A stretch of DNA of 64,000 nucleotides. Origin: Halodesulfovibrio sp. (lineage in GTDB: Bacteria > Desulfobacterota > Desulfovibrionia > Desulfovibrionales > Desulfovibrionaceae). How positions within the stretch are numbered: position 1 is the first letter of the stretch; every line of letters starts with the position of its first letter. This document shows positions 1-64,000 of this stretch, in pieces. Below the pieces are notes generated by a model. The model was not told where the DNA came from. It saw only the letters and a program-made list of their open reading frames with translations, and ran no database searches. The stretch is taken from the NCBI RefSeq assembly GCF_025210605.1, contig NZ_JAOARI010000036.1, positions 1-64,000 of the forward strand. Reading direction: 5' to 3'. A program made the position numbers and the translations under genes.

Positions 1-290
1 CATATATAATACAGAACGTCCTCACCTGAGCTTACAGATGAAGACGCCTGGATACGTACATCAAAAATGGCTGCAAGACATTCGTCCTACAGCCATCTAG
101 ATAACCTTATTACCCGTCAACTTATTCTAGGACGGGACAAACAAAATTCGTGTCGATTGACAGCAGCTTTCATTATTCAGACTGAAGCAACATTACAATT
201 CAATAAGAAAAAACAGCTGTGCAGAAGAGTTAGTCCTTCAACCATCTATTTTTTAGCTGATATCGTAACATGCAAGCCCGTCAATCTGAA
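1..290. other. edge region, no supported gene
   Basis: I see no convincing gene here. A short plus-strand frame at 67-294 lacks a ribosome-binding site and recognisable composition, so I treat it as chance. The region lies downstream of the small minus-strand membrane protein gene. A CCCGTC/GACGGG pair near 116-136 could form a hairpin but has no T-tract, so it is not a good terminator. Confidence 0.5.
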
Positions 291-473
291 TTAATGACCG
301 TGCCCGTGGCTGTCGTGCTTAGCATGCATAATGGACTTAAGAATTACATATCCCAGTCCACCAAGAATTACGAACAGAACAGCGTAGAGTGCGCCGAAAA
401 ATACAAAATGGTCAGGCATCCACCAAGGAATATCCTGAGGCAGTGCGCTATGCAGAGTTTCACCGTGCAGCAT
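291..473 (-). CDS. small His-tailed membrane protein
   Basis: A 60-residue protein with one clear transmembrane segment (about residues 23-48, from DHFVFFGALYAVLF to GYVILKSIM). The N-terminus is Trp/Pro-rich, and the C-terminal tail is His-rich (HAKHDSHGHGH). The start is supported by a strong AGGAGG six bases upstream. The gene begins 16 bp after the HU stop codon, so the two are probably cotranscribed. Function is unknown. The His tail could bind metal, but that is only inference. I have a sense that short proteins of this type follow HU in Desulfovibrio, but I cannot verify it here. Confidence 0.75.
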   Translation of the reverse strand: MLHGETLHSALPQDIPWWMPDHFVFFGALYAVLFVILGGLGYVILKSIMHAKHDSHGHGH

Positions 474-489
474 AATGAGCCTCCTGTTA

Positions 490-762
490 CTACTTAACAG
501 CTTCTTTAAGCAGCTTTCCTGGGCGGAATTTAACTACTTTGGTTTCTGGAATGATAATTGCCTCACCGCTTTGCGGGTTGCGTCCTAAACGTTCCTTACG
601 CTCTTCAACAACAAACGTACCAAAGCCTGTCAAAGTCAATTTGCCTTCGGCTACAAGAACATCCTGAACAGATTCAAGAAATGCGTTCAGTGAACGTTCT
701 GCATTTGCTTTAGTAAGATTTGCTTTTTCAGCAATTCGTTCTACGAGTTCCGCCTTGGTCAC
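490..762 (-). CDS. hup: HU-family DNA-binding protein
   Basis: A histone-like nucleoid protein of 90 residues, the normal HU length. HU dimers bend and compact DNA. The sequence shows the HU pattern: [12 protein letters not shown] at the N-terminus, then LTLTGFGTF and the DNA-binding arm around [14 protein letters not shown] and [16 protein letters not shown] longer frame extends upstream, but the start chosen is the GTG at 762. It lies eight bases after GAGGAGG and gives the family N-terminus. The small membrane protein gene follows 16 bp downstream. It could be the HU-alpha or HU-beta type; I cannot distinguish them. Confidence 0.95.
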
Positions 763-934
763 GGCCACGTCCTCCTCTCTGGGGTTGCAATAAATTTCGC
801 CAAAGCGCACACACTCCAGCTACAATAATTATTACTGTTATTTGAGATATAAGCCCAAACTTGTTAGTCGATACCAGATGCATGCAGCATATGCAACGGT
901 TTATACGCCCCAGAGCCTTACAATTGGGGCTTTC

Positions 935-1753
935 CTACTTCTTTGGGCAAGATTTCAATGCATCTGCGAGCAGTTGGAACTGACGTGGCGTAAGTGTCTC
1001 CGGTCTCGCAGTTCCTTGCACACCAGCAGCTTCAAGAGCTTGTTCGATACCGGAGGCTATGCAGCCCTTGAGAATTTTCTGCAATTGCTTGCGACGCTGC
1101 TGAAATGTAACTTTAAGTAACCATGAAAGCGCAGCAGGGTCAAAGTCACGTTCTTCCGCAGGAATCGGCATAAAGCTCAGCACAGCAGAATCAACTTTCG
1201 GACGAGGAATAAATACCCCAGGAGGCACAATAAATTCTCGTTTCGGTTTACTATGGCTTTGCAACCAAACAGACAACGCACCATATTGCTTAGAAGAAGG
1301 AGCAGCAACAATCCTGTCCCCGACTTCTTTTTGAATCATAAATACAGCGCGCTTAAGCCCTGTTGTTTTACTTAAAATATCCCACATAAGCGGCGATGCG
1401 ACATTGTATGGAAGGTTACCAATGACCTTCCAAGGCTTTTCAGGAGTCAAATTTTCCCACGGAAACAACAAAGCATCAGTAAGCACAACCTGCAAATCAG
1501 GAGAACCGGCAGGCGGCTGCCTTTTATGTTCATGTGCCCAGTGATGATCTTTTTCCAGAATAGTAAACCATGCTGGTTTGCGATCATGAATAAGGTGTGT
1601 CAACGCACCCGGTCCCGGACCAATTTCAATTACATGATCTTCTGCTTCAATCTGAAGTGCATCAACAATACGGTTCGCGGTGTTTTTATCCTGCAAAAAG
1701 TTCTGACCCAAACTTTTCTTTGCGCGAGGTCCCTGCTTAATATCCAATGCCAT
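935..1753 (-). CDS. rsmA: 16S rRNA dimethyladenosine transferase RsmA (KsgA)
   Basis: This SAM-dependent enzyme dimethylates two adjacent adenosines in helix 45 of 16S rRNA during small-subunit maturation. The 272-residue protein has the opening KSLGQNFLQD, the SAM-binding loop VIEIGPGPGALT and the catalytic NLPYN motif, then an Arg/Lys-rich C-terminal region (FQQRRKQLQK). I chose the ATG at 1753 because longer in-frame starts would overlap the otsA stop and add non-family residues. It lies 23 bp downstream of otsA, so the two may share a transcript. A GCCCCA/TGGGGC hairpin directly follows the stop but lacks a T-tract. Confidence 0.95.
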   Translation of the reverse strand: MALDIKQGPRAKKSLGQNFLQDKNTANRIVDALQIEAEDHVIEIGPGPGALTHLIHDRKPAWFTILEKDHHWAHEHKRQPPAGSPDLQVVLTDALLFPWENLTPEKPWKVIGNLPYNVASPLMWDILSKTTGLKRAVFMIQKEVGDRIVAAPSSKQYGALSVWLQSHSKPKREFIVPPGVFIPRPKVDSAVLSFMPIPAEERDFDPAALSWLLKVTFQQRRKQLQKILKGCIASGIEQALEAAGVQGTARPETLTPRQFQLLADALKSCPKK

Positions 1754-1776
1754 GTGTATATATCCAGACGGGTAAA

Positions 1777-3207
1777 CTACGTTGTAAAAGCAGATGCAAA
1801 AAAACTGTCTACCCATTTAAAAATGTCGTTTTTGCGGATTGATTCCCGCATCCTATCCATCCGTCTGCGCCGTTCACCTTCTTCCATCATATAAGCCTGA
1901 TGAATAGCAGCAGCAACACCTTCTACATCAAAAGGATTCACCAGTATAGCCCCATTTCTCAACTGTGCCGCAGCACCAGCAAACTCGCTTAAAATCAGGG
2001 TTCCGTTTCGCTCTACATTCGCAGCACAGTATTCTTTGGCTACCAAGTTCATTCCATCCCTAAGCGGGGTAACCAGCGCTATCCTGCTGGCGCGATAATA
2101 TGCGAGTAACTCATCAAATGCCAAATTGCGGTACTGATAATGAATAGGAACGTATCCCGGTTTTGAGAACTCACCGTTGATCTGCCCTACCAGCCGCTCA
2201 ATTTGCTTTTTTAATTTTGCATATAACGGAATAGTAGCCCTGCTCGGCACAACAACTTGAAGCAGGCTTATTTCACCTTGCAGTTCAGGATACATAGTTA
2301 AAAGCTTATGCATCGCTTGAAGGCGTTGGGGGATACCTTTGGTATAGTCAAGACGATCCACACCCAGCACAATATTCTTATGCGGAAACGCATTGTGTAC
2401 TTCCTGTGCGTAGGTTCGCACTGCCGCAGACCGTGCTATGCGATAAAATTTTTTGTAATCAATACTGATAGGAAACGCGCCAATTTTAACAGATCGTGTC
2501 CCGACCTTTGCAGTTACAACCTGCCCACGTCCAGTAACTTTTATATGCGGAGCAAGTACAGATATGGCTTGGATAAAATTACGTCTGTCATGCAATGTTT
2601 GAAAACCAATCTGATCGTATTCAAGCAGTCCATGTAGTAACTCGGATCGCCACGGAAGCCGCCTAAAACTATCCGCAGAGGGAAACGGAATATGAAGGAA
2701 AAATCCTGTCCGTCGGTTGTCCCCTGCCTCGCGCATATATTTTGCCACATGCATAAGGTGATAATCATGCACCCACACATAGTCGTCAGGTTCACCACTT
2801 TCGACAGTGCGACAGGCAAACAGCGCGTTTACATCTAAATATGTCTGCCAAAAATCAGGATCAAAATTACATTCAAATTGCGAATCATGAAATAATGGCC
2901 AGATAATTTGATTAGTGAATCCGAAATAAAATTTTTCTATCTGCTCAGAGGTTAAGCCTACCTGCTGCAACGTGTAGCCAGTCTCTTTTGAAAAAAGACG
3001 TAATGCCTCATCAACACCTTCAACATCCGGCGCACCAGACCAGCCAATCCATGTGCCCTTGTTCACTGTCAGCACTGGCGACAATGCGGTAACTAACCCA
3101 CCTGAAACAGGTGATGAATAGCATGTGCCACCTGAGCACTCTAAAGAAACAGGCAATCTGTTTGAAACAACAATAACACCCTGATCGGCTCCAAACGTCT
3201 TAGACAT
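1777..3207 (-). CDS. otsA: alpha,alpha-trehalose-phosphate synthase (OtsA)
   Basis: A family GT20 retaining glycosyltransferase that makes trehalose 6-phosphate from UDP-glucose and glucose 6-phosphate in the cytosol. The 476-residue length is typical. Visible signatures are the N-terminal VIVVSNRLPV, the central WVHDYHL, GVDRLDYTKGIPQRL, and the nucleotide-sugar site DGMNLVAKEYCA. The start has AAAGGAG five bases upstream. The phosphatase gene otsB lies upstream on the same strand, but a strong terminator separates them and otsA has its own promoter. Trehalose would fit osmoprotection in a saline habitat (inference). Confidence 0.95.
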   Translation of the reverse strand: MSKTFGADQGVIVVSNRLPVSLECSGGTCYSSPVSGGLVTALSPVLTVNKGTWIGWSGAPDVEGVDEALRLFSKETGYTLQQVGLTSEQIEKFYFGFTNQIIWPLFHDSQFECNFDPDFWQTYLDVNALFACRTVESGEPDDYVWVHDYHLMHVAKYMREAGDNRRTGFFLHIPFPSADSFRRLPWRSELLHGLLEYDQIGFQTLHDRRNFIQAISVLAPHIKVTGRGQVVTAKVGTRSVKIGAFPISIDYKKFYRIARSAAVRTYAQEVHNAFPHKNIVLGVDRLDYTKGIPQRLQAMHKLLTMYPELQGEISLLQVVVPSRATIPLYAKLKKQIERLVGQINGEFSKPGYVPIHYQYRNLAFDELLAYYRASRIALVTPLRDGMNLVAKEYCAANVERNGTLILSEFAGAAAQLRNGAILVNPFDVEGVAAAIHQAYMMEEGERRRRMDRMRESIRKNDIFKWVDSFFASAFTT

Positions 3208-3237
3208 GGGGACTCCTTTACTGTTATTCAGCCTATT

Positions 3238-3266
3238 AGAATACCCATGGAGTGAAATTGAAACAA
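3238..3266 (-). promoter_or_regulatory. candidate otsA sigma70 promoter
   Basis: On the minus strand TTGTTT (3261-3266) and TATTCT (3238-3243) are separated by 17 bp. They sit between the otsB terminator and the otsA start, which supports independent transcription of otsA. The match is partial. Confidence 0.4.
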
Positions 3267-3288
3267 TGAGAGTATCATCCTCTCCGCA

Positions 3289-3325
3289 TAAAAAAATCCC
3301 GTACTACCCAAAGCAGTACGGGATT
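3289..3325 (-). terminator. otsB intrinsic terminator
   Basis: A perfect 10-bp stem (ATCCCGTACT at 3296-3305 with AGTACGGGAT at 3315-3324) is followed on the minus strand by a run of T. It lies directly after otsB and closes the 7.5-3.3 kb operon. Confidence 0.9.
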
Positions 3326-3342
3326 AAAAACGCATATAATAT

Positions 3343-4155
3343 TTACGACAAGGCAGATGCAGCGGCATGTATAAAATCAATAATATGCCTGCCATCAGCG
3401 CTTGCTGGCAACAACCATTTTGCCTCAGAGGAACGCTTCTCACGACCAACCAAAATAGAATGCCCCATATTTCCTAGGGCACGAAATGCATCTTCGTCTG
3501 TCACATCATCACCAATATAGGCAGTGACTGCATCTTTAGGTTCTTCCGAAAGAACTGAATAGATTGCACGCGATTTATTCATTCCCGGAACACGAATTTC
3601 TACACCTTCATGAAAATCCAAAAGTTCCAGTCCAAAATCTTCGGCAACGGGTTCCCACAGTTCTTCAATATCCACAAGAAATTGCGGAATAAGCTCTGCA
3701 TTAACAGCACTTACGTGCGCAGCAACACTAGCGGGCTTACGCTCTATAGCGTCTGCCGCTAACAAGGAAGCAACTCTCGCCGCCGCAACGTGTAGTCCTT
3801 CCTGTGCTTTTTCTGGAATAGAAGCCTGACAAAACTGCCCTGTTGCGCGCAAATGTTCGCCACCATGCGAACCCCATGCTTCGAAAGGTAATCGAGACTG
3901 CAAGAGAGGCTGAAGCTCTGTAACACTTCGTCCACTCACAAGCACAGTACGACAATGCTTTATCGCGAGAAGACGTTCAAACGCTTCCCGAACGCCGGGG
4001 TATGGACGAGCGTTATTCCTATCTTTCACTATCGGTGCAAGTGTTCCATCGTAGTCAAAAAAAAGCACCGCTCTACGAGAAGCAGCAAGTTGTTGTCCGA
4101 AATCAGCCTGTTGCTCAGCTGTCCATATTTTGGTCATTATCTTTGTGGTCTCCAT
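3343..4155 (-). CDS. otsB: trehalose-6-phosphate phosphatase (OtsB)
   Basis: A HAD-superfamily phosphatase that converts trehalose 6-phosphate, the OtsA product, to trehalose. The nucleophile motif is FFDYDGTLAPI near residue 33. The Thr/Ser motif is LVSGRS, and the acidic metal motif YIGDDVTDEDAF lies near residue 215. Length is 270 residues from 4155; an alternative ATG at 4137 gives 264, and neither has a strong Shine-Dalgarno. The 5' end overlaps the DUF2062 gene by 41 bp (or 23), suggesting translational coupling. It is the last gene of an operon and ends at a strong terminator. Confidence 0.93.
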   Translation of the reverse strand: METTKIMTKIWTAEQQADFGQQLAASRRAVLFFDYDGTLAPIVKDRNNARPYPGVREAFERLLAIKHCRTVLVSGRSVTELQPLLQSRLPFEAWGSHGGEHLRATGQFCQASIPEKAQEGLHVAAARVASLLAADAIERKPASVAAHVSAVNAELIPQFLVDIEELWEPVAEDFGLELLDFHEGVEIRVPGMNKSRAIYSVLSEEPKDAVTAYIGDDVTDEDAFRALGNMGHSILVGREKRSSEAKWLLPASADGRHIIDFIHAAASALS

Positions 4156-4636
4156 GCTTGCTCTTATACTTATTGATAAGGCGTATCATGCGACGCTGAC
4201 GAAATCTGTTAACTGCCCTAAACGTAACGAAATAGGAGATAATGGAGCATGGCACTGCCATCACCAATCCCCCAGCCATCATAACAACGACAATTCCCCA
4301 GCCCTGTTCGAGCAAATCCTTCAGCTCCATATGCTGAGGGTCAAACGTTACATCAATAGGGATAAGCCAATTGCCGATGATAAAACACGCTGTGTAGAAC
4401 GGCACCCAGTTCAGTGGATTAGATATCCATGTACCTGCTGCCGCTGCCACTTTGCTGCATCGTACCACAAAAGCCAGCGCAACAGCCACTACAGTTTGAA
4501 ACGGAAGAATAGGCAGGCAACCGGAAAAAACGCCTACTGCCATACCCAGTGCAACGGAATGCGTTGAAACTTTCAAACGCATCACGCGAAGATAATTGTA
4601 TCGAATCGCGCGTTTAAATGAGACCCAAAACCGCAC
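4115..4636 (-). CDS. DUF2062 membrane protein
   Basis: A 173-residue inner-membrane protein of the DUF2062 family. The family hallmark is visible: ALGMAVGVFSGCLPILPFQTVVAVALAF, then SNPLNWVPFYTACFIIGNWLI, and a C-terminal hydrophobic helix with a basic tail. The frame is open into the EF-G gene, but I chose the GTG at 4636, six bases after AAGGAG and just past the EF-G stop. Function is not established; neighbours are an EF-G paralogue and otsB. Its C-terminus overlaps otsB. Confidence 0.85.
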   Translation of the reverse strand: MRFWVSFKRAIRYNYLRVMRLKVSTHSVALGMAVGVFSGCLPILPFQTVVAVALAFVVRCSKVAAAAGTWISNPLNWVPFYTACFIIGNWLIPIDVTFDPQHMELKDLLEQGWGIVVVMMAGGLVMAVPCSIISYFVTFRAVNRFRQRRMIRLINKYKSKHGDHKDNDQNMDS

Positions 4637-4659
4637 CCAAAACTCCTTAGTACTAACCC

Positions 4660-6699
4660 TTACGACAGACTGTCGAATCGCAAAAATTGAATGACCAATC
4701 CTGCACGCCCCTGAGTTGCAGAACGTAAATCTGTTGAAAACCCGAAAAGACTGCACATAGGGGCTAATGCCTGCACCATTTTTAGCCCAGCACGGTCAAA
4801 CAAGTTTTCAACCTTAGCACCTTTTGCGCCAAGCAAGCTGATAGCGTCCCCGACATTTTCATCCGGAACAGAAATTTCTACATCCATGATAGGCTCAAGC
4901 AGTTCCGGCTTTGCATTTTCCAACGCAGCTTTAAGAGCCATGCCCGCAGCCATCCGGTATCCCGGTTCAGAAGAGTGCTCACTCCGCTTGATTTCCTGAA
5001 TACTTACTTCAACATCCTGTACTGGGTATCCTTTAATCACACCGCATTGCAGACCATCCTGAACACCCTGCTCTACAGCGTCAACCCACGTTTCAGACCA
5101 TTCAGACACATCAAACGCAAATCTGACAACATTACCGGAACCTCGTTCTCGCGGGGCAACAGAAAGGCTAACATATCCATAATGACGTTTGTCACCAAGT
5201 TCACGGTCAAATTCTTCAATACCGGAACCGGAACCTGTCACTGATTCCTGATACACAACCTGCGGATTACCCACACGAGGTGCCACATGATACTCCCGAC
5301 GGAGACGATCTACAATAACTTCTAGATGCAATTCTCCCATACCAGAAAGAACACGCTGACCTGTTTCAGGGCTTTGCGTATATTGTAAGGTAGGATCTTC
5401 CAGCAGCAGTTTTTCCAGCACTTCGTCAAGCTTATCGGCTTCTTCCGAATTTGCTGGTTCAAGCGCACGGGAAATAACTGGACGGTAGCCTGTTATGTTT
5501 TCAAGAAGGTACGGAAATTCTTCTGTTGCAAGTGAGTCACCAGTCTTTGCAAACTTCATCCCTGCAAGGGCAACAATTTCACCAGCCCGAGCTTCATCAA
5601 CCTGTTCTCTGTGACTTGCATGTAGTCGATATAATCGGCTCGGCTTCTCTTTTTTGCTCTGAGTACTGTTGTGGACAGCCTCACCAGAACGCAAGATTCC
5701 AGAATAAATACGGGCAAGCACCATTTTTCGCCCTTCATCCATATGCACTTTAAACGCAAGTGCTGCCAACGGTGCATCAGGAGAAACAACAAGCTCTTCG
5801 CTTGTCCCTGTTTCCCGTATAATTGCTTTAGGAGCAGGAACATTCACCGGTGCAGGAAGATAGTCAAACACGCCATCCAAGACACACTGCACACCTGCAT
5901 TTCGCAATGCTGAACCACAAAAAACAGGAGTTATCGCTAATTCAAGCGTCGCTTTTCGGATACACTCTTTCATCTGCGAGATCGGGACTTCTTCACCACC
6001 AAGGTACAATTCCATGATGGAGTCATCGATATCTGCAAGAGTTTCCAACGCCTTTTCACGCCATTCTTCAGCAAACGCTAACTCTGCACCTTCCAACGGA
6101 GTACGAGTGTACTCACGCCCTTCAGATGCCTGATCGAAGTCAAGGCGTTCCAGCGTCAACACATCGGCAAGCCCAGAAAATTCATCGCCCTCACCAAGAG
6201 GTGCAACAAGGAGAAGCGGAGAAGCATGCAGACGCTCTTTCATAGAATCAAGCACAGCAACAAAATTTGCTCCGAGCCTGTCCATTTTGTTAATCAAAGC
6301 AATTTTTGGAACGTTGAATTTTTCAGACTGACGCCACACAGTCTCTGACTGCGGCTCAACACCACCTACAGCACAAAAAACGCCAACAGCACCGTCAAGC
6401 ACGCGCAAGGAACGTTCAACTTCAATGGTAAAGTCTACATGCCCCGGGGTATCGATAATATTAATCACCCCGCCGTTCCATTCACAGGAAGTACAGGCAG
6501 AAGCAATGGTGATGCCTCGTTCCTGCTCTTCCGGCATAAAGTCCATGGTTGCAGTGCCTTCATGCACCTCACCCATGCGATAAATTTTATCAGTGTAGTA
6601 CAAAACACGCTCAGTGAGCGTCGTTTTTCCTGCATCAATGTGTGCAATAATACCGATATTTCTCAAATTTTTCAGATACGAAGTCGTGCCCTTGCTCAT
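4660..6699 (-). CDS. elongation factor G paralogue
   Basis: A translational GTPase of the EF-G family, 679 residues. G motifs are AHIDAGKTT (G1), RGITIASA (G2), DTPGH (G3), NKMD (G4) and GSA (G5). Domains II-V follow, including GMGELHLEVIVDRL. EF-G drives tRNA-mRNA translocation and, with RRF, ribosome recycling. No ribosomal protein genes (str operon) flank it, so it is probably a second copy of the EF-G2 type, although the main fusA lies outside the window. The start ATG at 6699 follows AAGGTG; a GTG 15 bp upstream is less likely. It sits in an operon with a HisD-like protein, DUF2062 and otsB. Confidence 0.9.
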   Translation of the reverse strand: MSKGTTSYLKNLRNIGIIAHIDAGKTTLTERVLYYTDKIYRMGEVHEGTATMDFMPEEQERGITIASACTSCEWNGGVINIIDTPGHVDFTIEVERSLRVLDGAVGVFCAVGGVEPQSETVWRQSEKFNVPKIALINKMDRLGANFVAVLDSMKERLHASPLLLVAPLGEGDEFSGLADVLTLERLDFDQASEGREYTRTPLEGAELAFAEEWREKALETLADIDDSIMELYLGGEEVPISQMKECIRKATLELAITPVFCGSALRNAGVQCVLDGVFDYLPAPVNVPAPKAIIRETGTSEELVVSPDAPLAALAFKVHMDEGRKMVLARIYSGILRSGEAVHNSTQSKKEKPSRLYRLHASHREQVDEARAGEIVALAGMKFAKTGDSLATEEFPYLLENITGYRPVISRALEPANSEEADKLDEVLEKLLLEDPTLQYTQSPETGQRVLSGMGELHLEVIVDRLRREYHVAPRVGNPQVVYQESVTGSGSGIEEFDRELGDKRHYGYVSLSVAPRERGSGNVVRFAFDVSEWSETWVDAVEQGVQDGLQCGVIKGYPVQDVEVSIQEIKRSEHSSEPGYRMAAGMALKAALENAKPELLEPIMDVEISVPDENVGDAISLLGAKGAKVENLFDRAGLKMVQALAPMCSLFGFSTDLRSATQGRAGLVIQFLRFDSLS

Positions 6700-6726
6700 T
6701 GAATTCACCTTCACTCAAGCGAGATG

Positions 6727-7551
6727 TTATACTTCAGAAAGAAGAGAAAACCGACGGTGCATAAACCACTGCGGCAAAAGATCAGCCCAAACCCAGCAGC
6801 CTTCCTGCCCTGCTCCAAGAGAGACAGGTACTGAATCAGAAACGGAATCCACAATATCAGCTTCACAACAAACCGCTGCAAGCGAAGAGATAGTAGCAAC
6901 GTCTTCCGCCGCAACGTCCACGATAGTAAAATCAGGATGCGCCCAGGCAAGCAAATCGCGATCAATCATTCCGCCAGAGATCACGCCGATAGTATCGTAC
7001 TGAGGCTCGAACCATGCACGAAGCCCATTACTCAATACCCCTGCACTATGCACAGCTTTTCCAGCAGCACGCCCGACTGCCAGCAATCTCCCGCTGACAT
7101 CTTCTGCTGTTATCTCTTGTAAAAAGGCAGCAGTTTTTTCGGTATCAAGCTGCACAGCAGTTTCAATACCTGCCAATTCCAACGCGGCAAGACACTCCGG
7201 TGCAACCTGACTCTCACCAGAAAAAACGACAAGTATATCTTCTACGCCACTGAGCAACGGCATCATTGCAGCCGCGAGAAGACGCACACCAGATGCATAC
7301 TCAGAATCAACAACAACCACAGTCCAATCAACAGGACGAGTTTCTGCAATTGATACATGCCCCTGCCGCCAGTGATTTTCCTGTCTACCCCATGTAACTT
7401 GAGGGGTTCCATGAAGAACGTGCAACCGAGCAATGGTCGTTTTCAGCCACGCCCGACGGTTGTCCGGTACAGCGTCATACGCTGAGCCAAAACGTTCATC
7501 ATCAATCAAAAAAGACTCTAACCATTCAGGAAAAAAACTATCATCAAACAT
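6727..7551 (-). CDS. uncharacterised protein, weakly HisD-like
   Basis: A 274-residue soluble protein that I cannot name securely. The stretch from YASGVRLLAAAMMPLLSG to CLAALELAGIETAVQL resembles the Rossmann part of histidinol dehydrogenase. The protein is much shorter than HisD (about 430) and I do not see HisD's zinc ligands, so it is unlikely to be a working histidinol dehydrogenase. The C-terminal half is Ala/Val/Asp-rich. The start at 7551 has GGAG five bases upstream, preferred over one 36 bp earlier. It is the first gene of the EF-G paralogue operon, 27 bp before EF-G. Confidence 0.6.
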   Translation of the reverse strand: MFDDSFFPEWLESFLIDDERFGSAYDAVPDNRRAWLKTTIARLHVLHGTPQVTWGRQENHWRQGHVSIAETRPVDWTVVVVDSEYASGVRLLAAAMMPLLSGVEDILVVFSGESQVAPECLAALELAGIETAVQLDTEKTAAFLQEITAEDVSGRLLAVGRAAGKAVHSAGVLSNGLRAWFEPQYDTIGVISGGMIDRDLLAWAHPDFTIVDVAAEDVATISSLAAVCCEADIVDSVSDSVPVSLGAGQEGCWVWADLLPQWFMHRRFSLLSEV

Positions 7552-7654
7552 AGTAACTCCATACACCCATATGTGAATGTATGACAAAGATTATTACAAT
7601 CGAAAAACTGAAATTGTTGTCAGCTCTTAACTCGCCTGTTGGAATCTATGACGC

Positions 7655-7728
7655 GATGTGTGGCACAAAATGACTTACACAGACAAGATTATTACCCTGC
7701 AATACCATTTTGTAACGCGCCACACATC
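7655..7728. repeat. long imperfect inverted repeat
   Basis: GATGTGTGGC (7655-7664) plus ACAAAATG (7665-7672) pair with CATTTTGT (7706-7713) and GCCACACATC (7719-7728). One 5-nt bulge (7714-7718) interrupts the stem and the loop is 33 nt. The 18-bp stem lies between lptG and the HisD-like gene. There is no T-tract, so it is not a classical terminator. Confidence 0.7.
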
Positions 7729-7752
7729 CACGCATTATAATCAATCAGGAAG

Positions 7753-8868
7753 TTATGCGTTGCTACCGGAAAGAGTCATGGAAGAAGTCTTCTTCACACG
7801 AGATCGTGTATACCAGAGAATTCGCCCAAGGGTGACCGTCGCAAACAGGATATTCGAAAACCATGCACCAAGAACCGGATTAATAAATCCACGCTCACCA
7901 AGTGCACCAAACCACGTAAAGAGTGCATAAAAAGCGAATGTAAGAATTAGCCCTACAGACACATTAATATACAGGCTATCCCGCCAAGTAAGCAGCATGA
8001 GCGCTACCAGCCCCATAATAACAACGGCAGCAGCATACGCTATTTTTTGATGATACGTAGTTCGAAGCGCCTCAACGTTCGACCCGGACTTTTCCAGCCT
8101 GTCAATCGCTGCGCCAAGTTCCCACAAAGCCAGACGGTTTAAGTTAGTATTTGTAGAAACAGTTTTGAATACAGCCAGCTTCTGTTTAATCGGCAAAACA
8201 AACTCAGGGCTATTGGTCACGGCATAGCTGCCGGGCTGAGTGCGGACAACATCGGTCAAGAGCCAGTCACTCTCCTGCACTGTTGCCCCTGTAGCTTTAA
8301 TTACTTCTTTAATGGCATTGCCGCTATCTGTTAACTGCATAACAGTCACACCTTCGGCTTTTCCTTTAGCTAAATGGGCAACTTGCAGATTTATGACGTA
8401 ATTATCTTCAAGAAACCAAATGTCTCTTGCGGTCATATTCTCCGCAACTTCACCTTTAACCTCTTCTTTCCAGATGCGTCGTGATTCCACATCACCCATC
8501 ACACCGAGGTACTGAGAAAAGCCAAGCTGAACCACCGCCCAGAAAAAGCCTATATATAAGATAAAACGGGCAAGCGACACAAAAGAAACACCGCCAGCCT
8601 GCAACGCCACCAATTCTTTGTTGCGGGACATTACACACAACTGCACGGTACATGACAGCAAAAATACCGCAGGAAGGATTTGTGAAATAATCAGCGGCAA
8701 TTTACAGATAAAATACAATGCGACTGTTGAAAAACCGAGTCCGACCTCGATAAAGTCATCCAGCTTTTCGAATAGGTCTGTCAGTAAATAAATGGCAGTA
8801 CCTATACCAAGAATGAGCGACATCAAAAAAAAGTTCTGTCGAAGCATGTAGCGAGTCAACAATGTCAT
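7753..8868 (-). CDS. lptG: LPS export permease LptG
   Basis: A YjgP/YjgQ-family permease of the Lpt ABC transporter, which extracts lipopolysaccharide from the inner membrane. It works with LptF and the ATPase LptB. The 371-residue protein shows three N-terminal transmembrane helices, a coupling segment (MSRNKELVALQAGG), a periplasmic jelly-roll domain (about residues 120-265) and three C-terminal helices. It starts one base after the lptF stop with GGGGGA upstream, a tight operon. The assignment as G rather than F rests on position and N-terminal pattern (MTLLTRYMLRQNF). Confidence 0.9.
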   Translation of the reverse strand: MTLLTRYMLRQNFFLMSLILGIGTAIYLLTDLFEKLDDFIEVGLGFSTVALYFICKLPLIISQILPAVFLLSCTVQLCVMSRNKELVALQAGGVSFVSLARFILYIGFFWAVVQLGFSQYLGVMGDVESRRIWKEEVKGEVAENMTARDIWFLEDNYVINLQVAHLAKGKAEGVTVMQLTDSGNAIKEVIKATGATVQESDWLLTDVVRTQPGSYAVTNSPEFVLPIKQKLAVFKTVSTNTNLNRLALWELGAAIDRLEKSGSNVEALRTTYHQKIAYAAAVVIMGLVALMLLTWRDSLYINVSVGLILTFAFYALFTWFGALGERGFINPVLGAWFSNILFATVTLGRILWYTRSRVKKTSSMTLSGSNA

Positions 8869-8869
8869 C

Positions 8870-10033
8870 TTACTGTCCCCCTTTCTTCTTGCGCAAATTA
8901 AGCGTCAAATGAGTAATCAAGGCAGTAAGATTCACAGTTCGTTCCTTGGCAGTAAAATACAACCCCGCCACAGCCAGCACCGCGAAAAGTGCATTCGGAA
9001 TCCACAAGCTGATATCTGGTGAAATTCCGCCGCCCCCTTCGCCACTTTTCATACTGATAGAAAGCAAACTGTAGTAGACAAGGAAGTTACCAAGTGCCAT
9101 CACAACGCCCATCTGTTGACGCATCCCTTCAAAAGCACACGCCAACGGCATAGCAAAGAGTCCCAGTACAAGGCAGGCAAACGGCATTGCCCAGCGTTTA
9201 GGAATTTCTACATCAGTCTTACGAATAAACGAACGGCTTTCAGCCAATGACGGGTCTTTCTTAATCGCCAGCAATTGGGAATATGACATGCCGGAAGGGC
9301 GAAGCTTCCCTAAATGCACACCCTTTACAAGCTGCGATAATGCAAGCCGCACAACGTATTGATTGAAACCGAGCACGCTAATCTGATTTTTATCCTGACG
9401 ATAAATTTTACCATCATTCAAAACAAAGCGGATTTCACCATGGTCTGTGTCTGATATAATTTTACCACTCGGCGCAATAATAGTTACATCACCTGCTTGG
9501 CTGCTGGCATCACGCACAAGAACGTGTTCCAGCTCACCGGAGGCAAGGTTTGAACTCCGTGAATAGATCATCAGATTGGGAATAGATTTATTAAATATCC
9601 CCGGCTGCAACACCACTTTTGCGCGGGTCTGAGCAAGCTCAAGAATTGAAGAGCGGAAATTGTCCATACCCCATGCAATACCGAACATTGATACCCATAG
9701 CGTAAGCAGAGTACACAATGAGCCAAACACCACAGGAGCCGGAAGAAGTTGGTATAAGCTGATGCCACTTGCTTTTAACGCCACAAGCTCTCTATCTGAA
9801 CTCATACGCAAAAAAGTAAGAAACACAGACAACATAGTTGCTATAGGAATAATCATAAGCAGAACAGCCGGTATCAGGTACCCGAAAAGCTTGAGCATTT
9901 CGACCAACCCGATATCCAGCCCTAGGAACAACTCTCTAAGCTGTAATACTTTTCCGATTACGATCAGGAAAACCAGTGAAAACATTGCCAGACAAAAAAT
10001 GGAGATATGCTCCTTAAAAATTTGTCTATGCAC
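8870..10033 (-). CDS. lptF: LPS export permease LptF
   Basis: The partner of LptG in the inner-membrane Lpt complex, 387 residues. It has the same architecture: hydrophobic helices at about residues 13-33, 47-75 and 98-121, the coupling helix SSDRELVALKASG, a periplasmic beta domain (about 125-265) and C-terminal helices. It starts with GTG at 10033 and has only a weak ribosome-binding site. It lies 27 bp downstream of a small conserved protein gene and 1 bp upstream of lptG. Confidence 0.9.
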   Translation of the reverse strand: MHRQIFKEHISIFCLAMFSLVFLIVIGKVLQLRELFLGLDIGLVEMLKLFGYLIPAVLLMIIPIATMLSVFLTFLRMSSDRELVALKASGISLYQLLPAPVVFGSLCTLLTLWVSMFGIAWGMDNFRSSILELAQTRAKVVLQPGIFNKSIPNLMIYSRSSNLASGELEHVLVRDASSQAGDVTIIAPSGKIISDTDHGEIRFVLNDGKIYRQDKNQISVLGFNQYVVRLALSQLVKGVHLGKLRPSGMSYSQLLAIKKDPSLAESRSFIRKTDVEIPKRWAMPFACLVLGLFAMPLACAFEGMRQQMGVVMALGNFLVYYSLLSISMKSGEGGGGISPDISLWIPNALFAVLAVAGLYFTAKERTVNLTALITHLTLNLRKKKGGQ

Positions 10034-10060
10034 TAAACTGACTCTAAACAGAACAGCCCC

Positions 10061-10246
10061 CTAATGGTCACTTTCTGATTGTTTAAAAAAATCTTTCAGC
10101 ATTTCTGCTTCCTTAGGACTCAGGTTGAACCGCATCCCCGCCTGATCCAGCAACTTATGAAAGTTTTCTGGATTCTCACTAAGACGTTCCTGTATGTACG
10201 CTACAGCTCTTTTCACAAGTTCTTTCTGCGGCATAATGGTAACCAT
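10061..10246 (-). CDS. small uncharacterised protein upstream of lptF
   Basis: A 61-residue, mostly helical, charged protein with no signal peptide or membrane segment. The start is an ATG six bases after AAGGAG; a TTG two codons earlier lacks that spacing. It heads the lptF-lptG operon. Composition looks like a real gene: heptad-like Leu/Ile spacing in KELVKRAVAYIQERL and a helix SPKEAEMLKDFF. I cannot assign a function. Confidence 0.65.
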   Translation of the reverse strand: MVTIMPQKELVKRAVAYIQERLSENPENFHKLLDQAGMRFNLSPKEAEMLKDFFKQSESDH

Positions 10247-10400
10247 CTGCAACTCCTTGTTACTTGTTGAGGATACAACCTGATCCGTTTACATAGAAAA
10301 ACACAACAACTTACCCCAGTAACCAACACCTTGCAACTCACTCTACTATGCGGTATTTTTGTAAGATTGTTGCCATTAACACTAACCACATACTATATAT

Positions 10401-11210
10401 ATGACTGAACTTTATTCTGCTGTTATTCTTGGTATTATTGAAGGCTTAACGGAATTTCTTCCCGTCTCTTCTTCAGGACATCTCATTATTGCCGGTCACC
10501 TTCTTGACTACACCGGTCCTAAAGCGGCTGTCTTTGAAGTATTCATTCAGCTAGGGGCTATCCTTGCAGTTGTCCTGCTGTATCTTAACAGATTCCTAGG
10601 ACTGTTAAAAAACACACCGGAAATCCCTTTTTCCGGAATACGCGGCTTATGGATGCTTTTCCTCACATCGCTTCCCGCGGGTCTTTTAGGATTACTGTTA
10701 AGCGGATTCATAAAAACATACCTTTTCAATCCGGTGACAGTATCCTTCGCGCTTGCTATTGGTGCTGTTTTTATTCTGGTTGTCGAAAAGTACGCTCCAT
10801 CACATTCAGTTGAAAAAGCGACATTTCATACTCTGGACGAAATGACCCCAAAACTCGCATTCGGCATCGGCTGCTTCCAATGTCTTGCGTTGTGGCCCGG
10901 TTTTTCCCGTTCCGCAGCGACTATTATGGGGGGCATGCTTTTAGGTGCGCGAAGAACTCTCGCGGCTGAGTATTCTTTTTTAGCAGCCGTACCTATTATG
11001 TTTGCTGCAACCGGCTATGACATGCTGAAACATTATCATCTTTTCAGCACTGCCGATCTTCCTTTTTTTGCTGTAGGATTCATAGTCTCATTCATTTCCG
11101 CACTTGTTGCAGTAAAAACATTTATTTCTCTTGTTGGCAAAATGACATTCAAACCATTCGCGTGGTACCGATTAATTATTGCTCCATTAGTATACTTGTT
11201 CTGGACATAA
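10401..11210 (+). CDS. uppP: undecaprenyl-diphosphatase UppP (BacA)
   Basis: An integral membrane enzyme that dephosphorylates undecaprenyl pyrophosphate, recycling the lipid carrier for peptidoglycan and O-antigen. It can confer bacitracin resistance. The 269-residue length is typical. The family motifs are present: GIIEGLTEFLPVSSSGHLI at the N-terminus (catalytic Glu and Ser) and WPGFSRSAATIMGGMLLG around residue 172. No Shine-Dalgarno precedes the ATG; instead an A+T-rich TACTATATAT abuts it, raising the possibility of a leaderless transcript. Confidence 0.96.
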   Translation: MTELYSAVILGIIEGLTEFLPVSSSGHLIIAGHLLDYTGPKAAVFEVFIQLGAILAVVLLYLNRFLGLLKNTPEIPFSGIRGLWMLFLTSLPAGLLGLLLSGFIKTYLFNPVTVSFALAIGAVFILVVEKYAPSHSVEKATFHTLDEMTPKLAFGIGCFQCLALWPGFSRSAATIMGGMLLGARRTLAAEYSFLAAVPIMFAATGYDMLKHYHLFSTADLPFFAVGFIVSFISALVAVKTFISLVGKMTFKPFAWYRLIIAPLVYLFWT

Positions 11211-11235
11211 TTTTTTTTGAAACGCACCCTAGGCA

Positions 11236-11284
11236 AACTTTTTTTCAAAAAAGACTTGCATTGTGTGTAAGATTTCCTTAAACA
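11236..11284 (+). promoter_or_regulatory. tRNA promoter with AT-rich upstream element
   Basis: TTGCAT (11256-11261), a 17-bp spacer and TAAACA (11279-11284) lie just upstream of the tRNA pair. The preceding bases form A/T tracts like an UP element. A perfect inverted repeat, TTTTTTGAAA (11213-11222) with TTTCAAAAAA (11243-11252), ends three bases before the -35. A C-rich discriminator (CTCTCCCG) follows the -10, as at growth-regulated stable RNA promoters. Confidence 0.65.
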
Positions 11285-11320
11285 CTCTCCCGTTGCAACG
11301 AAGTGCGACGCACAAGAGAT

Positions 11321-11397
11321 GGCGAGGTAGCTCAGTTGGTTAGAGCATGCGGCTCATATCCGCAGTGTCGGGGGTTCAATTCCCTCCCTCGCTACCA
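11321..11397 (+). tRNA. tRNA, anticodon CAT (probably elongator Met)
   Basis: A complete 77-nt cloverleaf: acceptor GGCGAGG with CCTCGCT (a G-U closes position 1-72), D-arm GCTC/GAGC, anticodon stem TGCGG/CCGCA with loop CTCATAT, T-arm GGGGG/CCCTC and an encoded CCA. The anticodon CAT would be Met, or Ile if C34 is modified to lysidine. It lacks the features of initiator tRNA. It is identical to the next copy. Confidence 0.92.
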
Positions 11398-11439
11398 CTC
11401 AAATGCAGAAAATTTCGGTAGCGACATATAAAAATTGAT

Positions 11440-11516
11440 GGCGAGGTAGCTCAGTTGGTTAGAGCATGCGGCTCATATCCGCAGTGTCGGGGGTTCAATT
11501 CCCTCCCTCGCTACCA
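11440..11516 (+). tRNA. second identical tRNA, anticodon CAT
   Basis: An exact 77-nt copy of the tRNA 42 nt upstream, with encoded CCA. The short spacer and shared promoter imply one dimeric precursor. A hairpin terminator follows at 11550. Confidence 0.92.
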
Positions 11517-11549
11517 TCAAATTTTACGCACTTGCGAATCATAAAATAG

Positions 11550-11602
11550 ACCCCATTAAATGGTGTGAGCAAAACGCTTATACACTACTTAATGGGGTTT
11601 TG
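11550..11602 (+). terminator. tRNA transcript terminator
   Basis: ACCCCATTAA (11550-11559) pairs with TTAATGGGGT (11589-11598). Partial pairing continues inside (GTGTGAGC with GCTTATACAC), and TTTTGTG follows. It ends the tRNA operon. Confidence 0.8.
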
Positions 11603-12087
11603 TGCGTTTAATGAAAATTCTTTGCACAATCCTCACTCTGAAAAGTCATTCACCTGCCTTCTCCCTATCATGCTACGGTCACGCCTATCTTTTTTGTATG
11701 CAAAATAGCCCACTGAATATATTCCCACTCCACTAGAAATACATTACACACCTACACCATTCTTGCTAAGCACAACCATTTGTTATTAATGCTGTTCCCA
11801 CAAAAGTAGCTTTTGATGCACTAGAAAAATGTAAAATCCTATACATGGTTCGACGTAGTCCAGTACGACTTCTTACTTAGGGGCTATACACATTTTTCAA
11901 CAGAAATAATTTCCACGTTTATTCCGATGTACTTTCATCGCTTGTTTTCTAAAACCACTTCAACGGCAAAAACATTGTTTGCATCTTTGTACCTGTACTA
12001 TCTGCTAACAATCACATCCACTATTCTTTTTCTAACATGCTCGCACTACAACTTGTTTGTATTGCAGCATAAAAGAAAAAAGATGCG
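11603..12087. other. intergenic region upstream of porin
   Basis: No open reading frame with a ribosome-binding site is visible. The region is A+T-rich and contains a perfect 9-bp inverted repeat, GAAAAATGT (11824-11832) with ACATTTTTC (11890-11898), 57 nt apart. It could carry regulatory sites for the porin or an unannotated RNA. Confidence 0.5.
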
Positions 12088-12198
12088 TTGACGTAACGTC
12101 GTTACATTACACTTACTGTACTAGTATAGAGCATAGCCGCTCTCTTTATTTGTAATACAGTAAGTTTTTTTTGAACCATAAGGTTCAAATTTTTGAAC
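12088..12198 (+). promoter_or_regulatory. porin leader: terminator-like hairpin and alternating stems
   Basis: ACTTACTGTA (12111-12120) and TACAGTAAGT (12156-12165) form a perfect 10-bp stem. It encloses an inner AGAGC/GCTCT helix and is followed by eight Ts. Next, TTGAACC (12171-12177) can pair with GGTTCAA (12182-12188), or GTTCAA (12183-12188) can pair with TTGAAC (12193-12198). These two pairings are mutually exclusive. Overlapping palindromes around TTGACGTAACGTCGTTAC (12088-12105) precede them. The porin ATG is at 12239. Confidence 0.6.
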
Positions 12199-12238
12199 GG
12201 CTTTGTTTTTGAATTCATGAAATTAAGAAGGAATTACC

Positions 12239-13474
12239 ATGAAACGTATTATCACTCTTGCACTTGCTGCATGTATGATCTTCGGTGCTGCATTTAATGC
12301 ATCTGCTGCCGATATCAAAGCTTCCGGTGGCTTCTGGGTTGGTTACGACTATGTAAACACAGACAACACTGGTAAAACAAACGACTTTATTCAGCGTTTC
12401 CGTGCTCAGATTGACATCATCGCTTCTGAGAATCTCTCCGGAACTGTATTCTTCGAAATTAACAACACATGGGGACAGGCAAACGGCAAAGTTGGCCCTG
12501 GTTCCGGTGGTGCTCTTGGTGCTGACGGTGTAAACGTTCAGACCCGCCGCGCTTACATTGATTTCGTTATCCCGCAGACAGCTGTTAAAGTTCGTGCTGG
12601 TATTCAGGGACTCGCACTTCCTGGTGCAGTATTAGGCAGCCCAGTGCTTGCTGATGACGTTGCAGCAATCGTTGCATCCGGTGCAATTAATCCAAACATC
12701 TCCCTCACAGGTTTCTTCGCACGTCCATACGACGCTGACGAAAGCCAGACAACTATCGACCTGTTCGGTGGTATTGTGAACGCAGATCTTGGAATGGTAA
12801 ACGTATCCCCATACTTTGTATTTGCAAACGCTGGCGACAAAGCTCAGAAAGGCAGCAGCAATCAGGGTGACCTTACCTTTAATGAAGACGCTCAGTGGTA
12901 CGGTGTAGCTTTTGAAGTTACTCCTATGCCTAACCTTATTCTGTCTCTCGACGGTGTATACGGTAAAGCATCCGGCACTGACGCAGGCTTCCTCGTTGCT
13001 GGTAAAGCAGCTTACACAACTGACCACTTTGTTCCAGCTATCGTAGGTTGGTACGCTTCCGGTAACGACAGTGACGGCGAAGGTCTCATGCCTACCATCG
13101 ATGGTCAGGACTTTGCTCCGGCAACTCTCGTTGGCGAAGGTGCAACCGGCATCACTTCTGATGCAATCTTCGGTGACGCACTCGGCAAATGGGGTGTTTC
13201 CCTTCAGGCTGACGAAATCACCTTTATTGAACGTGTTTCTCACACAGTTCGCGTAACATACGTACGCGGTACAAACGATGACTCTAAAGACATCAAAAAC
13301 TGGGGTGAAGACGACAGCGCTGTAGAATTTGACCTTGTTACAACTTACAGCATGTACGACAACCTCGACTTTATTGTAGACCTCGCTTACGTTGCAACCG
13401 ACTTTGATGACGGTGCAGCTGAAGACGTAGACGATGTATTCAAAGCTGGCATTCTCGCCCAATACAGCTTCTAA
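12239..13474 (+). CDS. outer-membrane homotrimeric porin (Desulfovibrio type)
   Basis: A 411-residue outer-membrane beta-barrel protein. The signal peptide MKRIITLALAACMIFGAAFNASA is cleaved before ADIKASGGFW. Alternating amphipathic strands run to a C-terminal Phe (ILAQYSF), the BAM recognition pattern. Blocks such as FIQRFRAQIDIIASENLSG and VQTRRAYIDFVIPQT match the trimeric porin family common in Desulfovibrio. It would pass small anions and solutes through the outer membrane. AAGGA lies eight bases upstream. Codon use is highly biased, suggesting strong expression. It is monocistronic, with its own terminator and a structured leader. Confidence 0.9.
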   Translation: MKRIITLALAACMIFGAAFNASAADIKASGGFWVGYDYVNTDNTGKTNDFIQRFRAQIDIIASENLSGTVFFEINNTWGQANGKVGPGSGGALGADGVNVQTRRAYIDFVIPQTAVKVRAGIQGLALPGAVLGSPVLADDVAAIVASGAINPNISLTGFFARPYDADESQTTIDLFGGIVNADLGMVNVSPYFVFANAGDKAQKGSSNQGDLTFNEDAQWYGVAFEVTPMPNLILSLDGVYGKASGTDAGFLVAGKAAYTTDHFVPAIVGWYASGNDSDGEGLMPTIDGQDFAPATLVGEGATGITSDAIFGDALGKWGVSLQADEITFIERVSHTVRVTYVRGTNDDSKDIKNWGEDDSAVEFDLVTTYSMYDNLDFIVDLAYVATDFDDGAAEDVDDVFKAGILAQYSF

Positions 13475-13509
13475 CAATTAGCCTCTTTTTAAAAACAAAG
13501 CCTATAGTG

Positions 13510-13543
13510 AAAGGGAGGAAGCCAGCCAGCTTCCTCCCTTTTT
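13510..13543 (+). terminator. porin terminator
   Basis: A perfect 12-bp stem, AAAGGGAGGAAG (13510-13521) with CTTCCTCCCTTT (13530-13541), followed by TT. It lies 35 bp after the porin stop. Confidence 0.9.
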
Positions 13544-13641
13544 ACATTGTCTTCCGCAATTGATTAAATCCACGATCAAAAACTTGAACGAGCAAAACCT
13601 ATCACCGCCAGATACGTTTGCAATTCAAAGCTATCTACGCC

Positions 13642-14178
13642 TTATTTAACCAAGTCTAAAAATGCACCATACCCTTCTTTTTCCATAGAATCCTTTGGAA
13701 TAAATCGGAGTGCCGCAGAGTTGATGCAGTAGCGCAAATGATTTGGAGGAGGTCCATCGTTAAACCTGTCTCCTAAATGAGAATCCGATGTATTACTACG
13801 AACTTCATAAGTCTCGCCAAAAAAAGAAAACTTTTTGTGCAACGTTATGTACTTAGGATCAATCGGCTTGGTGAATGACGGCCACCCCGTACCCGAATCA
13901 AATTGATCCGTTGTGCTGAACAATGGGGCACCCGAAAGCAAATCTACATAAATGCCCTTTTTTGTGTAAAACTTATAATACGGATTTTCAAAGGGAGTCT
14001 CTGTTCCATCTTCCTGAGTTACGCGGTATTGAAGCGGAGTAAGTAGTTCTTTAAGCTTATCTTTATCTGGTTTTTTATAATCATCCCAAGGTGCTGCACT
14101 TGCCACAATTGCACCGCTTGCAAAACAGAATATTGTGCATACGGAAACGAAAAGAGTTAGCATACTTCCTATTTTCAT
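13642..14178 (-). CDS. msrB: exported methionine-R-sulfoxide reductase MsrB
   Basis: It reduces the R-epimer of methionine sulfoxide in damaged proteins. The protein has 178 residues with a signal peptide (about 1-29, ending VASAA), so it acts in the periplasm. Family motifs are DSGTGWPSFTKP, VRSNTSDSHLGDRFNDGPPP and the catalytic RYCINSAALRF (Cys near 151). The paired CxxC zinc sites of many MsrB proteins are absent: the usual CG is SG in LLSGAPLF. Apart from two signal-peptide cysteines, the catalytic Cys is the only one, so reduction must use an external thiol. It is transcribed alone. Confidence 0.92.
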   Translation of the reverse strand: MKIGSMLTLFVSVCTIFCFASGAIVASAAPWDDYKKPDKDKLKELLTPLQYRVTQEDGTETPFENPYYKFYTKKGIYVDLLSGAPLFSTTDQFDSGTGWPSFTKPIDPKYITLHKKFSFFGETYEVRSNTSDSHLGDRFNDGPPPNHLRYCINSAALRFIPKDSMEKEGYGAFLDLVK

Positions 14179-14743
14179 TATTCCTCCAAAACCTGCTCAC
14201 AAACAAAATCAATTATGCCGCAGCAGGTCAGTCAGACCAGTTATTACTCACTGTTGTTATACTCCATCTTAACAAACGGCTCATAGTATATTTGCAGCTG
14301 TACTTTCTTCAACGCCTACGTCTTGTATCGGTATAGCACCCCTTCTTGCCAGATAGCAGAATCAAGACTTTCTCGCGAACTTCATCCTGTATAAGTTGAT
14401 ACAGAACAATATGGATATTTCACAACAAAACGCGAGTACTACAAGTTTGACGTCGCTATTTGCGGTATGGGTTGGGGAGAATAAAAAATCTGACTACCGA
14501 TGAATTCGATATTATATAATGAAGATCAGGCGAATGCCTATAGTGATGAGAGAATAAGATATACTTAAATGACGTGCGGAACTGAGTTGTTTGTAATGCG
14601 AACGAAACACACTAGCTACTCAGAATCCGCACAAAATATCGCTAAGATCAGAGTACGTACTGGTGAAAAATTATACTAAGCTGGGAATAATACGAATATT
14701 GCACAGCGTCCCCCTGCACAATAATATACTGGTATACTGTGCC
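14179..14743. other. long intergenic region with one strong hairpin
   Basis: I see no gene in this 565-bp stretch. It contains a hairpin: GTGCGGA (14574-14580) and CTGAGT (14582-14587) pair with ACTCAG (14618-14623) and TCCGCAC (14626-14632). There is no T-tract on either side, so it is not an obvious terminator. Confidence 0.5.
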
Positions 14744-15130
14744 CTACTGAGCTTTATTCCATTTAAAATACTTCCAGCTACCTTGAGCATTAAGCCTACG
14801 CTTTCCAATGGAAACAAGATTACGGTTAATGTGCGCCAGTAACTGTGGAGTTACAAACGGCAACTCACTGCGCGTATCAGTAATATCAACAGCGCGTTTA
14901 TTCAGCGTAAATATGCGACGCTCGTCATCTACCCAAAAGATAGCTGTATCAGCCCGCACAATCACTCCGTCACTTAATACTTCTTCAGACCATACTTCAA
15001 TCTTATCTTGTTCAACTGGAAGCACTACTGAATGTACTAAGCGGCTATACTCTCCTTCAGGAAGAGTTTCTCTGCACCCCATAAGCAACATGCAACACAC
15101 TGAGATAATAAGTAAATATTTATAAATCAT
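14744..15130 (-). CDS. putative lipoprotein
   Basis: A 128-residue exported protein with a lipoprotein signal: hydrophobic LLIISVCCMLLMGC, with the lipobox Cys near residue 19, followed by RETLPEGEY. The mature part is about 110 residues, mixed alpha/beta, with no family I recognise. Of two adjacent ATGs the second (15130) is better spaced from GGAGGTG. Arg and Glu follow the lipid-modified Cys, so there is no Asp+2 inner-membrane retention signal. It is transcribed alone, opposite to 15320. Confidence 0.7.
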   Translation of the reverse strand: MIYKYLLIISVCCMLLMGCRETLPEGEYSRLVHSVVLPVEQDKIEVWSEEVLSDGVIVRADTAIFWVDDERRIFTLNKRAVDITDTRSELPFVTPQLLAHINRNLVSIGKRRLNAQGSWKYFKWNKAQ

Positions 15131-15319
15131 CATTCACCTCCATCCTCAACTGTTGTGCTACCACTAACATAGCAAAAAAAATATGCAACCTAGAGTCACA
15201 ATATCAAGTTAGATTTTAATCTGTTTCTTACAGAATTTTTTTTTGATATCAATACGCGCCAAGCTGCATATACTTACACCTGCAACCATTGGCACCACTT
15301 TATACTTCCAGCTACATTT

Positions 15320-15649
15320 ATGTCACTGCATCCTGTCGTAGACGCTACTGTTTTTATGGCGTATAGACATTGCATGGAACAAGTTCATCAGCAAAAAGCG
15401 GCTAAAATGCCGCCATTTACAAAATACACATATTCACGTGAAGGCATTGATTGCGTGCTGTTCTTCGACGACCGAAGAAAATGGCGCATCACTATCAACG
15501 GCATTACACCTGATGCAAAATTCAAAAAACCAGACACCTGCCTCGAAGAACTCGTTGGCAATGAGGTTATGACTGCATGGGGTGTAGATTCCGAAATTCT
15601 TGCTCTCGTACCGATTGATCTGGATCTTTGGAAACGCCACAAAGCATAA
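15320..15649 (+). CDS. uncharacterised 109-residue protein
   Basis: A soluble protein without a signal peptide. It has a basic middle part (FFDDRRKWRITINGITPDAKFKKP) and an acidic/hydrophobic end (DSEILALVPIDLDLW). The ribosome-binding site is weak, so an internal Met is possible. A strong terminator right after the stop supports a real transcription unit. I do not recognise the family. Confidence 0.6.
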   Translation: MSLHPVVDATVFMAYRHCMEQVHQQKAAKMPPFTKYTYSREGIDCVLFFDDRRKWRITINGITPDAKFKKPDTCLEELVGNEVMTAWGVDSEILALVPIDLDLWKRHKA

Positions 15650-15688
15650 ATTTATTATACGCTTGCTGTACAGCGGTGTTGCAAACAA

Positions 15689-15721
15689 AAGTCCCTGATA
15701 AAAATGTCAGGGACTTTTTTT
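15689..15721 (+). terminator. intrinsic terminator
   Basis: GTCCCTGA (15691-15698) pairs with TCAGGGAC (15707-15714), followed by seven Ts. It ends the 15320 gene. Confidence 0.9.
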
Positions 15722-15849
15722 ACGTGTCAGCAATACACCATCGCATTGCACGCTTCACAAAGCCATTTATTGCAAACAGCTAGTATAGTAAAGTTAAAAA
15801 ATATATTAAATATTTCGCTTTTTCAGGTGGTTACATTTTTCAAAAACGT

Positions 15850-15918
15850 AAAAAAAATGAGACGCTGCACTGTTAACCACACGCACTACGTGTCTTTATC
15901 GTGGGATGTGAACAGTGC
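15850..15918 (-). terminator. possible terminator of rhodanese gene
   Basis: On the minus strand GCACTGTT pairs with AACAGTGC (15911-15918 with 15867-15874), enclosing a small ACACG/CGTGT helix. Eight Ts follow after a 9-nt gap, which weakens the call. Confidence 0.45.
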
Positions 15919-15956
15919 GCTATGCCACTACCATCTCAAAAACTCGTGCCACTTAA

Positions 15957-16520
15957 TCACTGTCGTTTAGAAGCTGCCCCGCATGTTCCACTCGAACACA
16001 ACGGCGTCCTATTCCAAGGCATAAGAAGCAACACACGCGCCATACCACAATTGCCAGTGACTCCGGCAAAAATCATTCCTGCACCAAAAAAGGCAACTAT
16101 AAATAAAAAGGCTGAAGATACCGTGTAGCTAAGTAACAAGGTAATCAGCAATAAGGTTCCCAAAGTGATAAGCACCTGACGATCCAGCGGGATAATTTTT
16201 CTACCTTCTTTAAGAGGTAACCCTGTTTTGCTCCACGCAATAATGCCGCCATCCAACACAGCAGAGTCAACAGCACCTGCTACAGCCTGCGCCGCCTGAA
16301 TTGCTCTACTTCCAGATCTACAGACAAAGACAACCTTTTTGTCTGTCCCGACTGTATCTTTAATCCTATCGGCTGAGACAAGATCAAATGGCATCACAAT
16401 AGAATCAGGAATTTCTTGTTCTAAAATTTCAGTAGGTGTTCGTATATCTAATAAAACTGCTTTATTATTTTGAACCAACTCTTCTACAGCAGTTGCTTTC
16501 ATCTTTTGAATGTTGTCCAT
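15957..16520 (-). CDS. rhodanese-DUF2892 inner-membrane protein (YgaP-like)
   Basis: A 187-residue protein with a cytoplasmic rhodanese domain (about residues 5-105). Its active-site loop VFVCRSGSRA carries the persulfide-forming Cys. A DUF2892 membrane hairpin follows (about 118-170, two helices, ending GNCGMARVLLLMPWN). YgaP-type proteins transfer sulfane sulfur at the membrane. The long frame extends upstream, but the ATG at 16520, after AGGGG, gives the family N-terminus. A perfect operator-like inverted repeat lies about 32 bp upstream. ArsR-type or sulfide-sensing control would be plausible. Confidence 0.88.
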   Translation of the reverse strand: MDNIQKMKATAVEELVQNNKAVLLDIRTPTEILEQEIPDSIVMPFDLVSADRIKDTVGTDKKVVFVCRSGSRAIQAAQAVAGAVDSAVLDGGIIAWSKTGLPLKEGRKIIPLDRQVLITLGTLLLITLLLSYTVSSAFLFIVAFFGAGMIFAGVTGNCGMARVLLLMPWNRTPLCSSGTCGAASKRQ

Positions 16521-16551
16521 ATTTTTAACCCCTTTTACATAGATAGAAAAT

Positions 16552-16574
16552 TTAGTAGGAATAGTAACTACTAA
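16552..16574. promoter_or_regulatory. operator-like inverted repeat
   Basis: TTAGTAG (16552-16558) and CTACTAA (16568-16574) form a perfect 7-bp inverted repeat with a 9-bp spacer, just upstream of the rhodanese gene ribosome-binding site. The size fits a winged-helix dimer site. Confidence 0.5.
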
Positions 16575-16720
16575 CTGCACGATGTCAACCCTCACAGCTA
16601 CACATACATTGTAATAAGCATCCGAGCAAACATACAAAAAAAGAAACCATATATATAACAAATTCCGATAAATAGACGACACAAAAGCGTGTAAAAATAA
16701 CACCGCCACTGAGAAAAAAA

Positions 16721-16749
16721 TTGTGTTTCGCACTAAAAAGAATTATAGC
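16721..16749 (+). promoter_or_regulatory. candidate ychF promoter
   Basis: TTGTGT (16721-16726), a 17-bp spacer and TATAGC (16744-16749) lie 43 bp upstream of the ychF ATG. Confidence 0.45.
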
Positions 16750-16792
16750 CGCGCGGAGCCAAAGATTTTGAAATTATTTTGGAGAAAAAGTT

Positions 16793-17893
16793 ATGGCACT
16801 GAGCATCGGTATCGTTGGGCTTCCCAACGTGGGTAAGTCTACCCTTTTCAACGCCCTCACAAAGGCACAGAACGCAGAATCTGCGAACTACCCTTTTTGT
16901 ACAATCGAACCCAACAAAGCGACTGTTCCTGTGCCGGACAAGCGCATTGACGTTCTCACAGAAATTGCAAATCCACAGCGCACATTGCATGCAACTGTAG
17001 ATTTTATTGATATTGCCGGTCTTGTACGCGGCGCAAGTCAGGGTGAAGGTCTTGGTAACCAGTTCCTTGGCAACATTCGTGAAGCGGCTGCTATTTTGCA
17101 GGTTGTCCGCTGCTTTGAAGACGAAAACATTACGCACGTTGACGGCACCGTTGACCCTATTCGCGACATTGAGACCATTGAAACAGAATTGTTGCTTGCA
17201 GACGTTCAGTCTGTAGAAAAGCGTCATGACAAATTGCAGCGCTCCACTCGTGGCAACAAAGCAATGGTTCCAGTTGTAAACGGCATGAAAGAGCTGCTCG
17301 ACCACCTTAACGAAGGTAATCCTGCATCCACTTTTGCTAAACGCGACAGCGACGTGCTTGCTGGTCAGCTGGCAGAGCTTGCTTTGCTCACTGACAAAAA
17401 AATCATCTACTGCGCTAACGTTGATGAAGACGGTCTTGCAGAAGATAACGAGCATGTAACCAAACTGCGTGAATTCGCAGAAAGCCGCGGCTGTGAGCTG
17501 GTAAAAATTTGCGCAAAGGTCGAAGAAGAGCTTCAGGGTCTTGAAGATGAAGAAGCACTGGAACTTCTTGAGTCATACGGCATCAGCGAAAGTGGTCTTG
17601 TACAAGTAATTCAGACTAGCTACCGAACTCTCGGACTCATCTGCTACTTTACAGTGGGTGTTAAAGAGGTTCGCGCATGGACTATTGTTGATGGCTACAC
17701 TGCACCACAGGCTGCGGGTGTTATCCACACCGATTTTGAACGCGGATTTATTCGTGCAGAAGTTATCGCGTATGATGCATTTGTAGAAAATAAAACTGAA
17801 GCAGCATGCCGTGCCATCGGAGTTTTACGCTCTGAAGGTAAGGATTATATTGTTAAAGATGGGGATGTTGTTCACTTCCTCTTCAATGTATAG
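16793..17893 (+). CDS. ychF: ribosome-binding ATPase YchF
   Basis: A universally conserved Obg-family P-loop protein that prefers ATP to GTP and binds ribosomes; it modulates translation and the oxidative stress response. The 366-residue length is typical. The sequence begins [22 protein letters not shown] (P-loop), then [24 protein letters not shown] (switch II). It has YCANVDE in place of the usual NKxD. The C-terminal TGS-like domain ends [21 protein letters not shown] lies upstream of the ATG. A two-part hairpin immediately follows the stop. Confidence 0.96.
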
Positions 17894-17899
17894 TACACA

Positions 17900-17956
17900 C
17901 TTCCCAAATCAATATGGTTACCCTGTTTTTTTAAATAGGGTAACCTGTTTGGGAGG
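17900..17956 (+). promoter_or_regulatory. hairpin that can mask the SBP gene Shine-Dalgarno
   Basis: An inner perfect 9-bp stem, GGTTACCCT (17916-17924) with AGGGTAACC (17937-17945), is capped by an outer stem. There CTTCCCAAA (17900-17908) pairs with TTTGGGAGG (17948-17956), including one G-U. The outer 3' arm contains the GGGAGG ribosome-binding site of the TTG-started gene at 17962. The hairpin could also act as a weak ychF terminator, but only TGTTT follows the inner stem. Confidence 0.65.
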
Positions 17957-17961
17957 AAATT

Positions 17962-18852
17962 TTGAAAAAACTATTTGCAGGATTCACTGCTCTTGTCTTC
18001 TGCGCCTTATCTGTTCTGCTACTTTCCACACCAAGCTATAGCATTACTCTTTCCGAAATCCGTGCCCGCGGAGAACTACGTCACTTAGGCGTTCCCTATG
18101 CCAGATTTGCAGACAACAATGCTGACGGACTTGATTGCCTCCTCATTCGACGCTTTGCGGAACATCTTGGTGTAAAGTACACCTTCATTTCCACCAACTG
18201 GGAAAACGCAATCTCAGACCTCACCGGCATCAACCCCTATTCACCAGATCAAAGCCTCGCAGTGCGTCCCCCAAAAGGCGATTTACTCGCAAATGGATTC
18301 ACAATCCTGCCACAGCGCGAACGCTTTGTACTATTTTCCCACCCAACATTCACCGCCCAAGTGTGGCTACTGGCAAAAGCAAATGCCGACATCCAGCCCA
18401 TATCTCCCACAGGGAACATTCAAGCAGATATTGAAAAAACGGTTGCCAAAACCATCGGGAAAACGGTGTACGGCATCGAAAAAATCTGTATTGATGTCAA
18501 TTTATTTCCAAGCCTTCGTCAAGCAGCCGGTTCTGCGGAAAACATCCCGCTTCACACATTTCATCAGCCACTTTCCTTTGTTACTTCGGAATATAATATA
18601 TTTCTCATGGAATCTCCCAGTGCTTTAATGGCATTAGGTTCTTGGCCCTACACTTTCAAAATTATTGGACCAGTTGCTAAACCACAAAATATGGGCGTGG
18701 CATTTGCGAAAGATTCTGCTGAACTAAGAGATGAATTTAACCGTTTTTTCGAACAATTCTGGAAAAGCGGAGAATACCAAAAACTCGTAAACTGCTATTT
18801 CCCTAATTCTTTCATTTACTTCAATAAATTCTTTACGAAGAGCTTTCCTTGA
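17962..18852 (+). CDS. periplasmic solute-binding protein (SBP family 3-like)
   Basis: A 296-residue exported protein with a signal peptide (about 1-27, ending TPSYS). The rest resembles amino-acid-type solute-binding proteins: LSEIRARGELRHLGVPYARF, DGLDCLLIRRFAEHLGVKYTF, GDLLANGFTILPQRERFVLFSHP and a C-terminal FEQFWKSGEYQKLV. The start is TTG at 17962, six bases after GGGAGG. No ABC permease genes are nearby. Its stop overlaps the start of a hybrid histidine kinase (TGATG), so it is more likely a sensory ligand-binding partner than part of an importer. The ligand is unknown. Confidence 0.82.
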   Translation: MKKLFAGFTALVFCALSVLLLSTPSYSITLSEIRARGELRHLGVPYARFADNNADGLDCLLIRRFAEHLGVKYTFISTNWENAISDLTGINPYSPDQSLAVRPPKGDLLANGFTILPQRERFVLFSHPTFTAQVWLLAKANADIQPISPTGNIQADIEKTVAKTIGKTVYGIEKICIDVNLFPSLRQAAGSAENIPLHTFHQPLSFVTSEYNIFLMESPSALMALGSWPYTFKIIGPVAKPQNMGVAFAKDSAELRDEFNRFFEQFWKSGEYQKLVNCYFPNSFIYFNKFFTKSFP

Positions 18853-21800
18853 TGAACAAACCGCTTGAACAACTTTTTTCGGGTAAAAAATCGTTCAATA
18901 TCATATTGATACTCTGCGTAATAATTGTCTCTGCGTTTCTAATGCTCGGTATTTTACTGCATCGTTCGCAAGGCTCGTTACAACAGATGCGGCAGGAGCA
19001 GTTTCGGAATGACTCGGAAAAAGTTGCAAGTGCGTTTAAAGGATACTTTGCAGAACGGAAAAGAGACCTGCGCACACTTGCCTCAGCTCAAGCTTTTTCA
19101 AGCTATTTTCATAACAAAGCGCTCGGTATTTCACTAGACTACGGCATGCGTGCCATCATTTGGAATATTGAGGTGGTGCTAAAACGTTTTATTATGGAAT
19201 ACAAAGTCGAAGATGAATTCTTTTTTTCCGAAGTTGCTTTCATCGACTATAAATACCGGATGCGTATCCGCGTACTATCCAACAAAAACGCTGAACCACC
19301 TATTTCAATTAAAACAATAACAGAAAAACAACTCATTCCCCCCAGTACTCCCCTTACATTGGAACAGAGTGGCGACAACCCAGAGCTACGCATCTCAATC
19401 CCCTACTTCATTATGGGAAAACACGTCGGCGAGCTGTCAGCAACCCTCTCGTCCACAGCAATAGAAAAATATCTTCAACTGCTCCAAAACTCTGACAGCT
19501 TCAACCTTGTCTTGCTGTACAATAATATCCTTTTTGCACACACCACGTCACCAGATCTGCAATTCAGTATTAACAAGCTTTCGGAAGTACCTCCAAACAC
19601 GCTGCTGCAATTAGACACCGCAGCCCACATCAACGACACACTTGTTCCTATGACAGCGCGTCTTATGCCGATCATACAACGCAAGATTGTCGCCATATCT
19701 TTCATCGAAAGCGAAAAACTGAATCGAGGGCAGCTACCAGACGGCATTATGCTTATCTTTTACGCCATCTTCTTAGCGGCGGCAGCAAGCATTACATTTG
19801 CGGCACATATGATTGTCAAAAATACTTCTCTTGCGCGTAGCCTCAAAGAGGCAGCAGACAGTAAAAAATCAACGGCGGAACATCTGGCAACGCTACAGCA
19901 AGAAATTATTGTCCGCCGAAATGCTGAAATGCACGCGCTCACAGCACAGCAAAAAGCAGAACAATTAACACATGTGGTACCGAGCGCAGTCTTTACAATC
20001 ACAATGGACCGCAAAATAGATAGCTGGAATAAAAGAGCTGAAGAATTAACAGGCTACAGAGCAATCGAAATGATCGGGCAAACCTGCTCGTCTCTTTTTT
20101 TAGATACGTGCAAGGACGAATGTGCACTGTTTCCATACAAACAAAAAACAACATGCGGTAACCAGCACACACTGCGGCAAAAAAACGGTTCTCTGAGAAC
20201 CATCATTAAAAATACCGAGCCGATGCTTGATGGTTTCGGTCAAATTATCGGACTGATCGAATGCTTCGAAGATATTACAGATCAACAAAAGACACTGGCT
20301 GCGCTAGCAAAAACAGAAGCCAACTACCGTGATATTATCCAGAACGCACAAGACGGTATTTTTCAAAGCACATTATCGGGTGAAATTTTGAATGCAAACC
20401 CAGCGTTCTTGAACATTTTTGAATTTAACACTGTTGAAGAGATGCGCCGGTCATTTCGGGGATTTGAAAACCACTTTTATGTCTGCTCAACGCGCAGAGC
20501 AGAATTTGTTAATGCAATGCTCAAAAACCGATTTGTGACTAACTTTGAATCACAAATACGCACCAACAGCGGGCGGTTACTGTGGGTGCTGGAAAGTGCT
20601 CGTTTGCGCACCGCACCGGATGGTTCCATCCGCTTTGAAGGCTTTGTGCGCGATATAACCGTTCAAAAAGAAGCTGAACAAAACCTGATCGCTGCAAAAG
20701 AAGCAGCAGAAGCAGCCAGTACAGCAAAAAACAACTTCCTCGCAAATATCAGTCACGAATTGCGTACCCCCATGAACGCAATCATCGGGATTTCAGAGTT
20801 AGGTTTACGATCTGAAACTGACCCAACCCGCAAGCGCAACATGGAAGTCCTTTATAGAGCCTCTAGCTCTCTGCTCAATCTATTAAATGACTTGCTCGAT
20901 TTTTCCGCAATCGAAGCGAATGTCCTTTCGCTCAAATCTGCACCGTTTTCCGTTCCAGAAATCATGTGCAACATTCGTGATCTCATGCGAGGGGAAGCTC
21001 GCAAAAAAAATCTAGAATTCACTGTCACAACCGACCCATTCTTTCCTCCACTCGTTGTCAGTGACAAAGAACGCGTGAAGCAAATCCTCGTCAACCTTAT
21101 ATGGAACGCGATTAAATTTACAAATGCCGGTGCTATTTCTGTACATTGCTATGCATCGCCCCTTGAATCCGGTGAAGTTGAGACACAATCTCACCACACC
21201 AGTACCATTGCGCAAGAAAAAGTGCTGTTAACCTGTTCGGTTTCAGATACAGGAATCGGCATCCCTTCTGATAAGTTAGAAGAAATTTTCGAAAGCTTTG
21301 CGCAACTGCAATCTTTTGATGCAGCCCCACATGGTGGCATAGGATTAGGTCTTGCTATCTCACAGCGCCTAGCTCTGCGGATGGGTGGAACGATTACAGT
21401 AAAAAGTACCCTTAATCAGGGTTCTACATTCACTGTACAAATCCCGTGCAGTATCCCCTCAGATAACGCTGACCAACCACACTTGCTGTTTGCAGAGTCG
21501 CAAGACACTATTTCTTCCATGCCTCCACTTAATGTACTCGTAGCTGAAGATAACGTGTTCAGTCAGGAAGTATTGATACAAATGCTTAAAGAAGACGGGC
21601 ACACTGTATTTCTCGCAGAACACGGGGAGCAGGTTCTCGAAATTCTTTCCCATACCTCAGTGGATATCATCCTGATGGATGTACAAATGCCGGTACTGGA
21701 TGGGTTAGAAACAACAAAACGCATACGCGCGGGAGAAGTTCCCAACCTTGATGTCACTATTCCCATCGTTACAATCAGTGCTCATGACCCGATAACCTCA

Positions 21801-22316
21801 ACTGATAGTTTCCATAATGGAGAAGTAACGGAATGGCTTCAAAAGCCTATAACCCTTCACGCGTTGCAACAAGTTTTGCGCTCCATATTCACGCCAAAAC
21901 ACCATATAGCAGTCGATACTCATGATTCTGAATTGCTAAAAGACCAAGATTTTACTACTGCAATGCATATTGATTTTGATGTTATTATCGAGATGGTTAA
22001 CGGAAAGCATAAGATAGTTGGAACGATACTACGTACGTATTTATCGTCACTTCCTGCCACACTGGAACTTCTGCAAATAGCATGTAATGAGGCTGATGCT
22101 GAAAAAATAGCAAGCATCACCCATACACTAAAAGCTACTATGGGGTCTGTAGGCGCGGTTGCACTCGCGCAGACCGCACAACAAATGGAACATTTTGCTC
22201 GCAACAATAATATATATGAAGCACAAAATCTTCTTGCAGATTTTATGGAAGGTGCACAGCAGTCTATGGAAGAAGTTACAGACTACTTAGCCCAAAATAC
22301 TAGAGCGTGTTCGTAA
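18852..22316 (+). CDS. hybrid sensor histidine kinase with receiver and Hpt
   Basis: A 1154-residue membrane phosphorelay kinase. Order: TM1 (about 16-37), a periplasmic sensor region (about 40-298), TM2 (about 299-322), a coiled coil, PAS 1 (about 375-480, with a Cys-rich insert near 412-435) and PAS 2 (about 490-605). Then come HisKA (NISHELRTPMN, His about 635), HATPase (WNAIKFTN, DTGIGI, GIGLGLA), a receiver (LMDVQMP, Asp about 943) and Hpt (THTLKATMGS, His about 1091). This is the ArcB/BvgS-type relay layout. Its ATG overlaps the stop of the solute-binding gene, indicating coupling. No output regulator is adjacent; the nearest receiver is at 24429. A TTG one codon earlier is also possible. 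Confidence 0.93.
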   Translation: MNKPLEQLFSGKKSFNIILILCVIIVSAFLMLGILLHRSQGSLQQMRQEQFRNDSEKVASAFKGYFAERKRDLRTLASAQAFSSYFHNKALGISLDYGMRAIIWNIEVVLKRFIMEYKVEDEFFFSEVAFIDYKYRMRIRVLSNKNAEPPISIKTITEKQLIPPSTPLTLEQSGDNPELRISIPYFIMGKHVGELSATLSSTAIEKYLQLLQNSDSFNLVLLYNNILFAHTTSPDLQFSINKLSEVPPNTLLQLDTAAHINDTLVPMTARLMPIIQRKIVAISFIESEKLNRGQLPDGIMLIFYAIFLAAAASITFAAHMIVKNTSLARSLKEAADSKKSTAEHLATLQQEIIVRRNAEMHALTAQQKAEQLTHVVPSAVFTITMDRKIDSWNKRAEELTGYRAIEMIGQTCSSLFLDTCKDECALFPYKQKTTCGNQHTLRQKNGSLRTIIKNTEPMLDGFGQIIGLIECFEDITDQQKTLAALAKTEANYRDIIQNAQDGIFQSTLSGEILNANPAFLNIFEFNTVEEMRRSFRGFENHFYVCSTRRAEFVNAMLKNRFVTNFESQIRTNSGRLLWVLESARLRTAPDGSIRFEGFVRDITVQKEAEQNLIAAKEAAEAASTAKNNFLANISHELRTPMNAIIGISELGLRSETDPTRKRNMEVLYRASSSLLNLLNDLLDFSAIEANVLSLKSAPFSVPEIMCNIRDLMRGEARKKNLEFTVTTDPFFPPLVVSDKERVKQILVNLIWNAIKFTNAGAISVHCYASPLESGEVETQSHHTSTIAQEKVLLTCSVSDTGIGIPSDKLEEIFESFAQLQSFDAAPHGGIGLGLAISQRLALRMGGTITVKSTLNQGSTFTVQIPCSIPSDNADQPHLLFAESQDTISSMPPLNVLVAEDNVFSQEVLIQMLKEDGHTVFLAEHGEQVLEILSHTSVDIILMDVQMPVLDGLETTKRIRAGEVPNLDVTIPIVTISAHDPITSTDSFHNGEVTEWLQKPITLHALQQVLRSIFTPKHHIAVDTHDSELLKDQDFTTAMHIDFDVIIEMVNGKHKIVGTILRTYLSSLPATLELLQIACNEADAEKIASITHTLKATMGSVGAVALAQTAQQMEHFARNNNIYEAQNLLADFMEGAQQSMEEVTDYLAQNTRACS

Positions 22317-22632
22317 GTTGTATACGTAAAGATTCTAAACAGCTTTTTTCTTACAAGTCAGAGGTAAAAATATCTTGAAGGCATAGCAACGCTACGTCGA
22401 AATAATTTTTTTGCTTATGGCGCATCAAAGGAAAAACACTGACAGCAGCACAAGTTTGCTTGTTAGAATCAGGCGCTAATCATAAGCTTCGTAATCGCTA
22501 AAAACAGCCGTTTGCCTCAGGCAGCAGTGCCTGCAATCAGTACAGTTATCCTTTCGTACATAAAATGCCCCGTGATAATATTCTATTCTGTCCGTACACA
22601 TTATTTAGACCACCATACCAAGGATACGCACG
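22317..22632. other. intergenic region before pgm
   Basis: This 316-bp stretch holds no supported gene. There is no clear terminator after the kinase. A GCCTCAGGCAGCAGTGCCTGC stretch near 22513-22533 can form a short hairpin. Confidence 0.45.
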
Positions 22633-24279
22633 ATGCCAATCAGTCCCAAAGCCGGAAAAAAAGCACTTCCGTCCGATCTTATAAATGTTCAGAAACTAGT
22701 TACAGCCTACTACACAATAGCCCCAAATCCAGATGAACCACAGCAACGGGTTGCTTTTGGCACATCAGGTCATCGTGGTTCAGCATTCACAGCAAGCTTT
22801 AACGAGCCGCACATTGCCGCTGTAACACAGGCTATTTGTGAATACCGTAAAAAAGAAGGCTACACTGGACCATTATTCATGGGTAAAGATACCCACGCGC
22901 TTTCAGAGCCAGCACACCAGACCGCTCTTGAAGTTCTGGCAGCCAACGGCGTGACTGTAAAAATAGAAAAAGACGATGCCTATGTGCCAACCCCTGTCAT
23001 TTCTCATGCCATCCTCACATATAATCGCGATAATTCCGATATCGCAGACGGCATTGTTGTCACCCCTTCCCACAACCCGCCACAGGATGGTGGATTTAAA
23101 TACAACCCACCAAACGGTGGACCTGCTGACACAACAACCACGAAATGGGTTGAAGACCGCGCAAACGAACTCATCCGTAACGGAAATGCAGGCGTCGCAC
23201 GTATCCCTCTTGCCGATGCGCTGAGTGCCTCAACTACACAGAGATACGACTACCTCACCCCGTATGTTAAAGATCTTGAGAACATTATCGATATGGATGC
23301 TATCAAAAAAGCTGGCATCCGCATCGGTGTTGATCCCCTCGGTGGAGCTGGCGAAGCATACTGGGAACCAATTGCAAAGCATTACGGACTCAATATTGAA
23401 GTTGTAAATAAAGAGATTGATCCTACCTTCCGCTTTATGCCTATGGACAGAGACGGGGTTATTCGTATGGACTGCTCTTCGCCTTGGGCAATGGCAGATA
23501 TGATTCGCCTACAGCCACATTATGACATTGCATGCGGCAACGACCCAGATACAGATCGGCATGGTATTGTTTGCAGCAAAGGCCTGATGAACCCGAACCA
23601 TTACCTTGCAGCTGCAATTGAATATCTATTCACGCACCGCCCGCAATGGAACAAGGATGCCGTGGTCGGCAAAACCCTTGTTTCCAGCCATATGATTGAC
23701 CTTGTGGTCGAGTCTCTTGGGAAAAAAGTTGCAGAGGTTCCTGTAGGCTTTAAATGGTTTGTTCCGGGTCTTATTGATGGCAGCTATGGTTTTGGTGGTG
23801 AAGAAAGCGCCGGAGCAAGCTTCTTACGTAAAGACGGAACCGTTTGGACAACAGACAAAGACGGTATTATTTTGAATTTGCTCGCAGCAGAAATTCTTGC
23901 AGTAACCGGTAAAGATCCGCAACAGCACTATGATGCCATGACTGAAAAGTTCGGCACTCCACTTTATGAACGCTTGCAAGCCCCTGCTTCTCCAGAACAA
24001 AAAGCTGCTCTTAAAAAGCTTTCACCAGAAATGGTTGAATCGGACACACTTGCCGGAGAGCCTATCATAGCAAAGCTTACACAAGCTCCTGCTAACGGAG
24101 CATCAATCGAAGGACTAAAGGTCGTAACAAAATCTGGATGGTTCGCAGCGCGCCCTTCCGGCACAGAAGATATTTATAAAATTTATACCGAAAGCTTCAA
24201 GGACAAAGAACATCTCGCACTCTTACAAAAAGAAGCGCAGGACATGGTTTCTGAAGCATTCAAGGTTGCCGGTGTGTAG
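22633..24279 (+). CDS. pgm: phosphoglucomutase, alpha-D-glucose specific
   Basis: It interconverts glucose 1-phosphate and glucose 6-phosphate, feeding UDP-glucose and hence trehalose and surface polysaccharide. The 548 residues match the bacterial Pgm length. Signatures are FGTSGHRGS near 42-50, the phosphoserine loop [13 protein letters not shown] (Ser 146), the metal site [10 protein letters not shown], the sugar-binding GGEESAGAS and the C-terminal phosphate-binding [12 protein letters not shown]. The ATG follows AAGGA by eight bases. The gene stands alone between the kinase and the receiver gene. Confidence 0.96.
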
Positions 24280-24428
24280 GCACATGTAGAATTATTACAC
24301 ACAGGCGCGCCTTGCCTTCTTCACCGCGAACCCGTAAGTATGCTTATTGCCACAGATTATAACTCGCAGACACTTTGCAAAAACTAGGCGCAGTGGTATA
24401 GCGATAGGCCTATATGGAGGTTTCCCAA

Positions 24429-24833
24429 ATGAAGTTTCTAATCGTTGATGACGACTTCGACAGTCGCCGACTCGTACAAAAAATCCTTCATGCATACGGA
24501 TATGCTGATCTGGCAGCCGACGGCGAAGAAGGCGTGGAAGCATTCCGCCAAGCGCTGCAAGCAGGCGAGCCTTATGATGTAATTACACTCGACATAATGA
24601 TGCCGAATATCGACGGACAAGATGCTCTGCGCGAAATCCGTGATCTTGAAAAAGAATATGGGATTCCTCCTGAAAACAGTGCAAAGGTAATCATGATATC
24701 CGGATTAGATGACAGTCAGGAAGTACATGATGCTTTTTTCCTTGGTGATGCAACAAGTTACATCGTCAAGCCTATCAGGAAAAAAGTACTCATAGAAGAA
24801 ATCCAAAACTTGGGAGTCCAGCTGGAGTCCTGA
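24429..24833 (+). CDS. stand-alone receiver (CheY-like) protein
   Basis: A 134-residue response regulator with only a receiver domain. The acidic pocket is VDDD (7-9), the phosphoacceptor is Asp 55 in TLDIMMP, the switch Ser is in MISG, and Lys 114 is in IVKP. The start ATG at 24429 lies eight bases after GGAGG; an earlier in-frame ATG overlaps that Shine-Dalgarno and is rejected. With no output domain it must act by protein contact or as a phosphorelay intermediate. A partner could be the hybrid kinase 2 kb upstream (inference). A strong terminator follows. Confidence 0.92.
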   Translation: MKFLIVDDDFDSRRLVQKILHAYGYADLAADGEEGVEAFRQALQAGEPYDVITLDIMMPNIDGQDALREIRDLEKEYGIPPENSAKVIMISGLDDSQEVHDAFFLGDATSYIVKPIRKKVLIEEIQNLGVQLES

Positions 24834-24866
24834 TAGAGCGCACAATCCATCAATTTTTGATAAAAA

Positions 24867-24912
24867 AATGGCCAGATCCAACATTTTTTGTGATCTGGCC
24901 ATTGTTTTTCCT
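24867..24912 (+). terminator. receiver gene terminator
   Basis: AATGGCCAGATC (24867-24878) pairs with GATCTGGCCATT (24892-24903), then GTTTTT. It separates the receiver gene from the gcv operon. Confidence 0.9.
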
Positions 24913-25021
24913 TCAAATTAGACTTATGACCCAAGTATCTGTTAGACAAAAATTAACCATGTCATAACGATAAAACAAACCATATCCACACAACAATACA
25001 AACCTTTTCAGGAGGACTCCA

Positions 25022-25405
25022 ATGGCCTACCCAGAAAACCTTCTTTACAGCAAAAGCCACGAATGGACAAAAATTGAAGGTGATGAAGCGACCATCGGCA
25101 TCACCAGTTTTGCTCAGGAGCAGCTTGGCGACATTACATTTGTAGAGCTTCCAGAAGCAGGTGACACCCTCGATGTTGGTGATGAAATGGGTTCTATTGA
25201 ATCTGTAAAAGCAGCAAGCGAACTCTACATTCCTGTCAGCGGCGAAGTTCTCGCTGTTAACGAAGATCTCGAAGATGCACCGGAAAAAGTAAACGAATCT
25301 CCTTTTGAAGGCGGATGGCTTATTAAAATCAAGCTGAACGGTGAACCAGCAGACCTCCTTTCTGCTTCTGAATACGCAGAACTGGTAGCTAACGAAGCAC
25401 ACTAG
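25022..25405 (+). CDS. gcvH: glycine cleavage system H protein
   Basis: The lipoylated carrier that shuttles the aminomethyl group between the P, T and L proteins. The 127 residues are typical. The lipoyl Lys 63 lies in [13 protein letters not shown], preceded by [11 protein letters not shown] and followed by [19 protein letters not shown] lies eight bases upstream of the ATG. It is the first gene of the gcvH-gcvPA-gcvPB-lpd operon; 18 bp separate it from gcvPA. The short upstream region shows no glycine riboswitch. Confidence 0.97.
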
Positions 25406-25423
25406 TAATAAAAAGGAGGCGTT

Positions 25424-26758
25424 ATGCCGTTTACTCCGCATACAGCTGAAGAAGTGCAAGCAATGCTTGACGTTATCGGTGTAAGAACCATTGAAGATCT
25501 GTTTGCAGACATCCCTGCGGACATGCGTCCTAAAAGCTTTGACCTGCCTCAAGGCTTAAGCGAAATGGAAACATGTGCTTACCTTGAACAGCTTGCAGGT
25601 AAAAACAATACTGATCTTGTAAGCTTCTTGGGTGCCGGATTCTACAATCACTATATTCCTAAAGCCATCGACAACCTTGTTGGTCGTGGCGAATTCTACA
25701 CTGCGTACACTCCATACCAACCTGAATCCTCACAGGGAACGCTTCAGGCTATTTTCGAATTCCAGACTGCAATCTGCCGTCTCCTCGAAATGGATGTAGC
25801 TAACGCCTCTGTCTACGATGGTGGAACCGCTATCTTTGAGGCTATGATGATGGCAGTTCGTGCTGGTCGAAAGCGTAAAAAAATCGTAATTGATGAGTCT
25901 ATCAGCCCGATTTACCGCGAGATGCTGGACACTTACACAAACAACATCGACGTAGACGTTGTTGTGGTACCGCATACAGAGGGTTTGTCCAATGTAGAAG
26001 CGCTTAAAGCAGCTATTGACGGTGACTGTGCGGGCGTTGTTGTTCAGAACCCTAACTTCTTCGGCAACGTTCAGGACTTTACAGAATTATTCGAGCATGC
26101 CCACGCTAACAAAGCATTAGGCATCATCTCTGTGTACCCTGTCATGCAGTCTGTCATGAAAACTCCTGGAGAAATGGGAGCAGACATTGCCGTTGCAGAA
26201 GCCCAGAGCCTTGGTCAGCCACTTTCATTCGGTGGACCTTACCTTGGCGTCATGTCCTGTTCAAAAAAAATGATCCGCCAGATTCCGGGACGCATTGTTG
26301 GACGCACAGAAGACATCGACGGCAAAACAGGCTACGTGCTCACGCTTCAAGCTCGTGAACAGCATATCCGACGCGCAAAAGCCACATCAAACATTTGTTC
26401 CAACCAAGCCCTGTGCGCTCTTCGTGCCCTTATTCATATGTCATTACTTGGTCCTGAAGGGCTTATACGCACTGCTGAATTAAGCATGGAGCGTGCTCAT
26501 TACCTTGCAGACCGCCTGACAATGATCGAAGGGGTAGAACTGCTTAACGGTGCGCCATTCGGTAACGAATTCGCTATCCGTCTGCCTATCAAAGCTGAAG
26601 AAGCTATTGAGGCACTTATGGACAAAGGCTTTGTAACCGGCTTCCCTGTTGGTCGTTATTACGAAGACATGGACGACGTTCTCCTTGTTGCCTGTACCGA
26701 GCTGCATTCATTCGAACAGATTGGTGTATTCACCGAGCTGTTGGGAGGTATTCTCTAA
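25424..26758 (+). CDS. gcvPA: glycine dehydrogenase (decarboxylating) subunit 1
   Basis: The N-terminal half of a split P protein, the PLP-dependent glycine decarboxylase. The 444 residues match the split subunit 1. Visible blocks are FLGAGFYNHYIPKAI, YTPYQPESSQGTLQAIFEFQT and CSNQALCALRAL. It lacks the PLP lysine, which is in GcvPB. AAGGAGG precedes the ATG, and the stop overlaps the gcvPB start by one base. With GcvH and Lpd it decarboxylates glycine, or in reverse contributes to glycine synthesis from C1 units. Confidence 0.97.
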   Translation: MPFTPHTAEEVQAMLDVIGVRTIEDLFADIPADMRPKSFDLPQGLSEMETCAYLEQLAGKNNTDLVSFLGAGFYNHYIPKAIDNLVGRGEFYTAYTPYQPESSQGTLQAIFEFQTAICRLLEMDVANASVYDGGTAIFEAMMMAVRAGRKRKKIVIDESISPIYREMLDTYTNNIDVDVVVVPHTEGLSNVEALKAAIDGDCAGVVVQNPNFFGNVQDFTELFEHAHANKALGIISVYPVMQSVMKTPGEMGADIAVAEAQSLGQPLSFGGPYLGVMSCSKKMIRQIPGRIVGRTEDIDGKTGYVLTLQAREQHIRRAKATSNICSNQALCALRALIHMSLLGPEGLIRTAELSMERAHYLADRLTMIEGVELLNGAPFGNEFAIRLPIKAEEAIEALMDKGFVTGFPVGRYYEDMDDVLLVACTELHSFEQIGVFTELLGGIL

Positions 26759-28206
26759 TGAAAACCATTTTTTCCCAATCCGTTCCCGGTCGTTCCGCAT
26801 GTCTGCCGCCAATGCCGGAAGAACGTGCAGAACGTTTTCTTCCTAAAGAGCTTATGCGTGCCAAGCGTCCGGCGTTGCCGGAAGTAAGTGAGCTTGACGT
26901 TGTTCGCCATTTCACCAAATTAAGTACGTTTAACTACGGTGTAGATTCTAACTTTTACCCGCTCGGCTCCTGCACAATGAAATACAATCCGAAATTTACG
27001 GAGTATGTTGCAGCATTGCCGGGTTACACCACCCCTCACCCTGCTCTTGCACAGCTTCCTAAAGGCTCCCAGTACACACAGGGTTCCTTGGAAGTTATGT
27101 ACGAGACAGAAAAAATGCTTTGTGAACTTACTGGCATGGATGCTTTTACATCCCAGCCAATGGCAGGTGCTAATGGCGAGCTGACAGGCGCGCTCATTAT
27201 TGCCGCATACCACAAAGACAAGGGTAACAAAAAAACAAAAATCATATGCCCGGATGCAGCGCACGGTACGAACCCTGCTTCTGCTGTTCTTGCTGGATAC
27301 GAAGTTATCAACATTGAATCCAAAGACGGCATGGTTGACCCTGAAGCATTAGAAGCAGTCCTCGACGAGGATGTAGCAGCGGTTATGATGACATGTCCGA
27401 ACACACTCGGACTGTTTGAAAACCACCTGCCTACCATTGTAGAAAAACTGCGCAAAGTTGATGCACTTCTCTACTACGATGGCGCTAACTTTAACGCTAT
27501 CATGGGTAAAATGCGCATCGGCGATGTAGGGTTTGACGTAGTACACCTTAATGTCCACAAAACACTCGCTACTCCGCATGGCGGCGGTGGTCCGGGTGCA
27601 GGCCCTGTTGGTGTATGTGCGCGTCTGGAACCATACCTGCCGAACCATCGTCCAGCTAAAGCAGCGGACGGCACTTTCTATTTAGATACTGACAATCCTA
27701 AATCTATCGGACACATGTCACCGTTCTACGGCAGTTTTGCAGTAATGCTCAAAGCATTTGCCTACATGCTCCGTCTCGGTGGAGAAGGTCTGACCAGAGC
27801 GACTGAGCTTGCAGTACTGAACGCAAACTACATGCGTAAGCGTCTGGAAGAACACCTGCACATTCCATACAACCGCATTTGTATGCATGAATTTGTTGCA
27901 TCTGCCTGCAATCAGCAATCAGAATGCGGCGTACGCGCTCTTGATATCGCAAAAGCTCTGCTCGAAAAAGGACACCACGCACCTACTATCTACTTCCCAC
28001 TGATCGTAAAAGAGTGCATGATGTTTGAACCGACAGAAACAGAAAGTAAAGAAACTCTCGATATCTTCCTTGATGATCTTATTGAGATTCTTGAAACTTC
28101 TAAAACAGATCCTCAATCTCTCTTTGATGCCCCTCACAACACTCCTGTACGTCGGCTTGACGAAACAAAAGCAGCTCGTGAAATGGTGTTAGTAGATGAA
28201 ATATGA
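26758..28206 (+). CDS. gcvPB: glycine dehydrogenase (decarboxylating) subunit 2
   Basis: The catalytic half of the split P protein, 482 residues. PLP binds Lys 268 in VHLNVHKTLATPHGGGGPG; other blocks are YPLGSCTMKYNP and PDAAHGTNPASA. It pairs with GcvPA as an alpha2beta2 complex. Its start overlaps the gcvPA stop (TAATG) and its end overlaps lpd by 11 bp, so translation of all three is coupled. Confidence 0.97.
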   Translation: MKTIFSQSVPGRSACLPPMPEERAERFLPKELMRAKRPALPEVSELDVVRHFTKLSTFNYGVDSNFYPLGSCTMKYNPKFTEYVAALPGYTTPHPALAQLPKGSQYTQGSLEVMYETEKMLCELTGMDAFTSQPMAGANGELTGALIIAAYHKDKGNKKTKIICPDAAHGTNPASAVLAGYEVINIESKDGMVDPEALEAVLDEDVAAVMMTCPNTLGLFENHLPTIVEKLRKVDALLYYDGANFNAIMGKMRIGDVGFDVVHLNVHKTLATPHGGGGPGAGPVGVCARLEPYLPNHRPAKAADGTFYLDTDNPKSIGHMSPFYGSFAVMLKAFAYMLRLGGEGLTRATELAVLNANYMRKRLEEHLHIPYNRICMHEFVASACNQQSECGVRALDIAKALLEKGHHAPTIYFPLIVKECMMFEPTETESKETLDIFLDDLIEILETSKTDPQSLFDAPHNTPVRRLDETKAAREMVLVDEI

Positions 28207-29557
28207 TCTAATTATAGTTGGTTCCGGACCCGGTGGACTTAAAGCAGCTACCCGTGCTGCGTCTTCCGGTCTGAAAACCGCACTCATAGAAAAAGCCGAC
28301 ATTGGTGGAACATGCCTCAACTGGGGTTGTATTCCTACCAAGATGTATCTTGGCGCTACGGCTGCCAATCCGCTACTGCATACGCAGATAAAAGCAAAGT
28401 CTGCCTCAGGAAGCATTGATTTCAATCTGCCTAATATTGTGCAGAAGAAAGACCGCTTCATAAAAGGCACTCGCTCTGCCGCAGAAAAGCAATTGGTCAA
28501 TCTCGGCGTTGATATAATCAAAGGTGTTGGAGCGTTTAGTAGTCCGAAAGCTATTACTGTTACAACCGATGATGGTACAACAGAAGTTACTTTCGAAAAG
28601 CTAATCATTGCCACAGGCTCTATGCCTGCTGCATTTCCAGGGTTAGAGCCTGATGGAGATTGTGTTCTCAACTCCACCCATGCGCTTATGCTTACGGAAG
28701 CACCTGAGTCTATGATCGTTGTGGGTGCAGGAGCAATCGGGCTTGAAATGGGCGATTTCTTCAGCCGTCTTGGTGCAAAAATCACCATTGTTGAAGCGCT
28801 ACCTAACCTTGTACCAACCGAAGATCCTGACGTTGGTGATGCGTTCCGCAAAATTCTCAAACGAGAAAAGTGGGGAGTTCGCACCGGTGAAAAAGTACAG
28901 AGCGTCAAAACTGTTGACGGTAAAGCTGTGCTCACGTTTGAATCCGGTGAAACTCTTACAGCGGATAAAGCCCTTATGGCTGCTGGTCGTCAACCTGCAT
29001 CCAAAGAGCTTAACGCTGACGCAGCAGGTATTGAATGCGTGGGCGCAGGTTGGATTACAACCAACGACTATTTGCTCGCAGCAGAGAACATTTACGCCAT
29101 CGGAGACGTAAACGGACGCACACTGCTTGCACATGCAGCCGACCACCAAGCTTGCTATGCTGTCGATCATGCTGCTGGTAAAATTACTACAGCATACGAC
29201 TCTGGTCCAATGCCTGCTTGCTTCTACGGACATACAGAAGTAATGCGCGTAGGTCCAAACACCGCTGACCTGCAAAAAGCAGGGCATAAGGTAGAAACCT
29301 CTACCGCAATGCTTGTTGCAAACCCAATAGCACAGTCTTACGGTACCACTCAGGGGTTCGTAAAAGTACTATGGGTCGACAACAAAGTGCATGGTATCGT
29401 AGCAATTGGTCACGGGGTTTCTCACCTCGTAACAGCAGCAGCCATCATTGTTAAGCAACAGTGGGCACCAGAAGATGTACATTCCATCATATGGGCACAC
29501 CCAACGCTTGATGAAGCGCTGGAAATGGCGCTAGTTGCTCCACGTAACCCTGCATAA
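28196..29557 (+). CDS. lpdA: dihydrolipoyl dehydrogenase (L protein)
   Basis: An FAD-dependent disulfide oxidoreductase that reoxidises dihydrolipoyl-GcvH with NAD+. The 453 residues contain the FAD site IIVGSGPGGLKAA, the redox-active disulfide GGTCLNWGCIPTK (Cys 40/45), the NAD site VVGAGAIGLEMG, AIGDVNG near 305, and the C-terminal catalytic HAHPTLDE-like region (IWAHPTLDEALE). It overlaps gcvPB by 11 bp and ends at a strong terminator. Operon position suggests a dedicated glycine-cleavage L protein. Confidence 0.95.
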   Translation: MKYDLIIVGSGPGGLKAATRAASSGLKTALIEKADIGGTCLNWGCIPTKMYLGATAANPLLHTQIKAKSASGSIDFNLPNIVQKKDRFIKGTRSAAEKQLVNLGVDIIKGVGAFSSPKAITVTTDDGTTEVTFEKLIIATGSMPAAFPGLEPDGDCVLNSTHALMLTEAPESMIVVGAGAIGLEMGDFFSRLGAKITIVEALPNLVPTEDPDVGDAFRKILKREKWGVRTGEKVQSVKTVDGKAVLTFESGETLTADKALMAAGRQPASKELNADAAGIECVGAGWITTNDYLLAAENIYAIGDVNGRTLLAHAADHQACYAVDHAAGKITTAYDSGPMPACFYGHTEVMRVGPNTADLQKAGHKVETSTAMLVANPIAQSYGTTQGFVKVLWVDNKVHGIVAIGHGVSHLVTAAAIIVKQQWAPEDVHSIIWAHPTLDEALEMALVAPRNPA

Positions 29558-29571
29558 TCTTAGATCACACA

Positions 29572-29602
29572 AAAGACCGCCTCACAGAGGCGGTCTTTTT
29601 TT
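29572..29602 (+). terminator. gcv operon terminator
   Basis: GACCGCCTC (29575-29583) pairs with GAGGCGGTC (29587-29595) through a 3-nt loop, followed by seven Ts. Confidence 0.93.
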
Positions 29603-29782
29603 GACTTCACGTTTCCACTCTAGTTAAAACGTACTAATTTTTTTCCATCCACTCACCCACGCTTTGTACTTAAAATCGAATCACTACCCCTGCTCCCTCT
29701 ATATTCCTATAACTTCATCTGTTACAACAAGTTGCCACAATCATAGCGGTAACAATCATTAGCGCAAATAAGGAGTTCTTTG

Positions 29783-30319
29783 ATGAACATCACAATACGA
29801 GAAACACAGCACAGCGACCTTACCGAAATTATGCGTGTTGAAGAGGAAGCATTTGGCTCCAAAATAGAAGCAGAGCTAGTACAAAATTTATTAAATGACC
29901 AAACAGCAGAGCCACGCCTTTCATTATTAGCTTTTGATGGCGAAAACGCTGTAGGGCACATCTTGTTTACAGCCATTACGATTGGGGAATCGACCGTAAA
30001 AGCATCAATTCTAGCGCCTCTGGCTGTTACACCTGAAGCTCAAAAGCAAGGAATCGGCGGTAAGCTTATTAAGGCTGGGTTAGCGCAGCTGAAAGCACAA
30101 GGCGTGAGCATTGTTTTAGTATTAGGGCATCCAGAGTATTACACTCGATACGGCTTTTCCCCTGTGTACCCTCACCCTATTAATGCACCATATCCTATTC
30201 CTGAAGAACACAGGGATGCATGGATGATGCATGTACTTGATGACACCGACCTGAGCAGCATAGCAGGAACAGTCACTGTTTCTGACGAGTTAGGCAAACC
30301 TGAATACTGGCAAGAATAG
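29783..30319 (+). CDS. GNAT N-acetyltransferase (YhbS-like)
   Basis: A 178-residue GCN5-related acetyltransferase. The acetyl-CoA loop is visible as LAPLAVTPEAQKQGIGGKLIKAGL, followed by VLVLGHPEYYTRYGFSPVYPH, the pattern of the YhbS subgroup. The substrate is unknown. The ATG at 29783 lies seven bases after AAGGAG; the TTG before it is rejected. A 12-bp hairpin follows the gene but its T-tract is displaced. It forms a monocistronic unit. Confidence 0.88.
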   Translation: MNITIRETQHSDLTEIMRVEEEAFGSKIEAELVQNLLNDQTAEPRLSLLAFDGENAVGHILFTAITIGESTVKASILAPLAVTPEAQKQGIGGKLIKAGLAQLKAQGVSIVLVLGHPEYYTRYGFSPVYPHPINAPYPIPEEHRDAWMMHVLDDTDLSSIAGTVTVSDELGKPEYWQE

Positions 30320-30341
30320 TAAAAAGTCACTCGTAAAACAC

Positions 30342-30394
30342 ACATGCCTCTTTTCAAAATACTCTGAAAGAGGCATGTTCAGCAGATTTTTTCC
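30342..30394 (+). terminator. weak terminator after GNAT gene
   Basis: ACATGCCTCTTT (30342-30353) pairs perfectly with AAAGAGGCATGT (30367-30378). A T6 run comes only ten bases later, so termination efficiency is uncertain. Confidence 0.55.
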
Positions 30395-30814
30395 CGTCCC
30401 ACTCCCTACAAAATACCGCCTTGCAGAACATCTAGAGGATATTACGGATATACTCCGTCTACAGTACAAAAGCAGTAATTTGTCTTTGTATTACAATACG
30501 TCAAATTCTAGATCACATCACTACTCTATCTACATGTAATAATTCTCGAAAAAAACGCAAAAAACACTTACAGAAATATAATACTCTTTAACTATGCAAT
30601 ATTTGTATGAATATAGACTGTAGAAATGGAAAAATCCGCATCAAATCATCGTTTTTTACATCATGTTACTTTTGTTAATTGAATTATTCTTATGAAAATA
30701 AGCACATAGTTTCATAAACATCCTTGTCGCGCTCCTCTGGTTGCCATATATTACATCTTGACCACGCATAATTTGACCTAAACCAGAAAACTATACTAGC
30801 CGGAGGGGACCAGT
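30395..30814. other. intergenic region with inverted repeat
   Basis: There is no gene. A perfect 8-bp inverted repeat, TTATGAAA (30690-30697) with TTTCATAA (30710-30717), lies about 100 bp upstream of the VWA-OmpA gene and could be an operator. CTCCTCTGG (30732-30740) could pair, with two G-U pairs, to the ribosome-binding segment CCGGAGGGG (30800-30808). Confidence 0.45.
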
Positions 30815-31828
30815 ATGACGATTAAGAGAACATTGCTTATCGCGCTTTCTCTTGTGTTGTTTGCGACATCCGTAGTCCAGGCGCAAGAGTACATCCTTCA
30901 ACCTAAAGTTGCCAGTTTCAACTTCCTTATTGACGACTCTGGCTCCATGATGATGCACGAAGCGCAAACAGGAGTTAAAAAGATCGTCCTTGCAAAACGA
31001 GTAATGCAGATGATCAACCAAGCGATGCCACCATTTGGTTGTATGATGGCAGCAGCGCAAACTTTTACTCCTTTCCAGCCAATTGTCGGCTACGGACCTT
31101 ATGATCCTGCAGTAATGGCAAAAGCTATTAACTCCATTACTACAGATAAAGAGATCCGCGCACGCTGGACAAGAATTGGTGAAGCATTCCAACTGCTCAC
31201 ACCAATGGCAACTCAGATGGCGCCTAAGAGTGCTGTAGTTATCGCAACTGACGGTGTTAACAACATGGGTCCAGACCCAATTGAATCCCTGATGGGCTTC
31301 TACAATGCTAACCCGCAGACCTGCGTACACTTCATCTCTTTTGCTGACACTGCGGAAGGAAGCAGAACAATTATGGAGATGTTCAACCTCAACACTTGCT
31401 CAGTAATGGCAGACGGTAAAGCACTGCTTAACGACCCTGTTGCATTCAACGAGTTCATGGTTGACGTATTCTACACTCCTACTGAAGTTGTTGACGAAGT
31501 CATGGTAATTGACAACGTGCTCTTCAAGTTCGATTCCTCTAAAATTCTTCCTGCAGCACGTCCTATCTTAGATGAAGCAGCACGCCTCATTATGTGCGGT
31601 CAGACTTGCACCACTGTTATCGGCCACACCGATTCCATTGGTACACCAGAATACAACATGGGTCTGTCACTCCGCCGTGCAGCCTCCGTACGCAACTACC
31701 TCATTAAGAAAGGCGTACCGGCTGACCGTATCAAAGTGATCGGTAAAGGCGAATTCGACCCTGAATTCTCAAACGATACAGCAGAAGGACGCAGACACAA
31801 CCGTCGCGTAAACATCCTGCTTAACTAG
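30815..31828 (+). CDS. exported VWA-OmpA protein
   Basis: A 337-residue envelope protein. A signal peptide (about 1-23, ending VVQA) is followed by a von Willebrand A-like domain with a MIDAS motif, LIDDSGSM (Asp 40, Ser 42, Ser 44), and VVIATDGVNNMG. A C-terminal OmpA domain (about 220-337) has the peptidoglycan-binding pattern GHTDSIGTPEYNMGLSLRRAASVRNYL and RRVNILLN. It likely sits in the periplasm, holding peptidoglycan through OmpA and a partner through the metal-dependent VWA site. Its strong start follows GGAGGGG. Confidence 0.88.
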   Translation: MTIKRTLLIALSLVLFATSVVQAQEYILQPKVASFNFLIDDSGSMMMHEAQTGVKKIVLAKRVMQMINQAMPPFGCMMAAAQTFTPFQPIVGYGPYDPAVMAKAINSITTDKEIRARWTRIGEAFQLLTPMATQMAPKSAVVIATDGVNNMGPDPIESLMGFYNANPQTCVHFISFADTAEGSRTIMEMFNLNTCSVMADGKALLNDPVAFNEFMVDVFYTPTEVVDEVMVIDNVLFKFDSSKILPAARPILDEAARLIMCGQTCTTVIGHTDSIGTPEYNMGLSLRRAASVRNYLIKKGVPADRIKVIGKGEFDPEFSNDTAEGRRHNRRVNILLN

Positions 31829-31841
31829 TACATAAAACAAG

Positions 31842-31870
31842 TGCCCGGCAGCTCAGGCTGTCGGGCATTT
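31842..31870 (+). terminator. terminator after VWA-OmpA gene
   Basis: TGCCCGGCAGC (31842-31852) pairs with GCTGTCGGGCA (31857-31867), including one G-U, then TTTC. Confidence 0.75.
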
Positions 31871-31973
31871 CTGTGCGTCTAACTTAAAATGGCAACACCC
31901 TCAGCAGTTGGCCCCTGTAAATTACCAACATCAGCTACATTCGGTTTTGTCACCTAATCTTCAGGAGATTTTC

Positions 31974-32384
31974 ATGAAAAAGATTCTGGTTTTGTTCGTT
32001 ATTGCGTGTGTTACATGTTTACTCAGCACTCCATCCAGCGCTATCACTCAGGAAGAATTAGAAAGCACATTACGCGTTCACGCAGCAAATAATCTCGACA
32101 GCATGTGCAAACAGATGCCGAACTGCGGTGGTAAAGTTGAAACAGAAAAGAAAACAAACGGTCAGTGGGCTCGCTCCTACTGCGACTTGAGAAAAGACAC
32201 CATTCAAGTTGCTGTGCATCAAGTTAAAGAAACAGGAGCGTATGTCGGCGTTATCAAATACGTTAAAGTAAAATATGAGGCTGTCGGCGATTCAAAAGAA
32301 TCTGCAATGCAACAGCCTTTCCGCGTGGTTCAACGAAACCGCATTACTAAAATTCGTCAATATAAGAACGGACACTGGGAATAG
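31974..32384 (+). CDS. small exported protein of unknown function
   Basis: A 136-residue protein with a signal peptide (about 1-23, ending STPSSA). The mature part is about 113 residues with three Cys (LDSMCKQMPNCGG and SYCDLRK) and a basic C-terminus (VVQRNRITKIRQYKNGHWE). It lies downstream of the VWA-OmpA gene, with a terminator between, so linkage is only positional. The start at 31974 has AGGAG seven bases upstream; an upstream in-frame extension lacks a signal-peptide-like start. I do not recognise a family. Confidence 0.72.
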   Translation: MKKILVLFVIACVTCLLSTPSSAITQEELESTLRVHAANNLDSMCKQMPNCGGKVETEKKTNGQWARSYCDLRKDTIQVAVHQVKETGAYVGVIKYVKVKYEAVGDSKESAMQQPFRVVQRNRITKIRQYKNGHWE

Positions 32385-32490
32385 AGAATAGCCACGCATC
32401 GAAGCGACATGACACTGATCGCGCCCTCTGTCGACTGAGACCTGGCACCAACGCTTTTCGATGCTTCTCTTCCCACCCTATTACACACTA

Positions 32491-32526
32491 AAAAAGACCT
32501 GATACATTTCGTATCAGGTCTTTTTT
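32491..32526. terminator. bidirectional terminator
   Basis: GACCTGATAC (32496-32505) pairs with GTATCAGGTC (32511-32520), flanked by A5 and T6. It lies between the convergent 31974 gene and the sigma54 regulator gene. Its stem resembles the hairpin at 40584. Confidence 0.92.
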
Positions 32527-32556
32527 ATAACTTTTTTTGACAATCCAAAAATATCT

Positions 32557-34158
32557 TTAGCTTCGCTTGGTCAACCCATACTTACGCAATTTGTACTGGA
32601 GCGTACGGCGACTGATACCAAGTGCATCAGCTGTGCGCTCCCTGTGTCCACCATTAGCATTCAATGCTTCAATCAATGCCTGACGTTCAGCGTCATCCAA
32701 GGTTTTCGGGCGGGAAATAGTACGATTTCCGACACCAGCCTGTGGCGGCATAGGTGCTCCCTGCCTGCTATATCCTTGCTGCATGCCATAATTTGATTGA
32801 CTATTGTACCCGCTCTGCCCACCAAAATCTGTACGGTTAAAGTCAGTAGGTGCAGAATAATTATTTTGTCCGGTGGAATAATCAACTCCAGACGGAGCAG
32901 TAAAACTTTGCGCAGAATACGATGATCCCGCTGCCATTGATTCTGCCTGACCATATTGCGGTTGCTGAACAGGTTCAGGCGGAGCCGTAAGTAACGGCGG
33001 CAACGATTCTACATTAAGAATTTCCGAACGGGACAAAATAAGTGCACGCTCCAGCACATTCTCAAGCTCACGAACGTTACCCGGCCACGGATGCATGGTA
33101 AGCTTCTGCATAAAATCAGGGCTGACACCTCGCACGCTCTTACGGTTTTTCCGTCCCAGTTTGTCGAGGAGCCTGCTGACAAGCAGTGGAAGATCCTCAA
33201 GACGCTCACGCAGAGGAGGTGAGATGATTTCGAGAACATTAAGGCGGAAATATAAGTCTTCTCTAAACTCGCCTCTTGCCACAGATTCCCGTAAATTACG
33301 GTTTGTCGCAGCAATAATACGTACATCCACTTCAACAGGCTTTACCGCACCAAGCGGTTCAACCACACGTTCCTGCAAGGCACGCAACAATTTTGCCTGA
33401 AGTTCAATCGGCATTTCACCGACCTCATCAAGAAATAATGTTCCACCTTTTGCAAGCTGGAAGCGCCCAGGCTTATCCTTTACCGCTCCCGTAAAAGCAC
33501 CACGAACATAGCCGAACAATTCACTTTCCAGCAAATTGCCCGGTAACGCAGCGCAGTTGACCTTTACCATTGGAAACGCCGCACGGTTGCTCCGCTCGTG
33601 CAAGGCTTCTGCAATAAGCTCTTTCCCTGTACCGGATTCACCCATTACAAGCACGGTTGCTTCTGTAGGGCCTACCTGACGGATAAGCTCAAGCATATCC
33701 TGCATAGCAGCGCAGCCACCGATGATTTTTTCTGATGGATCATTCCCAATAAATTTTTTGCGTAAATTATCGTTTTCAGCCAGCAGCCTGCCATGTGTGT
33801 AGGCTTTTTCAAGCACAGCAATAAGTTCATCATTATCAGCAGGCTTACTCAGGTAATCAAATGCACCGCGCTTCATAGCTTCTACCGCCGACCCTACAGT
33901 TCCAAAAGCGGTAAGCATAATAACAGGAAGATTAGGATATTTTTCCTGAATTATTGCCAGAGTCTCACTACCGTCAATACCAGTCATTCGCATATCTAAG
34001 AGAACAACATTCACATTGTGGGATGCAAGATGCTCAATACCAGCTTCACCGGAGCTTGCCTCCGCAACGCTCCATCCAGCATCTTCCACAACAGCGCGCA
34101 CCATCATTCGCAGCGCCGGTTCATCATCAATAACTAACAATTGCTTATTATATGACAT
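32557..34158 (-). CDS. sigma54-dependent NtrC-family response regulator
   Basis: A 533-residue transcriptional activator. Receiver at about 1-125 (Asp 55 in LLDMRM); AAA+ domain about 145-385 with Walker A GESGTGKE, the sigma54-contacting GAFTGA (about 220) and FLDEVGEMP. A Fis-type helix-turn-helix ends the protein (RTADALGISRRTLQYKLRKYGL). Between AAA+ and HTH lies an unusually long, roughly 90-residue low-complexity linker (about 392-483) rich in Gln, Ser, Tyr, Gly, Asn and Pro. The start overlaps the 3' end of the histidine kinase gene by 11 bp and follows GAGGA, so it is the cognate regulator. The target genes are unknown. Confidence 0.95.
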   Translation of the reverse strand: MSYNKQLLVIDDEPALRMMVRAVVEDAGWSVAEASSGEAGIEHLASHNVNVVLLDMRMTGIDGSETLAIIQEKYPNLPVIMLTAFGTVGSAVEAMKRGAFDYLSKPADNDELIAVLEKAYTHGRLLAENDNLRKKFIGNDPSEKIIGGCAAMQDMLELIRQVGPTEATVLVMGESGTGKELIAEALHERSNRAAFPMVKVNCAALPGNLLESELFGYVRGAFTGAVKDKPGRFQLAKGGTLFLDEVGEMPIELQAKLLRALQERVVEPLGAVKPVEVDVRIIAATNRNLRESVARGEFREDLYFRLNVLEIISPPLRERLEDLPLLVSRLLDKLGRKNRKSVRGVSPDFMQKLTMHPWPGNVRELENVLERALILSRSEILNVESLPPLLTAPPEPVQQPQYGQAESMAAGSSYSAQSFTAPSGVDYSTGQNNYSAPTDFNRTDFGGQSGYNSQSNYGMQQGYSRQGAPMPPQAGVGNRTISRPKTLDDAERQALIEALNANGGHRERTADALGISRRTLQYKLRKYGLTKRS

Positions 34159-35848
34159 ACTGTTCCTCATCTTCCACGTCGGGGAAAAAGAGTGCAATGG
34201 TGCAACCGCGTCCGGCATTTGATTCAATTAATGCCTTACCTTCGTGCTCCATCATTGTTTTATGTACCAGCGCAAGCCCAAGACCAGTGCCTTTTGACTT
34301 CGTGGTGAAAAACGGCTCAAACGCCTGATCTATCTGCTGCTTTTTCATACCTGGACCATTGTCCCGAACAAAAATCCATACACCGTCTTCACCATATGCA
34401 GACGCAATATGAATATGCTTGCTCTCAATGTCCGAGGCATCCAGCGCATCCAGACTATTTAACATTAAATTAATAAGTGTCTGCTTCAATAAATCAGCAT
34501 CCGCCTGCACATACGGAGATTCTAGGCTTACCTCAAACTGTACGTTTTTGCCTTCCAAATCGAACCGCAGCAAGTTGCTGATACCTTCAGCAAGTTCGAT
34601 AAGATCAACTTCTTCTTTTTGCACAGCACGAGGGCGAGAAAGATACAACAAATCAGTGATAACTCGGTTCAGCCTGTCAGCTTCCGTAATCATTGTTTGC
34701 GCGTACGTTTCATCCGGTTCGCTGCCTTTAAATTTTTTCGCAAAATATTGAGCAAACCCACGCAGCGCACTCAGTGGATTTCGAATTTCATGCGCCATGC
34801 CCGCTGCAATTGTACCCAGCGCAGCCATTTTTTCGGCATCTTGTAGACTTTTTTCCAACTCACGGAATCGTGTTCGATCACGAACAAGTACAAGGCGCGA
34901 CCCTGCTTCTTTATGTTCTTTAAGTGGTACAGAAAGAATCTCCAGATGCGTTCCCTGAACAGTGACCTGCTCCCAGTTAGCATTGGAATCTTCCGGCAAA
35001 TTTTTGAAGCAGTTGGCTAAATCTTCCGGCAACGCGGAAACAGATAATCCGGCGAGTCCGCTACCTTTTGCTTTAAACACATCATGTGCCGCAGGGTTTG
35101 CTGCTCTAATTACGTTATCTGGACTGACAATTAGAAGTCCGTCCGGCAGATTATCCAGCAAGCGAGCCTGAAAACGCTCAAGCTGCAACGCTTTGCCAGC
35201 AAGCTCGCGTCGTTTAAGCAGAGCCATAGCAAGCGCCCATGTAAAAATCGCAGCTACGAGAATATAAGCAGCCTGAAACAAAGCGTTTTGCTTAAACCCT
35301 TTGTACACTGCAAAGTGCTTGGTCATATCCAGACCAACTACAAGAAATGTATTTTTAGAAGGCACATCAGGCTCAAGCGAATGTACATCTAACCCTTTGC
35401 TATGCTTTGCATAAACATACACACGGTGTTTTCCGAATTTAGCAATCCCATTCCATGTGCCAGTCTGCACCATTGTCGGAATTGCTTGTTGTGGAAAAAG
35501 GATACTATTTGCTGCTCCGCCTTCAAGCGATGAAAGGATTTGTCCGCCTTTTTCATCAAGCAGACCTACAAACATTACTTCTCCGCTTTTTTGAAGCTCG
35601 CGGAAGAACTTAGCAGTGCTTGGCAAACCAGCTACTTGCCCATTTTGTGTCAAGATACCAGTGCGCAACGAAATATCAACAGATTGGAGCACAGAACGCG
35701 CTGTAAGCTGAAGGTGCTGTAACCGCGCCTCTTCCTGCTGCCGTAATGTTTGTCCTGTTGAAACAATGAGCGAAAGCCCGATGGTAATCAATGTTACAAT
35801 CGCAATAATAATCGTGCTTCGCTCTTTACTTAAATCAGCAATTTCCAT
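34148..35848 (-). CDS. membrane histidine kinase with PAS domain
   Basis: A 566-residue sensor kinase. TM1 (about 13-30), a periplasmic sensor region (about 31-189), TM2 (about 190-211), PAS (about 227-325, LLDNLPDGLLIVSPDN), HisKA with His about 353 in GMAHEIRNPLSAL, then HATPase (LMLNSLDALD, VRDNGPGM, TKSKGTGLGLAL). The arrangement resembles ZraS/HydH-type kinases that partner sigma54 regulators. I chose the ATG at 35848, after AGGA; upstream residues are not family-like. It overlaps the downstream regulator gene and probably phosphorylates it. The signal is unknown. Confidence 0.94.
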   Translation of the reverse strand: MEIADLSKERSTIIIAIVTLITIGLSLIVSTGQTLRQQEEARLQHLQLTARSVLQSVDISLRTGILTQNGQVAGLPSTAKFFRELQKSGEVMFVGLLDEKGGQILSSLEGGAANSILFPQQAIPTMVQTGTWNGIAKFGKHRVYVYAKHSKGLDVHSLEPDVPSKNTFLVVGLDMTKHFAVYKGFKQNALFQAAYILVAAIFTWALAMALLKRRELAGKALQLERFQARLLDNLPDGLLIVSPDNVIRAANPAAHDVFKAKGSGLAGLSVSALPEDLANCFKNLPEDSNANWEQVTVQGTHLEILSVPLKEHKEAGSRLVLVRDRTRFRELEKSLQDAEKMAALGTIAAGMAHEIRNPLSALRGFAQYFAKKFKGSEPDETYAQTMITEADRLNRVITDLLYLSRPRAVQKEEVDLIELAEGISNLLRFDLEGKNVQFEVSLESPYVQADADLLKQTLINLMLNSLDALDASDIESKHIHIASAYGEDGVWIFVRDNGPGMKKQQIDQAFEPFFTTKSKGTGLGLALVHKTMMEHEGKALIESNAGRGCTIALFFPDVEDEEQYVI

Positions 35849-35995
35849 GTAAATCCTAATCTCGTCAAAATAGAAGGGAACTGGAGCAATACACTTGCGC
35901 CCGAGCATCTGCTACGCATTTATGAAAAAGTCATGCCAAAGTGACTTTTTTTGCACAAGTGCAGTCATCCCTGCAAGTTATTACACATTTCGTAT

Positions 35996-36031
35996 AATAA
36001 AAAAGGTCTTCAACCATAACGGTTGAAGACC
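35996..36031 (-). terminator. AsmA-like gene terminator
   Basis: GGTCTTCAACC (36005-36015) and GGTTGAAGACC (36021-36031) form an 11-bp stem; a T-run follows on the minus strand. It lies between the AsmA-like gene and the kinase gene. Confidence 0.9.
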
Positions 36032-36052
36032 AATGTGCATTTTATATCACAT

Positions 36053-36073
36053 TTGCACAAGTTTTTTGTGCAA
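36053..36073. repeat. TTGCACAA hairpin
   Basis: TTGCACAA (36053-36060) and TTGTGCAA (36066-36073) form a perfect 8-bp stem. TTGCACAA-like segments also occur at about 35951 and 36090. Confidence 0.5.
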
Positions 36074-36096
36074 TCAACTGCACAACAAACTTGCAC

Positions 36097-39000
36097 TTAA
36101 CGCAAAGAAGGCAATAAATCCACAGCCCTGAACGGAATCAAAAGCGCATCTTTGAGTATTGAGAACACACCACCACCAATTTTACCAAAGGTACGTGGAA
36201 CAACACTCAAGCCATCCACTGTAATCTGAGGGTTATCCCAACTTCCGGTAATCGTGACAGGTACAGTAGGAATACGTGCATAGGTAACACTCACCTTGTA
36301 GTCAATATTTCGATTCGGCAGATCAATTTTTCCACCGCCGCGCATATCAACAAATGGAGAAGTTACAGCAAAATTATTGCTACTCATAATCCCCTGTCGG
36401 ATATTTCCATCGCTGACAGCAGATCTGAATGTTGTTTTATCAATTTCACCTTGTCTGTTTTTACTAAAGCCAAAGAAACCGTCTCTGATAGCTACACCCC
36501 ATATTCCATCAAGATTAGCTAGAATATCATGGCTGGAGCCAAGGTTTCCGCGAACTTCCAAATACCCTGTTGCTGTACCGCCAAGATAATCCTGTCCAGC
36601 TGCTCCTTTAGACGCAAGAGCAAGGTCTACACCATTAATGTTCGCTACAAGGCGACTTTCCAGCCTGTTTTTCAAGACACCTGAAAACTCGCCGGAGAAC
36701 GTTCCTCTATACATTTGCGCTTCCAGCGGACCTATCTGAACTTGTCCACCGCTAATCGTCACTGGCGTAACAAGCCGCTGCAATTCAATAGGCTCAAAGC
36801 GCAAGTTATTGACTTTAAGACTTCCTTTAACATCAACGTCTCTCAGCCATGCAAGATCCCAAGGTTTTTTATTAAAAATTTTAGCGCGATAATTAATGTT
36901 ATCAGGTGGGAAATAGCGTTTGAGCATAACATCACCGAGTGCAACATCTGCTCGCACTGTCGGTATGTCATTGTTCAGATTGACTAAAAGAGATCCTTGG
37001 AGCGTAGAATTATCTATCGTTCCGACAACATTATACAAAGCATAGCGCCCGTCACGAAAATCAAACTCACCGCGCAACGTTGCCCGACCAAAGACTGTAG
37101 GGTCGCGCGGCTGCCAGCGTAGTAAATTCATGATACGCAGTGTCGGGCGTAAATCGATGCCGGTTCCGACGAATCTTCCTCGAAATTCCGGTGCACTAAC
37201 AAATTTTTTGACATCTCCGCTAACAGAGACGCGCTGATTTTGAAACGCAAACACACCATCGCGAATAGATACGTCTTCCGTTTCCAGATTATACGTTGCC
37301 TTACTTACTAGCCGTGCAGAAAGAGGTATTACCTGCGCCCGTGAAGTTACATTACCGTACCAAGTTGTATCCAAATCAATGTCAGTACCACGAACAGGCA
37401 GCACCCGTTCTGCGCTCATGATAATTGGACCTTTTACTCTGGTAAGGTACGAGTCGTCGCCACTTTTTGTTTCAAAAAATACGGACAAATCCCAATTGTA
37501 CGGTAAGTCGTTTCCTGCTTCATCTGGCTTTTTGCTCAGGCTATTTCCTGACAAATCAATTTTAAGCTGCTTAAAAAAGTTTTGTTTAGAAACCATGTTG
37601 CCGTCAGCATCTTTTTTCGGAAGAGATTTGACATAGCCATTAGTAAAAATGGCGTTAATCTTTCCTCCAAGCCCTGCGACCAATCCATACACAGTACGAG
37701 CCTTAGCACGCACATCAACTGTGCCATCCGCAACACCGGAAATAATGGAGTCCCCTGCTAAAATCCGGCTTATATCTTGTGTCTGCACCTTGTTAAAAGT
37801 AGCCTGTAGCCGCAAATCATCTGCAATGGTCAAAAGCGCATCCACACTTCCGCCATACGCATTACCTATTTTATATGATGTTAAGGTATCCTCATTGGGA
37901 GCAGGCCAACAACGGAAGGCAAGACCACCTATGGTAAAGCCATGTGCAGTCGCTTCTTTTGCACCTATACGAATATCGTATCCAACAGAAAGCTCGGCAA
38001 GAGACTGTTCATCTTTTTTTGTTGTATCATCTGAGTCAAGTCGAAAGACAGGTGGCGCATCATTCGCCGGTTTCGGCAATACCTTTGGCGGGTTCACTCC
38101 TATCTCAGGAAAGATTTTATTTACATCAACACGGTCACCTGACGCATCGATAAAAATTACAGGCTTCGCAAAATCCTTTACGCCCCCAACACCCGCAAGC
38201 GGCATGCCCAACACAGTGGCTGTCAGCTTATCAGACCAGATATGATCTTTTGTAACTTCCAAAGAAAGTTTTCCGTCAATATTATCGAGAGCATGGTTCA
38301 AGCTCGTAGGTAAATTTTCTGTAAACCCGAACCAATATGGAAGGCTAAACCCTTTGACTTCAGCGTTGCCTACCAGCTTCCAATTTTCATTCGTCATATC
38401 TGACAAGTCACCAGAGAACGTCAGACGACCAGCGGCAACAGACGCCTTCAGCTCTTCCAAAATAAGCTTACTGGCGGGCAAATCCAAGGCCACTTTCGTT
38501 TGTATTGACGTAGGAATAGTACGCCCTTCCAGCTCGATGTCCCCTTGCCAATCTACCGTACCGAGAAAGTTCTCAGCCATAAGTGTTGCAGTAGTAAAAT
38601 CGCTCTCGCCTACAACCTTAAGCTGCCCCTTTGCAGGCAAAAAATTGCTTTCAACTGAACAAGAGAGATCAAACGCAGTCTTTGAAGAAAGGTCTACGTT
38701 TAGGAAAATATTCGAAGCAGATACAAACTCTCTACCGTTCGGAGTGGTTCGCTCAAACACGACCTTGCCACGTTGGATGGCAATACCTTGCAAATCGAAG
38801 CCGCCAGCGATTTTTCCTAGATCAAATTGCGTATCAACATTCGCAACTTCATCTTTTTTCCCGCTTGCCAAAAGGTCTTCAGAAAGAATAAGTTCTATAT
38901 CTTGAAGTGTTACATGGTCGATAAACACCTTGCCGGAAAACAGCATTGGTATATCCACGCTGGATTGGATACCACCGACCGCTAGAAACTTCTTCTGCGT

Positions 39001-39231
39001 AACCGGATCAATCACCTGTACACCTGAGGCATCAATTGCCAATGGCACAATAGATAACTCAAGATCGCCTGTAATCTTCCATTCGTATCCGGTAGCATCA
39101 GTTAATCTGCGTTCAATAAGTTCCGGAAAATTGGAAGACTGTATATACCATCCTGCATACGTTAACACACCGCCGATACACACGGTAATAAAAAGAAAAA
39201 AATAAAGTACGATACGTGTTGCTGGACGCAC
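36097..39231 (-). CDS. AsmA/YhdP-family envelope protein
   Basis: A 1044-residue protein with an N-terminal membrane anchor (about 6-30) and a very long periplasmic beta-rich region made of repeated LKVxGxL-like strands. This is the AsmA-like fold thought to bridge the envelope and move phospholipids toward the outer membrane. The N-terminus (LIERRLTDATGYEWKITGDLELSIVPLAIDASGVQV) matches AsmA. The start is GTG at 39231, six bases after GAGG; a TTG four codons earlier overlaps that Shine-Dalgarno. It forms a monocistronic unit with its own terminator. Confidence 0.85.
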   Translation of the reverse strand: MRPATRIVLYFFLFITVCIGGVLTYAGWYIQSSNFPELIERRLTDATGYEWKITGDLELSIVPLAIDASGVQVIDPVTQKKFLAVGGIQSSVDIPMLFSGKVFIDHVTLQDIELILSEDLLASGKKDEVANVDTQFDLGKIAGGFDLQGIAIQRGKVVFERTTPNGREFVSASNIFLNVDLSSKTAFDLSCSVESNFLPAKGQLKVVGESDFTTATLMAENFLGTVDWQGDIELEGRTIPTSIQTKVALDLPASKLILEELKASVAAGRLTFSGDLSDMTNENWKLVGNAEVKGFSLPYWFGFTENLPTSLNHALDNIDGKLSLEVTKDHIWSDKLTATVLGMPLAGVGGVKDFAKPVIFIDASGDRVDVNKIFPEIGVNPPKVLPKPANDAPPVFRLDSDDTTKKDEQSLAELSVGYDIRIGAKEATAHGFTIGGLAFRCWPAPNEDTLTSYKIGNAYGGSVDALLTIADDLRLQATFNKVQTQDISRILAGDSIISGVADGTVDVRAKARTVYGLVAGLGGKINAIFTNGYVKSLPKKDADGNMVSKQNFFKQLKIDLSGNSLSKKPDEAGNDLPYNWDLSVFFETKSGDDSYLTRVKGPIIMSAERVLPVRGTDIDLDTTWYGNVTSRAQVIPLSARLVSKATYNLETEDVSIRDGVFAFQNQRVSVSGDVKKFVSAPEFRGRFVGTGIDLRPTLRIMNLLRWQPRDPTVFGRATLRGEFDFRDGRYALYNVVGTIDNSTLQGSLLVNLNNDIPTVRADVALGDVMLKRYFPPDNINYRAKIFNKKPWDLAWLRDVDVKGSLKVNNLRFEPIELQRLVTPVTISGGQVQIGPLEAQMYRGTFSGEFSGVLKNRLESRLVANINGVDLALASKGAAGQDYLGGTATGYLEVRGNLGSSHDILANLDGIWGVAIRDGFFGFSKNRQGEIDKTTFRSAVSDGNIRQGIMSSNNFAVTSPFVDMRGGGKIDLPNRNIDYKVSVTYARIPTVPVTITGSWDNPQITVDGLSVVPRTFGKIGGGVFSILKDALLIPFRAVDLLPSLR

Positions 39232-39497
39232 TATAGACCTCAAAAAATTTATGGTTCAAGACTATTCAATGTGACACTCTACTATACGCAGTCAATAAAG
39301 CAAATACGTCTTGTAAAAACAGCAAAAGAAATACCTTTGCCAAATACTATAGCTAACTCACTGTAAAGCTGCTATTTACACTCTACAGTTTTCAAAAACA
39401 ACTGTACCATTGCAGTTAACCACGGTGCTATTCACCATAAATAATAATCGTCCCTGCTTATGCAACAGGGGATGCTTATCTACTGGAGTAACGTATT

Positions 39498-40457
39498 ATG
39501 AAAGCAGTCATTCTTGATGGTCAAACACTTAATCCGGGTGATAATCCGTGGACTCCAATCGAACGCATTCTTCCTGTCACACTTCACGAAAAAACTGTTA
39601 ATGAAGACATTATTGACCGCAGTAAAGATGCTGAAATCTTGCTTACAAATAAAACGCCGCTGACGCGAGAAACTCTTTTACAGCTGCCAAAACTTAAATA
39701 TATCGGAGTGCTTGCCACAGGTTATGATGTTGTTGACATTGATGCTGCCGCTGAATTGGGTATTGTAGTGACCAACACGCCGGGCTATGCCAATAACGCT
39801 GTGCCTGAGCATGTATTCGCTCTTATTTTTGAATGCTATCGACAGATAGGCTTACACTCCAAACAGGTAAAACATGGCGAATGGGGACAAAATGGTCAAT
39901 TCTGCTTCTGGAATACTCCTCAACGGGAATTAGGCGGAAAAACAATCGGAATAATCGGATTCGGTAATACTGGTAACAATGTTGCCCGTATTGCAAATGG
40001 GTTCGGTATGAATATTCTCGCCTACGCGCCCCGACCTAAGCCACTACCCAAGTACAGTAACTTCAACTATGCGGAACTAAGTGATGTTCTCGCTCAATCA
40101 GACATCGTCACCTTGCATTGCCCTCTCACAGAAGACACAAAGCATATCATCAACGAAGCGTCTTTGAAAATAATGAAGCAGGATGCAATCATCATTAACA
40201 CTGCAAGAGGTCCACTTTTAGAAGAGCAAGCTGTTGCAGATGCTCTCATTCAAGGCAAACTAGGCGGACTGGCAGTAGATGTGGTGAGTCAAGAACCGAT
40301 AGCAAGCGACCACCCTTTCCTCAGCACACCAAACACCTTCATCACCCCACACCTTGCGTGGGCAACAATTGAAGCACGTATGGCGCTTATGCAAATTGCT
40401 GCGGATAATATTAAAGCTTTCCTTGCTGGAACGCCACACAATGTTGTTACTAGCTAA
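39498..40457 (+). CDS. D-2-hydroxyacid dehydrogenase (hydroxypyruvate reductase-like)
   Basis: An NAD(P)-dependent reductase of 2-oxo acids, 319 residues. The Rossmann loop is GIIGFGNTGNNVARIA. The catalytic set Arg (NTARGPLLEE), Glu (SQEPIASDHP) and His (TPHLAW) is complete. The closest named functions are glycerate dehydrogenase/hydroxypyruvate reductase; with the glycine system in the window, a serine-glycerate role is possible but unproven. GGAG lies nine bases upstream. It forms a single transcription unit. Confidence 0.9.
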   Translation: MKAVILDGQTLNPGDNPWTPIERILPVTLHEKTVNEDIIDRSKDAEILLTNKTPLTRETLLQLPKLKYIGVLATGYDVVDIDAAAELGIVVTNTPGYANNAVPEHVFALIFECYRQIGLHSKQVKHGEWGQNGQFCFWNTPQRELGGKTIGIIGFGNTGNNVARIANGFGMNILAYAPRPKPLPKYSNFNYAELSDVLAQSDIVTLHCPLTEDTKHIINEASLKIMKQDAIIINTARGPLLEEQAVADALIQGKLGGLAVDVVSQEPIASDHPFLSTPNTFITPHLAWATIEARMALMQIAADNIKAFLAGTPHNVVTS

Positions 40458-40580
40458 CATGATAAAACATTACATTTTTCACCGAGCATATATACCCGGC
40501 AAAGATAGTACGTCTTTGACATTGCATCACTAAATAAAACGACTGCTTCCGAGAAAAGCGTACAGATATTACCTGCAAAA

Positions 40581-40615
40581 AAAGACCTGATATACATTGT
40601 ATATCAGGTCTTTTA
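40581..40615. terminator. bidirectional terminator
   Basis: GACCTGATATAC (40584-40595) pairs with GTATATCAGGTC (40599-40610), with A-runs and T-runs on either side. It serves the convergent dehydrogenase and thiC genes. Confidence 0.93.
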
Positions 40616-40627
40616 CAATCGGCGCGA

Positions 40628-41917
40628 TTAGTTAGAACACTGTGGATCTTCTTCGATCATCTTGTAAGCGCAGAACTTGCCGCACATGGCGCATTCGCGT
40701 TTATCTTTATGTTCTTCTCTACGCTTTTCAACCATCTCAGGATCAAGAGCAAGCCTTTTCATGCCGTCCCAATCGAGAGCTTTACGTGCCTTAGAAATAT
40801 CAAGTTCACGTTCTACAGCTGCTGGTCTACCCATGCAAGCTTCAGCAGCCTGAGCTGCAATACGGGATGCCATTACACCGGCATGAACATCTTCAATGCT
40901 CGGCAGGGTAAGGTGTTCCGCAGGAGTCAGGTAGCAAAGGAAGTCAACACCAGCTTTAACAGCAAGCGCACCACCGATAGCACCAGCAATGTGGTCGTAG
41001 CCAGGGCTGCTGTCGATTACAAGCGGTCCAAGCACGTACAACGGTGCACCGTGGGTAAGCTTTTTAATGCTGACAATCTGGGCTTCCACTTCGCTTAATG
41101 GAACGTGTCCCGGACCTTCAATCATGCACTGAACGCCAGCTTCGAGACCGCGTTTTGCCAACTGACCAAGTACCATAACTTCTTCCCACTGTGCTGCGTC
41201 ACCTGCATCAGTGCCAGCACCAGGACGAAGACCGTCGCCGAGGGAAAGCGTTACGTTGTACTTACGTGCAATTTCAAGAATACGGTCGTATCCGGTAAGA
41301 AGTGGGTTTTCTTTACCGTTTTTAAGCATCCAGCGCGCAAGAATGGAGCCGCCACGGGAAACAATGCCCATAACACGGCTACCATTTGTAGCAAACTCAG
41401 CACCACGCATAGTCAAACCGCAATGAACGGTCATGTAGTCTACGCCCTGCTTTGCCTGCTTTTCAATTTCTTCAAACAATTCTTCCGGCTTAATGTCCGC
41501 AGGGTCACGGTCAGAATCAAGATACTGCTGTGCAACAGCATACATTGGCACTGTGCCCAATGGGAGCTTAGTGGAAGAAATCATTTTTGTTCTGATTGCA
41601 TCAAGATCACCACCGATGGATAAATCCATCACAGTATCTGCACCGGCGTTAATGGCAGTTTGCAGCTTAACCATTTCGCAACGGAAATCGTTTTTCAACG
41701 GTGAAGTACCGATATTGGCGTTAACTTTTACAGACGCAGGTTGACCGACCAGCGTCGGAAGAACATCAGGGTGTTCAGGGTTACCAAGCAGCACCATGGT
41801 GCCATTCTCGATTCCCTGCTTGATTACATCAGCTTCCAGCCGCTCTTTTTTTACCAACTCATCAATATGTGCTTCAAACAACCCGGCAAGCGCCGTGTTC
41901 TGTGTCAAAATAGACAT
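40628..41917 (-). CDS. thiC: phosphomethylpyrimidine synthase ThiC
   Basis: A radical-SAM enzyme that rearranges aminoimidazole ribotide to the thiamine pyrimidine (HMP-P). The 429 residues are the short form without the long N-terminal domain. Visible blocks are VNANIGTS, GADTVMDLSIGGD, MTVHCGLT, MIEGPGHVPL and the C-terminal cluster loop CAMCGKFCAYK (CX2CX3C). The ATG at 41917 is eight bases from AGGAAG; a GTG three codons earlier is too close. It is probably the only thi gene here. No TPP riboswitch is visible upstream. Confidence 0.96.
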   Translation of the reverse strand: MSILTQNTALAGLFEAHIDELVKKERLEADVIKQGIENGTMVLLGNPEHPDVLPTLVGQPASVKVNANIGTSPLKNDFRCEMVKLQTAINAGADTVMDLSIGGDLDAIRTKMISSTKLPLGTVPMYAVAQQYLDSDRDPADIKPEELFEEIEKQAKQGVDYMTVHCGLTMRGAEFATNGSRVMGIVSRGGSILARWMLKNGKENPLLTGYDRILEIARKYNVTLSLGDGLRPGAGTDAGDAAQWEEVMVLGQLAKRGLEAGVQCMIEGPGHVPLSEVEAQIVSIKKLTHGAPLYVLGPLVIDSSPGYDHIAGAIGGALAVKAGVDFLCYLTPAEHLTLPSIEDVHAGVMASRIAAQAAEACMGRPAAVERELDISKARKALDWDGMKRLALDPEMVEKRREEHKDKRECAMCGKFCAYKMIEEDPQCSN

Positions 41918-42057
41918 GTTATTCACTTCCTAATGGGTACGAAGAAAGAGGTGTGGAACAAACAACAACGGTTGGCATTACAAACGAATGTTGCATAATA
42001 AGCAAGTGGCACAGACAATTTTTATGTAAAATTTTTTCCTGAGCCGCTCAATACGCA

Positions 42058-42528
42058 TTATCCCCCTATAACTTTTCGATAATTATCACGATATCTTTTC
42101 ATATCCTGCGAAGAAATCTGATTAAAGAGAACAAGCACCTCTGCAACACCCATAGAGCTAATGTTTTTCTTTCTGTACTCTTCAGCTTTTGTAACGTGCT
42201 CCTGCGTAATGTACCCTTGCGCTAAAAGGTACTCCACAAAAGTCATATACTTATAGCGTTCTTTTTCAAGATTACGCTCAGTTTCAGCTTGCCTGCTCTC
42301 CGCTAAGGAGCGTTCCAGCAGCATATACTCCTTTGTGTACTCAGCAATCTCTTCATTCAAAGACCCTATCTCCGACTCATAGGACTCTTTTCGCATCACC
42401 ATTCCATTGTTCTCTGTTTCCAGTCTGGCAAGTACGTCACGCATTTCATTGTATTTTTTAAGTAAGGTCAGGAGAATAAGAATTAAAGTAATGCTGCACG
42501 CAAGAATAATAAAATACATTGATTCCAT
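42058..42528 (-). CDS. membrane-anchored coiled-coil protein
   Basis: A 156-residue protein with one N-terminal transmembrane helix (about 5-24, MYFIILACSITLILILLTLL). A charged coiled coil (about 27-90) and a helical C-terminus (FVEYLLAQGYITQEHVTKAEEY, then VAEVLVLFNQISSQDMKRYRD) follow. I do not recognise a family. Two nearby ATGs compete for the start and neither has a good Shine-Dalgarno. It lies 140 bp upstream of thiC on the same strand. Confidence 0.6.
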   Translation of the reverse strand: MESMYFIILACSITLILILLTLLKKYNEMRDVLARLETENNGMVMRKESYESEIGSLNEEIAEYTKEYMLLERSLAESRQAETERNLEKERYKYMTFVEYLLAQGYITQEHVTKAEEYRKKNISSMGVAEVLVLFNQISSQDMKRYRDNYRKVIGG

Positions 42529-43072
42529 ACTAAATGGCTCCGTTCAAAATAACACGTATGTGTCTATAACGATACATTTCGGCTATGCCATCGCATCGTC
42601 CCCCGAAACACCGCGAATAAAGTTGTAACACAAGGCAGGCACACACAGCAGCGCAATGTGCTGTTATTTACGAGTAAATATGCGTTACTGATAGCGGCAA
42701 TGACAGTCTCCTGCAACACCGAAAACACAGGATACCATCTACCCTGAACTTTATCGGAGATTTTTCAGGTATCTTGAGTGCATCAGTCAACTTTATTTAT
42801 GCCGAAAAACAGCAAAAGTACTTTTTGCCAGCATGTATACTTTTATGTATGAAACACCCACCTAACACAAATTCACCATGCAGATAGCATGAGTCTGGTG
42901 ACAACGCCTTTATCTGCCCATGACGTTTACGCCAACGCAGCATAAGGATTCTGGGAAATTTACATTGCGAAAGCCACGTTGCTCTCTGTTAGTTAAATTT
43001 TCCGTGCCCCACCGCAACGTGCGGTTTTGTCATCACCCTCATACTAACTCTGTACTTATATAGAGAGATACT
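42529..43072. other. divergent intergenic region with palindromes
   Basis: A 544-bp region between divergent genes. It contains ACAGCA/TGCTGT (42645-42650 with 42659-42664) and a perfect palindrome, TATTTAC-GA-GTAAATA (42665-42680). A stem follows, GCAGATA/TATCTGC (42880-42886 with 42911-42917), then ACCGCA/TGCGGT (43011-43016 with 43020-43025) followed by TTTGT. There is no gene. The last two may belong to a structured 5' leader of the radical SAM gene. Confidence 0.55.
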
Positions 43073-44347
43073 ATGGCTTCTTCAAAAATCCGCCCAAAAC
43101 TTCTTGTGGCAGACAAAGACGGTAATATTTACGACCACCCCGACCTGCTTATGCTGTGCCGTCGCGGTAATGATCTTGCACAACCACGTCCTGATGAACT
43201 TATGCCGCTTCCTGAAGGCAGTGATATTTTCATGCTCCCCGGTCGCCGTGCGCTTGGTCTCGATCCAGAAGACGGCGAAGTGGAACAGATGGAAGAATAT
43301 GCAGTGGCTGCATTTGTGGCACCTGCACACACTCTTACTGCACATGCTGCCTACCAAAGTGATGACGATGCCCCAACGCTGCCGCTGTTTGCTTACGGCG
43401 CAGTAGGCTTTGCCAACGGCAAATTTTATGTAGCAGCAAAAAAAGTAGATCAGGACGTACGTCAGGTTTTCCGTGGGTTTTCCGGCAAAAAAATCAAACG
43501 GTTTGCGAATACTATTTTAGAAAACTATAAAGAAAACCGCTTGATGCAACACATTATGAATAAATGTGTTCTTAAATACTCCTGCCCTGCTGCCAAAAAC
43601 CTCGCAATCGGTCGATACGAAGCACCGCTACCTACATCCCGCACATGTAACGCCCGTTGCATCGGTTGTATTTCTTTTCAGGAAAATACATCAAAAATCT
43701 GTGCATCACCGCAAGACCGGTTGGACTTTACTCCTACAGCAGAAGAAGTATGCGGCGTAATGCGTCATCATGTTGCTAACGAAACAGAAAAGCCGATCTT
43801 TTCATTCGGTCAAGGCTGTGAAGGCGAGCCTCTCACTCAAGCCGATATGATTACAGAAGCTATTACCATGTTCCGTGGAGAAGGTGGGCGTGGAACTATC
43901 AACATGAACACCAACGCTTCGTTACCGGACAAAGTAGCACAGCTTGCAGATGCAGGGTTATCCTCTATCCGCGTAAGCCTTAACTCTGCCCGCGAAGAAG
44001 TATACAACCGTTATTATCGTCCAAACGGATACTGTTTCGCCGACGTTAAGCAGTCTATTCTGGAAGCAAAAGCACGTAACAAATGGGTTTCCCTGAATTT
44101 GCTGTACTTCCCCGGCGTAACTGATTCTGAACCGGAATTTGAAGCGCTGGTTACATTGATTAAAGATACGAAACTGGACTTCATCCAGTTGCGTAACCTT
44201 AATATTGACCCTGAAATGTATCTGGAATTGCTCAGCGACATAGACTTTGGGGCAAGTATGGGCTTCACTTTCTTTAGAAAAAGACTCAAGAAAGAATGTC
44301 CTTGGATAGATTTCGGGTACTTCAACCCATACATTGACGAAGAATAG
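43073..44347 (+). CDS. orphan radical SAM protein
   Basis: A 424-residue protein. The radical SAM cluster motif CNARCIGC (CX3CX2C, Cys 192, 196 and 199) opens a TIM-barrel-like core with FSFGQGCEGEPL, NMNTNASLPDKV and SIRVSLNSAREEVYNRYYRP. About 190 residues before the motif form a distinct N-terminal domain of unknown role, including DIFMLPGRRALGLDPEDG. Extra cysteines (165, 171) could help bind a second cluster. The substrate is unknown, and no peptide precursor or partner gene is adjacent. A terminator follows. Confidence 0.85.
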   Translation: MASSKIRPKLLVADKDGNIYDHPDLLMLCRRGNDLAQPRPDELMPLPEGSDIFMLPGRRALGLDPEDGEVEQMEEYAVAAFVAPAHTLTAHAAYQSDDDAPTLPLFAYGAVGFANGKFYVAAKKVDQDVRQVFRGFSGKKIKRFANTILENYKENRLMQHIMNKCVLKYSCPAAKNLAIGRYEAPLPTSRTCNARCIGCISFQENTSKICASPQDRLDFTPTAEEVCGVMRHHVANETEKPIFSFGQGCEGEPLTQADMITEAITMFRGEGGRGTINMNTNASLPDKVAQLADAGLSSIRVSLNSAREEVYNRYYRPNGYCFADVKQSILEAKARNKWVSLNLLYFPGVTDSEPEFEALVTLIKDTKLDFIQLRNLNIDPEMYLELLSDIDFGASMGFTFFRKRLKKECPWIDFGYFNPYIDEE

Positions 44348-44362
44348 CCCTCGAAAAACTTC

Positions 44363-44398
44363 AAGTCTGCATTCTATCTCCGAATGCAGACTTTTTAT
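44363..44398 (+). terminator. radical SAM gene terminator
   Basis: AAGTCTGCATTC (44363-44374 region) pairs with GAATGCAGACTT (44382-44393), followed by TTTATTT. An in-frame ATG of the next gene lies inside this stem and is therefore rejected as a start. Confidence 0.9.
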
Positions 44399-44413
44399 TT
44401 GCCGGAGCATACC

Positions 44414-45745
44414 ATGACAACCACCGTAGAATCTTTGAACGAACACGCGTACAAGAACGCACCAGCAAAAACGTTTATCAGCATGTCGATCCCCGTGTTG
44501 CTGTCTCTCATTGCAGAACCGCTCACCGGCTTAGTTGATACTGCGTTTGTTGCGCGGCTGGGAACTGACCCGCTGGCTGCTCTCGGAATCGGCACAATGG
44601 TTCTCACGTCAGCATTTCTTGTTTTTAACTTTCTCGGAGTCGGGACACAAACAGAGATCGCACATACTATCGGTGCGGAAAACAAAAAAGAGACAGTCAT
44701 CACAGCCAGTACTGCGCTGCTTCTCGCAACGGCTATCGGCATTGTTGCCTCATTATTACCGCTCTTTTTTCTGCCACAAATTTCTGTCTTTATGGGAGCC
44801 AAAGGTGCAGTCACAGATCTTTCTGTAGACTACATGGCATGCCGTATATTCGGAGGTCCGGCAGTCCTTTTCACTATGGCAGCATTCGGTATTTTTAGAG
44901 GGCTGCAAGACATGCGCACCCCGCTTATCGTTACAACGATAATCAACGTACTGAACGTGTTGCTGGACTGGCTTCTTATTTTTGGTATCGGTCCTTTTCC
45001 AGAAATGGGCGTCACAGGCGCAGCATTGGCAACCACTATCAGCCAGTACGTTGGCATGGCGATTACGCTTTACGCTCTTCAGAAAAAACTTGGTTTAGCA
45101 TTAACGTTCGACCTTCCGCGCTGTAAGCGACTTTTATCCATCGGATGGGATATGACCGTACGAACAGGTCTTGTTATTGCTTTTCTGCTCTACTGTACAC
45201 GTACAGCCACGCAGGCAGGCGCAATCGAAGGTGCTGCCCACCAAGGCGTACGTCAGTTCGCTGTATTCAACACACTCCTGCTTGATACATTTGCCATCAC
45301 CGGGCAAAGCCTGACAGGATTCTTCAAGGGCAAAAATGATACACCGATGATTAAGCAGGTTATCCGCCAAACATTCGGGTATAGCTTCGGAACCGGCGTA
45401 ATTACGGGTGTACTTATGATTGCAGGAGCCAGCCTGTTTGCAAAATTTCTTATTCCACCTGAGGCACATGCTGTATTCTATCCAGCATGGACGGTTACAG
45501 CGTTGTTCCAGCCTACAAACTCACTTTCGTATGCAACAGATGGCGTGCTGTGGGGAATCGGGGACTTTGCCTTTACGCGAAATGCTATGTGTATTTCATG
45601 CCTTATCGGCATTGTCTTCATCTCAGTCATAACAATGCTTAAACCATCGCAGCCACTCATGTGGATCTGGCTTGCAACTGGCGGCATGATGCTAATTCGT
45701 TCAAGCCTCGGCTGTTACCGCTGCTGGCAGCTAACTCGAGCATAA
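44414..45745 (+). CDS. MATE-family efflux transporter
   Basis: A 443-residue, 12-helix cation-coupled drug/sodium antiporter of the DinF-like branch. N-terminal SMSIPVLLSLIAEPLTGLVDTAFVARLG and the repeat-half MFRG-like block IFRGLQDMRTPLIVTTIINVLNVLLDWLLI are characteristic. The substrate is unknown. GGAG lies about seven bases before the ATG at 44414. It stands alone and converges on the catalase gene. Confidence 0.92.
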   Translation: MTTTVESLNEHAYKNAPAKTFISMSIPVLLSLIAEPLTGLVDTAFVARLGTDPLAALGIGTMVLTSAFLVFNFLGVGTQTEIAHTIGAENKKETVITASTALLLATAIGIVASLLPLFFLPQISVFMGAKGAVTDLSVDYMACRIFGGPAVLFTMAAFGIFRGLQDMRTPLIVTTIINVLNVLLDWLLIFGIGPFPEMGVTGAALATTISQYVGMAITLYALQKKLGLALTFDLPRCKRLLSIGWDMTVRTGLVIAFLLYCTRTATQAGAIEGAAHQGVRQFAVFNTLLLDTFAITGQSLTGFFKGKNDTPMIKQVIRQTFGYSFGTGVITGVLMIAGASLFAKFLIPPEAHAVFYPAWTVTALFQPTNSLSYATDGVLWGIGDFAFTRNAMCISCLIGIVFISVITMLKPSQPLMWIWLATGGMMLIRSSLGCYRCWQLTRA

Positions 45746-45812
45746 CTACGATGCATTACAGCTCACGCAAAATATTGCAGCATTTTTAAACCAAACGTAC
45801 TGACGTAAACAA

Positions 45813-45856
45813 ATTGCGGGCTACCATCTTCATGATGGCAGCCCGCATTTCCTTTT
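45813..45856. terminator. terminator between MATE and catalase genes
   Basis: TGCGGGCT (45815-45822) plus CCATC pairs with GATGG and AGCCCGCA (45840-45847), then TTTCCTTTT. It can serve both converging genes. Confidence 0.85.
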
Positions 45857-45909
45857 CAATTCTTTCACACAGTGCCTAAAGCACCCGTGTATCTTTTCAA
45901 TTAACCACG

Positions 45910-47421
45910 TTACATGTCAGCAGTTTCGGAAACTCTCTGCTCCTGACTCATGCCTGCAAGGCGTTGAACGAGATTTATATCAAGCCCAAGCCCCTGAGAA
46001 ACGCGTTCACCGTACTCCGCATCTGCCAGATAAAAGATTGCGCATTGACGAAGTTGTATGCGAAGTGGAACTTCTTTCATGTGCCCGACAATATTTGTAA
46101 TCAAGCTATCACGATCTGCTTCCGTCATTACGTGCCGATACAGATTCCCTGCTTGCACAAAGTCGTCATTCCTATGTGCAAACTCATAACGAGAGCCTGC
46201 GCCACTCAACGGAATATCTGGTTCTTCATTTTTACCTTCCGGTTGAATCTCGCTGAAACTGTTCGGCCAGTAATTTGGTCTACCGCCCCCATTATCATCA
46301 ACGCGCATTAAACCATCCCGCTGGTGATTAAGAGGCATAGAGTTCTTCGGTTGGTTTACAGGAATAAGATTATAATTAGGACCAAGACGATGTATATGTG
46401 TATCGTGATAGGAGAATAACCGTGCTTGAAGCATTTTGTCTGGTGAAACACCTATGCCGGGAACCAAGTTGCTTGGACTGAACGCTGCTTGCTCAACTTC
46501 TGCAAAATAGTTTTCTGGATTTTTATTAAGCACTAGCTTGCCGACTGTTAGAGGCGGAACCTGACTGTGCGGCCAAACCTTTGTTATATCTAAAATATCC
46601 CATTCAAACTCTTCTGCCTGCTCAGGAGTAAGTATCTGCATTTCCAATGTCCACGAAGGATAGTCACCTTTTTCAATGGAATCGTACAAATCCCGTGTGG
46701 CGTGGTCAGGATCTTTACCGCACATTTCTTTTGCTTCTGTACCGGTAAAATTCTTAATGCCCTGATCGGTTTTGAAATGATACTGAACCCAGAAATACTC
46801 TCCAGTATCGGTGTACCATTTGTACGTGTGGCTAGAGTATCCATTCATATGCCGGTATGTGGCAGGCGTGCCCCTATCTGAAAACAGAATAGTAACCTGA
46901 TGGATAGATTCCGGTGTTAATGACCAAAAATCCCAAGCCATCGTTGCACTTTTTAAATTTGTTGCTGGCTCACGCTTCTGTGTATGGATAAAATCAGGGA
47001 ACTTGAGTGGATCTCGAATAAAGAAAACTGGGGTATTGTTCCCCGTCATGTCATAGTTCCCCTCTTCCGTATAAAACTTTATTGCAAAGCCGCGAGGGTC
47101 ACGTTCAGCGTCTGCACTGCCCTTCTCGCCACCAACGGTAGAAAATCTAACAAAAACATCAGTCTTTTTACCTACAGCGGACAAAAAAGCAGCCTTGGTA
47201 TACTTTGTTACGTCCGCTGTGACTTCAAAATATCCATATGCACCTGCGCCCTTGGCATGAACAACACGCTCTGGGATTCTCTCACGATCAAAGTGACTCA
47301 ATTTTTCGAGCAAATGTACGTCCTGCATCAAAACAGGTCCGCGCTCGCCCGCAGTCAATGAATTTTGGTCGTTACCCACAGGACGCCCGAATGCCGATTT
47401 CATGATTTTTTTCTTGGACAT
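45910..47421 (-). CDS. katA: monofunctional haem catalase KatA
   Basis: It decomposes hydrogen peroxide. 503 residues, a small-subunit clade-3 size. The distal His lies in [12 protein letters not shown], the distal Asn in [17 protein letters not shown], and the proximal haem Tyr in [17 protein letters not shown]. There is no secretion signal, so it is cytosolic. The ATG at 47421 lies after GAGGAGT; an upstream in-frame extension is rejected. A PerR-like box lies 44 bp upstream. Catalase in an anaerobe fits transient oxygen exposure. Confidence 0.97.
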
Positions 47422-47460
47422 GTAATGACTCCTCTCTATCAACATGTGCGAATCTCTCAC

Positions 47461-47479
47461 AACATTGTATTCATTTTAA
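47461..47479 (-). promoter_or_regulatory. PerR-like box at katA
   Basis: The minus strand at 47465-47479 reads TTAAAATGAATACAA. It matches 11 of 14 informative positions of the PerR consensus TTATAATNATTATAA, and it overlaps a possible -10, TACAAT. Confidence 0.45.
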
Positions 47480-47572
47480 TAGAGACAACGTTACTATATA
47501 TCCCCCACACCAACTTTGATAAAATCACGCCAATTCTACACGCCCATAACTTTCGAAAACACGAGGCAAAAA

Positions 47573-47604
47573 AAAAGTCCCCGCAACGGCGAGGACTTTT
47601 TTGA
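47573..47604 (-). terminator. terminator of the 47616 gene
   Basis: On the minus strand AGTCCTCGC pairs with GCGGGGACT, followed by a run of T. It lies directly after the gene at 47616. Confidence 0.85.
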
Positions 47605-47615
47605 CATTCGTGCTG

Positions 47616-48422
47616 TTATAACAGCTTATCACTTTGAGACGGTGGAAGAGATTTTGGCTCAATAACGGTTCCACCTTCAATGGCGGTTTCTGGATCAATA
47701 TCAATTGGTCCATTCCCTTTTGATGATGAATCAGCAATGAGCATTCGACCATCAGGGGTAATTGCTGTTTTCTGATCGATAATAGCAATACCGGTTTTTT
47801 CAAGAACTTCGCGTCTAAATGCATACTCTTCAGATACTCGACGAGTGCGGTACATGAAGTACATTTTACAGACGTAGCTGATAATCCATGCGGAGACCAG
47901 ACCTACACTAATCCAGATAGCAAGTTCCGCCGCAACTTCACCGAGCTTTAAAATAAACCCGATAATAATATCCATATTATACAACAACATGCCCACGAAC
48001 AAAAATCCCGCAAGCAGAATTGTTGTTGGCATACCGTTGATAAGATGAATCCAGCTGCGCATTTTTTCAGGAATATGTTCATTATCAACATGTTCCATTA
48101 CCGGATCACCGTTGATGAAACGGTTAAAGCCCATTCCGATAATTTGAATGATGAACATAACTGCGATTGGAGCGAGCAATACCGCTACCAAGTACGCTTT
48201 CCAAGGGAAAAGGTATTCCATACCCCCGTCAGGGTTTGGCTGCAAATTCGTAACACCGTGAAGGATAGCAACTACTGTTACTACACATTCAACAATGATG
48301 ATACCGAGTGCTATGTATGTAAGAAGAGATTTTTTCTCCTTCTCGTTGAGGACAGCCCCCAAACTGCCGGCCGCAAAAGAATGAGTACTCTTTTTCTGGG
48401 TATCGTTTTCGGTTTCGCTCAT
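47616..48422 (-). CDS. multi-pass membrane protein of unknown function
   Basis: A 268-residue protein. A charged N-terminus is followed by four to five hydrophobic helices (about 32-55, 76-103, 130-160 and 165-192), then a cytosolic C-terminal region of about 75 residues with KTAITPDGRMLIADSSSKG. The ATG at 48422 was chosen; spacing from GGAGG is long (about 12), so the start is uncertain. It is monocistronic with a terminator. I do not recognise a named family. Confidence 0.7.
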   Translation of the reverse strand: MSETENDTQKKSTHSFAAGSLGAVLNEKEKKSLLTYIALGIIIVECVVTVVAILHGVTNLQPNPDGGMEYLFPWKAYLVAVLLAPIAVMFIIQIIGMGFNRFINGDPVMEHVDNEHIPEKMRSWIHLINGMPTTILLAGFLFVGMLLYNMDIIIGFILKLGEVAAELAIWISVGLVSAWIISYVCKMYFMYRTRRVSEEYAFRREVLEKTGIAIIDQKTAITPDGRMLIADSSSKGNGPIDIDPETAIEGGTVIEPKSLPPSQSDKLL

Positions 48423-48580
48423 TATCCTATCTTCCTCCCGCAGCAACGAGTGCTGATTTCTATACAGTCAAGGACTTGCTACAGGACTGAACTGTTTTTT
48501 TCAAGCATGTATCAAAGAAAAAAACATTGTATCTAGTTCAATGTCCTGATTTTTATTCGTGAAACGAAGGATTCAGCGTA

Positions 48581-48844
48581 TTATAGAAAATTTTGTACAG
48601 GATGCGTCGCTATGTATTTTTGTACATCTTCCGGTAACTGATCTTTTTCTATTGGTGCAAATCGTCTCACCAGAGTTCCGTCTGCCAACTTTTTTTCTCC
48701 ATAAAATTCCGCTGCCGGTCTTGTAAACCAAGTATAGTCGCTTGGATAGAGTGTCCGGTAGATCACAACAACGTCATCAGTCGTGGTATCAAGCGCCTCT
48801 GTGACTGTCTGATAATACTTTCCTTTAAAATGCTTGTAGAACAT
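48581..48844 (-). CDS. DUF1653 family protein
   Basis: An 87-residue soluble protein matching the DUF1653 pattern: YKHFKGKYYQTVTEALDTTTDDVVVIYRTLYP, then WFTRPAAEFYGE. The biochemical role is unknown. GAGAGG lies just upstream of the ATG. It may be preceded by an unannotated transcript ending at the 48930 terminator. Confidence 0.85.
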   Translation of the reverse strand: MFYKHFKGKYYQTVTEALDTTTDDVVVIYRTLYPSDYTWFTRPAAEFYGEKKLADGTLVRRFAPIEKDQLPEDVQKYIATHPVQNFL

Positions 48845-48924
48845 GTAGCCTCTCTCAATCCAACAACATCCAGCTCGTAATCGTTCGATATTACTGAAAA
48901 TCAGACAAAATAGTCACATTTTTG

Positions 48925-48992
48925 ACAAGAAAAAAAGAAACACGGTTGGCATGCGGGTCAACAAAAATCCTCCCTGTCACACCAAACCGTGT
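48925..48992 (-). terminator. orphan intrinsic terminator
   Basis: On the minus strand ACACGGTTTGG (48982-48992) pairs with CCAACCGTGT (48940-48949) with one bulge, then TTTCTTTTTTTC. No annotated gene ends here. Confidence 0.65.
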
Positions 48993-49299
48993 ACTTAGAA
49001 TACCCTTGCAGTCTACTTCTTGTAAAGTCTACAGGTAAAACTAAAGTAACAGCCTCTCACCACCCGAAAACAGGGACAAAAATATTTTCTGCTACCGAGA
49101 GTGTATTTCGCAACTGTACACCTGTGTTGCTGCCATCTTTCGCTCTTTGCTACAGTTTCAGAAAAAAAGCTGTCTCAAGATAACGCTGCTGCGCCTTCAA
49201 CATCTTTTTCACTTCTACCGCACAAAGGGAAAGTTCTACTTAGCATCACTGTATATACAACCCTAAAGTACACCCTAGTTGCTTGCCATTTTGAGTAAA

Positions 49300-49352
49300 A
49301 AAAAGCCAAACCCGATACCCAATTCTCAGGCAATTCAAAGTCTGGCTTTTAT
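49300..49352 (-). terminator. lut operon terminator
   Basis: On the minus strand AAAAGCCAGAC pairs with GTTTGGCTTTT (one mismatch) across a large loop, followed by a T-run. Confidence 0.7.
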
Positions 49353-49432
49353 TCTCTAGTACCAGCAGTGCACCAGACGTTTCGACAGAACTAATGTCCT
49401 AGTCGAACGAACGTTCCGGCGCACGCCCTTGT

Positions 49433-50098
49433 CTATTCCGTAATATACACAATCAAGTCCGTAGGACCATGCACTCCGAATTGCAAAATCAATTCAATAT
49501 CTGCTGTCTTGGAAGGACCTGAAATAAGTAATGCGTTTGTCGGCATTTCCTTATTCCATTTCAACTTTTTGATTGCTTCCTGAAATGAGGTGTATATTTT
49601 GTCAGCTTCTACTACGACAACATGCAGCGGTGGAACAATAGACATCAACCGCGGCTCTTCTTCAGTCGGCCATAGAATAACAGCAGCAGATTCTGCAATA
49701 CCGCCAAGGCAGCCCGTTACTGCGCCGTCGCAAGCAAAGAGTTCATCTTTAAAATCTTCAATAGAGTTTTTCCACTCAACCAGCTTGCACGAGCTGTCTT
49801 TTTTCCAATTCGCCTTAAGCGCCTTTCCTGTAGGAGTGGTTGGTGCATACAGTAAGGTTTTCTGCCCACGCTCTTCCACAATAGTCTGGAGCTGCTCTAC
49901 CCATTCTGCACCTTTTGTTCGGTACACCTCAGTTCGAACTGCGCTCATCCGCTCTTTAAACTCTTCGATATTTTTTTCTTTCGGCTGATTTTTTATATTC
50001 CATACTTTTTTCTGCGGGATATATGCGTCACGCCCATACTGCTGGGCATTATACAGACGTTCTAAAATCCGTTCTCTATTCTCAGCACTATTACTCAT
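49433..50098 (-). CDS. lutC: lactate utilization protein LutC
   Basis: An LUD-domain protein, 221 residues, the third subunit of the LutABC L-lactate oxidation complex. The LUD core shows CDGAVTGCLGGIAESAAVILW, then RLMSIVPPLHVVVVEADKIYTSFQEAI and a terminal ALLISGPSKTADIELILQFGVHGP. It overlaps lutB by 8 bp. It is the last gene of the operon. Confidence 0.93.
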   Translation of the reverse strand: MSNSAENRERILERLYNAQQYGRDAYIPQKKVWNIKNQPKEKNIEEFKERMSAVRTEVYRTKGAEWVEQLQTIVEERGQKTLLYAPTTPTGKALKANWKKDSSCKLVEWKNSIEDFKDELFACDGAVTGCLGGIAESAAVILWPTEEEPRLMSIVPPLHVVVVEADKIYTSFQEAIKKLKWNKEMPTNALLISGPSKTADIELILQFGVHGPTDLIVYITE

Positions 50099-51521
50099 GA
50101 CGCAACCCCTCTTTTTTCGCTAAATCTTTGAGGCTGTTTTTGCCAAACTGCGGTTTGCTTCGTACACTCATCCATGCCCGCAGTGGTCCCACAACAGGAA
50201 TCCACTTACCGAACAGCGCAAGCCCTTTCAGCATTATTTTATTCACAGTTGGACACGTTTGAGACCACTTCCACCCTTTCCAAACCATGCTTTCTACGCA
50301 ACTACGCTTGTAGCCAGATAGCGCAACTTTACTTGGATCGGCATTCCCGTAGCTTTCATCTCGCATGCGACGGATAAGTTCTGGAATTGGAATCCGTACA
50401 GGGCATGCTTCTGCACAGGCGTCACAAAGTGAGGATGCAGTTGCAATAGCACCTTTAGGGTTCAGACCTTCAATTTGCGGCACAAGGATTTCGCCAATCG
50501 GCCCCGGATAGGTCGAGCCGTATGCATGCCCACCAATACGGGTAAACACAGGACAATGGTTCAAACACGTACCACAGCGGATACATTTGAGCACATCACC
50601 AAGCTGCGGGTCGTTCATAATTTTTGAACGACCATTATCCAGCAAAACAAGATGCACTTCCTTAGGACCATCACGCTCCCCTTTTTTGCGAGGACCAGAT
50701 ATCATATTGAAATAGGTAGTGATACGCTGCCCTGTAGCTGAGCCACACAGCAAACGATAAATGGCTGGGATATCCTCAACATTCTCAATAAGCTTTTCTA
50801 TGCCCATAAGAGCAATATGCAATGGCGGCACGGTGGTACACATGCGTCCGTTGCCTTCATTTTCCACAAGACAAAGGGTACCTGTTTCTACAATACCAAA
50901 GTTAACGCCGGAAATTCCTGCATCAGCTGTTTTGAAATGGTCACGTAAAATGCTACGCACATTCTCAAGCATAACATCAACATCTTCGGTGTATTCCATG
51001 TCTTCAATATGCTCTGCGAGAACTTCAGCAATCTGTATCCTGTTTTTGTGTACAGCAGGGACAATAATATGGGACGGAGGCTCATTGCACAGCTGGATAA
51101 TGAACTCACCAAAGTCAGTTTCAACGATCTCTTTGCCGTGTTCTTCCAGATACGAGTTAAGGTGAATTTCTTCCGAAGCCATTGACTTGCCTTTAACAAC
51201 TTTTGTTGCTGAATGGCTTTCTAGAATAGAAAGAATCTGCTCGTTGGCGTCCTTGGCAGTTTCTGCCCAGTGCACGATAATACCGTTCTTTGTACACTGC
51301 TCTTCGAAGCGTTCGAGCAGTTCAGGTAAATTTGCAAGAACGTCTTTTTTCATACAACTGCCAACATCACGCAGAAACTCAGTCTCTTCTGGCGACGCAA
51401 AAACAGTACCGCGCCGTTGAATCAACGTATCGGTTGCGAATCGGAAGTTCGCTCGAAGTTGACTGTCTGCCAGCGCCTCTGCCACGTTTTGTGCAAAATT
51501 GAACTTCTCGTTACTAGCCAT
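50091..51521 (-). CDS. lutB: lactate utilization iron-sulfur protein LutB
   Basis: 476 residues. An N-terminal LUD domain (about 70-290) is followed by two [4Fe-4S] motifs, CIRCGTCLNHCP (Cys 313-323) and CDACAEACP (Cys 366-373). It has a C-terminal extension typical of LutB. In the complex it transfers electrons from lactate oxidation. It overlaps lutA and lutC by 8 bp each, so translation is coupled. Confidence 0.96.
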   Translation of the reverse strand: MASNEKFNFAQNVAEALADSQLRANFRFATDTLIQRRGTVFASPEETEFLRDVGSCMKKDVLANLPELLERFEEQCTKNGIIVHWAETAKDANEQILSILESHSATKVVKGKSMASEEIHLNSYLEEHGKEIVETDFGEFIIQLCNEPPSHIIVPAVHKNRIQIAEVLAEHIEDMEYTEDVDVMLENVRSILRDHFKTADAGISGVNFGIVETGTLCLVENEGNGRMCTTVPPLHIALMGIEKLIENVEDIPAIYRLLCGSATGQRITTYFNMISGPRKKGERDGPKEVHLVLLDNGRSKIMNDPQLGDVLKCIRCGTCLNHCPVFTRIGGHAYGSTYPGPIGEILVPQIEGLNPKGAIATASSLCDACAEACPVRIPIPELIRRMRDESYGNADPSKVALSGYKRSCVESMVWKGWKWSQTCPTVNKIMLKGLALFGKWIPVVGPLRAWMSVRSKPQFGKNSLKDLAKKEGLRHE

Positions 51522-52266
51522 TGATCCGCTCCCAGATAAATTCCGCTATATGCTGACTTTTTATGTCTATTTTTTCTTTTTCCATATGCCCGCTTATGTT
51601 CATAAGGCATCCAGCATCTCCACTAAGCACAACTGATGCACCAGTTGCCACAACATCCGCCACTTTATCCGAAACCATTGCGCCGGAAATTTCAGGCTGC
51701 TTAATAGAAAAAGTGCCGCCAAATCCACAGCATTCACGCTCACGCTCAAGTTCAATCAGCTCTACATTGGCAAGTTGCGTCAATAGCGCCTTAGAGTCTT
51801 CAATACAGTTAGCCTCTCGCATAGCATGACACGAGGAATGCCACGTTGCCTTAATCGGCAGTCCCTTATCTACATATTGTGCATGCGCGTGCTGGTGTAA
51901 AAATGTGGTCAACTCAACGACTCTTTCGCTAAAGCGCTTCACTATGAAAAGATCAGGCGAATTTTTAAAAAGCTTCGGATAATGCACCTTCATCATTCCC
52001 GCACACGAGCCGGATGGTACAATGATAGGATATTCATGTTTTGAGAATAGCTGCACCTGCTTCCAGGCAACCTCTTTTGCTTCTTCGGGGAAACCGGAGT
52101 TATACGCAGGCTGTCCGCAACAGCTTTGTTCCATTGGGAAAATAACTTCATATCCTTCCCGTTCAACCAGTCGAATTGCTGCCATTGCAGACTCTGCATA
52201 CATCATATCCGCAAGACATGTTCCAAAGAAATATACCGGTGTTTTTACCGCGCTGTCTTTCTTCAT
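51514..52266 (-). CDS. lutA: lactate utilization protein LutA
   Basis: A 250-residue cysteine-rich (CCG domain) protein. Two CCG motifs are present, EQSCCGQPAYNSGFPEEA and ERECCGFGGTFSIKQPEIS, the heterodisulfide-reductase-like ligand sets. It starts the lutA-lutB-lutC operon and has AAGGGTGG just upstream. Lactate is the classic electron donor of Desulfovibrio relatives. No lactate permease gene is adjacent. Confidence 0.96.
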   Translation of the reverse strand: MKKDSAVKTPVYFFGTCLADMMYAESAMAAIRLVEREGYEVIFPMEQSCCGQPAYNSGFPEEAKEVAWKQVQLFSKHEYPIIVPSGSCAGMMKVHYPKLFKNSPDLFIVKRFSERVVELTTFLHQHAHAQYVDKGLPIKATWHSSCHAMREANCIEDSKALLTQLANVELIELERERECCGFGGTFSIKQPEISGAMVSDKVADVVATGASVVLSGDAGCLMNISGHMEKEKIDIKSQHIAEFIWERING

Positions 52267-52328
52267 GTTCCACCCTTTGCTGAGAAGCTAAATTGACTAT
52301 AACCGCTTAGTTTTAAAAACCTTAAAAA

Positions 52329-52364
52329 ACGCTTGATAAGTTAGATGAACAAGCATACAAGCGT
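52329..52364. promoter_or_regulatory. inverted repeat between lutA and marC
   Basis: ACGCTTG (52329-52335) and CAAGCGT (52358-52364) are perfect inverted copies 22 bp apart, in the divergent region. A regulator site is possible. Confidence 0.35.
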
Positions 52365-52440
52365 CCTCACACTTTTACGTGATTGTCATATTTCACAATA
52401 GCACCCAGCAACGCCATTGTCTTTTATAGCAGGTGAAACC

Positions 52441-53058
52441 ATGCCGACATACATAATGCTTACTGTATTTACTGAAACCTTCGTCAAAGTATTCTTTGTA
52501 CTTACTCCATTTTTTGTTGTGAGTATGTTTTTGGCGCTCACCGTTGACATGTCAAAAGAAGAACAACGCAAAACTGCAATCCGCACTACGCTTGCAGTTA
52601 TTGTTGCAGCATTTACCCTGTTCTTTTTCGGTAACACGCTCTTTGCAATTTTCGGCATCACCTTGGATGCATTCCGAATAGGTGCCGGTGCGCTTCTTTT
52701 TCTGTCTGCTGTTCATCTTATTCAGGGCACCAAAAAGCCTATTAAAAACCCAGACGATATTGAGGATGGTGACATCAGTGTTGTTCCACTGGCTATTCCT
52801 GTTATTATCGGACCGGCAACCATTGGTACTTTGCTCATTATGGGTGCTCAGATAACAGATACCCCTACACGCATCGCAAGTAGCTTCGGACTCCTTGCAG
52901 CTATCTTTGCAGTAGGCTTCTTACTCATAATGGCACCACATATTCAGCGTCTTATCGGTACGATTGGTCTTTCAATCATGAGTAAAATAAGCGGACTTAT
53001 CCTTTCCGCACTATCAGCGCAGATCATGTTTACAGGGATTAAAAATTTTCTATTCTAA
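52441..53058 (+). CDS. MarC-family integral membrane protein
   Basis: A 205-residue protein with six predicted transmembrane helices of the MarC/NAAT family. Typical segments are FVLTPFFVVSMFLALT, IGAGALLFLSAVHLIQG and PLAIPVIIGPATIGTLLI. Members were proposed as amino acid transporters but the role is unsettled. AGGTG lies seven bases before the ATG at 52441. It is divergent from the lut operon and ends at a strong terminator. Confidence 0.9.
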   Translation: MPTYIMLTVFTETFVKVFFVLTPFFVVSMFLALTVDMSKEEQRKTAIRTTLAVIVAAFTLFFFGNTLFAIFGITLDAFRIGAGALLFLSAVHLIQGTKKPIKNPDDIEDGDISVVPLAIPVIIGPATIGTLLIMGAQITDTPTRIASSFGLLAAIFAVGFLLIMAPHIQRLIGTIGLSIMSKISGLILSALSAQIMFTGIKNFLF

Positions 53059-53079
53059 CAGATACTGTTGACGCCAAAA

Positions 53080-53110
53080 AAGCCGGAACAATTGTTCCGG
53101 CTTTTTTTAT
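53080..53110 (+). terminator. marC terminator
   Basis: GCCGGAAC (53082-53089) pairs with GTTCCGGC (53094-53101), followed by seven Ts. Confidence 0.93.
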
Positions 53111-53307
53111 AGCTGTGTCCAGCCAGCAACCTTGCACCGACTGTAGAACCTCTTCACATCATGCTAATTTCTTAGTATAAAAACATAAAAGATATGATCC
53201 AGTAGCCATGCGCGTCTCCTATTTTGGCAAAGCAGATTCTTTCCCTCTAGCACCTTTTTCAATTCAGAAAACAGAGCTAATAACGCACTCATGTGAGGTA
53301 ACGTCCC

Positions 53308-54165
53308 ATGCCCCTGTTAAGTATCCTAGCAATCATATTTGTGCTTATGTGCTTTCTTTTCGCTGTGGTTACGTACTTGCTATATTGGTATGAGCATCAA
53401 TCACAAATAGACATGCTATTTGAGTCACGAAACGCCGCTGCGCTAGCTACAAAACATGGCATACTTTCAGCTTTTAAAGCTCAGGTAGTCTGTATTTCTA
53501 TCCTTCCTTTTGGAGCCTTGGTTCAGATTTTACAAAGAAATCGTCCTGCCCTTCCTGACACTCAGGCTCAGTCCGTTATCATGGTTCATGGCTTGTTTCA
53601 TAACACATCTGCTTGGATATTTTATAAATACTGGTTTAGAAAACAAGGCATAACAAATTGCGCAAGCTTCTATTATTCCAGCCGCAAAACATTCGAAAGC
53701 GTAACTGCCGAATTTGATATGTATATGAACGCAGCATTAGCGCAAAATCCACAAACAAAACCTGTTCTCATCGGACACAGCCTTGGCGGTCTATTACTAC
53801 GCAACTGGCTTGCACAATCCGAAAACGCTAAAAAGGTTGCAGGTGCAATTACACTGGGTGCACCAATGCAAGGGAGCAAACTGGCAATTTTTTCCGCTAC
53901 CAATCTTGGAAAGCAGCTAGACTTCAACGGTAGCCTCATTAAACAAATCGAAGCGTGCGAACAGCAAAAAAGCTCTTTACCAATTCCCTGCTATGCACTT
54001 TTTTCCCCTGTCGACAATATGGTTTTACCACAAAAAAGCGTAGCAACACCGCCACCCCATTGGGTTACTATCAAAACCAAACCAGTTAGCCATCTAGCAA
54101 TGTTGAGCGATAAAGACATCGCAATAGAAGTTGCAAACCTTTTGAATACACTTTTTAAAAAATAA
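53308..54165 (+). CDS. alpha/beta-hydrolase, lipase-like
   Basis: 285 residues. An N-terminal hydrophobic anchor (about 4-27) precedes an alpha/beta-hydrolase core: oxyanion region VIMVHGLFHNTSAW, nucleophile elbow LIGHSLGGLLL, catalytic Asp in LFSPVDNMVLP and His in PVSHLAML. The substrate is unknown; the pattern resembles lipase class 2/PGAP1-like esterases. AGGTAA lies eight bases before the ATG. It is a single transcription unit with a downstream terminator. Confidence 0.86.
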   Translation: MPLLSILAIIFVLMCFLFAVVTYLLYWYEHQSQIDMLFESRNAAALATKHGILSAFKAQVVCISILPFGALVQILQRNRPALPDTQAQSVIMVHGLFHNTSAWIFYKYWFRKQGITNCASFYYSSRKTFESVTAEFDMYMNAALAQNPQTKPVLIGHSLGGLLLRNWLAQSENAKKVAGAITLGAPMQGSKLAIFSATNLGKQLDFNGSLIKQIEACEQQKSSLPIPCYALFSPVDNMVLPQKSVATPPPHWVTIKTKPVSHLAMLSDKDIAIEVANLLNTLFKK

Positions 54166-54507
54166 ATTTATTTTTTCCTATTTCGCTATTCCTAATTCCT
54201 TAATCTTATTCTTTTTACTTCCTACAATCGCAAACCAATTCTAATCAAAAGTTGTTAAAACTCGCAAAACCCTCGACAAACGAGGGTTTTTTCGTGTTAC
54301 AGACTTATTCCAGTTATATTGGTTAGAAACACAATTTTGCCAGTCAGTTTTTTGACTTTACATTCCCCCACACTCCTCCTTCATACAATTTCACCCTAGA
54401 ACAGCAGCACTACAACAAAAACGGCACACAACTTGCTTAACAAGAACATACGCCACTATTTTCATTTTGATCGGCATAATTTGCCGCAATATTTTTTGGA
54501 GGATACC
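54166..54507. other. intergenic region before GGDEF gene
   Basis: It contains the terminator at 54264 and then the untranslated region of the diguanylate cyclase gene. No gene is seen; an in-frame upstream ATG at 54433 lacks a ribosome-binding site. Confidence 0.5.
54264..54292 (+). terminator. hydrolase gene terminator
   Basis: AAAACCCTCG (54266-54275) pairs with CGAGGGTTTT (54281-54290), followed by TT. Confidence 0.9.
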
Positions 54508-55980
54508 GTGAACGGTCAAACTAAGAAGCTCATGTGGGGACTGGGCATCAGTGATAAGGATGCTGAAGTTATACGGCATGCTGCCGGTGATCAATTTGCA
54601 CTTACCTGCTTTCCCGTTGGTATTACTCCTTCAGTCGATCAACTCGAAGCAGACAAGCCGTGCCTCCTTTGGATATCCAAGCAGGGATGGGATGCTTTTA
54701 AAGCCCTGCCTGCCTCAGCAACCGCGCATATCGATGTTGCCTCACGCATCCTTATTATGGGCGGGAATTATGATCTGGCAGAACTTGAATCACTGCTGGA
54801 ATGCGGCTTTGCAGAAATAATCAAGCCACCAATCACAGAAGACCGTGCCCGTGAGGTATTACTTTCCGCAGTAGAGACACAAAACCTGTATCAGGATATT
54901 GTGCACATGACGCGTGAAATATGCATGGAGCGCGAACTGCTTGAAAGAAAGAATGACGTGTTAAGTTTTCTTGTGTCGTTTCTTGAAAAAGTTACGCAAC
55001 ATCTTGACCCTGCTGAGATTTTGCGTGCTGCACAATCTGAACTGGCAACCTTGCTGCCTGTTTCAGCCATCAATGCCATTTGCTGGCCGCCGCAGAGTTC
55101 AGAAAATGTGCACGCCACTATTTATGTTGCGAGTAACAATAAAAACGATACGACCTACACATGGACTGAAAAGCTAAAAAGCCACGCAGAGCAACTGCTC
55201 GGCAACGGTGTTGTCAGTATCGACATGAACTACATGGGAAGCACTGCAACCAATATTGAACCGGATCCAGAAAAACTGCTCGCAGTCAATTTGGAATATG
55301 GCGGCTCTAAATTCGGAGTAGTCATGGTGCAATGCAGCGATCATCCGCAGCTGGGGAAAGACCAGATACAAGTTTTGCAATCTGCCATCTCGCACCTTAC
55401 GCTAGGGTTGAATAACGCCATGCTGTACACAGCAGCCCAGCATAACGCGGACTTCGACGGTTTAACAAAGCTCTACAACAGACGTCATTTTGATACACGT
55501 CTTCTCGAAGAAAACACCCGACACAGACGCTACGGGCATTCTCTGTGTTTATTGATTGCTGATATTGATAATTTCAAAAAGATTAATGATACCTACGGAC
55601 ATTTAGCAGGCGATGCTGTGCTAAGAGACCTTGGTCGTATCCTTGAACAATCATTGCGTACATCAGATTATATTGCACGCTTTGGTGGTGAAGAGTTTGC
55701 CGTCTTACTTCCGTGTACATCCATCAGCCACGCCACCACACTGGCTGAACGCATCCGGGCACAGATTCAAGAGCATGCCTTTGCAACTGACAAGGGTATA
55801 CTTAACACTACAGCGAGCATTGGCGTAGCATGCATTGATCTGAGCAAAGATGAATCCCCTGTCGAAATTATCCGCAGGGCAGATGCCGCGCTTTATCGTG
55901 CTAAACGTGAGGGTAAAAATCAGGTTACTGTGCTTTATCCAACCAGCAGCTTGTTACTCGCTGAAGGCTACGCAACTTGA
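54508..55980 (+). CDS. GGDEF diguanylate cyclase with receiver-like N-terminus
   Basis: 490 residues. The N-terminal region (about 8-125) resembles a receiver, with LLWIS in the phosphoacceptor strand and IIKPPI at the switch lysine, but it lacks the Asp. A helical linker and a GAF-like region (about 165-310) follow. The GGDEF domain has DFDGLTKLYNRRHF, DNFKKINDTYGHLAGD and an active GGEEF (393-397), with an intact RxxD inhibitory site (RTSD) five residues before it. It should make c-di-GMP with product inhibition. The start is GTG at 54508, five bases after GGAGG. Confidence 0.92.
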   Translation: MNGQTKKLMWGLGISDKDAEVIRHAAGDQFALTCFPVGITPSVDQLEADKPCLLWISKQGWDAFKALPASATAHIDVASRILIMGGNYDLAELESLLECGFAEIIKPPITEDRAREVLLSAVETQNLYQDIVHMTREICMERELLERKNDVLSFLVSFLEKVTQHLDPAEILRAAQSELATLLPVSAINAICWPPQSSENVHATIYVASNNKNDTTYTWTEKLKSHAEQLLGNGVVSIDMNYMGSTATNIEPDPEKLLAVNLEYGGSKFGVVMVQCSDHPQLGKDQIQVLQSAISHLTLGLNNAMLYTAAQHNADFDGLTKLYNRRHFDTRLLEENTRHRRYGHSLCLLIADIDNFKKINDTYGHLAGDAVLRDLGRILEQSLRTSDYIARFGGEEFAVLLPCTSISHATTLAERIRAQIQEHAFATDKGILNTTASIGVACIDLSKDESPVEIIRRADAALYRAKREGKNQVTVLYPTSSLLLAEGYAT

Positions 55981-56005
55981 CCTCATAACGAATTGCGCCT
56001 ATTTA

Positions 56006-56040
56006 CGAAGCCGAGAAATCGGGCTGTTTTCCCGTTTTCT
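56006..56040 (+). terminator. weak terminator with alternate pairing
   Basis: CCGA-GAAA-TCGG with a flanking AG/CT pair forms one hairpin; CGGG can instead pair with the later CCCG, each followed by T-rich sequence. It lies between the cyclase and the yhhQ-like gene. Confidence 0.45.
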
Positions 56041-56063
56041 AATCGCTTCAAGGAGTATTCGTC

Positions 56064-56750
56064 GTGAACGAAGTATTATGGATTAGCTTCGCAATTGCAG
56101 ATCTTTGCATTGCACTGATGCTCTACAGGTTCTTTGGCAGGATCGGTCTGTTTGCCGTTATTGTCTTCAACCTTCTTTTATGCAACCTTCAAGTCCTTAA
56201 AACTGTTGAACTCTTCGGTCTTACAACCACTCTTGGCAATATTTTATATGCCGGTGTGTTTTTAGCAACCGATATGCTCAGCGAATTTTACGGAAAACGT
56301 GAAGCACAAAAGGGCGTAATGCTCGGCTTCATCACTCTAGTCCTCATGACGGTGTATATGCAGATAGCTCTGCACTTCTCACCTGCTGCGGACGACTTCG
56401 CCCAACCGCATCTCGAAGCCATCTTCGGCTTCCTTCCACGTATCGCGGTGGCATCCATGCTTGCTTATCTTGCATCACAAATGCACGATGTATGGGCATT
56501 CCATTTTTGGAAAGAAAAGACGGAAGGAAGAATGCTATGGCTGCGAAACAACGCCTCTACGCTTGTTTCACATATCATAGATTCCGCAATATTCTGTCTT
56601 ATTGCCTTCTATGGCGTCTTTCCAACAGCAATACTTGTAGAAATAATGATAACTACTGTGCTGTTCAAAGCATTTGTTTCAGTGCTGGACACTCCGTTTA
56701 TCTATGCAGCTAAACGAGTCCACGCTATGCTTCCGGAGCATGCGCACTAG
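56064..56750 (+). CDS. queuosine precursor transporter-like protein (YhhQ family)
   Basis: A 228-residue, six-helix membrane protein of the VUT/YhhQ family, associated with import of queuosine precursors such as preQ0/preQ1. Characteristic segments are LFGLTTTLGNILYAGVFLATDMLSEFYGKREA and LRNNASTLVSHIIDSAIFCLIAFYG. The start is GTG at 56064, eight bases after AAGGAG. A terminator-like alternate hairpin precedes it, but no known preQ1 riboswitch consensus is seen. Confidence 0.9.
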   Translation: MNEVLWISFAIADLCIALMLYRFFGRIGLFAVIVFNLLLCNLQVLKTVELFGLTTTLGNILYAGVFLATDMLSEFYGKREAQKGVMLGFITLVLMTVYMQIALHFSPAADDFAQPHLEAIFGFLPRIAVASMLAYLASQMHDVWAFHFWKEKTEGRMLWLRNNASTLVSHIIDSAIFCLIAFYGVFPTAILVEIMITTVLFKAFVSVLDTPFIYAAKRVHAMLPEHAH

Positions 56751-56768
56751 CCGTCACTTCATTTACCT

Positions 56769-56811
56769 GTAAAAGCTCCCCTTACTCATAAAGTAGGGGG
56801 AGCTTTTTTTC
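56769..56811 (+). terminator. yhhQ-like gene terminator
   Basis: AAGCTCCCC-type stem (56772-56781 with 56795-56804 region) followed by seven Ts. Confidence 0.92.
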
Positions 56812-57388
56812 TCCGTTTAGATACCATTTCTAACAACAATACATCATGTCATATTTTTGTTGCCTTTTATAGAGAGTATCCTAACCGGCTATCAACTATT
56901 CATCATGACAAAAACATACAGGCAAACTCACTTCTGCCAAGCTGTTCACTCCATACGACAACCAGCACTTTTAACCACCACCCCACCGGCATTTGGGGAT
57001 CAAAAACAATCGTCCTGCACTCTTATTTCCACACTAAGCTAGTTTAATTTCATGAGTATCCATTGATACTTTTAGTGGATGCATACTTTTGCTATTTCGG
57101 ATATGCACCCTCGTTTTTTACTCTTACAAAAGATCAAGAAATTAGATAGATAGCATTTTGTTAGTATTTATTAACCATATTCATTAAGTAAAGACTTAAC
57201 CTTGTCGATAACAACCTTATGTATATATACCACCTGAGTTGAAAAACAATCGCTGGCTGTTTTTCATACGCTTTTGCCGCGCATTCGGTGGTAATGTTAC
57301 GCATACAACCAAAAGATCAACGTACCACGTATACCACTTGTGTTGCTCTAACTCTATTTCACAACTTCCTAACTACATGAGAGAGAAC
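56812..57388. other. leader and promoter region of chemoreceptor gene
   Basis: There is no gene. A FliA-type promoter lies at 57185-57211. The first in-frame codon at 57239 encodes residues unlike a chemoreceptor and has no ribosome-binding site, so the segment is read as a leader of about 170 nt. Confidence 0.5.
57185..57211 (+). promoter_or_regulatory. sigma28 (FliA)-type promoter
   Basis: TAAG (57185-57188), a 15-bp spacer and GTCGATAA (57204-57211) match the FliA pattern TAAA-N15-GCCGATAA at 3 of 4 and 7 of 8 positions, upstream of a chemoreceptor gene. Confidence 0.6.
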
Positions 57389-59824
57389 ATGCAGTTTTTA
57401 AAAAACCTACGTATCAGTGTTAAAATTTGGGGTGGATTTTCTCTTATTTTATTAGCAATCGCTCTGCTTTCAATGCAGGCAATTGGTAATGTTGAAGAAA
57501 ACAAAACTGGCTTTATTTCCTACAGAGAACTTGCACGCGATACCAACCTAGTCGGCAGACTTCAGGCTAATATTCTCCTTATGAATATTGCAGCCAACGA
57601 GTATATAAACAAAAAAACTCAAACTTCTCTCTCTGAATATGAAAGCCGTGAAAATAACTTCTTACGCTTTTTAGCAATAGCGCAAAAAGAAATTCAAAAT
57701 CCAAAACGTGCTGCTCTTGTTGATGCCGTTGAAAATAATGCTAAAAAAATTATTGCAGATTTTTCAATGTATCGCCAACTCAGCCAGCAACGTGCCGACA
57801 CCCTTAAAGTAGTAAAAGAAGTCACAGGCAAACTTGATGCCACGCTAACTACAGCAGTTGCTACTCCAAACCCAAGCAACCCACATTTTGTTCATTCGCT
57901 TTCCAAATGCTACATTACATTTACCCAAGCGCGCATGAACATAGTTAAAGCACTGTATGCACCAAGCACCATACTCGATCAGGAACACCTGAATGAAATT
58001 ATGGATAACACTAAAAAATACTTACGTGTTGCAAACAATAACATCATCACAAATGCAGAACGTGCAGCATACAGTGAAACACGCTTATTATTTGAACAGT
58101 ACATGGGACTTGCTGAAAAACTTTACAGCAACATGGCAAGTCTACGCGAACTTAGCAGCAGCATTAGTAAATATGGCGAGCTTGCAGCCTCTGACGCAGA
58201 AAAAGTTAAGCTTTCCGTTATGGCAGATCAGGACATTTTGGGACCCAAAATGCAGGCAAGCAACGAAAGTTCGTATACTAACCTGCTAACTATTTCTGTC
58301 GGCACTCTTCTTATTGCCCTTATTCTTTCGTTTTTCACCTCTCGCTCAATTACAATACCGCTGCATAAAATCCACACATTCGCTACGTCCCTGCGTGATG
58401 GTGACTTATCTGCACAAATAGTAATTAACGAGAAAAACGAACTCGGCGCCATTGCAACAGCTCTTACACAAATGGGTACTGCGATTTCCAATATGGAAAA
58501 AGAGCTGGATAACCTTGTATCTTCCATTGCAGTAGGCGAATTTTTAGACCGAAGCAATGCATCTGACTTCTCAGGTGGATACCGAAAAGTTCTGGATAAT
58601 GCGAACAGAATGACAGACATGTTTGTACATTTTATCAATTCGCTGCCAATCCCTGTTTTAACTATGAATAAATCTCTTGATGTCCTTTTTGCAAACAGGC
58701 TAGCGCTTTCTCTATCTAACGCTTCCTTGTCTGATTTTGTTGGCAAGTCATCAAATGCATTAGTACCAAGAGACGATTTCCAGACTGATACCTGTGCAGT
58801 AACCAAGGCAATCACTTCCGGTTCTGAAAAACGAAGCTTTACCAAAATCCGTACTGATGGTGTGGTTCGAGACGTTGACTGTATTGGCGTGCCAATTATG
58901 CAAGACAACAAAGCTGTCGGCGCACTTCAAGTGATGATTAACCACACTGAAATTATTGAGGCACAGGAAAAACTTAAAGCTGTTGCGCACGATATCGAAA
59001 TTATATCCGAAAGACTCAAAGCAAATAGTTCCAACCTTGCTGACAATTTCAACGAAGTACGCTCTGGCGCTGAGCTTCAAAGCCAACGTACAGCTGAAAC
59101 TTCTACAGCAATCGAGCAAATGAACACCTCTGTCTCTGAAGTTGCAATGAACGCATCCAAAGCGCACACAAACGCGTTAAAAGCCAAAGAAGAATCAGAA
59201 GATTGCTCCAACACCGTCTTCAAAGCCGTACAATCAATCTCAGAAGTAAGCACTACGACTCAAGAGCTACAACAAAACACCGTTAAACTCAGTGAACAGG
59301 TCGATGCTATTGGTTCAATTATGAACGTCATCTCTGACATTGCCGACCAAACAAACCTGCTGGCTTTAAACGCCGCCATCGAGGCTGCCCGTGCCGGTGA
59401 TGCCGGTAAAGGGTTTGCGGTTGTAGCAGATGAAGTACGCAACCTCGCAGAAAAAACCATGCAGGCTACTGAACAAGTAAGCCAGAGCGTAAGCACAATC
59501 CAATCTGCTGCGCAGCGCAACTTTGATACTGTGAGCCACTCTGTACAAACAGTCGAACAAGCCAACTCCCTCGCAACTGAGTCAGAAAATTCACTGCGCA
59601 CTATCATGGAATTAATCGATCAGAACACCTCGCAGGTAGGCGAAATTGCGACTGCTTCAGAAGAACAATCAGCGGTTGCTGAACAGATTTCCCGCTCAGC
59701 AGAGGAAGTAGCTTCCACTATTGAAAAGTCGTCCTCAGAAATTAATGAGTCCGCGAACTCTATTCAAGACATTGCAACAATGACAAACGAACTACACGCA
59801 CTTGTAGCCCGTTTATCTGCGTAA
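57389..59824 (+). CDS. methyl-accepting chemotaxis protein
   Basis: 811 residues. TM1 (about 10-32), a helical ligand-binding region (about 35-295), TM2 (about 300-320), HAMP (about 320-375), a PAS-like domain (about 410-525, [26 protein letters not shown]) and a long signalling hairpin. Its conserved tip is [43 protein letters not shown] (about 649-691). It sets CheA activity via CheW. I chose the ATG at 57389, after AGAGAG; the frame is open upstream. No che genes are adjacent. A strong terminator follows, and a FliA-type promoter precedes it. Confidence 0.94.
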
Positions 59825-59844
59825 TTGCAGCACTCATACAAATA

Positions 59845-59888
59845 AAAAAATCTCCCTGTGGAAGCCATTTCCACGGGGAGATTTTTTT
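59845..59888. terminator. terminator between chemoreceptor and mgtE
   Basis: A long stem (ATCTCCC...GGGGAGAT, enclosing TGTGGAA/TTCCACG) is flanked by A7 and T7. It serves both convergent genes. Confidence 0.92.
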
Positions 59889-59900
59889 ATTGCTTACAAT

Positions 59901-61283
59901 CTACAAAATAAACAGTGTCGCTAAGCCAAGGAATATAAGGAAACCAAAACCATCTGTCAGCGTAGTAAGGAAAATACTCGACGCCTGTGCAGGGTCACGT
60001 CCCAGCTCTTTAAGGATAAGCGGAATAGAAGCCCCCGCAAGAGCACCTAGCAGCATATCCAAAGCCAAAGCCGCAGCCATTACCTGAGCCAGTAGGACAT
60101 TCTGCGTAAACAAGAATACGCCCAGCATGACAAGTAAGCTGACGATTAATCCTGTTAAAGCCCCGACTTTTGCCTCACGGAGCACTGCTTTCCAGCTTTT
60201 CACGCGGTCAAACCGCTCTACTGCAAGTTGACGAATCATAACAGCAAGCGCTTGCTGTCCTGTATTTCCTGCCTGGTTTGCAACAATAGGCATAAGCACG
60301 GCAAGAATTGCCATTTGAGCAATAGAGCCTTCAAACAAAAATACAACATATGCTGAAACACTTGAATTCAACATATTGATAAACAACCATGGCAACCGAA
60401 CCTTTACTGACTCTAGCCACGGCGTATCTACAGTTTCGTCTTGCCCCGCACCAACCATGCCGAGCATATCTTCTGTTGCTTCTTCGTGGATAATATCAAT
60501 AACGTCATCGTATGTAACAACGCCAAGCAACCTGCCTTCATAATCCACAACAGGCAACGCCATAAAATTGTATCGAGAAAGAAGATGCGCGACGTTTTCT
60601 TTATCTTCATCGAACACTGCTGAAATAAGGCTCTGATCGGAAAGTTTTTCTTCAAGAACAGTACCCGGTCGGCACAACAGCAAGTCACGTAAAGAAAGCA
60701 CACCGACAAGCCGGTCGGCACTGTCTACAATATATGCATAATATGGAATCTCTTTGTCTTCCATTTCCCGTCGTATATGCATAATTGCCTGATCGGCTGT
60801 AAGTTCCTGCCCGAGAATAATAATCTCGGTGTTCATAATGCCGCCAGCGGTGTCTGGATCAAACGCCAGCAGGCTTCGAATTTCTTCTGCGTCGTCATCT
60901 TCCAGACGTCCAAGAAGAACATCCCTGTGTTCTTCGTCCAGCTCATCAAGAACGTCAGTCGCATCATCCGGCGACATTTCGGAAAGAATACGAACAGCTA
61001 CATCAACATCGAGGTTTTCGATAATATCAGTCTGGACACGATCTTCCATTTCAGCAAGAGTTTCCGCAGCATCTTCCGTAGAAAGATGCTCCATCATGCA
61101 AACCTGCTTTTCGATGGAAAGATTTTCTATATGGTCAGCGGCATCTGCCGGGTGGGCAAACTCGCCTGTAAGAATAGAGCTAACTTCTTCTCGACAGTTA
61201 TTTTCAGGCATAACCGCCTTATTTTCTTCCGAAGCTTCTGCTGCTCCATCTTCTCTGCTATGCTGCTTTTTTGTACCAGTCAT
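59901..61283 (-). CDS. mgtE: magnesium transporter MgtE
   Basis: A 460-residue Mg2+ channel. The N-terminal alpha-superhelical domain (about 45-165) has MEDRVQTDIIENLDVD and EMSPDDATDVLDEL repeats. Two CBS domains follow (about 175-300, VVDYEGRLLGVVTYDDVIDIIHEEATEDM). The five-helix pore domain (about 315-460) carries the signature LMPIVANQAGNTGQQALAV. The ATG at 61283 follows AGGTGG; an upstream in-frame extension is rejected. Mg2+ binding to N and CBS domains closes the channel. It is monocistronic and divergent from nadC. Confidence 0.94.
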   Translation of the reverse strand: MTGTKKQHSREDGAAEASEENKAVMPENNCREEVSSILTGEFAHPADAADHIENLSIEKQVCMMEHLSTEDAAETLAEMEDRVQTDIIENLDVDVAVRILSEMSPDDATDVLDELDEEHRDVLLGRLEDDDAEEIRSLLAFDPDTAGGIMNTEIIILGQELTADQAIMHIRREMEDKEIPYYAYIVDSADRLVGVLSLRDLLLCRPGTVLEEKLSDQSLISAVFDEDKENVAHLLSRYNFMALPVVDYEGRLLGVVTYDDVIDIIHEEATEDMLGMVGAGQDETVDTPWLESVKVRLPWLFINMLNSSVSAYVVFLFEGSIAQMAILAVLMPIVANQAGNTGQQALAVMIRQLAVERFDRVKSWKAVLREAKVGALTGLIVSLLVMLGVFLFTQNVLLAQVMAAALALDMLLGALAGASIPLILKELGRDPAQASSIFLTTLTDGFGFLIFLGLATLFIL

Positions 61284-61443
61284 GCTCAACCACCTGAGCC
61301 CTACGAGCGTGTGAAATTTATCATTTGTCAAGACCGCTTGACGAAACTGTCGCAGCCACCTAAACACCGCCTAAGAGGGATGGAACGACCCCCACTCTCC
61401 CGGCTTTGTGCCTCTACCATTAAGAGGGTCAGTTACACAATCC

Positions 61444-62319
61444 ATGCATACAGAAAAATTTGATTCATTTTTTCAAGGTAACGCACAAGTCTACCTCAAC
61501 AGCGCCATCGAACTTGCGTTAGAAGAGGATGGTCCAGATCTTACCTCGGAAGGAATCTTCCCCCCAGGTCACAAGCTCTCTGCCGAAATCATCAGTAAAG
61601 AAGATACACTTGTTGTCGGTCTTCCACTTATACCGCTCATTATGGCAGCTTGCGCTGATACTGAATGGTCATGGAATGCTTTGACAACAGAAGGCGCTCT
61701 TGTTCCAGACCGAACTGTAGTAGCAACTATTGAAGCTGATGCAAGTCATCTGCTAAAAGCTGAACGTATCATACTTAACTTTATAACACATCTTTCAGGC
61801 ATTGCGAACCTGACCAAGCAATATGTTGACCAGCTTGAAGGTACCGGCACTGCTCTTTTGGATACACGCAAGACGTTGCCTTGTCTGCGATATCCTGAAA
61901 AATATGCTGTTCTTATGGGTGGCGGGCAGAACCACCGTAAAGACTTAACAGAAATTCTTATGCTGAAAGACAACCATATTGACCTTGCAGGCAATATGAC
62001 AGCAGCAGTAAACAAACTGCGTGCAACATACTTCCCGTGTCCGCCAATTGAGGTGGAATGCCGCACAATGGACGAAGTCCACGAAGCCGTTGCATGCAAA
62101 GCTGACAGAATTATGTTGGACAACATGGATATTCCAAAAATTCGGGAAGCACTTGCCGTTATTCCTGAATCTATTGAAACAGAAGTGAGCGGCGGTGTCA
62201 CACTCGAAACAATCCGAAGCCTTGCCCTTGCCTCTGACTCAGGTCCGCATTACATTTCAGTAGGAAGATTAACTCACTCTGCACCAATTGCAGACTTTAG
62301 TATGCTCGTCAGTGAATAA
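61444..62319 (+). CDS. nadC: nicotinate-nucleotide pyrophosphorylase NadC
   Basis: It converts quinolinate and PRPP to nicotinate mononucleotide, the third de novo NAD step. 291 residues. Signatures are ALEEDGPDLTSEGIFPP, LNFITHLSGIANLT, LLDTRKTLPCLRYPEKYAVLMGGGQNHR, LMLKDNH, VEVECRTMDEV and SGGVTLETI. The ATG at 61444 lacks a close Shine-Dalgarno (GAGGG is about 14 bases away). It is followed by nadA after a 250-bp gap with its own promoter-like signals. Confidence 0.95.
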   Translation: MHTEKFDSFFQGNAQVYLNSAIELALEEDGPDLTSEGIFPPGHKLSAEIISKEDTLVVGLPLIPLIMAACADTEWSWNALTTEGALVPDRTVVATIEADASHLLKAERIILNFITHLSGIANLTKQYVDQLEGTGTALLDTRKTLPCLRYPEKYAVLMGGGQNHRKDLTEILMLKDNHIDLAGNMTAAVNKLRATYFPCPPIEVECRTMDEVHEAVACKADRIMLDNMDIPKIREALAVIPESIETEVSGGVTLETIRSLALASDSGPHYISVGRLTHSAPIADFSMLVSE

Positions 62320-62421
62320 GTCCTCATTATACAGGTTGAGGCAACACTGTGCATTCCTCCTTTACTGTAACCCTGTTTTACAACATTGAACCTGTGTATA
62401 GCGTAAGAAAACCAAACATTT

Positions 62422-62446
62422 TAGCATAATACACATGCTATATAAT
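62422..62446 (+). promoter_or_regulatory. operator and -10 upstream of nadAB
   Basis: TAGCAT (62422-62427) and ATGCTA (62435-62440) form a perfect inverted repeat with a 7-bp spacer. It directly abuts a consensus -10, TATAAT (62441-62446), in the position of a repressor site. Confidence 0.5.
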
Positions 62447-62572
62447 TTGGATTTTTTTAAATACCGTTTAGCAATTATTTATTGATATCTATTTTATACA
62501 CAATCGATGCGCTTAAGCAGATTACAGCAATGCACTGGATTGCCAGCAATCTTTATTTGGAGAAAATACGTA

Positions 62573-63607
62573 ATGAACCAGTATCAAAAAAGAATTACAG
62601 AGCTTCGCAAACAACTCGGTGATGACCTAGTTATTATGGGACATCATTACCAGAATGATGCCGTGCTGCGCCATGTTGATTTAACGGGCGACTCTCTTGA
62701 GCTTGCGCGTAAAGTAACAACAATCGACGCAAAACATATCGTTTTCTGCGGTGTTTACTTTATGGGTGAATCAGCAGCGCTGCTTGCGAGTGATGAACAG
62801 AATATATACCTGCCGGAAGAAGATGCCAACTGTGTTATGTCACAAATGGCGCCATACATGCTTGCAGACAAAGTGCTTACACGCATTAAAGAATCCGGTC
62901 GCAACATTGTTCCACTTACCTACGTAAACTCTTCTGTTGCAGTAAAAGCAGTATGCGGAAAACACGGCGGCTCTGTGTGCACATCTGCCAACGCGGAAAA
63001 AATGATGCGCTGGGCAATGGAACGCGGCGACAGTGTTCTCTTCCTGCCAGACAAACACCTTGCACGAAATACTGCAAAAATCATCGGTATCCCTCAAGAG
63101 TCTTGGCACATCTTGAATATTAGAAGCGAAGGCTCACAAATTGATATGGATGCCGTAAGCAAATCTAATCTCATTATGTGGCCGGGTTGTTGTGCTATCC
63201 ATGCTCGCTTTAATGAGCGACAGATTGATGAAGCTCGCGCCGAGAATCCGGATACTAAAATTGTTATCCATCCAGAAGCTGCTCCAAATGTTATCGATAA
63301 AGCAGACGCAGCCGGTTCAACTTCCTTTATCATTAAGTATGTTGAAGCTGCACCGGAAGGTTCTACTATAGGTATCGGCACAGAGCTTAACCTTGTTGAA
63401 CGCCTTGCAGACCAGTACGAAGGGTCAAAAACAATATTCCCGTTACTGGAATCTACCTGTTCTCATATGGCGCGTGTGACAGAACCAAAACTCGCTAATA
63501 CTCTCGAAGCTATTGCAAATGGAACAGCAAAACCTGTTAAGGTTCCGGCTGGTCTTGTAGAGGACGCAAAAATCGCATTGGAACGAATGCTGATCGCCTG
63601 CGCTTAA
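62573..63607 (+). CDS. nadA: quinolinate synthase NadA
   Basis: A [4Fe-4S] enzyme that condenses iminoaspartate (from NadB) with dihydroxyacetone phosphate to quinolinate. 344 residues. Motifs are MGHHYQNDAV, ARKVTTIDAKHIVFCGVYFMGESA, VCGKHGGSVCTSANA, WPGCCAIHARF and ESTCSHMARV, giving the conserved cysteines. The ATG at 62573 lies ten bases after GGAG; an earlier in-frame ATG is not family-like. It is followed 30 bp later by nadB. Confidence 0.95.
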   Translation: MNQYQKRITELRKQLGDDLVIMGHHYQNDAVLRHVDLTGDSLELARKVTTIDAKHIVFCGVYFMGESAALLASDEQNIYLPEEDANCVMSQMAPYMLADKVLTRIKESGRNIVPLTYVNSSVAVKAVCGKHGGSVCTSANAEKMMRWAMERGDSVLFLPDKHLARNTAKIIGIPQESWHILNIRSEGSQIDMDAVSKSNLIMWPGCCAIHARFNERQIDEARAENPDTKIVIHPEAAPNVIDKADAAGSTSFIIKYVEAAPEGSTIGIGTELNLVERLADQYEGSKTIFPLLESTCSHMARVTEPKLANTLEAIANGTAKPVKVPAGLVEDAKIALERMLIACA

Positions 63608-63637
63608 TTTTTTTCTTACGTTAAACAGGACGTTGTG

Positions 63638-64000
63638 ATGAGTGATAACCGTCATTACACAACAGTGCTCGTCATCGGTTCCGGCATTGCCGGTTGTACC
63701 GCTGCCCTGCGCCTTGCTGACGAAGGTGTGCATTGTACACTGATTACGAGCAGCTCCAATTTAGATCACGGCAACTCTGCTCTGGCTCAAGGTGGTATCG
63801 TCTTTAAAGCAGACGACAACGACCATCAACAGCTGGAAAAAGACATTCTAACTGCCGGACATAGCTATAACTCTTTAAAAGCCGTCCACTCCATTGCCAT
63901 TCGCGGCCCCCATGCTGTTGAAGACATTTTGGTTAAACGTCTTGGAATTCCTTTTGCCCGCCAGAAAGCTCCTTCTGAATGCGAATGGGATTTAACCAGA
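63638..64000 (+). CDS. nadB: L-aspartate oxidase NadB, 5' part
   Basis: An FAD enzyme oxidising aspartate to iminoaspartate, the first de novo NAD step. Only the first 121 codons lie in the window and the frame is open to the edge. The N-terminal FAD loop is TTVLVIGSGIAGCTAALRLA, followed by SALAQGGIVF and KDILTAGHSYN. CAGGA lies seven bases upstream of the ATG. It is cotranscribed with nadA; the rest is beyond the window. Confidence 0.93.
   Translation, partial: MSDNRHYTTVLVIGSGIAGCTAALRLADEGVHCTLITSSSNLDHGNSALAQGGIVFKADDNDHQQLEKDILTAGHSYNSLKAVHSIAIRGPHAVEDILVKRLGIPFARQKAPSECEWDLTR

Follow-up and report, generated by a model that had tools for sequence, protein, structure and literature searches.

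Among described systems, those closest to the locus considered here are the cases of translational coupling by RNA unfolding, represented by rpmI-rplT of E. coli (with a spacing of +52 nt), VII-IX of phage f1 and coat-lysis of MS2 (PMC12548453). In these systems the downstream ribosome-binding site is hidden in RNA structure, ribosomes on the upstream gene are expected to open that structure, and the spacing gives a second ribosome room to load. For E. coli, ribosome-profiling data favour structure melting over re-initiation (PMC7538156); according to reviewers of the field, the RNA-unfolding model is not firmly established (PMC12548453). The same three features recur in the spacer between ychF and a solute-binding protein (SBP) gene in Halodesulfovibrio, and this spacer differs from the precedents in two respects: the arm that sequesters the Shine-Dalgarno (SD) sequence is placed immediately after the upstream stop codon and not within the upstream gene, and the spacer is spanned by a distinct inner hairpin that covaries. 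A literature search of an open-licence library did not find ychF and a sensor operon described as a pair of coupled genes. The kind of mechanism is known; for this instance of it, genus-wide, covarying and with an anti-SD arm past the upstream stop, the searches of that library gave no match.

The window, by which we mean the whole analysed stretch of 64,000 nucleotides, carries the three genes concerned on its forward strand. The upstream gene, ychF (16793..17893), encodes a YchF/OLA1-type ATPase (Pfam YchF-GTPase_C, 3.1e-37) and ends in a TAG at 17891-17893. It is followed by the gene for a solute-binding protein of the SBP_bac_3 type (17962..18852; PF00497, 1.9e-18), the product of which has a signal-peptide-like N terminus. 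The TTG start of this gene is at 17962, with five bases between it and 17956; orthologues have GTG or ATG at the equivalent site, and TTG or GTG is the SBP start codon in six genomes. The third gene (18852..22316) encodes a hybrid histidine kinase with the Pfam domain order PAS-PAS-HisKA-HATPase-receiver-Hpt. Its start is probably the ATG at 18852, which shares 1 nt with the SBP stop (TGATG), and not the TTG at 18849, because TAATG is found at that junction in the five nearest relatives. Elsewhere in the window, tandem tRNA genes at 11321-11394 and 11440-11513 (Rfam, 67.3 bits each) are possibly identical copies.

The spacer is predicted to fold into two stems, one enclosing the other. In the outer stem, an anti-SD arm, CUUCCCAAA (17900-17908; folds, covariation and the masking calculation described below), pairs over 9 bp with UUUGGGAGG (17948-17956; folds and SD opening cost), which holds the GGGAGG SD at 17951-17956, and two further base pairs form between 17910-17911 and 17946-17947. 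The inner hairpin, GGUUACCCUGUUU-UUUU-AAAUAGGGUAACC (17916-17945; folds and covariation), which is followed by UG, has a stem of 13 bp (17916-17928 with 17933-17945, one of them G-U) closed by the UUUU loop. Refolding agrees with the coordinates and the 9 bp that the initial annotation of this region gave for the outer stem, and likewise places the GGGAGG of the TTG-started gene in the 3′ arm. That annotation had also described an inner stem of 9 bp stacked on the outer one; the inner hairpin is present and enclosed as it had said, but it is 13 bp long and the two stems are not flush, being separated by 7 nt on the 5′ side and 2 nt on the 3′ side.

The minimum free energy of the spacer is -31.5 kcal/mol (z -4.8), a stability equalled by none of 200 shuffles, and z is -5.3 when the SD and start are fixed and only the spacer is shuffled. 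Among the 46 gene starts in the window, the SD of the SBP gene is the costliest to open, at 11.2 kcal/mol versus 8.6 kcal/mol for the next. Its probability of being paired is 0.99 in the genome G000 and 0.4-1.0 in the other genomes of the genus, and the opening cost ranges over ten genomes from 4.9 to 14.9 kcal/mol. The idea that the spacer structure masks the SD of the SBP gene, already put forward from the window's sequence, holds in the models: the SD is paired in the predicted folds of all ten genomes. Strongly paired SDs are also predicted at the starts at 25424 (an ORF of 444 aa; 7.5 kcal/mol) and 26758 (an ORF of 482 aa; 8.6 kcal/mol). Coupling is likely at these starts too, since the former ORF begins 18 nt past the preceding ORF and the latter overlaps its preceding ORF by 1 nt.

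The question of whether the structure is maintained in the genus could be addressed in the ten genomes that could be searched. The order ychF-SBP-hybrid kinase is found in all ten, with an SBP relative directly 3′ of ychF in each (36-69% identity outside the window's own genome; YchF identity within the genus is 80-96%) and a distance from the ychF stop to the SBP start of 64-72 nt. The SBP/kinase junction is overlapping in 10/10, and in the four more distant genomes the kinase start lies within the SBP gene. Each of the ten spacers is predicted to fold back so that the outer stem contains the SD. The spacer sequences themselves are strongly divergent: the inner stem reads GGUUACCC, GGUCACCC, GGCUACUC, GGUUCUGC or CCGCAGGC, with partners that match, and the outer arm varies among UUCCC-, UUCCG-, UCCUCC- and GUUACCCCGU-like forms.

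An unfitted MAFFT alignment, covering the six closer genomes, has standard pairs in 91.9% of cells, as against 39-57% in controls in which the partners were slid by 1-3 columns. Extended to all ten spacers, MAFFT places the four divergent ones wrongly, and their pairs were aligned by hand. On this basis 70 of 77 cells of the outer helix are paired in eight genomes (G004 and G005 being omitted from the count, as their outer arms are not alignable base by base), with compensatory change in five of the ten pairs, and 71 of 72 cells of the inner helix are paired in nine genomes, with compensatory change in seven of the eight pairs. Swapping arms between genomes matches the observed pairing in 0.1% of trials for the outer helix and in 0% for the inner. 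Since hand alignment is biased toward structure, alignment-free shuffles of single sequences were added: nine of the ten spacers are more stable than at least 298 of 300 shuffles, the exception being G005 (fold z -0.5). Mapped on the ychF tree, the double changes of G003, G007 and G008 each lie on a different terminal branch. Conservation and covariation of both stems, which the initial annotation had named as the check on its proposal, are thus present across the ten genomes.

A ribosome that has a stop codon in the A site shields roughly 9-12 nt of mRNA beyond that codon. The outer 5′ arm begins 6 nt past the ychF stop in the window and about 4-11 nt past it across the genus. We forced the bases past the ychF stop to be single-stranded in the fold calculation and recomputed the cost of opening the SD. 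In G000 this cost falls from 10.0 kcal/mol with no mask to 5.5 with 9 nt masked, 1.0 with 11 nt and 0.6 kcal/mol with 13 nt. A mask of 12 nt reduces the cost in all ten genomes (in G000, to about 0.6 kcal/mol). Most of the other genomes fall as G000 does. In G009 the mask has to extend to 15-17 nt, and the change is smaller in G005 and G006, with a drop of only 2.4 kcal/mol in G006. Support is weak in G006 on this account and in G005 on account of its overall fold (z -0.5). Of 300 shuffled spacers per genome, those with as large a drop at 12 nt number 0-2 in five genomes, 9-22 in four and 38 in G006. The 5′ arm is within reach of an upstream ribosome, and in most genomes the SD is largely freed at about 11-13 nt. 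It is the SD itself that forms the outermost pairs, and therefore a partial invasion by the ribosome suffices.

Given the position of the 5′ arm, a ribosome terminating on ychF is the obvious opener, one that the initial annotation had overlooked, and coupling becomes the simplest mechanism. We consider it fairly probable that the spacer is an SD-masking RNA lock that enforces translational coupling of the SBP and kinase genes to ychF. On a transcript running from ychF through the kinase gene, the outer stem would keep the SD paired and free 30S subunits could not start on the SBP gene; the inner hairpin would nucleate folding and bring the region of the ychF stop beside the SBP start. The leading edge of a ribosome terminating at ychF, covering about 9-12 nt downstream, would strip the outermost pairs, which hold the SD, and the freed SD would allow a ribosome to load on the SBP gene. 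With its start overlapping the SBP stop, the kinase gene would be translated by ordinary coupling, and the output of the sensor pair would be tied to, and capped by, translation of ychF. That the terminating ribosome physically opens the structure is what we infer from the folds and their response to masking, and the tie between ychF and the sensor would presumably serve a stoichiometric purpose.

The lock presumes co-transcription of the three genes, whose order is conserved and whose ychF-SBP spacer contains no terminator. A promoter scan of the window near the 3′ end of ychF gave only a 9-of-12 match at 17824-17851, which is at chance level, and synonymous conservation over the 3′ end of ychF shows no clear rise that would mark a conserved promoter, except in the last few codons; an internal promoter could still be present there. 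The last ychF codons, GTT CAC TTC (17873-17890), are synonymously invariant in the ten genomes and, together with the codon after them, could pair with the SD of the SBP gene, which may be a coincidence, because the same codon choice is common in other genera. A second anti-SD in these codons (CACUUCCUC) was accordingly not counted: apart from the Leu codon, they are also the commonest codons in other genera. Scanning re-initiation appears less likely at this junction because the gap of 64-72 nt contains a strong hairpin. In the random-library screen of Chemla et al., as cited in PMC12548453, coupling was lowered by structure just 3′ of a stop codon, by which token any scanning route would meet an obstacle in the inner hairpin.

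Beyond the genus, inspection of sequence and fold at 45 ychF junctions in other genera of the family did not find the element; a hairpin trailed by a T-run is present at 14 of the 45. In ten genomes from outside the genus, SBP relatives are not beside ychF (eight by position; two have no ychF match at the threshold), and the regions upstream of these relatives contain no two-part hairpin. We therefore rejected the notion that the structure travels with the SBP gene. One scan of genome contigs gave nothing but a remote Treponema SBP. A covariance model built from the six close genomes has a single strong match in each of them. The ten best of the weaker matches, when examined, were ordinary hairpins, mostly clear T-tract terminators, and further genomic copies were rejected on this ground. 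A DNA operator at the palindrome GGTTACCCT/AGGGTAACC was also considered and rejected: three genomes have one copy each of the palindrome, which is absent elsewhere. Being single-copy and with varying spacing between its arms, it is unlikely to be a dispersed regulator site. Another kind of repeat is dispersed in the genus: near-identical inverted repeats GGCTGYCCT-N-AGGRCAGCC, many with a T-run after them and so terminator-like, number 10 to 33 in each of six genomes (G000 plus five close relatives; examples are L112, L113, L114, L116 and L120), and none are found in the other four genomes of the genus. Their lower stem is fixed while loops and upper stems vary, and they are more uniform than expected of independent terminators.

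Other readings of the spacer have to be weighed against the coupling lock. The hairpin might act as a fixed brake that holds translation of the SBP and kinase genes low, with ychF ribosomes opening it to no meaningful extent. Low output is what both the cost of opening, about 5-15 kcal/mol, and the TTG or GTG start in six genomes predict, and cells normally make few copies of a sensor kinase; a brake of this kind, however, needs no fixed site beside the upstream stop, whereas the arm keeps its place in the ribosome's shadow and the release under a 12-nt mask exceeds that of nearly all shuffles in most genomes, and we regard this reading as unlikely. Rather less likely is opening and closing by a regulator acting in trans, whether an RNA-binding protein, a small RNA or a ligand, as the initial annotation had proposed. 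Conservation of the structure over the genus would suit it, as would the A-Y-A-like pattern kept by the 5′ internal loop in the six close genomes, but no loop or internal-loop sequence is common to all ten genomes and the apical loop varies freely. No Rfam family matches above its gathering score, in line with the annotation's remark that no known riboswitch class is apparent; with no conserved loop across the ten genomes, a ligand-binding form of the new class that it suggested finds no such backing. Its thermosensor option fares worst, although known RNA thermometers likewise have their SD in a stem: the predicted SD pairing in G000 is 0.99-1.00 at 10-45 °C and still 0.91 at 65 °C, and in the other nine genomes it is flat or rises slightly between 10 and 65 °C. 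Unlike a thermometer, the element thus has no predicted melting in the growth range, and on these predicted profiles we reject a thermosensor as scarcely credible.

The inner hairpin invites comparison with Rho-independent terminators found in the genus (GGCTGTCCT...AGGACAGCC plus a T-tract), which have a similar hairpin shape of 10-13 bp and, at the top of the stem, a similar CCTG/CAGG; it resembles the common terminator stem GGCTGTCCTG, and may descend from a terminator. Termination or attenuation at the end of ychF, leaky enough for some transcripts to reach the sensor genes, would also be in keeping with the T-run hairpins seen at ychF junctions outside the genus. The inner hairpin differs from those terminators in that no U-tract follows it and an SD-pairing outer stem encloses it, and this pairing of the SD with its arm is left unexplained by termination. 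The terminator scan of the window finds none in the ychF-SBP spacer, and a permissive scan gives a terminator-like site at only one of the ten genus junctions, where it is close to the SD and not at the inner hairpin; we consider termination very unlikely. An element for processing or stability, such as an RNase III site or a barrier to 3′ exonucleases that separates ychF mRNA from sensor mRNA, could account for a long stable stem where, as is probable here, the flanking genes differ in how much product they make. It predicts neither that the SD should form the 3′ arm nor that the adjoining outer pairs should covary, and it is highly improbable.

The coupling lock, if correct, makes this junction a clean natural test of the RNA-unfolding model, because covariation is found genus-wide and the anti-SD arm lies in the shadow of the terminating ribosome. 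It also means that a gene for a housekeeping ATPase and a signalling operon are tied by an RNA structure in all the genus members that were examined. YchF is a ribosome-associated stress ATPase, and for this reason the junction could be read as a sensor of translation status, in which the number or rate of ychF termination events under stress would set the amount of the sensor and hybrid kinase; we hold this reading to be speculative and on balance improbable. YchF is reported to regulate the translation of leaderless mRNAs under stress (PMC8138138), a role that makes the link to a sensor operon intriguing, its relevance here being hypothetical. Were the translation-status reading true, a universal translation factor would be linked to environmental signalling via one conserved hairpin.
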